Source: Dinochytrium kinnereticum
Lineage: Eukaryota > Chytridiomycota > Chytridiomycetes > Chytridiales > Chytridiaceae
Length of the DNA: 62,134 nucleotides
NCBI GenBank assembly: GCA_027604005.1
Contig: JADGJT010000077.1
Span: 12,501 to 74,634 of the forward strand
Direction of reading: 5' to 3'
The position numbers were made by a program, and so were the translations under genes. This document shows positions 1-62,134 of the stretch, one piece after another (the stretch's first letter is position 1; each line of letters starts with the position of its first letter). The notes under the pieces were generated by a model, which did no database searches, was not told the origin of the DNA, and saw only the letters and a list, made by a program, of their open reading frames with translations.

Positions 1-634
1 GAAACCAAAGTCCCCATGACGGCTGAAGAGTATCTTGCAGAGAGGCGTCGACTTCATGTAAGAGAGCTCAAATCCAAAGGCCATCTTCGACTAACCCCTG
101 GGTTTAGGAGCTGTACATGCCAGATTGTAAGCCATTACCTGGTGTCACTCGGTTGATACAGCATCTCCACAAACACAACATTCCGATCGCGGTGAGTCCT
201 TCTTCCGATAAACACTGCTGCTCACACTCAGGCGCTGTGCATGGTTGAATAAACAGGTCGCCACATCCAGCCTGAAACAGGCGTTTGACTTGAAGACATC
301 CAACAAGCCGGAGCTTTTTTCACTCTTTGGAGATAACATTATCTGCGGCGACTCCCCGCGAATCAAGGCGGGTAAGCCAGCCCCTGACATCTTCTTTGCG
401 GCAGCGGAGAAGCTTGGCGTTGATCTGTCGAAGGGTGCCGAGAGATGCCTCGTGTTTGAGGATGCGCCGGTTGGCGCGCACGCCGGGCTGAATGCTGGCA
501 TGACGACGGTGTGGGTACCCGACGCGAATCTCAAGAACCGCGATGAGGACCTGCTCAAGCGATGCGCGGAGGTCCTGTCGAGCCTGGAGGAGTTTGTGCC
601 TGAGCGCTATGGCCTTCCGCCCTTCGACCCGTGA
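1..634 (+). CDS. PUDP: Pseudouridine-5'-phosphatase-like HAD hydrolase (5' partial)
   Basis: HAD-superfamily phosphatase most like eukaryotic HDHD1/PUDP, which dephosphorylates pseudouridine 5'-phosphate in RNA turnover. The 5' end is off the window, so the nucleophile motif DxD is not visible. Three exons can be read: 1-57, 108-191 and 257-634; the introns (58-107, 192-256) have GT-AG ends and keep the frame. Visible motifs are the cap-to-core segment [11 protein letters not shown], the motif II region ATSS, the motif III lysine in GKPAPDIF and the motif IV acid pair in VFEDAPVG. The C-terminus GLPPFDP resembles the end of HDHD1. Substrate is inferred from family likeness; other HDHD1-like sugar-phosphate phosphatases are possible. 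Confidence 0.8.
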
Positions 635-708
635 GGGAGGGTTCATTTTACCGAAACATAATAAATACACACTGTAATAACACAAGAAATCTGCCGAGAC
701 CTCCAAGC

Positions 709-1901
709 ATGCAGCAGGAGCTCATCATCCCGTTCGCGAACCTGAAGCACGCAAAGGTTGAGATCGCCCCGCTCTCACCGCTCGAAGACGGCTTCATCCG
801 TCTGCGCATTGATCGCTTCTCCGTGACGGCGAACAATATAACCTATGTTGCGCTTGGCAAGGGCTATCAGTACAAGGATTTCTTCCCCACCATCCACCCC
901 GATGACACCATGAAGATGCCTGTTTGGGGCCTTGCAACGGTTGTGGAATCAAGGCATCCGAATGTCCTGCCTGGTGAATTGCTGTACGGCTACTACCCTG
1001 CCGCCGCCTTTTACGACATGCAGCCGGGCGACGGAGTCTCGCAGAACGTCATTCGAGTTAAGAGGGACAACCTGCCGGCCGACCGTGCCATCTACGTAAG
1101 GAATCTGTTGCATATGCTTCCAATTCTTTGCTTCTGACGTAAAGCGAATCTCAGAACGAGTACATTAGATGCGCCCGTGACCCTCTTTATCACCCCAAAA
1201 CCACTGATGCGATGATAGTCTTCCGTCCGCTCTGGGGAACGTCATTCTTCCTCAGCGACTATCTGACCTGCAACAACTTTTTCGAAGCAGACTCGGTCAT
1301 TATCACATCTGCATCAAGCAAGACCTCTTTCTGCCTTGCACAGCTCCTCTCAAAGTTGACTGCAGGCTCAGGCAAGGAGATCGTTGGTCTCACCTCCCCA
1401 AGAAATAAGGAGTTCTGCTCACGCCTTGGGGTATACACCCGGGTGGTCCTTTATTCCGATGCTGGTTCCCTTCTGGAAAATGGGCGGAAGGCGGTGATCG
1501 CCGATATGGCTGGGGACGCTAAGGTTCTAAACACGATTGCAGGGAAGAGAACATCACAGCTTAAAGCAATCATCACTGTTGGGCTCTCGCACTTTGACCC
1601 AGAGGGAAAGGACGCTCTTCCTAAGCTCTCGCCAGACCTTCAAGCCATTACCAAACTGTTCTTCGCGCCGGGGTGGGTTCAGACCAGGATGAAGGAGTTG
1701 GGGTCGGTTGAGCTTGGAAGACGTATGGGAGAGGCTTGGGAGCTGCTGATGGGTCAGGTTTACAAGTGGATGAAGTTCCCCGTGTTTGAGGGGCCGGAGG
1801 CTGCTCTACGTGTTTACTTGGACTCGCTCAATGGCCAGGCGTCAGCGAGCGAAGGGTACGTCGTGACCTTCTTCCCTCCGTCTTCCAAGACAAAGCTCTA
1901 G
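709..1901 (+). CDS. DUF2855 family oxidoreductase-like protein
   Basis: Two exons (709-1095 and 1155-1901) joined in phase 0. The protein matches the fungal/bacterial DUF2855 family, distant relatives of medium-chain alcohol dehydrogenases and quinone reductases, whose substrate is unknown. The N-terminal part carries the ITYVALGKGY and MPVWGLATVV stretches typical of the GroES-like half. The C-terminal half has a Rossmann-like ITSASSKTSFCLAQLL segment. The ATG at 709 follows the preceding gene's stop by only 74 bp on the same strand. No catalytic zinc ligands are evident, which agrees with the family. Function cannot be stated beyond a probable NAD(P)-linked oxidoreductase. Confidence 0.72.
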
Positions 1902-2012
1902 CTGATTTGAATACATATTGATCCTTCGCCCATGCTCTGAAGCGTCATCATTCACACTCAAACTGACTTTAGCGGGGTTCAAAAAAATAAAACACAAAAA
2001 AGTTGTGAGAGG

Positions 2013-3971
2013 ATGGTGCCCTACTCATTGCAGGTATCGGCCGTGTCCCTGGTGGTGGGAATATGGGCGATTATGCGGGGAATGCACCTCCCCATTCCAC
2101 CTCCTGAACATATCTTCACCCCTCGAGCGCCTGACACCGATCAGCAGTCCATCATCCTCCGTCCCTCCATCAACTTCGATTTCACACCAAAGTAAGCATT
2201 GAAGCATTGAGCATCATTCCTTATCCGAGAAACCAACAGTCTGACCTCCCATCCAGAATCACTCACATTGACATTGAGAGTAACCAGTTTATTGATGAGA
2301 CTGGTCGGTCCCGCATTTTTCGCGGACTTAATGTGGTATTTAAACGATCACCATGGCATCCTGAGCTGGACGTATTCAACCCGTCCACCTCTTTCAGCAA
2401 GGAGGATGCGGAGATATTTGCAGAGCTTAACCTGAATGTGATACGACTTGGCGTGCATTGGGCGGGAGTGGAACCTGTGAGAGGGCAGTACAACACAAGT
2501 TATCTGGACAACATGGTTCGGATTGTGGAGTTGGCGGCACAATACGGGATCTATGTAATTGTGGGTAATCGCTTGCCTTTGCTAGTCTTTCCTACTTTTT
2601 TGACCTGCCTTTTTGTTCAGATTGAGTTCCATCAGGATGTCCTCGCTTCGCAAGTGGGTTTAATTTTCCTCTGCTGTCTAAAGTGGTGCCTTAACCGCAT
2701 TGAGTGTAGTTTTGCGGCCATGGGGTGCCAAACTGGTTTGTTAAAAAGGAATGGCAGCCTCAATGGAGACATTTTCCCTTCCCGCTGCGACTGTGGCCGT
2801 TCACGACAGGGGCTACTGGTATTCCCACCAGGAGTGATTGTGATTCCGTGGCATGGTATTTAGGTAAACCCGCGTTTTTGCTTGAGGCAGATCCTGAAAC
2901 TTCCTCTTTTAGGCTATTTAACACCATCGACGGCTGACGCGTTCGACAAATGTGTGTGGTTTCCCTGGATCGATTCACCTTAGTCTAACTTTCAATAGTA
3001 TATTCAAACTACGATGGCCTCCTGGATTCTTTCCTAAACTACTGGCAGCTCCTCACGAGAACTTTCATGCACCATCAGAACGTCATAGGCTATGAAATCA
3101 TCAATGAACCTTGGCCAGGAAATCACTGGAAAGACCCACTCCTCCTCTTCCCCAACGCAGCAGCTGCAACCACCATCTACCAATTCCAACATACCGTTGC
3201 CAAAGCTATCCGATCCATCGATCCATCATCCATCATATTCTTCACAGGATCAACATGGGATTCAACTTGGTCCGTCCCAGACATCCCGGGGGGTAAAGAA
3301 TTCGCCAACCGCACCGTCTCTGCCTACCACTACTACTCTCCACCTTTACTAAGCAGCCCTTCTAAAGCAATGGAGCGCCGTGTGGCGGCTGAAGGAAAAA
3401 AACTAAGAGTGGGGATGTTTCTGACTGAGTTTGAGATGTGGGATGATATGAAGGATTTTGAAAGATCTGTTCGAAAGAGATGGGAGACTCTCAGAGCTGC
3501 TGATATGTGGTTACAAAATTGGGTTGGATGGTCTTATAAGACCTTTGCGCAAGATGTTGGGGGCACGGATGGGTGCTTATTTAATGAGGGAGGGACGGGG
3601 GGGAGAAAACCTCATGTTGAAATGATGTTGGCTAGAACTTTTGCAGACGCGGTCGCTGGGAATATTTTGAGGATGAGCTTCAATGAGACTACTTCTGTAT
3701 TCGAGTAGGTCTTGGTTTGGTATTCTTCCTTCCTCTCATAAATTCCTTATCCTTAAGGCTGGAGTTTAGAGTTGATCTTGATATCGAAGCTTCAACTTCC
3801 GTAAGATGGAACAAGAGGCTCTATTACCCCAATGGGGTGAACGTTACGGTCGACCCGGCTGATTGGCTGTCGTGGCAAGATCGATCAGAGAACAACATTG
3901 AGTTCTCCTTTACCTCTCATGCGAAGCATGGAGAGCTTTTGAAAGTCACTGTGATGAGCCTCACCCCCTGA
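2013..3971 (+). CDS. Glycoside hydrolase family 5, endoglycoceramidase-like
   Basis: Seven exons fit: 2013-2191, 2257-2560, 2621-2653, 2710-2863, 2913-2951, 2999-3704 and 3758-3971. The joined protein is a GH5 enzyme of the endoglycoceramidase/glucosylceramidase type, which cleaves sugars from glycosphingolipids or sterol glucosides. Landmarks in order: RGLNVVFK near the N-terminus, EFHQDVLASQ, the acid/base motif GYEIINEPWPG, the nucleophile strand FLTEFEMW, and a C-terminal beta-sandwich-like tail. The first 30 residues are hydrophobic (around SLVVGIWAIM) and could be a signal anchor. The 33-nt exon at 2621-2653 and the 39-nt exon at 2913-2951 are each flanked by short introns. Exact lipid substrate is inferred. 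Confidence 0.82.
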
Positions 3972-4459
3972 TTTTTAGCGATTCTTTGACCCACCACCGA
4001 TTATTTGCAGAAGTATAAAGATACCGACTTTATGTATGATGATATTCTATTTCCATTTCACCCATTCTCTATTTTTCGAAGTAAACCCCACTCTTCAACC
4101 TGAAGGCAGAATGGCGAGACGAAGCCTTTTCTTTAATCTAACTTAGTCACTTGCCAGAAGTGGCTTGTTTTGGTTCTGGCAGAATCGCTTAAGATAGAGC
4201 CTTGCAAAATTGAAAACTGCGTTCCTTACAGATACGGATTTATGAATAATCATAACATCTTGGGCTAATTTTATTCTGGATAAACTCTTATGCAAAAGTA
4301 AAAACAAATAAAAAATTATAAAAAAACAAGCTGGCCCATAAGAAATACTGAAGCCTCTAAACCAAAACGAAGAAATAAGAAGAATTGTTGATGAGAGAAA
4401 GGGGAGACGTGATAGAGACGCTTTTGGTGAAGATGGACTAGCAAAGGGTACATTAGGAT
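3972..4459. other. Intergenic region, no gene seen
   Basis: About 490 bp between the converging GH5 and RRP12 genes. It is AT-rich, holds no plausible coding exon, and probably carries both 3' UTRs and polyadenylation signals (AATAAA-like runs near 4305-4330). Confidence 0.6.
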
Positions 4460-7400
4460 CTACTTATGCTTCTTGTTCCCCTTCTTAACCCCAACGTTCT
4501 TATGCTTCTTATTAGGCCTAGCATCATCGTTGTGGGCCCCTTTAGTACCCGTCCGTATCACCTCCTTCAGCTCCGGGTTGTTAAGCTTAGCCGACTTGCG
4601 CATGTTCCCAACAATTTTTCCAGAAAGAGGGATGTACGCGTAGGGGTCAGGCATGCCCGGCCTCTTGAGATCACCTTGTGCTTTCTAAAATCAAAGAAAA
4701 ATGGACGATTAATATTCTGTAGTTGTACCAGAGCAGTGCCGATGACGTCGAATTTGAACGAACCTTTGACTTGTACTGCTTTCCAAGCATCTTATCCCTT
4801 GCAGCCTTCTCAGCCGCAGCTTCAGCGGTAGACTTGCCCTTAGAACCAAGCCTGTTCCACATTCCACTTCCAATGCCTCCCTCATCATCCTTCTCCTCCC
4901 TCTTCCTTTTGTTTAAAAACTTGATCCTTCCATCAGGCAATCTCGTAAATGCACCTTCACCCTTGATAGATTCCAGGTAAAGATCCTCAACAGTTTCAGT
5001 AACCTCGTTCACGTCCATGTCATTGTTGCCAGCTTTCTCCTCCTCTTCGGCAATCATCATGCGGCCCTCATCATCGACGGTAAAGTCATCAGACTCGGAA
5101 GCGCGTTTGTTGCGTTTCGCAGAGGCTGACGTGATGCGAGAAACGACTTGGGAGTCGAGGAAGTCAAGCACGTCCCCGCCTTCACGGATGACGGCACCGG
5201 ACGAAGGGCCCTTCTGGGTCTAATTATAGAATAATTAGAAAAAAAAGAAGAAGGAAAAGGAAAAAAGATAAGAGGTATTCACCTTCTTTGCGGCAAACCG
5301 AAGCTGCTCGGGAATGTATTTGTCATCATCATCATCGTTGTCACTCTCAAGCTCACTCTCACTACCGTGAAGAGCATCCTCGAACTCCCTCTGTCTGCTC
5401 TGCATCTGCTGCTTCTTCTTTAATGCCGCAACTCGAGGGTCCTCGTCATCCGTATCAGACTTATCTCCGTTTCGCTCCTGCGCCTTCTTCTTCTTCAACC
5501 TCTCTCTCCTCTTTCTGATATTGGTGATCAGACGAGAATCTGATTCTGGGACGAAGCCTTGTACGGCCTCCAGAGAGAACCTTCGGATAAGCCTCTCAAA
5601 TATGTGGCGGACTTTGGATTTAAAGTGAGATCGGTGTTCGCGGGAATGCATTAAGATGGACGTGGCCTAAAAATTAATGAAGAGCGTTAGAGGAAACGCA
5701 AAAGCGGGTCGTTGAAAATTGTTTTGACTTACAATGTTTTCAAGTTCATCTTCTAAATACTCTTGCGGGAGAGCGACGATGGCAACTTTCACGAATCCAA
5801 GAACAGCCTTGATAATCTCACGGTTGTTCGAGGAAATAAACAGAAGGTTTGTTGATACCAGCTCCTTAATTAGGTCGGCATCCAGGGCATCTAATATCAA
5901 AAGAATTAGATAGGACTAGTGATCAAAAAAAAACTCTAGAAGAGGGAAATAAAAAACCCACCGCTAAATTCAAAGATCAACCTTGAAAGGCAGTTGATAG
6001 CTGCGCTCTGCATGTGAGCAGACTCGCCAGCTAAACCCGCAGAAACCATGACGAAAAATTCTTTCAAGCAAACTCTCCCAACACTTTCTTCATCCATATC
6101 ATCACCGTCATCCTCCTTGCCGTCCAACTTTCTTCGAGTAGCCTCCCATTCCTTCTCCCTCTGAATGCGAATTCCAACGGAATGCATCTGTCTTCCCATT
6201 CCAACAAGGCACTCAAAGGCAGCAGTCCTCGCCTTCTCCGAAGCCTCTTTAGTGGCAAGAATAACCTCCGACAAAGCGACAGGTACAAATTCGATAAGTA
6301 TCTTCTCATGCCCGTCAAGCTGAGGAATGATCTCAACAATCCTCTGAAGTAACTTCACACGCAAACGCTTCACTCCAGACGTCGCGAGAGACATAACCTC
6401 GGAGTCAAGCAGCTTGCTGATAAGGTCAGGGAGAGAGAGCTGAGAGAGGGGAATAAGGTCAACAAGAAGATTAAGGCCCTTGTAAGTCTTTTTCTGCAGT
6501 GTCGCATCACCGTCACGAAGCTGGCCAATAAGGACCTTGTAGAGTACGAAAAGTGCGGATTCCGAGGGAAGTGTGATCTCCTCCTCCTCTTCTGAAGCCA
6601 ACGCCTGTTGTACGCGAACCGCATCAGGGAGGAACGGGAGCATGACCAGAACAAGGTCAATGACAAGGTAGCTTCGGTGACGGAATAGAGCCTCCTCAGC
6701 AAGGTCATCCGAGGCTTGATGCTGGAGCAAGCTCTTGACGAGACTGTAGAAGTAAGAGGTAATAGCCCCACCCTCAGCCACAAGAAGAAATGCGCCAATG
6801 CAGGCTTCAAGGATTGCGTTGCCTTTGTCATGTAGTGATTGTAGCAGACTCCCCTTATTGCTGTTGACCTCGAGGGACGCCGGATCAACAAACGTATACT
6901 GGTTGCAGAGGGTATTCAAAAACTTATTCGATGTGTTCTTGACTTTCTGCAGGCCAGCCCGCGCAATCTCGAGATGCTCAAGGTTTTCCTCCACCTCGTT
7001 GTCAAGAGACATTACTTCATGGTATCCCGTTATCAAAGAAGTAAGACCCTGGTAAATCAATGGCTTGATTTCAGTCACAAGATCAGGAAGGCCACTCTCA
7101 TCAGGAACAGCCTGTAGTGTCTTCCCAAGCCTCGGCGCGAGCTTGTCGAATACATCGGCGAGATCAGAGGGCAGCATCTCGCAAAGAACGGGGAAGAGCT
7201 TATAAATTTGCAGGGCAAGAGTCTCGAACAGCTTAGACGGGTGGTTGTGGCCCTTTCCTTTAAGCTCTACAGCACGCTCTACGAGGCGGTTTGCGAGGGG
7301 AATAAGGGTGAGAGTGAAAAACGCCAGGTTCGGCGCACCAAAAGGCTGGTCGGGCTTCTTCTCATATCGAGAGAGACCCTGGTAGAAGATGGAAAGAAGG

Positions 7401-9332
7401 TAGGGCCTCCTCGCCTCCTTCTCATCATCGACGTCGAATAGGTTAAAAGGCGCCCGAAGCGTAAATCTCTCTAATCCCATGCTCAATGCGGCAGTCTGGA
7501 GGCATGATTCAACCTGGGCGATAAATGGGAACTCGTCTGAGTAGTTTGGCGCGTCACGGATAGTGATAATAAACGAAAGGAGGTCATCCACTAGGGCCGG
7601 CCCCTCGAAACCAAATCTCTTCAAAATCAAAAAGGAATCAGTTAAGGGAAAGAAAAAGTCACTGCTCACCGCAAAAGCCGCTTCTGAAACAACCAAAACC
7701 GCGCCCCAGGCATCACGCATGATAGGATTTCCGAGCATCTTCTGAATGCTTGAAATTATCTCGCGCAGGGGATCCGAGGCCTTCCGAGATCTAAGTGAGG
7801 ACTCCAGCATCGCTTCAGGGATGGCGTTCTTCAATACAAAGGAAAATGCTTCGCCTGCTTTTTGAACCACTATCTGCTTCTGAGCTCCCATCATGGTCGT
7901 GAAGCTTGATGACCAAAACGTCTCCAGGAGCACAGGGTAAACGGTGGCAGCATACTTCCCCTTTTCTACATCTGAAAAAGAAGTTCCATCCGCCATCAAT
8001 GATGTGAGACATACGAGCCCTCTAGATACCAAATCTAGCCAAGCGGAGGAGAGTGTCACATCGTTTTCAAAAGGACGGATAGAGAGAAGAGAACGAACAA
8101 CAGAATCGACGAGAGCGATGTCTAAATGGGGAAAAGAGCCATCTTTCGACTTGGAGGTAGCCGAAAACAGAGCCTCCAAAACTTGGAAAACCCATTGGGT
8201 AACGACGGTGTTTCCAGTTCCAGATGATAACGTGGGGAGCTTCAGTAGACCAGTGCAGAGAAGGGAAAGGCGGCTTCTGGTCTTTGCATGCCCTCCTTGC
8301 ATGGCCAAGGCCGGCAAGATGGTTTTTAGGAGAACAAGAACGTGAAGAACCTGTGTCTCCTTTGTCTTTGCATCGCCCTTTCCAGCCGAATCCCTGTTCA
8401 AGAAGGCATTGATAAGTCCAGAGCAGTAGTCAATCACATGAATTGTCGCAGGGTGATGAAGGGATGGCGGGGGCGGCCTTGTAAGAAGTCGCTTGAGAGA
8501 ATCCTGTCCTCGCTTACGAATCTTTTGAAGTTGCTTTAGAGCTTGTGGAATGGTTGAGAATTACCTTCGGCCGCTCGTCAATTGCAGATAACAAAACAAT
8601 CTGGAACAGAGCCCTCAACTCAGATGACTTTGGGGGAAGTGATCCAATGTTAAACGCTGCATTCCATGACGAGGCATCCTGGGCGACAAGGAGATACTCC
8701 ACACAGGAGAGAGCGTCTCTGACGATGGGAGTTGAAGAAGAATGATCCTGCAAAGTCGCCCCAACTGTGGTGGCGATCTCGTGGAATTTGAACCTGAGAA
8801 TGTTGCTTGGGATCCTACATGCACACAAAAGAAGAAAAAAAAGAGGTATGGCCAGACAGATGGATAGTTAAAATCAAATGCCATGATGAATTGAATGCAT
8901 GATATAGGAAAGAACGATAACTGGTTAGAGAGATGCTGCTGCCCACCTTGAGAACACAACGGCAAGAAGGTGCACAATAGCCACAACAATGTCCTCAACA
9001 CCAGAATCCTCTGTCGCCTGAGCCTGCTGCTCCAAAAGTGTCATCTACAGCCATACATCATTAGCTCAGCCGAATGTTTGATCCATTCCCAAAGAGTAGC
9101 AACAGAAAAGAGCAGCCATTCCACTCACCAAGGCGCCAAAGTAAGCCAACGGTGTGATCTCCTCCTTCTGCTCAACGATAGTATGCTCGACGGCCAGCAG
9201 CAGCGCATGGATCTTGCGCTGGGCGGGAATACCAGACCTCTGAAGCGAGCGCTCTTTTGCAAAGATGTCGATGGATGTGGTGATGTCGCCTCCAGCGAGG
9301 CCGTCGTCGGCCATAGGTGCATCGTCCATCAT
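4460..9332 (-). CDS. RRP12: RRP12-like ribosome biogenesis and export HEAT-repeat protein
   Basis: Nine exons (minus order): 9129-9332, 8947-9044, 8565-8814, 7670-8521, 5962-7618, 5733-5890, 5283-5666, 4764-5219, 4460-4684. They sum to 4284 nt, giving 1427 residues, close to fungal and animal RRP12. RRP12 is a nucleolar HEAT-repeat protein needed for processing and nuclear export of both ribosomal subunits. Family signatures are the N-terminal DERPKIRKRGQDSL block, the long NUC173 helical region, an acidic stretch (ESELESDNDDDDD), and the basic C-terminus with GGIGSGMWNRLG and PDPYAYIPLSGK. One intron (7619-7669) is 51 nt without a stop, so unspliced RNA stays open. The start codon is 110 bp from that of the divergent uS10m gene. 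Confidence 0.93.
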
Positions 9333-9442
9333 CGTCTGGGAATTGTCAGAACAGAAAAAAAAAAAAGAAAACCAGACTTTGTACAGTGTGTTGCTGTGGG
9401 TTGCTTTCACCAAATCAATCCTTTCGATAACGACCGACTGCA
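9333..9442. promoter_or_regulatory. Divergent intergenic region, RRP12 / uS10m
   Basis: These 110 bp separate the ATG of RRP12 (minus) from the ATG of the mitochondrial ribosomal protein uS10m (plus) and must hold both 5' leaders. A poly-A run lies at about 9355-9365. A shared promoter for two ribosome-linked genes is an inference from spacing. Confidence 0.5.
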
Positions 9443-10385
9443 ATGGCCTCCTCGCTCAAGGCGTGCTCGCGGCAACTGGCTGCTGCAGGCTGCACGAAGA
9501 CTGCATGGAGAAGGTAAGCGGCCGACCAGCGGTGGCCTTGCATCTCGCTGACACGCCCATCATTCGTTCTCCCGATAGGCTGTACTCGGGTATGCCATCT
9601 GGACCTCTGAACGACACGACATTTGACGGTGAGCATCCTAGTACTTTCTCTGGACATCTGGACGAGACGCTGATCAATTATTTGCAGTGGATGGGGGCCG
9701 ATCCATTGAAATTCCCGTTTTGCCCGCACCCACATCACAAAAGACCAAGCTAGTCGCCAACATTGAGCTGCAGGGCTTCATGCCGGACCATCTGGACTTT
9801 GTAGGCTACTTCGTTCGATACTCCGCGCATGCAAGAAACCTGGCAACGTCCGATGCGGTTATTCACATGCCAACAAAGACCCTGAAGTGGCATGTCACTC
9901 GTGGCCCCTTCGTCCACGACAAGTCAAAGGAGATATTTGAGCAGAAAACATATCGCCGACTTGTGCAGTTATTTGATGCGGGTCCGGAAAAGGTCCAGGA
10001 TTTTGTAAGTGGCAATCAATGTCTTCCAAACTTGCTTTTTTTTTGGTTGCTCTGAGTCTTTGTTCTGATGTTTCTGGGTTTCAAGGTCACGTACGTTAAC
10101 AGTCAACTTCCTTCTGGTATCGATTTGGTTGTCGAGAGATTCGATTGGTCTGGTGTGAACGGGCTTAGAGACGCTCTAGAGTCGCAAGTGAAAGCGGAAG
10201 AGGCTGCTGCCGAGCAAAACCGTTTGTTGACCCAAGGAGTGGAGGCAGGGACCGCTGATACAGCCGCCGCAAGTGAAGGTCTTGGAAGAAAGCTGGGGAA
10301 AAGGCTCACGTACTCGGAAGACATTCGGAATAGAGCTGCAGAGTTCATAAAAAAAAGCTCAAAGGGTCCGGAGAAGAAGAAGTAG
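9443..10385 (+). CDS. RSM10: Mitochondrial small-subunit ribosomal protein uS10m
   Basis: Four exons (9443-9513, 9579-9628, 9688-10004, 10086-10385) give 245 residues. The core is the uS10 fold: IELQGFMPDHLDFVGYF, a variable loop, then RGPFVHDKSKEIFEQKTYRR and LPSGIDLVVERFDW. The N-terminus MASSLKACSRQLAAAG is rich in Ser, Ala, Lys and Arg without acids, as expected for a mitochondrial import sequence. The C-terminal 60 residues are an alanine/lysine-rich extension. uS10m sits in the head of the mitoribosomal 28S/37S subunit. Confidence 0.9.
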
Positions 10386-10461
10386 CAGAGATACTCCCAG
10401 AGCAACATAAATATAAACACAATCTACGCACACCTTTATAGAAGTAATGCAAACTTCACGT

Positions 10462-12243
10462 TTAAAGTGCCCATGCAATTGTCACCCGGACATTATACTG
10501 CTTACAAAGGCCTGCGATGTCCTCCAAAATGCCAAAAAAGTCAAATTGCTTCTTGGACAGAAAACGACCATAGTTCAAAAGATCCTCCTCGGCCCTTTGC
10601 CGAATCGTCTTAACGTCCTCAGGAACCCAAGTGCCGTAAATATCAATCTTCTGATTGCCGAGAGGATTAGGCGAGGGTAGGCCTGGAGCTAAGGAAGTCA
10701 CATCCTCATCGCGCTCATCATCATCTCTCGACAAAACAGACATAGAGCCAATATTCCGTTCCTGTTGTGTTGCTCCTCCACCATGTCCATAGTAGTATCC
10801 TGTGTTCACAGTCATAAGAGAGGCAGAACCTGCCGAACCCCGTCGGGACCTTGTCATTATCGATTCTACAGCTGGGTTAAAGGCCGCATTGGATTTCCGA
10901 CCATATCTCCAGTCGATCCCGAGAGACGAGGAATTATCTTCACTGAATGCATTTCCTAAGGCACCACTCCGCCCTCCGCCGAAGAACGAAACGCCGTCGT
11001 TGAAATAATCGTCTTCGTCCTCGTAGTAAGCATCGTAAGGCGCATAATATTCAAAGCCTTTAAGCTTTGGGCATGCGGTCAATATCTTTTCAAGCGCCAC
11101 AGCACTGAGACCGTCCCGATGGGTAGTCATGCTGAGATCAAACGCAAGGACTTCCAGCTCGGTGAGGCGTGAAAGGCTCGAAACAAGAGCATCAAATCCG
11201 CTCCCGGCGTTCTGCGAATCCTCATTCCAGGCCACACGTGTCCCGCTTAGCGAGTCACGGAAGTGTGATATAGATAGGTTGTGAAGGCGAGAGCCAAAAA
11301 GCCGAAGAGACTCTGCAAATTCCGCGACAGATAACACTGTAGTAGAAATCTCGAGGCTCTTCAGATCCTTCCACCCATCCACCATATGCCTCAAACCAGC
11401 TGTAGCGGCAGCTGATGGAGTTAAACTACCTCCGTAACCGTCGAGGCCGGACCCTAAAAGCACTCCATCATCGTCTCTGAACTCTTTAACTTTAGGACAG
11501 CAATTTGTCAGCATCATCAAGATATTGATGGCCTCTGATCTGCCTGTGCTCAATGTTGGGACCATCACCGATATCCGAATCAGTGAAGAACAGTATTGGG
11601 CGACTGACGCGAAAAAGGTTTGGGCCTCGATCAAAAAGTTGGTGGTGTTCAGCCCCATAGGCGCCTGATATGGGACCTTGGATCTTAACGATATGGCGTC
11701 AGAGAATGAATCAAGCACAGAGAGCTCATGCGTGGAATCTTCTACATGAAGGGATTCGAGATGAGGGCCAGTAGCCTTTAAAAGCTCATCGATGCTAGTG
11801 AAGAGATTATGTCTCAGAGTAATTCCAGCTTCTGTATCCGGTAGAACGACGTCCGTGAGCAGAGTGATGCTTAGTGATGAGGAGTTAGAGTATTCAACGC
11901 GGGAAACAGCGCAAATCATAAAAAAAAAAACTTACTTAACGAAGCCGAGACCTTTAATCATGGATGCTCGTGGAGTCAGAGCATGCTTGATAATGTTTGT
12001 GGCTTCGATGGCATGCCCCGATACAAGCGAGAACCTCCAGAGAGACGGATGATCAATGATCTGGCGGAAGCGCCGGCACAAGCGGCCGCATGCAACGACT
12101 GTTCTAAGATGATTGGGATCAGTTGAAAGCCAGAATTTCACATTGCCGTTGCAGACAGACTCAAGTGAACCTCACCGTGGTCCAAGGTAGAGAAAAGCTG
12201 CCAGGAGGCAGTCCTCAGGCAGATCCACAACGTTCGGGGCCAT
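10462..12243 (-). CDS. F-box protein with leucine-rich-repeat-like region
   Basis: Three exons (12176-12243, 11936-12103, 10462-11869) give 547 residues. The N-terminus is an F-box: LPEDCLLAAFLYLGP, then VVACGRLCRRF and HPSLWR, the segment that binds Skp1 in SCF ubiquitin ligases. The remainder shows leucine-rich-repeat-like periodicity, for example LKSLEISTT, LTELEVLAFDL and CPKLKGFEYY, which would recognise a substrate. A low-complexity acidic/Gly-rich insert lies near YEDEDDYFND. The second exon was joined through the 66-nt intron 11870-11935 with a CTCTAAC branch point. The target is unknown. Its ATG is only 33 bp from that of HEN1 on the other strand. Confidence 0.78.
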
Positions 12244-12276
12244 GTTTTGCTTGTGGAGAAAATTCGAATAAAAATA
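12244..12276. promoter_or_regulatory. 33-bp divergent spacer, F-box / HEN1
   Basis: Only 33 bases lie between the start codons of the minus-strand F-box gene and the plus-strand HEN1 gene. There is no room for two separate core promoters upstream of both starts, so the transcripts must overlap or have very short leaders. Confidence 0.5.
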
Positions 12277-13633
<1,357 letters not shown>

Positions 13634-13707
13634 ATCTATGTATTTATGTATTTCTTTATTTTCTGTCGTGATTACGTATGCAAGGTATATGGACCAACTG
13701 CCTGCGT

Positions 13708-13897
13708 GGGGGGGGGGGGGGGGGGGGGCGGCGCCGCGGCCCCCCCGGAGCGCGCGGGGCGGGGGGGGGGGGGGGGGTCGGACGCGGGCGCGGGGGGGGG
13801 AGGGGGGGGGGCGACAGGNNNNNNNNNNTTTTGTCGTTTTTACTTTTGAAAGGTTTATGCCCCAACTGCCTGCCTTCCCCGCCCCCCCCCCCCCCCC
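13708..13897. other. Homopolymer G/C tracts around a 10-N assembly gap
   Basis: Long G runs (from 13708) lead into ten N bases (13819-13828), and a C run lies at 13882-13897. The 10-mer CAACTGCCTG precedes both runs. It sits between the converging HEN1 and PDK1 genes. The pattern is that of a failed assembly or base-calling join rather than biology, so the true length here is unknown. Confidence 0.75.
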
Positions 13898-13910
13898 AAA
13901 CAACAAAAGA

Positions 13911-15802
13911 TTATTTATTCTTCCCTTTGCCGCGCTCTCGTTGAATGGCATCGACCCATCGATTCGCGTTTTGCTCCAAATCCTTTCAGTAATTAGTAAA
14001 ACTGTGATATAAAGTGAGGCCTACTTCAAACGTGTACTGTCGCTTTGAGGTTTGCAATGAAAACAATTTCTGGCTCAGGACTGATGCAGTCGTGCTTTCT
14101 TCCAATGCGATTTCATCTTTGGCTGTCATTCTGTCCTCGTCAAACAACACCAGCCCTATTTTAGACAAAAGCATTTGAAAATCAGAATAGGATAATAGTA
14201 AAGGAAGAACAAAGAGTCAAAGAATCCTAATGAATAGCAGAAAAGGCAAGTTCGAAAGAAACCAAAAAAAATAAATTTTGCGGGATACTTACGAGGCAGA
14301 TCTGTAAGTAGAAGACCTCGCCGTTTTGAAAAAATACTCTGCGAGACATTAGCACATTAACGCGTTATGACGATTTAAGCGCTACCTTCTTTAAAATAAC
14401 ACTGCCAACGAGTACGATTAGCTCCTCGTGGCTATCCACTAAAGTCCCAAGCCGGCTAATCCTCTGACTTTGTAAGGCTCGCTGACGCTCTCCGGCCAAA
14501 TCGGGTGCACGGGTAACAGAAGTTGGTGCCATCTTTGGAGTGCTCGGCAGCGAAATATCGTTTGTTGAGGTGATAGAATCCAGTGAAACGCCACCCTTCT
14601 CAAGGCTCTCATCTTTTTCAAAAGGATAAGTCGGCTCAGGCTTATCTGTAAGGCCGAGCTGGGACCCCATGGCAAGAAGATCTTCTAAACTACCGTCTGT
14701 AGAATCAAGCGTTGGATTCTGGAAATCCACGGGTGGTTCTTGCTCATCTAGCTCCTCCCAAACTAATCCGCTGAAAAAAGCATCTTCCTTCAAAGCTGCG
14801 AGCGTCGGCCGGGCCTCTGGCTCAAGCTTCAGAATTAAATTCACCAGCCGAATTGCTTCGCCAGGGAAGTTTTCCGGGAACTCAAAATCCAGCTTCATGA
14901 TCTTTTGGAAAGTCTGGTACTCATTCCCCCCACGAAATGGAGGCTTCCCGGAGAGCATTTGAAAGAGTATACATCCAAGAGCCCAAACGTCCGACTTGAA
15001 CGAAGCAGCACGATCATTGAGGAGCTCTGGTGAGCAATATTCTGCAGTGCCCACGAATGAGTTTTTCTTGTCAGCTTCGGAACTTGCCGTGTCAGGAGTG
15101 GAAAGTATTTTTGCAGATCCAAAGTCGGTTATCTGCATGGAGTAAGAGATTATTAATTCATGAAATCCCTCACCTTGATGTGGTTATTCGCACTGATGAG
15201 AATGTTCTGCTCGTATTAGAATGAAATCATGTAAGTGCTTACGGTACCTCGGGTTTCAGGTCTCTGTGAATGATGTTATTCTTATGCAGATGCTCAACAC
15301 CTGCAATAACTTCGGCAATATAAAAACGTGCAACCTTCTGCTCCATTTTCCCAGTTTTCCTCAGGATCCCCTGGAGATCGCCCTTACTTGCAAACTCCAA
15401 CACGAAGTAAAGCGAGTTATTTGTTTGAAAGGTGTAGAACAGCTTGATGATAAGGGGATGCGACATCCTGTGCAAGATCTCCTTCTCTATCTGAACATAT
15501 TTGACCTTCTTCTCCTTGATGACATGCTTCTTGTCCAAAATCTTGACGGCAAACTCTCGGTCACTTCCCTTCTCCTTGGCGAAGTAGACGGTCGAGTAAG
15601 ATCCAGATCCAATCTCCCTCCCAAACTCAAAGTCCTTCGGGCCCCTCTTTCGTACGGATTCGGGAGTGCCCCCGGGTGTAGACGGGCTGTCGGTAGCAGC
15701 GTCAGGAGAAGCAGCAGCAGCAGCAACAGCCTTAAGAGCGTCGGATGCCATCCCTGTGCGACTCAAGCGCGATCGTTTTTTTTGCGGAGGACAACCTTTC
15801 AT
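13911..15802 (-). CDS. PDK1: 3-phosphoinositide-dependent protein kinase 1 homologue
   Basis: Six exons (15248-15802, 15174-15206, 14386-15132, 14293-14338, 14025-14155, 13911-13982) give 527 residues. PDK1 phosphorylates the activation loop of AGC kinases such as Akt, S6K and PKA. Kinase motifs: GSGSYSTVY P-loop, HRDLKPE (D181), DFG (199-201), and the activation-loop serine S221 in NSFVGTAEYCSPELL, as in PDK1 itself. The C-terminal PH domain is spread over four exons and ends with NANRWVDAIQ, then a lysine-rich tail; the last exon was found past a 42-nt intron. The ATG at 15802 overlaps the SMG1 start; the internal MASDAL start at 15751 is an alternative. Confidence 0.92.
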
Positions 15803-18800
15803 GACCGAGAAGTCTCAGCGAGGAAACCGGCCGCAAAGAAACTCTCGCAACTCTGCCATCAACGTATCGGGCCCATCGAAACAAGGTTCGATTCATTCAA
15901 AAGTTACGATCCATAGTTCTTAACGGTGGGCTTGAAAGATGCTCCGGGGAAGCTTTCAAAAGCACAGGCCCTGTTAGAAAGAGTCTGCCGCGAAGAAAAC
16001 GACTCTTCCTACATCAAACGGTTATCCAGTGCTGCACAACTTCTTGCATGCTTGAGCAGCTTGCCATCAGAAATTTTCGATGCATCGTCCGTCGAACTTC
16101 TCGTCAAGTCAGGAACTCCGACATTTGAAATGGCTTTGGAGGACTCGAGGTTTTCTGGCCTGGAATCACTACGAGCTAATGAAATAGATGCCCTACAGCA
16201 TTCAAGCAAGCCGTACTTAAGATTTTAACCACTCTTCACTTGCAGAGCAGATATGATCCGTGGTTATTCTTTGAATGGGTGTTTTCACGGCTCAATCGCC
16301 CACCCGGATTGAAAAATAAAGATCGCGAAAAAGAGCTTAAGATTTGGCTATTGGTTGCATTGCGAGAGGTTTGTGCATGTGGAAACTCAGATGCTGATTT
16401 AGAAGATGATCGATCCCGTTCTTTTAGTTCGACCAGCGCTCCGTTATAACTCTCACATGAGGAAGATAATCTCTCATGTGCAAGTTTTCATGGATGAAAT
16501 GGACTCTTCAGAATATCTTCCACGACTTTTGGACCTTCTTCATGCTATTTGTGATAATTATTTGGATGAATTCCGGCAAGATTTTAAAGTAGGCTAGGAA
16601 AGCATGATTTTGAGTGACATTTTAGGATATCATGGACCATTTAGTCGCATGGTTCATTGACCCAGAGCTTCCTAAGAGTCTTACTGCACTTCTATCGGAG
16701 TCTTTTAGAAAATTCTGGGTTGCCTGGAGAGAGCACCTAAAATTTGGAATCCAGCTTTTACGGCAGTTTTTGACCGATATGCAGGCACTATCCGCTAGCT
16801 CTGAAAGAGGCACTGAAAGTTCTGGGATTATTTCTTCCAGAGTTCCAGCAAATGTTTTTTCTTTCCTGCGTTGTTTTCAAGCTGTTGTCCATGCACTGTG
16901 TTTTGCGTCGTTCCCAACTATCAATCCAGGTTCTGGATCGGTACTAGAAGCCAATCCTAACTTTGTTCGAGAACTTATCGCTCTGAGTCGTAGGCTCTTG
17001 GAATTCATGCTAGATATTGGACGGAAGTATAAGGATCGGTTATGGACTGCCCAGGGTTTGATATATGGCTTTGTAGTAACTAAACATATTAGCTATTGAC
17101 GTCGTTCGGCTGTTGAGTAAAGCTATGGGCTCAGCGTTTGAACCTTTGCAGACATGTGGGATAGCGTGTCTCGTAATGGAGTTGAGTTGGTGTTATGATG
17201 ATTCCAATCAGGATGTAATCGTCGATCTCGGTGATGCAGATAAATGGCTAAGCCTGCTCGAAGAGGTGATTTATTTCTTGTCACCGCGCAATTTACAAAT
17301 GTTTGCTCTTTTGTGTTCATAGACTATCCAGCTCTGGTCTCCGAACTTAGATCTCAATATCTGTCGATACTTCTACTCTCCCACAAACTCACCGCTCCTG
17401 GGAGACTTACGAATGCGCTGTGCCCAGGATGAAGGTGTCATGGGACATCTTATAAGTGTGTGTAGTGTGGTATATCGGAGGTTTCCTACCGTGGTAGAAC
17501 CTACTTCATACGCTGAGATCCTCTTTGAAACTAGAGAGATTATCGACGAACTTAAAAGGCGACATAAGGTTCGACCGATAGGCACGAAGTCTGAATCAAT
17601 GCCGCTCTTATCTCTGGCAGAACCTACTTCAAAGGAATACTCAATTTATTTACAAAGACTTCTATCGAAGAATACGGTGTTGTTAGGATCGCTACTTAAT
17701 TTTAACATTAAGTGGCTTTCGAGAATAAGCCAGTTCAACCCTACCTCTCGAGCTATCGATATTTTTCGCTTCCTGACTTTTATCATCAACCTCCATGTGA
17801 ATGAAAATCCTCGTCTCCGTGGCCAGACCTGGTGGTATGAGATGGAATCATTAATTGTAGAAGAGCTTTTTGATATGTTCCTTCGGTATTCAAACCTTTT
17901 TTTTCTTTCTTACAATTAATCTTACTAGAATACAAGACACAGCGGGCTCCTTTGAAATTTACAGCGACGCTATGTCCATTATAGAATACTTAACTGTCAA
18001 TGCTCCTGGATCTTGTGACAGAAAAAAAATAGGCTTAAAGTGGCTATATGAAGTAATAATGAAAGCTCCGGTGGGGAAATCTCGAAGTGAGATCACTATA
18101 CATGTTTTCAATGTTCTGGCTGCATTGCTGGTGCCCCTAGGTAAACTCAGCCGGCATTTCGGTTTATTTATAGATCTATAGATCCTGACCCAGAGATAAG
18201 GCTGGCAATCACAATGCTTTGGAAAGCCTACCTTGATGTCTTGGATCCACTCGCAGAAGTCATTTCTACCAGAATATCACATTCCTTCTACACGAATTTT
18301 TTACGTCTTTTGCAGGACTCAGATACCAATGTTCGCAATGGAGCGTTTGAAGCCTTTCAGGTGTTATCTCCATCTCTCTGCTCGTACATTATTGATGTGA
18401 GATGCACTGCTTTTGGAACGGTGACTCCTGGGCTGGCGATTCTGAAGGTTTTGTTTTGTTCCAAATAGCCAACTAAAGCTTTGAAGTCGGCCATTATGGC
18501 GTCACCTTACTTAGGAGTGTTTAAATCCCGACACTTTCAGACCATGATGGCTTACTTAGGAATGTCTCAATTTTTTCAGAACAAAGACGACATTCTAGCA
18601 TCCGGAGCTAAGTGGCTTGAACGCATGTTTCATGCTTGCCAGATGGGTTATATCCTGCAGAATATTTTGTCTACTGCTGGCGTTGATACTCGGAGAGAAA
18701 ATGTTTTCTCAGAGGAGTTTTTATTTTTCTGGGGACTTTGGGAATCAGCGAGATATTGCATACTCTCCCGACTACGAACGCCATTTGGAGGTCCCGCACA

Positions 18801-21800
18801 GGTTCTCAATTTATAATCTTTTAGATTTTTCTTATAATTTTAGCTATTCGATGCCATAGAGCAAACCCTGAACAACTCAATTACAATATGCAGACAAGAT
18901 CCAAGAAATTGCGCTGCAAAATCTGTTCTAAAACACTTCGTGCTCTTTATCGACATCCTCGAGCTTCAAGTCTATCAGGCAGCGGACGGATCTGCCCTCT
19001 TTATGCCAGCCTCTCCCGTGGCCTCGTCTATTTTCTTTCATGCAAATAAGAAGGTTTGCGTAGAATGGTTTTCACGTATACGTAAAAGCATTATTGTTGC
19101 TTGCGATATGGCAAAAACTTTGCCGGAATTCGCGGTTCGACATCTTGGGGAGGCTCTTCGTGAGAGGTCCACTTGTTTAAAAGCAGGTCTTGTGAAGGAT
19201 TTCAGCGCCTGGCGATCGGAAGTAGATAGCTATAGTTTGAAGCTTGGTAAGATGGCCTCCTTTGTTTTACTTTCATCGTTTAGCATATATGCTACTCTTA
19301 GTATATTCTATGATTTTCCCCGGACTAGGTGATGTCATTAAACTAACTCTTTTTTCCAGGCTCAGCTTTCGCTGAACTGTCTTATGTACAGCCGCTAAGC
19401 GGACTTCGCCTGTGGTTTCAGAACCTCGCGGAAGAATACGATGCTGCTCGTAAATCATCAAAAGAACCCAGTTGAGTAACTCTCTCTTATAACACATAAG
19501 TAACTAAAGTTTATTTACAGAAACGCCTGTTCTTTTGAAAAAAAGCATCGCTGGTTCTGGTGTCTCTCCGGATGCATCAACTTTAAAATTACTTGAGTTG
19601 TATAGTCTGATCGCGAATGAATATTACGAAGACGCTATCAAAGGCTCCTCCAACATTCTCGGCCTCATGCAAAGTAACGAGTTGATAACAACTCCGGAGG
19701 ATGCTCCGTCATTTCTTTGTTTGGTAGGCCTTCATTTTATTTGTCTCCAAGTGCCCCTTTGAAAATGTTATTTCTCCCTTTTCTCATTTCCCTTTACCAA
19801 TGCTATCTACTGTGCTATTTTAGGCTAGTTACTGCTGTTTGAGTTTAAACGACTGGTCAAATCTGTCAAGATCATTAGAGGAGACCAGACAAAGACTCGA
19901 CGCAAATTCTTCGGAATCTGATAATGTTAACTTTTTCGGGATTCCATGGAAGTCTTTTAGTTTACTGGCGAATACAGGAATAGAGCAAAGCTTAGCCCTT
20001 CAGGACGTTGTCGACTTCGGCTCCGACTTAAAGTCGTACTTTTCTGATATTTTGGAAGTTGTTGCTGGTATAAATGATAATCCCGGGAGTGATAGCTTTG
20101 AATCTAAACTTCGCAATGGTATTGCGATGAAGTTAATTAAGGACGGGCCTTACATTCAGTCTTTAAAGCCTTCAAGCGACGCGGTACATAGGACTTTGTT
20201 TTGGACCGCGCTTCAAAGCCTCTCTGTCATGAAAAGAAATCGGGTCTCCTCTCACTTTCTTAGACCCGAGGTCGAGGCCAATGCTTTTGGTCTGAAAGAA
20301 TCTCTGCGGCATCTTCGATTGAGACAAAATGAAATATCAGGCGCATCTGCTTCTTTCAAGCTACACACCGCAGTTCGCCTAAGAAAGCATCGATGCTTTA
20401 ATCTCGCGAACAAACTTCTCACTGATATTGAAATATCTGACCTAAATCCTGGACTTGTTCTATTGGAGAAAGCCAAGCTTTGCCTCTCATTGAACGATCC
20501 GGCATTAGCATTCATGAGGATTCAAACTCTGCTGAATACTGATAATGGCATTTCGAATATCACTATCTCAAAAGCACTGCACATCTTGGCGAAGTTAATC
20601 CGATCATATCCGTATTTGAGGGAAAATGCGGCTCAATGGATATCTTGGGTTAATGTTAGGGATATCCTCGAAGAATCTTTTCCGATTTCGCCGTCACGAC
20701 CAGTAGAAGCATTGGCATATACTGCCGCATCTTTGACCAATTCTTCGGAGAACTGGCTTAAATATGCTAACTATGAATTAGCCGGAGCAGATAGCATTGT
20801 GCGACGTCTTCGTGAGAAGGATACAGTTACCGATGCCTTATCAGAATTGTTGCAGCACGAAGTTGATTCGGCGGACATGAATTTCATGGCTCTTGTATTT
20901 ATTAGCCCTTTTTGTTTTATCCGGTTAACTGTAATTTTAGGAAGCTTTGGTTCCACAGTGGACTTGCGCTCTAGATGAGCAAAAGACTGATGCTGGTGAA
21001 GAAGACAGTTCCAATCAAATGCTACTAAAAGTTAAGAAAGAGCTGTCGAAACGATTTGAGCATGCAGGCATTGGCTTCTCAAAAAGCCTACAAATATTTG
21101 ACGGCTTAGAAGAGCACTCACTCATCTCAGTTCTGAGATTGATGCGAATCCTATCTGTTCGGGGTGCTTTTCTCTTTGACCCTATTGATTCAGCCATGCT
21201 AAGGGTTCCCGCAAAAAGATGGCTTAAGGTTTTGCCCCAGTTATTTGCTCTTCTCTCGCATTCTTCTGCAAAAATTGCCGATTACGCAACTCAAATATTG
21301 CAGGGCGTGGCGGAGGAGTACCCTCATCTTTTGATGTATCCTACGGTTGTCGGGGCGCTTTCAAAAAAGTTTAAGGGAAAGGATAACGTGATTGATAGAT
21401 ATCGTCAGATCTATAATATTATACAATCTCATGTCATCGACGGTAGCTTCGAGGATTTAGAGAAAACTATTACCGAGTTGCAGCGAATCACTGTGCTGTG
21501 GGAGGAACTGTGGCTTAATTTGCTCTCTCGATTGCAGAGCGATATCATGCGAAGATATGAGCGTTGTAAAAGAGATTTCAAGCGTATTGATGAATCGGGA
21601 GTAATCCCTCCTTCAGCGAAAGACAGTGCAAAGAAGACATCTTTTCTTTGCATATTCAAGCCTATTTTTACTGCCATAAGGGATCTTATTATCAAAACGT
21701 TTGATTCCAGCCCCTCTACACCTCATGAAAATTGGTTTACGAAGTTATTTGAGCGGCGGATACGAACGGCCTTAGAAGATCTAGAACTATGTTCCAACGT

Positions 21801-24800
21801 TGATAATATGAAAGATAGTATCAAAATCTTATTTGCGGTAAGGATTCTACGTTGCGGGCTCTCTAATATTCTTAGATTCAAGTCGACATTGGAAAGGAAA
21901 TGCAGGCGAATAGAACCCTTAACCTTAAGGATCTAAGCCCGTTTCTTGCGGCAGTAAAAAACTCAGTGCTTCCTCTTCCCGTATTAAATCATGATAATGA
22001 GCAGGTCTGCATTTCTACATTCAGTCCTCAGGTACAAGTGCTCTCAACGAAGACGAAGCCGAAAAAGGTGACATTGCAAGCGTCAAATGGCAAATTCTAT
22101 ACCTTCCTGCTTAAAGGTCTTGAAGATCTACACTTAGATGAAAGAATGCAACAGTTTATGAGCGCTATAAACTCTATGCTTCGGCTTCAAAAAGGAGAAG
22201 ACAAGAAGGAAACCGTTTTCGCAAGGCCTTATACAGTGGTACCCTTTGGTGACACCTTCGGCATGATTGAGTGGGTGGAAAACGCCTCTCAGCTCTTTGT
22301 ATTATATAAGAGATGGCAGCAGCGTGATTTCGTTGCTAAATATCTCCAACGAAAAGAGGGGGACCTTCAGGAAAACGTTCCGCCTCCTCCACGCCCGCAT
22401 GAGATTTTCTTCTCCAAAGTGAACGTATCCTTAAAGAAGCATAAGGTCTCTCGATCTACTAATCGCAAAGAGTGGCCAAATGTAGTCTTGAAGGAAGTTT
22501 ACTCACAATTGATCGAAGAGACCCCTCAGGATCTTATATCTCGGGAATTATGGGCAACGTCGCCTTCGCCGATTTATTTCTACGATAAACTGCAGACATA
22601 TTGCAAATCGCTGGCGTTAAACTCGATGATCGGCTACATTATCGGTCTCGGTGATCGGCATTTAGATAATATCATGCTTGATTTCCGATCCGGTGATCTC
22701 ATTCACATTGACTTTAACGTATGCTTTGAAAAGGGCTCTCGGCTTAGGGTTCCCGAACGCGTACCCTTTCGTCTCTCTCAAAATTTGGAGGCCCCGTTGA
22801 AAGTACCTGGGATGTACGGCCCTTTCTTCTCATCTTGTGAAAAAGTCCTGAACGTTGCACATGACTATCAGGATTGCCTTCTCGTACTTTTAAATGCATT
22901 TTTTCATGATCCTCTCACGGAATGGAATGAGGATGTGGAGGATAGCGTACGGAAGCTTCGATCTGAGTTTGACGTTTCGATAGACCTGTTTCAAACTCGG
23001 CTGGGTGATGCATCTGATTTCATATATAAGCTAATTATTCCTAGGAACCTCTATGCCATACCTGGACTCCATAAAGGTTAAATATAACGTATTAAAAGAG
23101 GATCTTCGCTGCATCTCTGATTACGCAGAAATCTATTCAAAGAATAGTTCTAAGCAGTTATCACTAGACGATCTCAAGACTCAAATCGATAGCCGGCTAA
23201 AGCACGCGTTGTTATGGCAGTCGAAGCACAGAGATTCTTTAAATATTTTGACTGTAAGTCGCATTATACCATGATTGCTTTCTGATGTTTCACCGCTGCA
23301 GGATGGGTCTACCGTGCGGCACCTTTACAACAGTCTACTACCTGAGCAGGCTAATGTTTTTCCAATCTTTTCACCTCTTGTGTATGCAGTTCCGCTTAGC
23401 GAGCAGATTCTTGTTCGATGTATGGCGCTTGATAATGAACTCTTCTATTTGGCAAATGAGCGCAGATCATGCCTTTTGAAATGCCAGGAGACTCTTTATC
23501 ATTACTCGGCCGTCGTTGAGCCTATTCTTGGGAAACTCCTGCAGCAAGACTATTTTTCGAGATGGGCAGAGATTTTCCGTTCATTTTTGGATAATGAGTC
23601 TGGGCTCGTGCTTTTTGAATCGCAGTCTGAAATGGTGGCCGATAATAAGGAGCCTGAAAAAAGGCACGCCTTTGCATCTGTATTGTCAAGGCAAGTTGAT
23701 AACGCAAGCAAGATTGTAGTTGAAGCCAAGGAGAAATTAAATAAGCTATTGATTCCTGACGATACGGTCAATGTTCAAATGAACGAGCATCAGCTATTCG
23801 TTGTCTCGAACTTGAGAGATATTAGGGAAAATAATGGAGGGATTAACTCTTCGATAATCCGTTGTGTTAGTTTGAGTGGAGTGGGCGATATTGGACACCT
23901 ACTTTTCCTTTGCTTAAAGGAGGCTGATCTTAAAAATCTCGACTTCTCGCATCCATTTGAGAGCGCTTTCAGAGCATTTTCAGAACTAAATGAACTCCAA
24001 AGTGATGCCTGGGGGTCGCCATTAGTCAGTAAAGCATTTTTCTTTGGGAGGATCGCAATCTTTTGGGTTTTCTTTATAAATGGTACACGCTTCTTTTATT
24101 TCAATTTGTCTAAAGATATTCAGATCTCTTGATGCGAGAACTGGATCAGAGCTTTGTGGAGCCTGAACTTTTCCCTACTCTTAATGAATTCTCGGGCCTT
24201 CTAAACGATCTACACTTTTTCTCAAGCTCGATGCAAGACTTTGTTATGCCAAAAATAGTTAGGCTCCTCATAAAGGATCCACTTCAAATTCCTGAGTTTC
24301 TGGGGCAGATATTACCGTTCTGTCAAAGAGCAGCGCAGCTTCAAGACATGAAATTAGTGGAATCCCAAAAGCAAGCTAGTGTTCTGGTAGATTTTAAATT
24401 TATTGGCGCTATCTCACTTGCAATTATAGGCAAAAGAGTACAAAAATGTTCGCACCTCGATTCAGGGTCGTTTAAAAGTCATCCTAGAAGATTTCGATTG
24501 TTTGTTCAAACCTATTAATGATCGCATTGCCGCAGTTCAATCAATGAATGAGAATGCTGAGTCTGAGATTGTTTACAGCGCGATTCTCGTGTGCGAATTG
24601 AACGTAGGTCCGAGGAATATCGTTATTCTAACCCTGTAAGATCCTCCACTGCGCCTTCGACAGCTACCAGGCTTACAGAAATCGATATCCTGGGGAAGAT
24701 GCTTATGAGTCTTTAGAATCAACTTTCCAGTTTTTTGAAGGGAATGAGAACTATAAAGCAAGTGACTGCCTTCGACGAAACCTTAGAGCACATATAGACC

Positions 24801-26713
24801 TATGCACAAAGGAGACGTTTCTTAAACCTGTATTGCGACTGCTCGGTAAAGTGGCAAAGCGCCTTGGCCAATCATTTCCTAAAGTTGATCCTGGATATGA
24901 GTCAAGCTTTGCTAGTAGTGGTATACCTTTTGTGGATTCGGCGCGAAAGGTGGTTAGCTTTGAGCTTCTAAGCCGCCTTCAGCCATTGCAAGCGACGTTT
25001 GAAAGACTGAAGTTTAGCTCTTTAAATTACATCGCATGCCAGCTACAATTAGTAATGAACGAAATGGTAATTCAGCGATGAGTTTTTGGTTTTGTTTCTG
25101 ACTATTTCGAAAAGACTAGACTGCGTATTCATCGACTCGAGGCTTTGCTGGAAGAACGGAAGCTGAGTGCGGTCAGATATCAACACCTTTACGAGGAAAC
25201 TCTTTTACCGGCTAACGAGGAGGCAACTTCACTAACCCAAACTTCCTTCCGCCTTAGTGTTTGTTTATTCTTCATTGATGATGAATAATTAATAATCCTG
25301 TAGTCCCTTGCTAGCCTTTCATCAGATATTAGATACCTGGCCCAATTTGACTCGAACATGAGAGAAGTTCGAGCATCTTGCCAGGCGTTAGAAAGTCATA
25401 TATTGGAAGTATTTTCAGGTCGGCAAGATCATAGCGCAGATGAATTCATCTCAGCTATGAATGTTAGACACTTGGTTTTTTCAACGGAAGAGCAGAGAGT
25501 TAGTTACCTGCGATTTGTTCCCATCTAATCTTCTTCTTAAGATCCATAGTCTTTTGGAACTTTTGAATACCTTGTTGCACTTCGAATCATTCCGGGTCCC
25601 AAATGCAGAGACGAAAAAAATGGATGAGGACTCAAGAGCACTGCTGGCAAAGACGGCGGAGTTGCAGGCAGGATCGACAGGGGTCGAGAAGCCCAGTGAG
25701 GGAGGACGTAAGGTTTGTGAAAATAAAAATAGATGCGTAGACGATAACAATATCAGGAATTCTCCCGCTTGAAAGTTGAGGGGGTGGCTCTTTGTGATCT
25801 CGCCAAGACTTTCATGACAGAGATTCACCCTTATGTTGACAACGTTTACCGGTCTAGCCGTGATTTGAGTGAGCTATCCTCATTTAGGATGAAACTTAAA
25901 GTAAGATACAGTCTCTTATGAACCTTTTTAATGGCAATAGCAAAAATGGTCTTCATGGATGAAATCTGTTGAGCGACTTTACAAGCTGTTCAATTCTGCT
26001 TTGGATTTAACGCCCCAAGATAATGTTCGTGCCGATTTTCTTTCCCGAAGCTTACCAGCGAAGTTTTATGATCTCTGTGCCGCCTTTGAGAGTTTTCCTA
26101 AGGCATTCGCGGACGATTTGTTTCAAATCATTTCGCAGCGAGGGTCTAAATCTTTAGAGTCTACTGCAGACGACACCATTGCAACCGAGGACCCCGCAGC
26201 GGATACTGACGAAATAATCACAGCATCCCTCGACTCTTTATCTCTAGGGGACAATAATGACTCAGCGCAAAACCATTTGATTGAGAGGAGGGTAGCGGGG
26301 ACGAGTATTGAAGATGCTGGCGACTTGCGAAGCCAAGAGGAGAATCCGAGTCAAGAAATAGCTTCGAATGAGCTGAATGAGAAGGCTTCTAACGAGAATG
26401 AGAACGAATTGGAGGGTGCGAATGCGAATGGTGTAGTGAACCTAGGTTGGTGAAAACTAGATATAATATTCACTTAGCATGGAATTAGGAAAAATGTCGC
26501 TTGAAATAGCTAGGTCTGCGTTAAACACCGTCGAAAAAAAGCTTCAAGGTTTAAATATGGCCAATGGAATGCCCTACGGCTCTACACAAGAGGTAAGAGT
26601 TAAATGTTGGACAAAGTCTAAGTCCGGCACAGCAAATACAAGACCTGATTCAACAGGCAACAAGTTCCGATAATTTATCCTTAATGTACGAAGGGTGGAT
26701 GGGCTGGGTTTAA
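15801..26713 (+). CDS. SMG1: SMG1 PI3K-like kinase of nonsense-mediated decay
   Basis: A very large multi-exon gene. SMG1 phosphorylates UPF1 when translation ends too early. The first exon is 15801-15885 (starts MTEKSQRGNRPQ), joined by intron 15886-15938. HEAT-like helices fill 15.9-21.9 kb. The kinase domain lies at about 22.0-23.1 kb: LEDLHLDERMQQFM, LYKRWQQRD, GLGDRHLDNIM and HIDFNVCFEKG. The DFN in place of DFG and the VPERVPFR segment are SMG1 features. A long C-terminal region leads to an FATC tail at 26630-26713 ending SLMYEGWMGWV. Introns of 34, 37 and 38 nt are needed to keep the frame (16369-16402, 16589-16625, 16150-16187). Not every junction was resolved, but I found no clear break. 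Confidence 0.93.
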
Positions 26714-27157
26714 GTAACCTCAACGACTCCAGAATCCCCCTTTCATCTTCGTACTTCGAGTCAGCGTGAGACGTCATCAGCTGGTGACAATCTTCAAAAC
26801 CGCCATTGACAGAGCTGAACCACCTATCTCCCTCTACCCAAAAAGCCACTCTTTCCCTCATGCCGAATCTTGTCTGGACAGGTTGGCTTGTAAGTTTGGC
26901 TACGGGTTGGCTAAGGCACGCCTTCAACGTTCTGTTGGCGCACTTTAAATGAGCGGCTCGAGTGTGTATTGGCGATGTAGACATGCCGGAGCGCACCTGC
27001 CGATGGCGTATGGGATCCTTGGTCTTCGCATCGCAAGCGACTGAACGCCCCCTCCGAGGTGCATCGCCCCCCAAAATGTTGCTTGCTGCGTGAGAAAGTT
27101 GTTTTTGAAATAAATAAAAAATAGTCTCCCAACCTCAAACCAACGACTGACCCCAAC
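26714..27157 (+). other. Intergenic region, no gene seen
   Basis: About 440 bp between SMG1 and the RRM gene, both on the plus strand. Short open frames occur on both strands but none resembles a known family or has supporting splice structure. It should hold the SMG1 3' UTR and the promoter of the next gene. Confidence 0.5.
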
Positions 27158-28298
27158 ATGAGCACCTGGCGAGGAAGCGACACCATCTATATTGCATTCA
27201 ACCCAGGTAGGCGAGACGGGCGATTACCCGGTGAAATCCACGCTAACATTCTTTCATCCCTTCCCGCTTGGCATCCCTGGCTGTGCCGTTCACCTTCAAG
27301 GCGCCATAGACCGCGGGGTTCTTTACCACAGCCTCAGGCGCATGGCCGGCTTCAAACTCGCTGGATTCTACCATAACTACGTCTTTGCGACGTTCGCTGA
27401 CATCCCCAGCGCTTCAGCGGGCTTGCAGGCATGCACTCACCTCTCTGGAGTAGCGTCAGTTGAGTTCGCGAGGCAGACGTACTTTGTGCCGTACCCTCAA
27501 CCCGATGATTCGGGTGTGAGCCCCAGTGAGACTCTGCACGTCACGCATCTTCCCCAAAACTATGCGAGAGGCGAGCTCGTCAGCATTGGACTTGGGTTTA
27601 AGGAGTAGGTTTTTTTCGGGGATGCCGAGGACGGGATAGCTTATGTTGATAACGTGGCAACTAACTTTTTTTTCTTCCCGTTTCCCCTTTCTTCAAGCTT
27701 CGAGAGTATTAAGTTCTTTCAGAAGTATTGCTATTTGATGTTCCAGGGTACGGAGGCTGCGAATCACGCGAGGGAGATTTTGCGAGTAGAGACCAACCTC
27801 GTTGTCACGTTCGCCAAAGTTCGTAGGCACGTTTACCCAGTGAAGGCGTTAGAGGACCATTCCATCGCAACCGCAGCTGAAGGATTCGGCGAATACTCTC
27901 CAGAAGGGTCCTTCACCATTTCGCCAGCTCGCACCTCACCAGGAAAATACATGGAGGAATTGAGGCCATGGAACATACCACCTTTCAAGGCGCTCCTCCC
28001 GTTCCAACCCAAACTCTACAGCCCTACTAGCTCTCCGGATGATAGGGTCGCGGAATGGTTGTCGTGCATGGGCACTCTTCCGTCTCGTGACGTTATCGCA
28101 AGGCTTTTCCCGACTGAGAATACCAATCCATCCTCTCTTTATGCCGCAATGATCACAACGGAAAGGGCGGGCGGGACGCGTAAAATGCACGCACCTTTGC
28201 AAGAGATGATCATCAGCAAACACGCGGAAAGCGTGTTGAAAAGTCAGCTATGGGGAGCTCCTTTTGGTCATCAACAGAAACGGGGTCGGTCGGAGTAA
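27158..28298 (+). CDS. Two-RRM RNA-binding protein
   Basis: Three exons fit. Exon 1 runs from ATG 27158 (MSTWRGSDTIYIAFNP); exon 2 starts at GAIDRG after an acceptor near 27300; exon 3 starts at DFESIKFF near 27698. RRM1: beta strand DTIYIAFNPG, helix, then HNYVFATFAD and VASVEFA. RRM2: ETLHVTHLPQNY, then KYCYLMFQGTEAANHAREIL and LVVTFAK. The C-terminal 150 residues are proline-rich with no recognised domain. I do not recognise the orthologue; RNA binding follows from the folds, and the target is unknown. It converges on the cobalamin adenosyltransferase gene, with 132 bp between stops. Confidence 0.68.
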
Positions 28299-28430
28299 GA
28301 AGAGTTGTGGAGTTTTTTTTCTTCTTCATTTCCTTATATTTCAGTGATTCTTCTGGTAGGCCCATAACGGATCCTATATGGTTTTCCCCTCCCTTTCGGT
28401 TCCTTTCTGAATATTTCATTTCAAATACAA

Positions 28431-29429
28431 TCACGCCGATGACGGCGGAACTTGATGCTCATTGCGGTAGATAACCTCAGTCTTGCCCTCCTTCATCGCA
28501 GCGTATCTGGCAGCAGTGAACAAAAAGTCGCTCAACCTGTTAACGTAAACTCCAGCACTTGCGTCCGCGCCTCCACTCTGAACAACCGGAACAATTCGAC
28601 GCTCGGCGCGCCTGCAGATACTTCGCGCGACGTGAAGCGCAGAGCTGGCCTTTCCGCCCGACTTTTATGGGTTAAAAAACAATTTAGGTAAAGAATTAAG
28701 CTGGGGTGCCGAGAGAAGACTGCTATACCGGAATAATAAAGTTGACGAGTCTTGGAAGCTCCTTGTCGAGCTCGTCAATCCAGTCCTCAAGCTCCTTTGC
28801 GAGGTGGCCTTCTTTGTCAAAGTGGGTCTTGTTGATTTTGTTTTCGGATGCCGTCGACCTCGGGGTTGCAATGTTTGAGCCAACGTCTTGCAGTAGGCAC
28901 TGAATCTAAGAAGGTGATAAAAAAAAAAAAAAAAACAGGGTTGAGAAGCTGCTTTCTTAAAGTCATTCTGAAAAATGCAGACCTTTTCAATCTTCTGAGT
29001 AAGTCCATTCTTAGAGTCCTCGCAGTACTCGCGAGCCAGGCTGATGATAAAGTCAATTAAATGTTGTTCCCAGAGCCACCAACCCTAGAGCGCTGCTCAA
29101 CTCATCCGTTGTTCCCAGGGCCTCAAACACTTCATCATCCTTTGGCCTGCGCTCACCGGTGTAAAGAGCAGAGGTCCCTGCAAATACGCAATCAGCGATC
29201 GTTTGGGAAACCCATCAAACCAACCCTTGTCGCCAGTCCTAGTGTATATCTTGAATCTTCGATCCTCCATCACGATCACAGGCCCCCTTGATAAAGCGCT
29301 GAGAGTTCAAGTCAGCCCTCAACGCGAGGCGAGGTCAAACCTGATGATAAAGACTGGACTTTGGATCGCTGGCCTCAAGACAGGTGTTGTCGATGGACGA
29401 CAAACTCTGGTGCAAAATGTTCGGTGCAT
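28431..29429 (-). CDS. MMAB: ATP:cob(I)alamin adenosyltransferase, mitochondrial (PduO type)
   Basis: Six exons (29341-29429, 29225-29298, 29084-29177, 28983-29040, 28729-28905, 28431-28661) give 240 residues. The enzyme transfers the adenosyl group of ATP to cob(I)alamin, making the cofactor of methylmalonyl-CoA mutase in mitochondria. Motifs: [10 protein letters not shown] with the ATP-binding [14 protein letters not shown], the signature [43 protein letters not shown], and [17 protein letters not shown]. The N-terminus ([16 protein letters not shown]) is basic and acid-free, as for mitochondrial import. Its presence means this fungus probably uses vitamin B12, which most Dikarya do not. 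Succinyl-CoA ligase lies two genes upstream. Confidence 0.92.
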
Positions 29430-29519
29430 GCTGACCCCCAATTCCCGATCTCGCACAAGTTTTTCTTCTTGTTTCTCATTGTTTTATTTCGATATAAACT
29501 GGCGCTAAAAGAGAAATGC

Positions 29520-30730
29520 TCATTGCATCGCTGCCTGCATGCCCTGGAATGCCATCGGGTTCATATTCAAATCCGCAAAGTACGCGTGCTGGAGAGCATC
29601 CCTCGCCGATATTCTCATGTGGGGCTGATACTGAACCATGCGAGATAGCAGATCCAGAGCGTAAGGGTCAAGCATGGGGAGTTTCGAGGAGAGAAGTTGA
29701 GGGGGGAAGAACGGGAAGTTCTTTTTGAACTCGGGAAGCTCCGACACATGAGGCCAGGTAGCCTCAGTGGGAGTGCCAAGGAGTTTGAAGATCTTTTGAA
29801 GCTGGTCCTCGTTGGTCTTTCCTGGGAACAACGGCTTTCCAGAGTACATCTCTGCCATGATGCATCCGGCTGACCATATGTCGATGGAGGTGGAGTAATT
29901 TCTTGATCCGAGAAGTACGTCAGGAGCGCGGTACCAAAGCGTCACGACCTCGTTAGAGAATGTGTTGACAGGAATACCGAATGCTCTTGCGAGACCAAAA
30001 TCGGCGAGCTTGAGTTCCAGTTTCTGGTTGATGAGCTACGGGCAGAGTGCGTTGGTTGGTTGGTTCGCAGTTCATAACAAGCTTTTCACTTCCTTACCAA
30101 GTTCTGTGGCTTAAGGTCCCGATGCAATACCCTGCATTTGATTACGAAAAGATCGTGTCAGCGATAAAAAAGATTGAAACAAGCTGAACCTGTTCTCATG
30201 ACAGAACGCGATACCAGTCAGAAGCTGTTGCATAAAGGTCTTGCAAAGATGCGGCTGAAGAGCGCTGTTGGCCCCCTGAGTGTCCATGAACTTTTTCAAG
30301 TCCTTGATGACAGAGCGTCAGCACAATCGACATCTCCAGAAGTGAGTCATCCTCACCATGTCCATGAACTCGAATATGAGGGTGAGTGTCTTCTCGGTGT
30401 GGATAACATCGTACAGTCGAACTATGTTGTTGTGCTTCAACTCCTTCATCAGCGAAATCTCCCTGATGGCGGTCGATGGTGCTCCCTCCTCAGGATCCAG
30501 ATGAATCTCCTTCAGCGCAACAATGTCGCCGGTGAGCCTGTTCCTCCCCTTGTAGACGGTGGCATAGGTTCCCTGCAGGTCAGCAGCAGCAGAGCGGGCA
30601 GTCAGCACCACACCCTCCTCCGAGCCGGACGCTTACCTCTCCCAGCTTCTCCTGACGCAGATATCGCTGCAGCGGGGATCGCAATGCGCTGTTAGCGTGC
30701 GTCAATCGTCTGGACGGCACCAACCTCCAT
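29520..30730 (-). CDS. PHO85: PHO85/CDK5-type cyclin-dependent kinase
   Basis: Six exons (30725-30730, 30637-30666, 30357-30572, 30190-30302, 30098-30131, 29520-30035) give 304 residues, matching yeast Pho85 (305). Pho85 is the cyclin-dependent kinase of phosphate, glycogen and cell-cycle control. Motifs: [11 protein letters not shown], catalytic K33, the cyclin-binding PSTAIRE helix (44-50), [19 protein letters not shown], and the [15 protein letters not shown]-loop end. The first coding exon is only ATG-GAG, joined across a 58-nt intron with a CGCTAAC branch point; no in-frame ATG precedes LRQEKLGEG otherwise. The C-terminus ends FQGMQAAMQ. Confidence 0.92.
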
Positions 30731-30821
30731 TCCTCGTTGGGTCTCGTCTCTGGGTTCTGCTTCAAGCGCAAAGCTGAAATGTGGCAACAGTTTCACAAAA
30801 GAGGTTCAAGCGTTTGTTGTT

Positions 30822-32243
30822 TTAGATCAGACCAGCCTCGCTCATGGCGCGCTTCATGAACACACCGAGCTTTGCGGGCGACGCGGTGACGTGCACCTCG
30901 GCCTTCTCGAGGGCCGCGACCTTGTCCTCCGCCTTGCCCTTGCCCCCAGAGATGATGGCACCGGCGTGTCCCATGCGGCGACCAGGTGGCGCTGTTCTGC
31001 CAGCAATGAACGAGACAACAGGCTTCGGGTTGGGCAGCGAGAGGTTGTGCTGAATGAGGTACTCGGCGGCTTCTTCCTCAGCAGACCCACCAATTTCTCC
31101 GATGAGGATGATGCCTGTTTGGTTTTTTGTTACAAACGATTGCTGGTTCTATGAGAAAGAGTGGAGAGTATTTACCCTTGGTTTCTGGGTCCTTCAAGAA
31201 GACGTTCAGGGAGTCAATGAAGTTGGTGCCGTTGAAGGGATCACCTCCAATTCCGATGCAAAGGGACTGTCCAAGGCCGACGGCGGTGGTTTGGGCAACG
31301 GCCTCATAGGTGAGGGTTCCAGAACGCGAAACGATACCTACAAACAGCGGTCAACAGACTTGACGGCAACCTAAAAAACAAAAAAAAAACAAGAAAAAAG
31401 GAAGCTTCTCCTTTCAACTAACCAATGGTCCCCTTCTTGTGGATGTGTCCAGGCATAATTCCAATCTTGCATTCCTCAGGTTTAATGATTCCAGGGCAGT
31501 TAGGACCGATAAGCCTGGTCTTGCTCTGGGTACGCAGAACCTGAGTGACCTGAAAGCAAAAGGACGGTTACGACATAACGCAAGTCAATCTCGTTCAAAC
31601 ATACCCTGACCATGTCCTGCTGAGGAATACCCTCAGTGATGCAAACGGCCAAGGGAACTTCAGCCTCGATAGCCTCAATGATAGCTTTCGCGGCGTAAGG
31701 AGGGGGGACGTAGATGGCAGAAGCATGGGGCTTCACCTCCTGCATGGCCTATTTGCAATCGTGATCAGATCCCGCGATGCATGACAGACAAGAATATACC
31801 TCCTTGACAGACGCAAAGACAGGAAGACCGAGGTGGGTAGAACCAGCCTTCCCCGGGGACACACCGCCCACCATGTTGGTTCCATACTCAATCGCCTGCT
31901 TGGAGTGGAAGGTTCCCTGCAAAACATCATGCCACCGTTAATCGCCATTCCTCCCAAAGAGAATATCAACCACCAGCCACAGCCAATACTAGAAAACAGA
32001 AAGAGAGCCGTTATTCCTCGAACCTGCTTGCCGGTGAAGCCCTGGCAGATCACGCGGGTGTTCTTGTTGATAAGCATGTTGATCGCGGACGCCTCGTACC
32101 CGGCGGCGGTCGAGTACGCTCTCGCGCCTGCAGCACCGGCGGAGGAGGGGGGAGTCAGCGGTTAGTTATATGGGCGGCGCGGATGGGGTGATGGGCGATG
32201 TGGGATGCTTACTCTGGATCAGCACTCGTTGGTTTCGGAGCAT
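30822..32243 (-). CDS. SUCLG1: Succinyl-CoA ligase alpha subunit, mitochondrial
   Basis: Seven exons (32213-32243, 32024-32127, 31800-31916, 31605-31748, 31423-31549, 31176-31337, 30822-31114) give 325 residues. With the beta subunit it converts succinyl-CoA, ADP or GDP and phosphate to succinate and nucleoside triphosphate in the citric acid cycle. Motifs: the CoA-binding Rossmann segment [53 protein letters not shown], and the phosphohistidine loop [16 protein letters not shown]. The N-terminus [17 protein letters not shown] is a typical mitochondrial targeting sequence with a predicted cleavage near RAYS. Confidence 0.95.
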
Positions 32244-32493
32244 CGTTGGAGAAGGCAAGCGAGCGAGGAGAAAGGAAAAAATCGCAGCACTGAATGGTGG
32301 GACAACTTCATTGACTTTCCGCGACCTTTAATGCAGTAATTGTCTGCAGCCGAGCGACCACGGAACGAACGAACGATGCGACGCGCTGCGATGCGTCAGG
32401 GCGAGACCATGCGCAGGAGAGGGCTAGGCTGCTGCATGCATGTTGGAGCCTTTTCTCCACCAACTTATATTTATTGCTGCTGACAAGAGGAGC

Positions 32494-34651
32494 CTACACC
32501 AGGCGCTGAACAACAACGGCGTTCAAGAGGTTCGCGTCCTTCAACGTCTGCGCCTTATCCGAGAGGTCCTTGTTTGGGAACGTTGTCTGCAGAACAAAGT
32601 TCCGTCCAGCCTCGGCGGGATGCATGCTGTGAGAGCGGAATTTGGAGGTTATGTTTCGGAATGATTGCAAAAATTAAAATACCTGACGATAGAGTTGTAG
32701 AGATCTTGAACGGTATGATGGTGATTGAGCTTCACAACCATCCTGCCAGTCGCGGTAAGTTAAAAAGCTCTTGGGTGTAGTTTTCAATAAAAAAGGGTAT
32801 ACAAACCTCGTCCCATTGGCAAGTCTAACTTGAATAGAGGTGGAAGGCGCTGCCGCATCAACCGTAACGGCAGGGACCGACGGTGAAGCCACGGCTGATG
32901 CTGAAGGGAACGCACCAGGCATAGACGCACTCCCGCTTGTCGAGCCGCTCGTCACACCGCCCAGGCGATGACCAGATCCCGAGAAGGAAGCAGCCGGCTT
33001 CTTTGCAGACGGCTTGTAATCCTCCTCAAGGCGATGTTCAACTTTAACTTCCACAGGTTGCCCATATTCAACGTTGAGCAAAGATGTTGGTGCACGTCTG
33101 TCATTTCCAGGGAGGTGAGTGAAAAAGCATCACAATACTGGATTACCCGCTGTTGATAGCACGCAATATCTCCTCGTTCTTTGGATCCGAGTAGCTCATA
33201 AGGGGACCATCCTCAATGCTGAAGCCATTGCGCCAAAAGGTCAACCGTCTTTCGACCTATGATAAATTTAATAAAATCTTCAAGGCATCATCACCAACGC
33301 ATTCTTGCTCACGCTCCACCTCAGGCCCAGGGATAGACACCGACGGAGTATCGTCGCTTCCCAGTTTGAAACCTGCACAATTAATTAGTAAAAATACACC
33401 AACGTTCGAAAAAAAAAGGCACCTTGACCAGCAAAAATAGGTTTGGCCTTCTTTTCCGGCTCCTCCTCTTGCGGCTTCCTAAAGCAGTGACATGAAGGTG
33501 TAAAAGTACAGTGAACCCAGGAGCATTACACAGATTCGACAAACCTAGATGCTTTCGAGAGAATATCTTTCACAAGATCCGTAGCACCTTTCTTCTCCTT
33601 TGGCCCACCCTGCAAAGCCACCCCTGACTTCTCCCCACCAGCAAAGTAATTCTGGGACTCATCGTCGTCGTCATCCATCTGATTCGCAAGATCCCTAAAT
33701 GTTCTAATAGGTCTACTCCAGCATTATTATTCGCGTTAGTCCTTAACGCAAATATATAAATCCTGAAGAAACTGATGATAATTGGACTCACCCTTTTCCT
33801 TTTGAAGAACCAGCCGGGGCGGGTGCGGTAGCGCTCGTGCTGGCCTTGTTTGAAGCCTCAACCTCGTCCATATCGTCGTCACCCTCATCCTCAGATGGCT
33901 TCTCAAAGAATGCGGCGATGGCAGCCTAGTAGAGATCTCGCATCAGTTACCCATCAATCAAACCATGGATTAATAAAACTCACATCCAGATCGTTGGCAG
34001 AGGCCGCAAGAAAATGCTTTGCAACATCAATCGGAGCGCCAGTGACTGCGCTGAACTGGGCGACATTCTCGTCGGAAACAGCCTAAACAGCGTGATGAAA
34101 TTTAAGTGTCATTCAACAGGGAATGAAGGGTGGGAGGCTTACAACTTCCTCAGCAGAGTGTCGCTTTATCAAAACCTCAAGCTGAACCTTATCCGCGCCG
34201 CGAAGCTCATCAACCTTCTTACCCTTCTTAAAGAACATAAAGGTGGGCATGGCCGTGATGCCATACTTCTGTGCCGTCACCTGTGAGAGGAAACATCAGT
34301 GCCGAGTCCACGCGGAAACTCCGAACCTTCAGTTTGTCCACATCCACAGCCAAGAATCCAACATTAGCGTAAGTAGTAGACAGCTGCTCGACAAACGGCT
34401 TGATAACTTTGCATGGCCCGCACCTATCGATTGCAATGTTCATCACAAGGGTTGAATGCGCCACCCCTTCACATACCATTCCGCAAAGAAATCGACAACA
34501 ATCTACACCATCCATTCGCAAGCATCAAGGCAGAAGGTCAGCAACATAGCGGAGTGGCCGTCAAATACTCGCGGCTTACCAGGTCGTGCTCGCGGAAAGG
34601 TCCGATGGCCGTCTGGAACTCGTCGTCCCTTCCAATCTGCTTCACAGGCAT
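32494..34651 (-). CDS. Thioredoxin fused to p47/Shp1 (Trx-UBA-SEP-UBX)
   Basis: Thirteen exons (34580-34651, 34477-34502, 34327-34423, 34143-34280, 33984-34082, 33792-33925, 33545-33715, 33423-33478, 33320-33372, 33147-33256, 32807-33097, 32683-32742, 32494-32626) sum to 1440 nt, 479 residues. Residues 1-111 are a complete thioredoxin with W33-CGPC-K38 and cis-Pro P77. Residues 112-479 are a full-length p47/Shp1, the adaptor of the Cdc48/p97 ATPase: UBA (from [16 protein letters not shown]), acidic and phospho-acceptor linker, SEP (from [16 protein letters not shown], about 283-345) and UBX (from [10 protein letters not shown] to the end). Joining exon 4 to exon 5 is phase 0. The UBA exon has no ATG, and a stop (TAG) lies directly before it in frame, so p47 cannot start on its own there. 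Confidence 0.85.
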
Positions 34652-34678
34652 TTCGAACTGCAAAAAATTTATAACTGA
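34652..34678. promoter_or_regulatory. 27-bp divergent spacer, Trx-p47 / GRASP
   Basis: Only 27 bases separate the ATG of the thioredoxin-p47 gene (34651, minus) from the ATG of the GRASP gene (34679, plus). Initiation for at least one must lie inside the other gene or leaders must be almost absent. Co-regulation is inferred. Confidence 0.5.
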
Positions 34679-36342
34679 ATGGGCGGAGCTCAGTCAACAG
34701 ATGCCTTCGACGGGGAGGCGGAGACCCGCGGATTCCATGTGCTGAAGGTGCGTGTTGCGGGAAAGATTTCTCTGCCTGGATGTTTGCGATGAGGTGCTGA
34801 ATGAGCGTTGATGGTAGGTGCGATCGGCATCACCAGCGGAGAAGGCAGGCCTGCAGCCTTTCTTTGACTACATAATCGCTGTGAATAACTTGTAAGGATA
34901 TCCTGATCCTGATTCCTGTGTGCATGCCTAACCCACTCTGATTACAGGAGAATAGTAAGATATATTATTTCGTAAATGTGATCGCTGACGGAAGAAGGAC
35001 GATGAGGGCCTCGCGCTTATTCACGCTGTTCAAGAGAGTGATGGGGAGCCCATCTCACTTGTCGTCTGGAACATAAAGACACGATCGGCAAGAGGTTTCA
35101 TTTTTTTTAATGACTATCTTTTAATAGCAATTCTATTAGAGTTAATGCTATATCCAAACAATGGCTCCATTGGCTGCAATGTCAGATTATGCGATCACTC
35201 CCAAGCGAGTACGCATGTCTGGCATGTTTTGGCTGTCCATGAAAACAGTCCTGCACAGCAATCTGGGCTTCATCCCGAGACAGACTACATACTTGGTGTT
35301 GGCGGGCACACGCTGAGTGAAAAGGACTCTCTGTTGAACCTGGTGGAGACCAACATTGGAAGCGTCCTGAACTTTTTTGTCTACAGCTCCGTGCTTGACT
35401 CTGTAAGAGAAGTGAGGCTGATTCCTCTTAGAGGTTGGGGTGGTCCGGGATGGTATGATGCGTTTCGTTTATCTCAACATTATACGTTTCTTTGTTCTGA
35501 GTTTGCCCCATAACTATAGCCTCGGCTGCGACATTGGATTCGGACCTCTTCACGCACTACCCCACCTCATGGACCAGCAGCAGATTGAAAAGGAGAGAGA
35601 AAGCGAAAGGCAAAGATCTGCATCTCTCCCCGAAAAGGCCGACATATCCCTCGCACCACCCCCACAATCGGGCTTTATCCCCAGAAACGGCCCCATCATG
35701 AAAGTACTAACTAAGGGTCGGTCTGTTCTCCCCAACAACCCGCCGAGCGCCCAACTCATTGTGAATACGCAGTCGTCAAAAAACCATCATCATGATCACT
35801 CTCACAGCAACGGCTCTCACGACCACGGCGGGAATTCAAATAAGATGAACCAGATAGTGGCGAATAGAGTAGGGAGCTCTTTTGGGCATCAGGAGCATGA
35901 TCATGGGCATGGAGAGCATGAGGGGCATGGACACGATGAACATAGCCATCACGGTCATGATCATAGCCATGGTCAGAGAGGGCATGGGCATGAAGAGGCA
36001 CTGCCGGTTGACACGCACAAACATGATGAGCAAAACCATCATGGCCACGATCGCAGCGAAACCAGTCACGGCAGTCATGATCAGCGCGGCCACGATCACG
36101 GCCACGGTCAAAGCGGGCATGATGAGCAAAGTCATCACTCCCATGATGGTCCGAATGGCTATAGTCATGATGAGGCTTTACTCGGCGATGCTCTTGGACA
36201 AGATGAGCAGAGCCATAACGGCCATAATCACGGCAACGATCAAAATGGGCATGTGCGTGAGGATGTCCCGCGCGCTGACGCGCATGGTTCAACACATGAG
36301 CACCACCGCGTCGCGAGCGATGGCCATGACCACCACCACTAA
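34679..36342 (+). CDS. GRASP55/65 Golgi stacking protein with histidine-rich tail
   Basis: Six exons (34679-34747, 34818-34891, 34948-34954, 34998-35094, 35140-35452, 35520-36342) give 460 residues. GRASP proteins tether Golgi membranes and act in unconventional secretion. The N-terminus MGGAQS fits N-myristoylation. PDZ1 contains GFHVLKV, SPAEKAGLQPFFDYIIAVNN and ISLVVWNIKTR; PDZ2 contains GSIGCNVRLC, HVWHVLAV, NSPAQQSGL, RGWGGPG and the GRASP signature LGCDIGFGPLH. Exon 3 is only 7 nt; exon 4 could instead begin at 34995. The C-terminal 190 residues (from about 35780) hold some 50 histidines in HDH, HGH and HSHH patterns, unlike the Ser/Pro-rich tails of animal GRASPs. Confidence 0.88.
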
Positions 36343-36601
36343 TGACAACTTGTTATGTTAATACTGACCGTGATGGTACTCACCTCTCAACGTAACTCTG
36401 CATAAGTTCTCCCTTAGCCAGACCCAGTAAGCAGGGCTGATATAGGTAAGTCCATGCAAGCACCCGTCACCAATGGTTTGCAAACGTGAAGAAGCATTTG
36501 TCCACACAAATCGATCCCTTCGAAATCATCCAAAAAAACCGCAAACCCAACACTGAAAGCCTAAAGCCCACACCCACACCAAGCTGGCCTCCTTCAAATC
36601 T

Positions 36602-38180
36602 ATGGACCTGGAGGTGGTGGTCCGCGAATCGCAGGTAACTCAATCCGTCCGCTCATTCACCGCTGTTCGCTTCTTGGCGAGGCTCACTTTCCTCATCCGA
36701 TCCCTTGTCCCAATTTCAGGCGATCGTGGCTCCACGCAGAGATTTGGTTCCTCTCACTTCGTATCAGCGAATAGTTTCAGCATGCGGCGGAGCGTTTCTT
36801 GTTGCTCTGCTTGGTGAGTTGGCGGTGCTTGTTTGGAACCCTGATGTATGGATGACTGAGCCCCCTCCCCCTAACAGTCACGCCTTTTGATGTCGTCAAG
36901 ACCCGCATGCAGTATGGAATCACATCGTCTATAGGGGGTTCAATGGGTGGTGGAAACATAAACATGATGATTGGCGGCGCAGAGCGGTCTGTCTCGGGGA
37001 CCGTGGTTAGTTTCTTTCCTTACGGTCATTAGGGTTGGATCGTACCTGATGGCTGACGATTTTTGGTAGAGCGCTTTGTTCCAGATCTCAAGATATGAGG
37101 GTGTTTCAACCCTGTGGAGAGGCCTTACACCGACACTGTGAGTTTCATCTCCTGTCTTCTTATTTTCTCATGCTCGACAATAGCATTCTTCAGGGCCCGT
37201 CAACAGTAATCTACTACTTGGGCTATGAGAAGATCCGAGATCGATTACTGCAAAATCAAAGCACTGCAGGTGCAGCGCCTCTAATAGCAGGAAGTGCAGC
37301 AAGAAGTAAGACCACCTAACTCCTCGAATCACCCCTAACATGACCAAAAAGCCCTAGCAGCAATATGTATATCGCCAGTCGAGCTCATCCGCACGCGCAT
37401 GCAAGCTTCAACGTCAAGTAGCGATGTAAAGCAGCTCATTGAGGAGGTATCGGCCATGACTCGAACCTGCGGTGTCTTATCGCTCTGGAGAGGGCTGGTC
37501 CCTACCCTTTGGCGGGATGTGCCGTTTTCAGGTTGGTCGTCTCCCTCCGACTATCCCCCCATGGTATTTTGGCAATGGTGTCATCTCACGCTTTTTGTAC
37601 CAGCTCTGTACTGGGTGTCCTATGAATGGCTGATTCAGGAGTCAAGACGACGGAATATGTTTGCGGGGCATGAGTTTTGGGGTCCTTTTGCTGCAGGAGC
37701 TGCTGCAGGGACGGTATGAGCCCTTTGCTTTTAACCTTTATTTTATTTTTTTTACTGACAGCCTTCGAAGCTCGCTGCAATAGTTACGACTCCGTTTGAT
37801 GTCGCAAAGACGCTACAGCAAGCTGTTAGACATGACGAACCAGGTGGGTGCTTGCTATTTTTATTCTTCCCTATCCCTTTACTTGTTTTCTTTCCCTTTT
37901 AACAAGTTAAAATAGGCTCCGGAAAGCCACCCATGAAGAACTTTGGTATGATTGGGGTTATGCGATCAATCGTTTCAACGAATGGATTGGTTGGATTATT
38001 CCGCGGGTTATCCCCTCGAATCGCTAAGGTCGCGCCTTCATGTGCCATTATGATATCGAGTGGGTTCCTCGCATTTCCTTGTTTTGTGTCAACTAACCCT
38101 CGAAATTTGTAGCCTACGAATTCGGAAAACGGTTCTTTGAGAAGCAAAATGAAAGGATCGCTTCGACACCTCCAAGCTAA
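36602..38180 (+). CDS. MTM1: Mitochondrial carrier, Mtm1/SLC25A39-40 type
   Basis: Ten exons can be laid out: 36602-36634, 36720-36813, 36878-37005, 37070-37137, 37184-37305, 37352-37531, 37604-37713, 37762-37843, 37916-38059, 38113-38180. The protein has three carrier repeats with signatures [18 protein letters not shown] and PFDVAKTLQ, each followed by a GLxxLWRGL-like helix ([33 protein letters not shown]). The Gly/Met-rich loop in repeat 1 and the [17 protein letters not shown] block place it near Mtm1/SLC25A39, linked to glutathione import and manganese/iron handling in mitochondria. Start at [10 protein letters not shown] is the first ATG; substrate is inferred from family. Confidence 0.85.
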
Positions 38181-38469
38181 CTTATTACCCATTCACTTCA
38201 CATTTGCCCTTTTAACCATCTTGTAAACTATACACCAATAAGCCCCGCTTTTCCCCCTTACGCCACTTTCTTTTCTCTATTTAGGCAAAGGTTCAACTCG
38301 CTGCCAGCTAACAAAGAAGAATAAAAGTACTGTATACTTCGCAATACCATCAATACTGGTATCCCAAACTTGTGAGATTATGTTATTGAAATCAGAAAAA
38401 TATAAGTACAGAGACACCGCTCCCTCTTCTTTCACCCGAAACCCCTCCCCAACACCTTGGGCCAAGGGA

Positions 38470-39447
38470 TTAGATGTAATCCTCCCCCTCAGCCTCCCCC
38501 TCAAAGTCCACGAACGAATTCTGGGACCACTGCCCAACGCTCGCGAAATCATTAAATATCCCCGCTCCAGTCCCCGCGCTCGGCGGTTGAACGGTTGAAA
38601 AGTCAACCGCCTGTGGCCTCCTCGACATGTACTGGCCATTCTTTGTGATCATGACAGCGACGCGAGAGAATTGAATCAGGTTGCGGATAACGAGGAGAAT
38701 GGTGTCCGCTTCGGCTTCCCATGAGCGCTCCTTTGAGCATTCGCCGAATGCGAGCCACAGGAGCGTGAACATGCAGAGCCCCACAAGGCAGATGTCGGCG
38801 ACATTCCAGATGCTTTTCCAGAACACCTGTTATCGGGCAGCAAAAAAGTTAAACGGAGGGAGAGAGCCTAGCTCGGAGGATAATTGCTGACCTTTCCGAG
38901 GGCTTGTACTCTGATGAGAACCTCAATGATCATAGCAAGATTGATAAGAACTTCAAGGGCATAGTAATAACCAGATGGACTGGCGACCATGTTAACAACA
39001 GCTTGAAATGGAAATACCATTACCATTTTTGAAGAAACGTCTACTTGTGCAAGCCAAAAGCAAAGGAGAGAAAGTCAGCATTGCTCCAATCATCAACCCT
39101 GGCCATCTCCAAAGAAACCCCTACCAGAACCGAGCAAAGGATGGACAGCAACGCCATGGACAGATAAAACCACTTGTAGAAGGAAGAGTGAAGGATTCGA
39201 TTCGCTAAGGAGTGGAGCATCTCATTTGTGGAGAGGGTGACGGGTCTAGATGTAAAGGGAAGAGTGTCGGCGCTGTGGAAGGTCCATGATCAAGTGGCAG
39301 CAGTCAGTTCCAAGGTCCCGCCAGTATCAACCATCAACAGATGGGTATGACTTGCTGCTAATAAACGTACGTTGGGTCTGCATGCAGGAAGCTCTCCTGC
39401 TCCTCGGCGGTGTTCGCCGGGTTGGACTGGCTCCGACGAAACGACAT
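38470..39447 (-). CDS. Voltage-sensor-like four-helix membrane protein
   Basis: Short multi-exon gene starting MSFRRSQSNPANTAEEQ at 39447 and ending EGEAEGEDYI. Four membrane segments are visible: S1-like FYKWFYLSMALLSILCSVL, S2-like ALEVLINLAMIIEVLIRV, S3-like WNVADICLVGLCMFTLLWLAF, and S4-like DTILLVIRNLIQFSRVAVMI with two arginines. The S2-S3 linker RVQALGK then FWKSIWNVAD is the typical pattern of voltage-gated cation channels, with the S2 glutamate and S3 aspartate present. No pore loop or S5-S6 follows; the C-terminus is a short acidic cytosolic tail. The junction between the S1 and S2 exons near 39000-39130 was not resolved. Ion conduction is not shown. Confidence 0.55.
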
Positions 39448-39500
39448 GGTGGCAATAAGCGCAATTTTCAAAATGTATTTTGTGGCTTCAGGGGTTCTTT

Positions 39501-40475
39501 CTACTCCAGGCCAGAATAGCTGACCTTTGACCCGCGCGTCCGCCTTGACCCAGTAATGATCGCCGACGTGTCAATGGCACCCCAGTCCTCGGCTCCTGAA
39601 AGAAGATGGAAAAGAAAAGGCTTCGTCAAAACACCACGCCTCATCGCGTCAGACTAACAGAAAACCAAAAGACCCCGGAGCCCCATTCCCTCACCTTCAT
39701 CTCCAGATCCCTCCTCATCTGAATCATCCTTTGACCTTCTCTTCTTCTTGGCAGGCTTTCCACTTCCCTTCCCCTTCTTCTTTCTCCTATCATCCTCGCT
39801 GTCACTGTCATCATCAGTGTCGTCGTCACTGCCCTTCCGACGTGATTTGGGTTTGGGCTTTGATTTCGAGGATCCCTTTGAAGAGGAGGAGGACTTTTTA
39901 CTCTTCCGCTTTCGTGAAGAATCGTCTGCAGTTATGGCGGTGGAGTTAACCAATGAACAGATGGTATTTCGTGAGAGATGAAAGAAAAACGGGACGCATG
40001 CAGATAATACCCAACATCATATCCCAGCCTCACCTGATTCCTCCTCATCCTCATCATCCTCCGAATTGTATTCATCATCGTCCTCGGAATCCACCACAAA
40101 CCCATCGCCAGTATCATACTCATCCAGATTCTTGCCCCTGTTCTCCATGGCCAGTCTTCTCTCATACTCTTCCTCACGTTTGTTGATGAGTTTTGAGGTT
40201 TGAACAGCCGACTTTGGGTTTGATGCCTGAGGCTTCTTTGTGATGGATGATGAGGGCTTGCCAGGAGCCGAGCTGGATGAAGATGACTTTGACGACGGTT
40301 TTGAATCTTTAGGCTTGTTCTCCATCTCCTTCTCGCGCCGCCGCTTCGCTGCGAGCTCCTCCATCCGTCTCTTCCTTTCGTCCGCGTCCATTGGGATGGA
40401 TAATTCCTGTTCGAAAATTATTTCTTTTACTGGATCGTCCTTTGCCTTTCTTTTTAGGACATCGGATTGAAGGCG
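39501..40475 (-). CDS. Acidic/lysine-rich nuclear protein with CHZ-like histone chaperone motif
   Basis: The last three exons are clear. The largest (to 40475) encodes RLQSDVLKRKAKDDPVKEI and a charged linker rich in Lys, Ser and acidic runs (VVDSEDDDEYNSEDDEDEEE). The next encodes a KSKPKPKSRRKG-type basic stretch. The final exon reads GAEDWGAIDTSAIITG, then SRRTRGSKVSY and a stop at 39501-39503. The IDTSxII-x-RRTRG pattern is that of the CHZ motif in H2A.Z/H2A-H2B chaperones (Chz1, HIRIP3). There is no in-frame ATG before the largest exon, so a first exon lies upstream in 40500-40790 and is not identified. Function is tentative. Confidence 0.5.
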
Positions 40476-40869
40476 CTGTGCATGGCCAGGATGAATACAC
40501 ACAAACAAAAAAAGATTGACAGGAGACGGATAGGAGAATGAACAAGAAAGTCTGCATTATTTGAGAGGACAATAAATGAGCGGCATGGCGGAGAGCAGTC
40601 TTCCACCTCTTCACATCATCATTTGATCCCAGATGTAAATAAACCACCCCATCAAAAACGTGCCGTCGCAGAGTCGCCACATTCCAGACTGCCGAATAGC
40701 AAATATAAATAGCGGATATCCAATTGAATAAATTTGCGAAAGGAGAAATGTTAACATTCTGATCCTTTACCAACCAAGATCAAGACGGAGAAAAGTGGGA
40801 AAGACGGAGAAAAGTGGGAAATGCTTACATGGGACACCTCTAGAGCCAAGCACCCGGCCCACCAGAAGC

Positions 40870-41722
40870 TTACTTCTTCTTGTCGGCGGTGGCGGCCTTG
40901 GACTTCTTGGTGCCGCGGAACTTCTTCGCACGGTTCTTGCGCTCCTTGCGCTGCTTCCTGGAGACGATGCCCTTGGCTCCAATACCGTGACGGATCAAAC
41001 GGTACTTGGGCTCGAACTTCTTGGCAGCGTCGAGGGAGTCGTAGACGAGGGCAAAGCCGGTAGACTTGCCTCCACCGAAAGCAGTGCGCATGCCGAAGGT
41101 GAACACGTTCTAATATGAAACAATGTTATCAGCATCGCCCAAAGTAAGTCAAACCACCAGAAAGTGAACGGGCAAAGGCGCAATCAAATTACCTCGGACT
41201 CGCTCTTGTAGAGCTTGGCAAGCTTCTCGCCCAACTCCTTGTGGGAGATGTTGGCGCGACCGGGGTGGATGACATCAACGATAAACTGCCTGCGCTGGAG
41301 CAGCCTGTTGGTCATGAACTTGCGGGTGCGAATGGTGACAGCGTCCGACTGTTTTCAATTCGAGGAAAAGAAACCGCAATCGGTTAGCTTCCAGTCATTG
41401 GCATTGCTTTAACGAATTGAAGAGAGTGCAGCGATCCAGCGTCCCTGTCTGCAGCGCAGCGCCGCACGGCATGTGAGTAGCGCAGCAGCCTCCAGTCCAA
41501 GCAAACAACCACCAGTGATTGCTTTTGACCATCGTGTTAGCCCTCCTGAGTCGATCCATCCATCCGATCCATCCATCCATCAGTCCATCCATCCATCCAT
41601 CCGTTGCCCCGCACCTCTCGTGCACATCGCCAAGCACGTCGTGCGTCTTGGTTCCATGCGGAGTCGTCGTCGCTCGTCGGTCCCTCCCCAATGCCCGGCA
41701 GGCCTCGCTCGATGCCTACCAT
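40870..41722 (-). CDS. RPS24: Ribosomal protein eS24
   Basis: Three exons (41720-41722, 41193-41348, 40870-41109) give 132 residues. eS24 is a 40S subunit protein needed for 18S rRNA maturation. The sequence is highly conserved: [58 protein letters not shown] and [14 protein letters not shown]. The first coding exon is the ATG alone, followed by donor GTAGGC; the 371-nt intron is long for this window and includes an ATCC microsatellite. Vertebrate RPS24 likewise has an almost empty first coding exon. Confidence 0.94.
41554..41602. repeat. ATCC microsatellite in eS24 intron 1
   Basis: About 49 bp of slightly interrupted ATCC tetranucleotide units on the plus strand, inside the first intron of the eS24 gene. 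No coding function is expected. Confidence 0.8.
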
Positions 41723-41975
41723 GACTGCGATTTCTTCAGTGAATCAAAAAGGATCGTACTGCTAAAATTTTCTTGCGCTTTTCCACCTCCCCCACTGTGT
41801 GACTGAACCACTCCGACAACCTCTGCCTGCTGCCGGCAAAGAAGGCACAGGACGGTGGTGCGGCAGTGCTCGCGACACGCCTTCGACGCGCTCCGCATCT
41901 CTTACTCATCTGATGCTTCACAGGCGTGCACTTCTGCCTTCATCTCACGCTGCGTTAAGCGCGTTCTAAAGAGAC

Positions 41976-42330
41976 TCAGGGAGCCTTGACGGGTCGGCGA
42001 GTCCAGTTCTTCTCTTGGTATCGTATATCTTTGTGAGCCCCATCGACTTGCCCTCCGCCAAGCGCGGTACGCATGCCATATTTAAACAAGTTGTAGATAT
42101 CAGCGTTATTCCTGGCCTTAATATGGGGTGGGAAAGGAGGTCTCACCGCGGTATTGCTTTTGTAAAGTATTGCTAGTCTTTCACCTAGTTCCGCGCGAGA
42201 GATGTTGGCATGACCAGAGAGTGGAAAAGCAAAGATGAGTTGCTTCAGTTTCAAAAGCCCGTTGCTTATCAGCTCTCGGTTGCGAATGATGATAGAGTCT
42301 GGCTTCTTTCCTGAATTGAAAATATAAATT
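41976..42330 (-). pseudogene. Decayed tandem copy of eS24
   Basis: This region reads as a diverged eS24: RNRELISNGLLKLKQLIF, SGHANISRAELGERLAILYKS, then KYGMRTALGGG. After the glycine run (about 42051-42053) the frame is wrong: the expected Lys-Ser-x-Gly continuation (KSMGLTKIYDT) is found only in another frame, as if one base were inserted. The open frame then runs to an unrelated end, and the conserved C-terminal half (QRKERKNR) is missing. The segment between the two conserved blocks looks like an unspliced intron that stays open. It lies directly upstream of the intact eS24 gene on the same strand, so a local duplication followed by decay is likely. Confidence 0.65.
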
Positions 42331-42503
42331 GCGAGCCAAGTTCCTTGCCCTTCCAGGTACCAGTATGCGTTATTCTCTTCCTCCGCAGCTGGGGAGAACA
42401 AGCAGCTTTGGTATCAATAAACGACTTCGAACTCCCGAGCATTATGGCTTGCGCTCACCATTTATATATCAGAAAAATATTGATACATATTGGTCACAAG
42501 AAC

Positions 42504-43439
42504 ATGTTGGCGACAACCTCCTTCCGCAGGCTCATGTCGACAGCCAGGGCCTCGAGGGGTCCGCTGACACCCTTCCACCTGGCATTCCCCGTATCCAACA
42601 TTGAGAAGGCAAAGGAGTTTTATGGAAAGGTCCTCGCCTGTCCCCAGGGAAGAGTTGAGTCTCCGTAATTCCAGCCTGCTTGCTCATTTCGTCTCCCCGA
42701 AGGAGGACCCCGGAAAGTGGTGCGATTTCGACCTCTTTGGGCATCAGATTGTGTGTAAGTATATAAAGTGTCCATGATCATACCATTTCTCCGCGTCATC
42801 GTCCCTCTAATGGCACACGCTGTTCAGGCCACCAAGTTCCGAAAAGTGCCATGACTGTAAGTGTCTATTTGGAAGTAATTATTCTGAGCATCGTATAATC
42901 CGCCTCTCAAGGCCCGTGACGGCGTGATCGCCCATAACCAAGTCGACAGTTGAGTATTTATTCTTAAGGAGGAGAGTGTTTTAACGTAGAATCAGGTCAC
43001 AATGTCCCCGTTCCTCATTTTGGTATTGTTTTAGAGTGGAACACTTGTGGGTTGTAGGGATGGTCCTCACTTCTTACATTTCCCCTTAGTTCACGAGTTT
43101 GCAGAGTTGCTTCGAACAAGGAATGTAAAGTTCGAGATTGAACCAACTGTAAGGTTCAAAGGCCAGCCGGGAGAACAGAGGTTTGTCTTTTTGAAACACG
43201 GACAGTCCTGCTAATCACTGTATGAAACCTACTCTGTTATCTTGAATCTGCCTCAATCAGCACCATGGTAGAGACTCCTAATCAAAAAGCTCATCTGACT
43301 TTTTTCAAACAGTTCTTTTTAGATCCATCTGGGTACTTAATAATAGCTATTCAAACCAGGCATGCTGACCGCAATATCATTCAGGAACGCTCTCGAATTC
43401 AAGTCCTTTAAAGACCCGAAAAAACTCTTTGCGACTTAA
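42504..43439 (+). CDS. Glyoxalase/VOC-fold protein, possibly mitochondrial
   Basis: Nine exons (42504-42653, 42703-42754, 42828-42856, 42912-42948, 42996-43046, 43090-43180, 43261-43267, 43313-43332, 43385-43439) give 163 residues. The fold is vicinal-oxygen-chelate: PFHLAFPVSNIEKAKEFYG, WCDFDLFGHQIV, VPVPHFGIVLEW, FEIEPTVRFKGQPGEQ, and the end motif MFFLDPSGNALEFK, typical of bacterial-type glyoxalase/dioxygenase-like proteins. Metal ligands are plausible at the HLAF and FGHQ histidines and the terminal LEFK glutamate. The first 20 residues (MLATTSFRRLMSTARASR) look like a mitochondrial presequence. One exon is 7 nt and another 20 nt. The substrate is not known. Confidence 0.82.
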
Positions 43440-43494
43440 AAGGGGAAGGGAAAAATAAAACTGAGATGCTAAGTCTCATTAACCCTCTATATTC

Positions 43495-44895
43495 TCAATC
43501 AAACTTCTCGGCGCCCAGAGCCCTAGCGAGTATCATGGCAGTAGCGATGCCGCAGATCTCTTCCGAAGTTATCTGGCTCTCGAGAGAAACGTCCAGTCCT
43601 CTTACTCTCATGTAATTCTCCGCAAGTGCTCGGGTAAACTTAGTGTGAGCCATAAGGGCCGGGCGCTGACGTTCGGGAGAGGCAGACAGCGCCATGAAAC
43701 CTTTTCGAACGTTGAGTCAATATCACTATATCACCAGAGTGAAACATATCCGGAAGGGGGAAAACGCTCACCTTGCTCCTCAAGGGCCTCGTTTACCTCA
43801 AAATCGGTAAGACGGTTAACACCTTCTGACCGAATCAAATCATTGTCGGTGATACACCAGCTTGCCCATCTAAAGATCTGAGTGCGAGGAAAGATCCAAG
43901 GCAAAGCCATCCCCATAAAGTACCCGCAGTTGAAGAGGGTTCCATATCGCATGTCCAAGATCGAGTAATGGTCACGGAAGAAAGTGGTATATTCCAAGAG
44001 ATCCGAATGGCTGGCCGTTGAGCCCCTGCTCAGCTTCAGACATTTGTGAGCGTGCTACAACACTAAAAGAATGTTTGCGTGGAGAGAGAAAACTCACGAT
44101 AGCTTGAAGCTTCATCAGTCTAGCCATCGACACTGAATCTAGCTGCTCTGATTTCAGCTTCTCCAGATCCTTTTTAACAGCGTCCAGAATCCTCTTTGAA
44201 AGGTTCCGCCTTTTCTTCTCAATAATTGTGTTCTTTAGCGCAAGAAGATCGTTGGTGACGTAGACAGTGGAAATGAAATACGGAAACTGCCGCATCACCA
44301 GAGGCATTGTCCATTTCTTCAAAGGAAGGCAGAGGTACATCCCTGCGGGTAAAGCTGTCATGAAATCCCTCTTTGTCCTGAGATAAACATGTCAATTCCA
44401 ATCAATACGGCAGCCTCCAAACCTTCGAACAAACGCCATCCCTGTTCTCGATGTGACCTTTTCGCCGTTCGTCATGTATGCGATGTAGTGGGTGATGTTC
44501 TTGTTTACACGGGTTTGCAGCAGGCTGATACCAGCAAAGATGTCCAACATGGGCTGCACAAACTGGTTTCCAAACGAATCCTTGACGCGGGAGGCCATGG
44601 TCGGCGGTGGAGGTCCAGCATTGGCCAAGGCCTCAGATATTCTGTCGGGATAAGCCGTGGGAGTAGTCTGAGCAGGTGTCGCAGAGGTCGTCTGCACCGT
44701 TGCAGATGAGTCTGTGCCCTTTGAGCCAGCCTTCGCCGGAGCCGCACCAGGAGGAGCAGGAGCAGGAGCAGGCCTCCGCGGCACATGCTTGATTCCAAGC
44801 AGCTTTGCCGCGGGCGATGCAGTGGATGAGGAAGCGCATCGCACGCGCATGCCCGCGGCCGTCGTCGCCAGGAGTCCAACCTTTGTCGAGTGCAT
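43495..44895 (-). CDS. LETM1-like mitochondrial inner-membrane protein
   Basis: Multi-exon gene starting MHSTKVGLLATTAAGMRVR, a basic mitochondrial presequence, followed by a Pro/Ala/Thr-rich linker. The LETM1 core is seen in RTKRDFMTALPAGMYLCLPL (joined over an intron ending near 44381), a membrane helix with PLVMRQFPYFIS, and the ribosome-binding-like segment CITDNDLIRSEGVNRLTDFEVNEAL. The end reads ARALGAEKFD. It is shorter than LETM1 itself and closer to LETMD1-type proteins. LETM1 proteins act in mitochondrial K+/H+ exchange and ribosome docking; the role here is inferred. Its ATG is 74 bp from that of the divergent Lon gene. Confidence 0.7.
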
Positions 44896-44969
44896 GCTTT
44901 TGCGCTTTTTGCTGGTCTCGGATGAACTGGCTGCGTTGCACGAATTTTCCAATTGTTTCCTTCCCCACC
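44896..44969. promoter_or_regulatory. Divergent spacer, LETM1-like / Lon
   Basis: 74 bp between the start codons of the minus-strand LETM1-like gene and plus-strand peroxisomal Lon. A shared promoter is inferred from spacing only. Confidence 0.4.
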
Positions 44970-47900
44970 ATGGCCTCGACCTCGGCAAAGACGCTGCCCG
45001 TCATCCCCACACGCAACCTGCGGGTGCTGTTCCCCGGCATCGTTATGCGGCTGCACGTAAGTTCCTGCCGACCTGCTGCCCTTCATTCCGTCGTCTCCGC
45101 CGCGGCCATTGCAGCTGCTGCCGCACTGTGCTCGCTTTGATGCGTTCTGACTTGTCACTTATCCGCCACCGTCTCATGCATCACGCAACCCTTCCCCACC
45201 CCCATCTTCACCTGCCATTTAGATCGGACGCAAGGACACCACAAACCTCATGGACAGCATCTGGTCCACCTACTCGAAAAATTCAAACATCTTTGTCGCC
45301 TGCGTCCCCCTTCGTCCTTCCCCGAATGGCGAGAAACTCGTCGACTCGAAGACAGATCGGAAGGATGTCAACGAGGATCCAAAGACACCTGTTACCCCTG
45401 AAGATCTCTTTGAGTATGGAGTGGCGGCCAGGATCATCAATCTAGTGCGCAATCGCCCAAACGAGAACAAACAGTTTAATGCCTCGTACATAGTGACTTT
45501 GGAGGGTGAGTGTCCGTCCACCCCTGCAACCGTTCTGGATGGTGCTTAGTTGGATTGATTTCGGATTGACTGCTAGCGTATTTATTTTGGTGCAGGTGTG
45601 AGCCGATTGAAGGTGGATAGTATTGTCAAGACCAACCCCTATTTGGAGGCACAGGTGTCATTAATGGAGGAGAAGGGTAAGACTTCCTAGGGGGCCTTCT
45701 TGATTTTCCCATTTCTTCCGTTTCTTCTGGCAGCTCTAGGATGAGTTGATTAACAGTGGTGAAATTGGATCGCCCTCTCAATCACAGAGCCTGAGAAAGA
45801 CGATAAGGAGTTCGCGGCCCTCGTTATCAACTTGCGCTCCACCGGCAGGGGTAAGATCATTTTTTGCTATTATATCTCTGATAATGCCCATCTATTTGTC
45901 TCGTAGATCTGGCAGGCGTTCTCGCTCAACTTCAACTCCCGCCCTCAGTACTTAAGCAGTTGAATCAAATTATGGACTCAACGTCACCACCCCGGCTTGC
46001 AGATCTGTTTGCTAGCATGATTGACCTTAGTATCGAGGAGAAGCTGCAAATACTTGAGCTTTCGAATGTTAAAGAACGAATTTCTCGTGTCCTTGAACTT
46101 TTGACCCGGCAGGTGCAGGTCCTTAAGATTTCGCAGAAGCTTCAGACTACTGTTGAGAACAAGCTCGGACAGAAGCAGAGAGAGTTTATTTTGAGGCAGC
46201 AGGTACAGTACAGGGCCTCTTTTTATTCGCCTTTTCCCCAATCACCACATTGTCTAATTAAACATTTTTAAGCTGAACGCCATTAAAGCAGAGCTAGGTG
46301 AAACCGATGACGCCGAGGAAGACGAAGTGGCCGATCTTTCTAAACGTCTACTTGAGGCCAAGTTGCCTGACGAAGCATCCAAAGCCGCTCAGCGCGAGCT
46401 TCGCCGCCTCAAGAAAATGCAGCCAAGCCTTGCTGAGTACCAAGTGATACGTTCCTACCTTGAGCTCATCTGCGAGCTTCCCTGGGGCACGTCTACAGAA
46501 GACATTCTTGACATCTCGAGAGCCCGCGCTCAGCTAGATGAGGACCACTATGGCCTCGAGAAGGTCAAGACGCGGATTCTGGAGTTTTTGGCTGTGAGAA
46601 AATTGAAGGCCGATTTGAAAGGGCCAATTCTGTGCTTTTCCGGTCCTCCTGGAGTTGGTAAGACGAGTCTAGGCAAGTCGATAGCAATGGCCCTTGGGAG
46701 GAAGTTTCATCGCATATCCTTAGGTGGTGTGAGAGATGAAGCTGAGATTAGGGGGCATCGTCGGACCTATGTTGGGGCCATGCCTGGTGTCTTTGTCCAA
46801 GGTCTTCGCCGATCCGGCGTAAACAATCCTGTAATTTTGCTCGGTATGCTAGTTGTGACCTGATCATTCGACTGTCTAACTCTTAATTAGACGAAATTGA
46901 TAAGCTGGGACGCGATTTTAGGGGTGATCCAGCCTCTGCTCTTCTTGAAGTTTTGGACCCTGAGCAAAACTCTACCTTTGTCGATCATTACCTCAACGTC
47001 CCTTTCGATCTTTCAAATGTTCTCTTCATCGCCACCGCCAACGACCTTGACACCATCCCCTCCCCTCTACTTGACCGCATGGTAACTTCGCCCTCCTGTT
47101 TTTGTCTCTATAACACCCTCCTAGGAAATTATTCGCATACCTGGCTACACCTTCCAAGAAAAGCTTCACATCTCCCGCAAGTACCTCCTGCCAAAACAAA
47201 TCCAATCTCACGGCTTGGAGCCCCAGCACGTTGTTGTCGACGACATAATCCTTAACAAAATCGCTGTAAACTACACCCGTGAAGCTGGTGTTCGTAGCCT
47301 AGACCGAGAGATCGCCTCCTTATGCCGGGCTATCGCGGTTGAGTTCACCGATGCTCGTGAGAAGGGATCTGAGGACTCATTTGATGGCGTTGTGACTCCC
47401 GAGAGGCTCGAGAAGATTTTGGGAGCAGATCGATTCGACGACGAGGTGTCGGAGAGGACAAACACCCCTGGGGTTGTCACTGGGTTAGCCTGGACTTCAT
47501 CTGGCGCTGGAGGTTTGCTGTTTATTGAGGCGACGCAAATGCCAGGAAAGGGTAATTTAGTGTTGACTGGGAAACTTGGAGATGTCATGAAGGAGTCGGC
47601 GCAGATTGGCTTGACTTGGGTCAGGGCAAATGCTGGGAAGATTGGGATAGTTAAACAGGAAGGGGATAGCATTATGGAGAATATTGACGTTCATGTGCAT
47701 TTCCCAGCTGGAGCCATTCCTAAGGACGGGCCAAGGTGCGTTTCTGCGAATTACTTTGGCATTGAGACTTAATCCCCTTTTTTGTTTTTGTCTTTCTTCA
47801 AGTGCTGGCGTATCGATAGTTACGGCCCTAGTCTCTCTATTTTCTGGGAAGCCAGTAAAGCAGCACCTTGCAATGACCGGAGAAATCACCCTTCGAGGTC

Positions 47901-48252
47901 AAGTTCTTCCCGTCGGAGGTATTAAGGAGAAGGTCCTAGCAGCCCATAGGGGCGGCGTGAAGCGTATTATTATGCCTCACCGAAACCAAAAGGACCTTAC
48001 TGGTAAACTTTCTTTTTCTCGCAAATCTAGCCATTATTTCAAACCTCCCTAATATTTCCCTCGCGATTTTTTTTCGTGGGCTATGTAGAGGTGCCATCAA
48101 ATGTTTTGAAGGAGATCGAATTCTGTTTCGCCCATAACGCTCTTGATGTCCTCCAAATGGCGTTTGAGGGTGGGTTTGATACGTCTTCTCTTGCAAAGGC
48201 TGCATTCCCGAAAGACGCCGCAAGAAACGGGCTATATGCTGCAAAGCTTTGA
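44970..48252 (+). CDS. LONP2: Peroxisomal Lon protease
   Basis: ATP-dependent protease of the peroxisome matrix. Exon 1 (44970-45056) starts the Lon N-domain at once ([19 protein letters not shown]), with no mitochondrial presequence. The AAA+ module has Walker [25 protein letters not shown], and a Walker B ending in DEIDKLG. The protease domain has the catalytic serine in DGPSAGVS and the lysine in [12 protein letters not shown]. The protein ends LYAAKL, a type 1 peroxisomal targeting signal of the AKL form. About ten exons; most junctions are clear, those around 45600-45930 less so. Peroxisomal Lon removes damaged matrix proteins and helps process beta-oxidation enzymes. Confidence 0.92.
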
Positions 48253-50694
48253 ATATCGGTCTTCCAAGGGGTATATAGGATGATATCTTTTTTGGCATAT
48301 GTGTTTAAAGAGCAATTCCCTTTTTTTTTTTAATCTTGTTAAAGTAGGCGCGGCAGGTCAACTTTTTATCTTTTACTTTTCTTCTCTTTTTTTGTCATGC
48401 AATCATGTTTTGTTTTGTTTTGTTTTGCTTTTTTTTTGTTGTTTTTTGCCCAATCAATCTTACTGTCTTCACATCACACCTTTTGTTTTCTTGTTGCGCC
48501 GTGGCCTCTTATATCGATTCCTGCCTTCTTCTCGGGTTAATTAAATTGATGATGATGATGAAGATGAGCTGTAACAGATACAGTCTCCCTCTTTTTCCAC
48601 TACAAGCTACATAAGACGCTATTGGAGCACGCTGGTGAAAGAATGAAAAAAAGTCATTCTGACAATAATAGTTTCAACGGATTGTCCTTCTCTGATCAAC
48701 TATAATTCCCATTCTGCAAGTTAAAACTCCGAATAAATTGCCGGTGTCCGGATGAATGAATGTCCAAAAAAAATGACTTGAATGACTTTTCAAGCCAGAA
48801 GAGTCTGATGGAGGAGCAATAGCGGCGAAAGAGGGAGATACATAGAAGGGGGCAGGAGAAGATGGGTGAGTTTCTATACGAAGGAAAGAAGTCCCTCGGC
48901 CATTGTCATCCCTCCACGATCCACACACAAGGTTGTCATCCCTTCAACACTAGTTCCCACAGTGTTGCCATAACCACTCGACCACCCATCCGTCAACCTG
49001 GGAACATCGATTATATGCTCCACCATCTTCCACATCATCCTCTTGGGATGCTGAGCTGACCTAAAATCATCTGGTTTCATTTGCCATTCTCACTATTCAT
49101 ATTTGTCTTCTCTCGTTATCTGTCTGTTTCAAAAAGCCTCACTCGTCGTTTTTACAAGGAACCGATGAACCTTTTTGGTTAGTTAATGGAGCGAGGCATA
49201 CTCGTACTTGTCTTCTCTCGTTATCTGTCTGTTTCAAAAAGACTCACTCGTCGTCTTTACAAGGAACCGATGAACCTTTTTGGCTAGTTAATGGAGCGAC
49301 GTATATGCCTCATATTTTTCTTTTACAGAGTATTATTCAGCGATGAACAAGTTACATAAGCCTTTGGTACAGCTGAAAAGATCCAGAAGGGTTTCAACAA
49401 GAGCCATAAATTCTCAATTAGCAACGAAGAAAAAGGTGTCCCAATGAAAAATATCTTAAACGTTAAATCAGGTAGACAATGCAACGGAGAGCAGGTTGTT
49501 TTGGAATTGATTAACACATTTCTCCCAGATATTCGTCAATTAATCGTGGTTGGCATTTGTCCTCCCTGCAAGCTGCCTTTCCCTTGCATTCAACTCCGTT
49601 AGCTTGCTGAAATGTCTCGACGGCCTTTTCAAGAGATGGGGTCTGTGATTATTCTCGTAGATTGATTCTGACATTTTTGGTGTCCTTACCAACACCATTC
49701 TTCTAGAAAACATTACGTGGAAGCTTTGTTTAACAAAACCAATAATCATATGACCTTGATACTCGAAAGTGTTTGAATGTTACTTCGCACCATCGTTTTA
49801 AAATCATAAAAGGCCAGCGTGTTTTAATAATGGACAGAGATTCTGGCAAAATCCGTTCGTCATGGGTATGTCCAAGATTTTTTCATGCCGAAAAATGGTT
49901 AAGGGCCAGTAAAGCAGTATTCAACAGCTCACGGGTGTGGGGAAATCAATCCGATCGCATTCAAGCAGACATTAAAGCAGGGGTATGGTTAGATCTGATC
50001 ACTACTTATTGAAGAATAAAGTCAAACAGGTTCGGTGGATATCTGGATCGAAAGCAATCGTTCTTTAAATGCTACAATTATTACCATTCAAAAAATAAAA
50101 CTAAGGATGATAAAACTAAATCGAAAGTGTTTTGTTCATCGACCTATAAGTTTTGGCAGTGATTCATCCGAATAACGTCAAAGGCCAAAAAACATACACT
50201 CCTTGTTTTCGCTGGGGCTAATGCCAAGTTTTGTGAAAATAGTTCAACTCTCACGCCAAGTAGACAAGGAGTAAACGCAAGGACGGTATCCATTTTAAGT
50301 ACAAAAGGGAGAAACGGTCAAGGTTGTGGGAGAAGGATTGAAGAACTTAGCATATCCATAACCAAAGCTCTGAAAAGCACGTATACAGCTGATAGTGTCG
50401 CAGCCACTCAAGACTTATGATGGAACAAGATACGGACAAGTGGCCCATGCAAAAACAAACAAACGGCTTTGAATGCTTCATCAAACCTATGAGAACAGAC
50501 GCAAGAACTCAAAGCATAATCGCTGGCGGTACAACTATTCAGCTATGATTGCGTTCTGGTGGCCGCTGATGGCACCATCCAGCCTCCATCAATCCATTCA
50601 CAGTCGAGAATTGGCATTTGTTCAAAATCTTGGTTGTACACCAGAACGCTTCTTCTCGTCTTTTGGTTGTGCCGCCACTCAAGAGAAAGAAGCA
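48253..50694. other. Gene-poor region of about 2.4 kb
   Basis: No open frame here resembles a known protein, and those present are short, AT-rich and unsupported by splice structure. Visible features are T-rich and TTTTG-repeated tracts at about 48398-48450, a GAT-repeat patch near 48549-48565, and the 105-bp tandem duplication at 49098-49299. I see no tRNA, rRNA or transposon end. It is the longest stretch without a recognised gene and could hold a non-coding RNA, long untranslated regions or an eroded gene. Confidence 0.6.
49098..49299. repeat. 105-bp tandem duplication, two copies
   Basis: Two direct copies of about 95-100 bp with period 105 (around 49103 and 49208). Shared text includes TTGTCTTCTCTCGTTATCTG, TTTCAAAAAG and GTTAATGGAGCGA, with a few single-base differences. 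No coding frame or inverted end is evident. Confidence 0.85.
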
Positions 50695-51244
50695 ATGTCA
50701 ACTCCAGCGAAACGCAGGCTCATGCGGGACTTCAAGCGCCTGCAGACCGACCCTCCAGAGGGTGTCTCAGGTGCGCCTTGCCCAGACAATGTGCTTGTTT
50801 GGTAAGGAATGCTGTTGAAGCGAATCTGACCAAGAAATCTTAGGAATGCAGTCATCTTTGGCCCGGAGGAGACTCCTTTCGAGGATGGAACTTTCAAGCT
50901 GGTGCTCACCTTTGATGAAAACTACCCGACGAAACCACCCCATGTCAAATTCATCAGCAAAATGTTCCATCCTAACGTCTATGCCAACGGCGACCTCTGT
51001 CTAGATATTCTGCAAAACCGATGGTAACCCTAGAGCGATTATGGATCTTGATAATTTAACATTGTTCATCCAAAGGTCACCCACATATGACTGTGCCGCA
51101 ATCCTCACCTCAATTCAATCACTACTTCATGACCCGAATCCCAATAGTCCCGCAAATGCCGAAGCGGCTCGACTTTTCCAGGAAGACAGGAAAGCCTACA
51201 ATCGGAGAGTCAGAGAGATTGTTGAGGAATCCTGGAACAGTTGA
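50695..51244 (+). CDS. RAD6: Ubiquitin-conjugating enzyme E2 RAD6/UBE2A
   Basis: Three exons (50695-50801, 50844-51023, 51076-51244) give 151 residues. RAD6 is the E2 for H2B and PCNA ubiquitination and for N-degron turnover. It starts [17 protein letters not shown] and has the E2 core [15 protein letters not shown] with catalytic C88, the position seen in yeast Rad6. It ends VEESWNS, without the acidic tail of budding yeast, as in UBE2A and fission-yeast Rhp6. It converges on the proteasome beta4 gene, 60 bp away. Confidence 0.95.
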
Positions 51245-51304
51245 TAGGGTATTTGCCCTTGCTAGTGGATTAGGAATTGCATGATGACGATGTGTTTTTT
51301 TTTA

Positions 51305-51982
51305 TTATATTTTGACTTCCCGGATCCCATCTTTGTCAACCACTTTCACAATAAAGTTTGAAAGGTTAATCAGGTATCGAACCTTAAGCTCATCGAGGCA
51401 CTTCTTCAGCAAAGCAATCGACTCTGCTACTGACAGACCCTCCTTCCAGTATCTGTCCATAGTCGACATAACAAAGTACGAGGCATGACCGTGGGCGGCG
51501 AAGTTGAGCTTGACGCATGAAGACAAATAGTCCAGCCAGTACAGCTCGGGGGTACCCTTCTCATCGACACCGCCAATCAAGCAGTTGACCGAGTAAGGAT
51601 TCTATGTCGACAAATTAGTGATGCACAAACAATACGACATCCTCACCCTGCTGCGCAGGCTCGTCGCCAACTCCTTCCTGGTGTAGCTAGCCGCAGCCTT
51701 TGTGCTCAATTGCACTCCATGGCGAATACCGTAAAGACGAGTGTTTCGCTGAATGTATTCTGCAAACTGCACAGTGTCGCCGGCCTCTCCAGAGAACAGG
51801 AGCAAGTTGTGCTTGTTGAGCTCCCTTGACTTGTCCTCGCCCTGCTTCTGAACGACAATGGATCTCGCACTGGTGGTGTCCGCAGCTGTGAGGACAAAGT
51901 CCTTCCCAACGATTCCAATGAGCACTTCCTATGAGCGGATGTTAAGAACCACCGACGAGGACGCGTGTTTCGAACTGACCAT
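51305..51982 (-). CDS. PSMB2: 20S proteasome subunit beta4 (PSMB2/Pre1)
   Basis: Three exons (51980-51982, 51647-51928, 51305-51601) give 193 residues, close to human PSMB2. Beta4 is a non-catalytic ring subunit of the 20S proteasome, so no N-terminal threonine is expected. Motifs: VLIGIVGKDFVLTAADT, FSGEAGDTVQFAEYIQRN, RKELATSLRSR, and AAHGHASYFVMSTMDRYW. The first coding exon is ATG alone with donor GTCAGT, giving MEVLIGI, which matches MEYLIGI of human PSMB2. It diverges from the OB-fold gene with 34 bp between start codons. Confidence 0.93.
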
Positions 51983-52016
51983 TCTCTTTCAAGGTGCTCT
52001 GTCCAAATTTTCAAAT
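51983..52016. promoter_or_regulatory. 34-bp divergent spacer, PSMB2 / OB-fold gene
   Basis: 34 bases between the ATG-only first exon of proteasome beta4 (minus) and the chosen ATG of the OB-fold gene (plus, 52017). If an upstream in-frame ATG at 51858 or 51918 were used instead, the two coding regions would overlap. Confidence 0.4.
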
Positions 52017-52751
52017 ATGAATTTCTGTACGCTTTCGGGACTAGACAACCTACCCTCTCAAACCCAATGTAGCTTTGCGGCAGTCATCGTCTCAGTGGGA
52101 GTCCCACAAAAAGTCCTCAAGGACGGAGTGTATCTTACTCGATGCAGTATTGCGGTCCGGGACTCAACAATAAGTGCTGGTCGGGAAATCTCTTTCTGGA
52201 ATGATCACGTCCAAAAAGCATCCGTCTTTCACCTTGGTGATGTTGTGATATTCAAAGGTATTCATCTGGGGCCGCTAAAACACACAGTACAGGCATTTAC
52301 ATTTAATATTACAAAAAAAGACTTTAGAATATCAAGTGGATTTGTGTCGTTCAGTTTCCACCAGTCGAACTTTTTTGTTCTCATTCGATTGAGTTCAACC
52401 CTGATTCCGCAAAGTCTGAGACTGGATGGCCTCACTCTGGAGTCCTTCTCCTGCAATGAGTATTTGCAGCCTCTCTTAAAGTGGTATAGCACAGATCCGC
52501 TTGTCATGGCATTTCGGAAAGGCTTAGACGTGCAACTTGATGACGACACTGGCCCAAACGACGCGCGCGAACTACAGGACTCAAACGAGGCCTACAAAAA
52601 ATATGTCTTTTCGTACCTACACAGACGAGAGAATATATTTAAATCTTTACCCACACAGCACGTTTTGCGCATTGTGGACAGAATTGATTGTCTTCAGCGG
52701 GTGGATTTGCGACGTCTGAACGCCGTTGAAAACCGCCTAGGGGATGCGTGA
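52017..52751 (+). CDS. Uncharacterised protein with OB-fold-like region
   Basis: An apparently intronless gene of 244 residues, unlike its intron-rich neighbours. Residues 14-90 look like a single-stranded-DNA-type OB fold: CSFAAVIVSVGVPQ, TRCSIAVRDST, then a SFWNDHVQKAS and LGDVVIFKGIHLG segment, the strand pattern found in RPA1-like, MEIOB and shieldin OB domains. The C-terminal half is helical (LLKWYSTDPLVMAF, HVLRIVDRIDCL) and charged. I do not recognise an orthologue. A role in DNA repair, telomeres or meiosis is possible but not shown. The start at 52017 was chosen to avoid overlap with proteasome beta4. Confidence 0.55.
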   Translation: MNFCTLSGLDNLPSQTQCSFAAVIVSVGVPQKVLKDGVYLTRCSIAVRDSTISAGREISFWNDHVQKASVFHLGDVVIFKGIHLGPLKHTVQAFTFNITKKDFRISSGFVSFSFHQSNFFVLIRLSSTLIPQSLRLDGLTLESFSCNEYLQPLLKWYSTDPLVMAFRKGLDVQLDDDTGPNDARELQDSNEAYKKYVFSYLHRRENIFKSLPTQHVLRIVDRIDCLQRVDLRRLNAVENRLGDA

Positions 52752-52764
52752 ATACTGGGTGAGG

Positions 52765-53750
52765 CTATCGGTTTCGGTCCATCAGCTTTCCGACGAGCTC
52801 TGACTGAATGCTAGCCTGTTTCTTTCCCTCCGTGATGGAATGGATAGATCTGAGGTCGTTCACGATATCCTTTGTCTTTCCGAAATAGATTTCGTTCAGC
52901 GAATTGCGCATTTTGTTTTCCATGTCCTCCACAATCCTCCCAATATTCTCGATGTGGGTATTGAAATCTTCAACAGGGCAATCTTGCTCCGCCTTAAAAC
53001 GGATATGACAGGGGTTAGAAAAGCCGAACAGAAGCACCATTATAGTACCTGACGCGTTAAGCTGCCTGCTAAGCTGGTTTCTCCCAGCTTACTATGTGTT
53101 TGCTCTAAGCCGAGCATAATGGTGGAGGTGAGTTTGTAGTGGGAGGATCGGCCTTTCTCTTGAACTTCAATAACATGAATAGAATCCCAGGAGCCAGTAA
53201 CCTTCGTTTCCTCAGACACTCCTTGACTTATCGTTAGCACCATGGGTTCAAAACACATGTACCTTTCTTTATGAGAACAACGCATGCGAAACCATCGTCC
53301 AGGTCCCACATGTAGACAGAAGAAACCCCGCCATCATAATATCTTGTACCAAACATCAGCATTGCATATCAAACATTACCCCTACAGTTCCCGGTAAGTG
53401 TCAAAAGCATCGTTGGCTAAAACTTCCAGTTTCCTCAGCTTCAGAGAAGGTCGGGCACCATCTGCCAAAGGGGGGTCATACTCATTCGACCAAGGGGACC
53501 TTTTGAATTTAACGCAAAGGATATAACTCCGTCTTCTTCACCTGTAGGACTTCTCGTCTCTGTTGTAATCGCAAAGGAGATAGTCGCGTCCCGTCTCAGC
53601 ACAACGCTGCACTTTAAGGGGTTGGTCGACGGCGGAGAGGAGATCCTCGGATAAGTCCGGAGCCAGATCGATCAGCTTGCTGAGGTTCGCCTCCACATTC
53701 TGGGGCGAGAGACGCCTCATGAGATCGAGACATACGTCGATGGTGTCCAT
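52765..53750 (-). CDS. CAP2: F-actin capping protein subunit beta
   Basis: Multi-exon gene starting [20 protein letters not shown] at 53750. With the alpha subunit it caps actin filament barbed ends. Family landmarks: [29 protein letters not shown] followed by [43 protein letters not shown], the YKLTSTIML strand, then [20 protein letters not shown]. The C-terminus [12 protein letters not shown] is the short form. It converges on the OB-fold gene, with 13 bp between stops. Confidence 0.93.
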
Positions 53751-53943
53751 ATTGATTTGTTGGATGTTAAGATACCAACTTTGTGTGACTATCAAGCATG
53801 TTGGTTGGTTTGGATTCCTCAAAACACTCATCGTTCATTTTCAAAAGGTTTCGATATATTACAGGCAGCCAAAGGGGGGAAAGAAAGTAATGTATAGGGA
53901 TTTAAGGGGATGGATAAACGTTCTTGCAAAATCAGATGGATCC

Positions 53944-56900
53944 TCATTGAAAGGACCGTAACAAGGAGATAGCCTTCTCCATTCCACTCATCTTTCCGTT
54001 GAAATGCTACTCAAAACAGACATTAGTTATCACAAAGACATTCACAAAACTACCTCAAGATAATCTATCGCGCTCAAAATAGTACGCTTATAGCGATCTT
54101 CTCTTGCGTTTGCCTTCTTCTTTGAATGCTGAAGAGATGCCGTTATATTTGAAACCTATTTGGATAATGTTTACAAAAAATTTAGAGTATTCGCTTGAAC
54201 CTGAGTCCGCAGCTGTTGCATTTCGGAATCCTTTTCTTCTAAGACTCTCCGCATTTCCTGGAAATCGGACCGCAATTTCTCATTCGTAAGCAGCGCCTGC
54301 TCGTAGTCATTAGGGTCCATCTGCTGTGATTTGATCTATAAATAAATTAAAACATGTCTTCACTAACCATAAATAGAATTCAGAGTACCTGTGTTCGCTG
54401 ATCCCGAAGGGTATTGCAGTGCTTCTCCAAAATATCAATTTGCCTTGTAAGTCGGCTGAAAAAATATCATAAGAATCCAATGAATATATGATTAAATTCA
54501 CCGTTGCTCCTCTAGCAGCTCCTCTACCCTTTCAGATGCCAGCCTTTGGTCTTTAATCGCATTATCAGCCGTCGTCTTCAATTCTTCCTCCAGTCTCTGC
54601 ACCTTCAGCTGCATGGAATGCGTTCTCTCCTCGCTACTTCTGACAGCAGCATCATTCATGGCCAGTGCCTGGACCTGATTTTTGTTGATGACATCGAACT
54701 GCTGAAGTTTATCCTCTAGAAGCCGAATCTCCGCACCCGCGGCTCTGTCCCTCTGTTCTAGCTGATCAATCTTTGCTCTGTAGTCACGGTCCCGAGATTT
54801 GAGTGTTTTCACCATCGAGTTGAGATGTTCCGCTTTCTCACGAAGTCCGCGGTACTTCGTCTTAAACACAGAGACCTTTTCAGCAAAGGCGATAACGCAA
54901 TTGCTCTCGGATTCAACCCGCGCAAGTATATGGCTTGAAGATAGTTAGTCGTCCGCATTTCGATACTGGAAAAGGTTATCTTTCCAGAGTGTCATGCTAC
55001 CTAAAGTCGGTCGAATACCGTGAATCTAGCTCATTTACTTTTGTGACAACAAGTTCACGTATTCCAAGAGCGGATGACAGAACTTCCCGAAGCTCTTCCC
55101 TAAGTTTTTCAAAATCCGACGGGATCTTTACAGAGTTACTTAAAAAAAATGAACCAAGCTCATACTGTTTGGGATATTCCAAGTGACTTGCAAACCATCT
55201 TCATCAAGGAAGCCAAATATGAATTAAAATCTTTTCGCATCGTGAACGACTGCTCTTCGATCATTTCATGGGCCTTAATCATAAAGTCATCGTCTAAAAC
55301 AGTAGCTAATTATATCCTTACGTGCTTTACAGAGTCTACCGAATTTTGTAGTTGCGCAATTTGTTGGTCTTTACGCAAAAGCTCTTCAACCACATGCGAT
55401 GTGTCCGCCGACTGAAAATAATTACCAAAAGACGGTTGAATCGCAAATAAAAATTTACCATCTTCGACATCGCATTTGTTGCCGCATCACGCTCGGAACG
55501 GATCGCAGCAATTGTCTCCTTTAACGAATTGGTTTCCTTATCAAGGATAGCATTTTCCTAGATACGTTACAAATTACCGTTCCCACCAAAGAGAGCAAAC
55601 CGCTTTTAGCCTGGACAACTCCGCCTTCATCTTCGGGTCTTTGATTTTTGCAGACGCATGCTGTAGAAGCTCTTTTAACCTCTGAATCTCCATCTCCTTT
55701 TCAGCCAAGGCCGTTTCCATTCCTTCGATCTGATCCTTCAAATTGCGCGTTCTGGTTTCGAATGACGAGATATCAAGCCTCCACTTTGACCGTTCCTCCT
55801 CAATAAGGTCCATCCACCATGACTCTTCGCCAGAATCATCCTGTAAAATATTACAGACCTAAAATATAGCCATTGCAAACCTTATTTTTACGCCAAAACG
55901 ACTCCATAACCCGTAATCGGTGAGTCTGCTCCTCAAGCTCCCCGCGCAATCTCTGCACTTCATCAGAGGCCAAAATCGATAGACTGTTGAAATCTGATAT
56001 TTGCTTCCAACAGTCCCTAAGTTGCGCCTCTAGTTCCCGAATTTTAGCCGAATCGGATTGTTCCTAGCACATCAGTGAGCATGTACGATGAAATTGTTGC
56101 GGTACCTGAGCAAGAACTCCCTTCAAAGATTCCTGCGCAACTTTAAAGTCTTTTCGGGTGTCAGCTAGAAATGAGTTAAATATTTAAGCTCGCGAAGAAA
56201 AAAGATATACCAAGCTCCTTCTTAAGTCTGCTGACATTCTCATTACCCTTATTGGGACTATGTATCTGCAGTGATAGAAAGCATTAGAATCGTATGATTA
56301 TATTCGAAAACATATAACCTGAATCCTTGGTGATAAGGCCTCATTCAACGCATTGTCAGTTTGGGTAATAGCCTCTATATGCAAGGTATTGAATGCTCTC
56401 GATGGAGATGGCGATGACCGATGCTGGAATTGGTAAGCATTTACAACCACTGTATAGCGCACATTTTTCAACGAGAATACTTTATCTTCTATAGCATTAT
56501 ACTCAGCAAGAAGCCTTGAATATCTCTCATTCTCTTCGACTAGCTAATCATCAAATTAGATATCTTATATTATAAACAGTTTCAAAAAACCTTTCGTTTC
56601 AAACTTGAAATCTCCTTCTCTGCCTGAGAGATATATGATGAAGAAACATCTGTCTGTGTCCCACTTTGACATAATGTCTAGGAGATCGCTGTTAAACCAA
56701 CAAAATTTCTTGACGATACCTTCGTCTGGATATGTGGCTGAGGCCGCAAGCCAGGGCTGAGCGACTGAAGCTAAAAAGGTCAAAGGCAAATATGAATGAA
56801 TTAGCATTACTGTAATTGGGGTTTGGTCTGATCTAAAATCTAAAGTTTCGTCCTCATAAGGCGTCCATGCCTCTTTCTTAAAGTTCACTGGAGTGTTTCG

Positions 56901-59900
56901 CCCAGAATCTCGGTAAACCATCAAAGGGCTTCCAGTCCTATCCGTATCTGAAAACGGCAGGTTATTCAAATTTCTGTAACTAGATGAACATACTTTGACC
57001 CTGGGTTGAAGGTGGGCTATACGGTTCTGAGTGATGACTCTTTTGTAACGAATTGAATGTTTTGGTTAGCAAAAATCGTAGAGCAACGATTCGAATACCT
57101 TCTTTGACGGCGACAAAAACTCATCAGTATGGGGCAACGATATCCTCGCGTTATTCTGATTCTGTTGTTAAAGATTAGAGATGGCAACTTTAAGATCCAT
57201 ACATTTTCAATCATGTGCCGAAGTCGTATAATATCTGCCTCCTTCCGTCGAGATATCTCCCTAAGCTCGTCATTCTCTTCAAGTAGTGCCTCATAGGCAC
57301 TCTTTGCTACGGCACCGTCATGTCTATGTTGAGACTTCAAGAAAAACGTTAAAGAAGAAAAGACCAGTATAATTGAACGGCATGCAAATGAAAGGCAAGT
57401 ACTTTTGGCCGTCTATCTAATTCTGAGCTACGCTCTTCTAATCGAGAGTGTAGATCTTGGTTCTCGTTATTTAAGGCCCTGCATCTCTAAAACTTTGTTG
57501 GGACACTTCTACCAAACTACTAAACCTCCTGCAAAACACCGCCAGCTCGACGTAGCTCATCGATATCCTGATTCTTCTTATCAAGATCATTCCGTATTTG
57601 CATGTTCTCACGCTCTAGCATTGAGACTCTCATAGCCTGAGAAATATAATTTGCATCATTTTGAGCACGATGCTGCGAAGATGCATTGGCAGGAGCATGA
57701 TCATCAGGCGCACTAGAGAAGACATCGCTCGTTTGCAAAAACACATCCTCGCCTTGTCTTGATGTGTATTCAAAGGTGTGATTCGCGGCCACATTTCGTC
57801 CAGATGTGAGGTCGGGTGAACGATTCGTGGTTACACTTAGTCTTGATGTGTGGTAAGGGGCTGGTGAATGATCCGCGGGAACACTTTGTCTCGATGTGAG
57901 GTTGGGTGAACGATCGACGGCTACACCTGCCCGTGGTGTGAAGTCGGGTGAGTGATCAACGGCCACACTCGGCCGTAATGTGAAGTCGGGTGAATGATTT
58001 GCGGCCACACTTGGTCTCAATGGCAAGTCGGAGTTTGTACTCGCAACTGCACTCGGTTTTAACGTGTGGTCAGAAGAGTTATTCGCGGCGACACTGGGTC
58101 TTAAGGATCTGGTCGCAGCCACTGATCTTCGGTTTACATTTCCTGGACTAGCTGCACGCATTGAAGAGCCTTCATTTCCGATAGACTGCGTCTTTTGTTA
58201 AAATTCAGTTTATAGTAATTTAACTCACAGAATCAGGATCTTGGGATCGAGCACCGTTGGCGAAGGATTCTCGTACTGAATCAGGCGCTGGATGTTGACT
58301 TCTTTGCCTATTTTGAGCAGCAATTTGTCCAGCCTCAAGCTCTGCATTTCTCTAGATAGTGAATCAGAAAAAGGATTAAAATTTTGAAGCATACTTCTTC
58401 GAGGGCGTCGACAAGCTGGTTAAGGGCCAGAATCTCATTTTCACGGCCCGTTAGCAGTCTTTCCAACTCAGCGATCTCGCTTTTAAGAGCCTTTGCATGA
58501 CCTTCGTTTCCATCGCCGCTACTAGTGAGCCCATTCTTTTCAAGACCCTCGCTTTGGGCTCTTTTGCTAAGCCCGGCCTTTGAAAACTCCTCACTTCTAG
58601 TACCGCTATTCACCGGACTGTTGCTTGCAGAACCTTCGATTCTAGGCCCATTCCTTGCAGGACCGCTGTTTGAAAGCCCTTCATTGTCGATATTTTTCTT
58701 TGTAGAATTGTCCTTAGAGCTATCAGCCCTAGATTCATCTGCTTTCAGGCTTCCCGGCTGCTTGAATAGGAGTAAGGTCCAACGAATCAACCAGATAAGT
58801 AGAAAAAAAAAATTAAAGGAAACCGACATTGTGCGAACTCTGAACAGCCTTCCTCAACATCGCAATCTCCTCTGCCTGATTTTGCGCCAACTCTTTCAAC
58901 CTTTTAATCTCTTCTTCGCCAATAATAGGACCAGGCGAAAAGTTTGGTGATGACTCGTTCTAAGCACGCAGAAACAAAACCAATAAGTAAATGAATAAAC
59001 GATGAAACCTGTCCACACTTTTTGAAGCTCATCCGCCAATGCATTCTGAAGATCATCGGATAGATTTTTTAACCGGTCAATCTCTTCAGCTTGATTCTTC
59101 GCAAGATCCTTCAACCCCTGAACCGCCGCCAAATCGTCCTTCGACATGTCATGGGCATTCTTTTGCACATTATCGTTAGCCTTCAACAAGTCAGCCCACT
59201 AACTTAGATGAAATAAATAAAAACCGGGGCTGTTTCGGCGGTCTGTGATGCAGATTCGGTCGTTTTTGCCGTGACAACGTTTCCGTACTCCTCCCTCTTT
59301 ACCAACACAACTGTCAGCATAAAAAAAAGGAGATGACTGAAAGAAGAGTCTTTCCAACCTGCTCCATTTCTTCCAGCAATGCTTGCAGTCTCTCAATCTC
59401 CTGGTCCTTTTCATCATTGAGTGTCGACAGGTTTCGGACGTCCTCGTCATACTCTCTCAATCGAGTCGTCAGCTCACGAATCTTATTCTCATACTGAGTC
59501 AAGAGTGACGAAGACTAAAGGTGAAAGTTGGGAATCCGTTAGGAATAAAGGCGTCCTTGTCTTAGTCTTTCTTTTTTGTTACCTCGGTAGCACCTCTGCC
59601 GTCAAGCTTCTCCTCCAAAAAGAAGATGCGAAGCTTGAGATTGAAATTCTCCTTAGTCAGTGCATCTACAACCTGTAGGCAGCCACGGTTAAAGGTCATC
59701 CGGAGACATCAGTCACAAAGGCTAGCCAAAACTTGCCTTCTCCCTCTGCATTAACCCCATGTCACTCTCATTCCTCATGTTCAACAGGAGGTTGCTCCCA
59801 ATCTCCCCGCCATGCTCAATCGCCCCGCTGTCTTCTTCATCCTCGTCCTGGTAGTGCGGCATCCCCAGAGCCGCCCCATCAAACTCCTCGTCAAGCGAGT

Positions 59901-59931
59901 CCAGCAGGTCGAGGTGGATCAAGCGTTTCAT
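53944..59931 (-). CDS. Centrosomin-type CM1 coiled-coil protein
   Basis: A large gene of many short exons, beginning MKRLIHLDLLDSLDEEFDG at 59931 and ending LLRSFQ. Near the N-terminus is a CM1 motif: QREKVVDALTKENFNLKL, then RIFFLEEKLDG, formed by joining two exons across a GC-AG intron (59673-59736). CM1 proteins (centrosomin, CDK5RAP2, Mto1, Pcp1) recruit gamma-tubulin complexes to centrosomes and spindle poles. The rest is almost all coiled coil (EIERLQALLEEMEQ, SEIAELERLLTGRENEI, KVQRLEEELKTT), broken by a Ser/Gly-rich part and 14-residue repeats at 57762-58104. The divergent neighbour is KATNAL2. Length is about 1,500 residues or more; not every exon was fixed. Confidence 0.78.
57762..58104 (-). 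repeat. 42-bp coding tandem repeats, about eight units
   Basis: Eight imperfect 14-residue units with pattern xRPSVAANHSPDFT lie inside the CM1 protein. They are coding and serine/proline-rich, with SPD/SPN sites that could be phosphorylated. The spacing and frame keep a multiple of three. Confidence 0.85.
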
Positions 59932-60005
59932 TCCATCCGGTTAGGTCTGTGACACAGTTCGGAGTTTCCTAGAGGGTTTTAGCTGGCGAGCGAGCAACAA
60001 ACAGC
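59932..60005. promoter_or_regulatory. Divergent spacer, CM1 protein / KATNAL2
   Basis: 74 bp between the start codons of the CM1 gene (minus) and the KATNAL2 gene (plus). Co-expression is inferred from spacing and shared microtubule function. Confidence 0.4.

Positions 60006-62134
<2,129 letters not shown>

Follow-up and report, generated by a model that had tools for sequence, protein, structure and literature searches.

Thioredoxins and adaptors at unfolding machines

The proteasome and p97 (Cdc48) are AAA+ unfolding machines, both of which meet disulfide-bonded or oxidized clients. TXNL1 is the thioredoxin of the proteasome, which human TXNL1 binds via its PITH domain; we know of no tethered reductase for p97. 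Two types of p97 adaptor come closest to the locus described here: p47/Shp1 (NSFL1C), with UBA, SEP, and UBX domains and SHP boxes, and the UBXN7/FAF1/FAF2 group, which combines a thioredoxin-like fold (UAS) with UBA and UBX domains on p97 and which is not known to have a SEP domain. SEP adaptors and UAS-UBX adaptors are treated as separate groups in passages of PMC9941556 and PMC8181520. The latter also states that UAS domains have no CxxC, in line with what a sequence-only reading of this DNA had claimed about the missing redox cysteines of other UBX proteins, and describes a non-redox role for the UAS domain in fatty-acid sensing. No protein combining thioredoxin, SEP, and UBX was found in the literature covered, the accessible part of which lies largely outside subscription journals.

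A thioredoxin and a complete p47 in one open frame

From the Dinochytrium kinnereticum assembly (22.4 Mb, 558 contigs), we analyzed a window of 62,134 nucleotides, that is, the whole stretch C77:12501-74634. On its minus strand, from 34651 to 32494, 13 exons separated by GT-AG introns of 42 to 79 nt encode 485 residues plus a stop in one frame. The joining of 13 exons in frame had already been proposed and holds; the accompanying length of 479 residues does not, since 485 were counted. The features of the locus are as follows.

32494 to 34651, minus strand: Trx-p47 fusion gene, 13 exons, 485 amino acids, one open frame, GT-AG introns
34143 to 34651, minus strand: exons 1 to 4 (34651-34580, 34502-34477, 34423-34327, 34280-34143), thioredoxin domain with WCGPC at residues 33 to 37, Asp28, and cis-Pro77
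34083 to 34142, minus strand: intron 4, the fusion junction, 60 nt, GTAAGC...TTTAG, phase 0
33792 to 34082, minus strand: exons 5 and 6 (34082-33984, 33925-33792), UBA and start of the acidic linker, without initiator Met
33299 to 33712, minus strand: exons 7 to 9 (33712-33545, 33478-33423, 33372-33299), linker, AGGEKSG motif, and first SHP box, FAGQGFKLG
32807 to 33256, minus strand: exons 10 and 11 (33256-33147, 33097-32807), SEP, second SHP box, FSGSGHRLG, and start of UBX
32494 to 32742, minus strand: exons 12 and 13 (32742-32683, 32626-32494), UBX with TTFPNK loop, and stop
34652 to 34678: gap of 27 bp between the start codons of Trx-p47 (minus strand) and a GRASP55/65-like gene (plus strand)

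Pfam recognizes a thioredoxin at residues 8 to 100 (1.6e-26 for the protein), UBA_4 at 115 to 155 (6e-12), SEP at 293 to 368 (2.3e-29), and UBX at 407 to 483 (1e-16). All four exceed the cut-offs, with SEP and UBX above the curated cut-off, and the domains of the fusion are therefore not due to chance. The catalytic landmarks of the thioredoxin are D28 (the buried Asp), WCGPC at 33 to 37, and cis-Pro 77 within AMPTF (75 to 79), the motif and the proline lying in the 485-residue frame exactly where the sequence-only reading had placed them. SHP boxes (FxGxGxxLG) occupy residues 260 to 268 and 363 to 371, so that all of the thioredoxin landmarks and p97-binding motifs of p47 that we tested are retained. 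The full p47 said to follow the thioredoxin is likewise present, with UBA_4, SEP, and UBX matches and two SHP boxes in the usual order of p47/Shp1; as in p47 and Shp1 (and not as in p37), the UBA precedes the SEP domain, here behind the thioredoxin. What distinguishes the fusion from p47/Shp1 is this extra N-terminal thioredoxin and the absence of the p47 initiator Met. Nor is the arrangement that of a UAS-UBX protein: a canonical PF00085 domain with its CxxC lies N-terminal of the UBA, and a SEP domain is present. A Pfam search of the protein found no PITH domain, and only one cysteine, C288, exists beyond the CGPC pair. When the genome was searched with the SEP profile, both of the two matches fell in the Trx-p47 gene, which is thus probably the only p47 of this genome. 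By membership, the fusion is a p47 to which a thioredoxin, probably of TXNL1 type, has been added.

Neighboring genes

Separated from the Trx-p47 start codon by the 27-bp gap lies a GRASP55/65-like gene (34679-36342, plus strand; PF04495, 5e-30), which starts with MGGAQS; given so short a distance between divergent starts, the two genes would share a short bidirectional promoter region. Both p47 and GRASP act in mammalian Golgi reassembly, according to a passage of PMC5710388, and the promoter region in common may be a coincidence. A downstream open frame carries a repetitive stretch that is rich in His and Asp and matches no Pfam family. At 31500-32243 (minus strand), gene pieces with two CoA_binding matches, which presumably resemble succinate-CoA ligase alpha, have a putative start 250 bp past the p47 stop.

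The same fusion in Phlyctochytrium planicorne and probably in Chytridium lagenaria

A search for p47 homologues (E ≤1e-3, with the 7994 candidates sharing most words scored) yielded 165 matches, and among the best 120, which were examined, one carries a thioredoxin. This protein of 486 residues, P0001 (HDU97_005900 of Phlyctochytrium planicorne), presumably stems from computational gene prediction; it has the same architecture, annotated as thioredoxin-UBA-SEP-UBX, and is 66% identical over 100% of the length. Residues 1 to 155, which comprise the thioredoxin, the junction, and the UBA, align without a gap, and the linker has an identical length. WCGPC, the buried Asp, and the cis-Pro are all retained in P0001, and the CGPC pair provides its only cysteines. 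The combination of an apparently active thioredoxin with a full p47, first read from the D. kinnereticum sequence, therefore recurs in P. planicorne, and Chytridium lagenaria is a probable third case.

Two further queries, whose length limits excluded full-length fusions, covered the thioredoxin-UBA part (61 proteins among 112 candidates) and the C-terminal part of p47 (320 matches, of which the best 120 were examined). In C. lagenaria, P0130 is a partial thioredoxin that starts exactly at CGPC, and P0187 is a 160-residue p47 fragment, 71% identical; the contigs that carry them are equally long (419,988 bases), which makes it probable that the two share one scaffold. P0187 begins at an internal Met (corresponding to residue 308 of the D. 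kinnereticum fusion) and lacks part of the UBX domain; an internal start of this kind is what gene-finding software should produce for a p47 that has no start codon of its own. In P0130, the reading frame is lost across the cis-Pro segment, and the C. lagenaria copy, or its sequence, may therefore be damaged. Another chytrid thioredoxin within a longer protein, P0121 of Cladochytrium replicatum, differs from the fusion in being a tandem double thioredoxin of 226 residues, with CGPC in both halves and no p47 domains.

The standalone p47 of Irineochytrium annulatum has a Met of its own and starts with MADEEQNIASF, from which it follows that exon 5 corresponds approximately to p47 from the second residue onward. 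According to the NCBI taxonomy, P. planicorne, C. lagenaria, and I. annulatum all belong to the Chytridiaceae.

Two observations on other p47 models were made along the way. Seven of them (P0063, P0072, P0073, P0083, P0093, P0097, and P0100), from Chytriomyces, Rhizoclosmatium, and Obelidium, begin with MSNIR... and have no UBA in precomputed Pfam; a loss of the UBA in another chytrid clade is possible, judging from these sequences. Three more (P0010, P0034, and P0080) are joined to unrelated sequence, the partners in this set being a ribosomal S9-type domain, a quinone reductase-like sequence, and a long N-terminal region without a Pfam match. These joins may reflect run-on annotation and caution that a gene model showing a fusion is not always correct.

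Probable origin of the thioredoxin domain in a single fusion event

The thioredoxin-fold loci of this genome comprise, besides the fusion, a free thioredoxin (C12), a WCPPC type with a leader-like start (C15), a tail-anchored type (C2), two PDI-like loci (C453 and C309), and TXNL1 itself, with a thioredoxin followed by PITH (C86); PITH matches are found at C86 and C222. The tail-anchored-looking thioredoxin (L024, G000:C2:57900-59500) has WCGPC and then a C-terminal hydrophobic tail.

The first three exons measure 72, 26, and 97 nt in the fusion versus 75, 26, and 97 nt in TXNL1, with identical phases and at the same residues: intron 1 sits before VVDF, intron 2 interrupts the codon for Trp in WCGPC, and intron 3 follows the lysine in VDVDxLK. 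None of these three TXNL1-type introns occurs in the stretches read of the C12 and C2 thioredoxins. Introns 1 to 3 being common to the fusion and TXNL1, the fused thioredoxin is probably a TXNL1-type domain, a point that the sequence-only reading had not made. In a thioredoxin tree of 37 rows, the fused thioredoxins of the window, P. planicorne, and C. lagenaria form a clade (98/92) that adjoins the TXNL1 of this genome (93/73). A wider clade of 11 rows (90/92) holds all four thioredoxin-PITH rows together with four rows without PITH (P0126, P0136, P0147, and P0150), and the forks inside it are weak (87/48 and 84/0). The introns, in combination with this tree of moderate support, make TXNL1 the probable source. 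Descent from the free thioredoxin at C12 was also considered and is supported neither by the introns nor by the tree. The presence of that free thioredoxin rules out that the fused one is the sole cytosolic-type thioredoxin of the genome, and the fused domain consequently looks specialized.

The fusion thus has in common with TXNL1/Txl1 a probable thioredoxin subtype, three intron positions, the CGPC motif, and a tether to an ATP-driven unfolding machine; it differs in having p47 in place of PITH, so that the machine to be expected is p97 and not the proteasome. As TXNL1 serves the proteasome, a proteasome-type redoxin seems to have been moved onto a p97 adaptor.

The p47 tree holds 31 rows, 4 of 35 having been dropped because they had no LTFW anchor (P0022, P0041, P0019, and P0254). 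The three p47s of the fused lineage form a clade (100/99) with Irineochytrium as its sister (95/74), and the next branch is Blyttiomyces JEL0837, a p47 model without its N-terminus. The congruence of the thioredoxin and p47 clades points to a single fusion event, which probably took place after the split from Irineochytrium, as far as these sequences go.

Structure models

In the model of P0001, block means of pLDDT are 90 to 98 over residues 1 to 110. The last thioredoxin helix is predicted to end at 110 and the first UBA helix to begin at 115, which would place the enzyme immediately next to the ubiquitin-binding domain; the linker after the UBA is long and of low confidence. A first model, in which the thioredoxin rows were misaligned (pLDDT <50 over 1-59 and 72-88), was used for the p47 domains alone, and the UBA is confident in that model only, not in the second. 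With a pTM of 0.35 to 0.38, the models say nothing about domain arrangement. In a Foldseek search with the P0001 model, thioredoxin chains rank first, and the highest target-normalized TM-score among the 50 listed, 0.95, belongs to 1gh2, the title of which reads catalytic domain of new human thioredoxin-like protein and which we take to be TXNL1. The best solved relatives are chains named NSFL1 cofactor p47.

A proposed role at p97

Starting from the observed sequence and architecture, the recurrence in a relative, and the introns in common with TXNL1, we infer that the gene is expressed as one protein, that this protein docks, and that it is redox-active towards a particular target. We favor, with moderate confidence, a chimeric gene of single origin that would encode a p97/Cdc48 adaptor with a tethered, intact thioredoxin reducing targets at p97. 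TXNL1-type 5' exons, encoding a thioredoxin without its PITH anchor, would have been joined at phase 0 to p47/Shp1 at about the second p47 residue, and the product would be a p97/Cdc48 adaptor with a catalytically intact thioredoxin tethered directly before the UBA. The SHP boxes and the UBX domain would dock this protein on the N-domain of p97, which, with the p97-binding motifs and the UBA kept, is the expected default, while the client would be held by UBA and SEP. The thioredoxin, recharged by thioredoxin reductase, could then reduce disulfides or oxidized thiols at p97, either in clients before threading or at the Cdc48 N-domain Cys near the adaptor interface. With no cysteine other than the CGPC pair in P0001, and a single additional one in the window protein, the thioredoxin probably acts on another molecule. 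The genome has a thioredoxin-reductase-like gene (C241), found in two pieces of 293.5 and 47.8 bits, each below the whole-model cut-off of 343, and its Cdc48 has retained a Cys both in the N-domain (VHACSDIKY, equivalent to human 105) and in the Walker A motif of D2.

In yeast, PMC12137173 places Cys115 of Cdc48 close to the interface with the UBX domain of Shp1 and reports its reversible oxidation on entry into stationary phase, a phase in which association of Cdc48 with Trx1-3 is also increased; a C115S substitution abolished Shp1 binding by isothermal titration calorimetry (ITC), and Cys115 oxidation was linked to more Shp1 association. Yeast Cys115 would correspond to human Cys105. Given the direction of the effect on Shp1, a tethered reductase could loosen docking instead of helping it. 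For human p97, oxidation of Cys522 is mentioned in a passage of a review and in the title of a reference, and PMC12700817 presents a model with the human TXNL1 thioredoxin close to where substrates enter the proteasome motor. TXNL1 acts both as a reductase and as a chaperone independent of ATP (PMC10570131), and the fusion would have the same part at p97. By analogy, we tentatively picture a redox-armed unfoldase adaptor, in which reduction of client disulfides might be coupled to threading and which might in addition reset the oxidized Cdc48 N-domain Cys that governs Shp1 binding.

The same fusion could instead use its thioredoxin mainly without redox chemistry, as a holdase for clients at p97 or as a docking surface like the UAS domain of UBXN7. 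The fused domain is, after all, probably of the TXNL1 type, and two papers describe a chaperone activity of human TXNL1 that needs neither ATP nor cysteines (PMC10570131) and the docking of the UBXN7 UAS on RING domains (PMC10080908). However, WCGPC, the buried Asp, and the cis-Pro are kept in the window gene and in P0001 alike, and scaffolding would not need them; we consider this explanation unlikely, although not negligible.

The junction and the products of the locus

A single product from thioredoxin to UBX depends on intron 4. No more than 60 nt lie between the thioredoxin and p47 parts, and the next putative start on the same strand is 250 nt beyond the p47 stop. The UBA exon (34082-33984) contains no in-frame Met, and the codon directly 5' of it is a TAG at 34085-34083, in the acceptor itself, both of which agree with the first description of the junction. 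That description had concluded that the UBA can be read solely from the thioredoxin start. An enumeration of alternative starts (two exons, phase 0, intron of 35 to 500 nt) found no conventional separate p47 start upstream of exon 5 but listed 52 two-exon starts that could in principle feed exon 5.

These starts raise a second alternative, namely, that the locus yields several products, with splicing giving rise to a free thioredoxin and/or a thioredoxin-free p47 and the fusion being one isoform. Reading through intron 4 adds VSLPPFIPC before a TGA, and retention would thus, after 9 residues, terminate a free thioredoxin of 120 amino acids in total. Exons 1 and 5 are in phase, a splice that is among the 52 enumerated, and an ATG at 34479-34477, beside a GTATGT donor, would provide an in-frame p47 start if spliced to exon 5. 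In a leave-one-out scoring over the 12 introns of the gene itself, a training set too small to be decisive, the intron 4 donor (3.7 bits) falls in the lower half and the acceptor (0.2) is the lowest of all 12; five nearby GT sites score better than its donor and five AG sites better than its acceptor. Neither intron 4 nor four other introns of the gene contain a branch-point-like motif. As far as they go, these splice scores are slightly unfavorable to the junction. On the other hand, options of this kind arise readily by chance, as their number indicates, and the gene model of P. planicorne comprises the whole fusion, with a linker of identical length in both species. Thioredoxin-free or p47-free splice forms are possible from the sequence, but a locus with several products strikes us as unlikely. 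The counterevidence bears less on the architecture than on the idea that the locus makes one constitutive redox product.

That adjacent thioredoxin and p47 genes were mis-joined by gene modeling or assembly, for which the lowest-scoring acceptor of the 12 and the better-scoring sites nearby might speak, is highly improbable in view of the recurrence in P. planicorne, the likely linkage in C. lagenaria, the mere 60 nt between the parts, the UBA without Met and preceded by an in-frame stop, and the congruent thioredoxin and p47 clades.

Implications

If a p97 adaptor with a tethered thioredoxin is indeed what this gene encodes, as we favor, this natural fusion of Trx and p47 hints at the adaptor and the site for which a reductase is of benefit, and one polypeptide would suffice to test the redox switch proposed for the N-domain of Cdc48. 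The fusion would also show domain shuffling between cofactors of the proteasome and of p97, traceable via intron positions.
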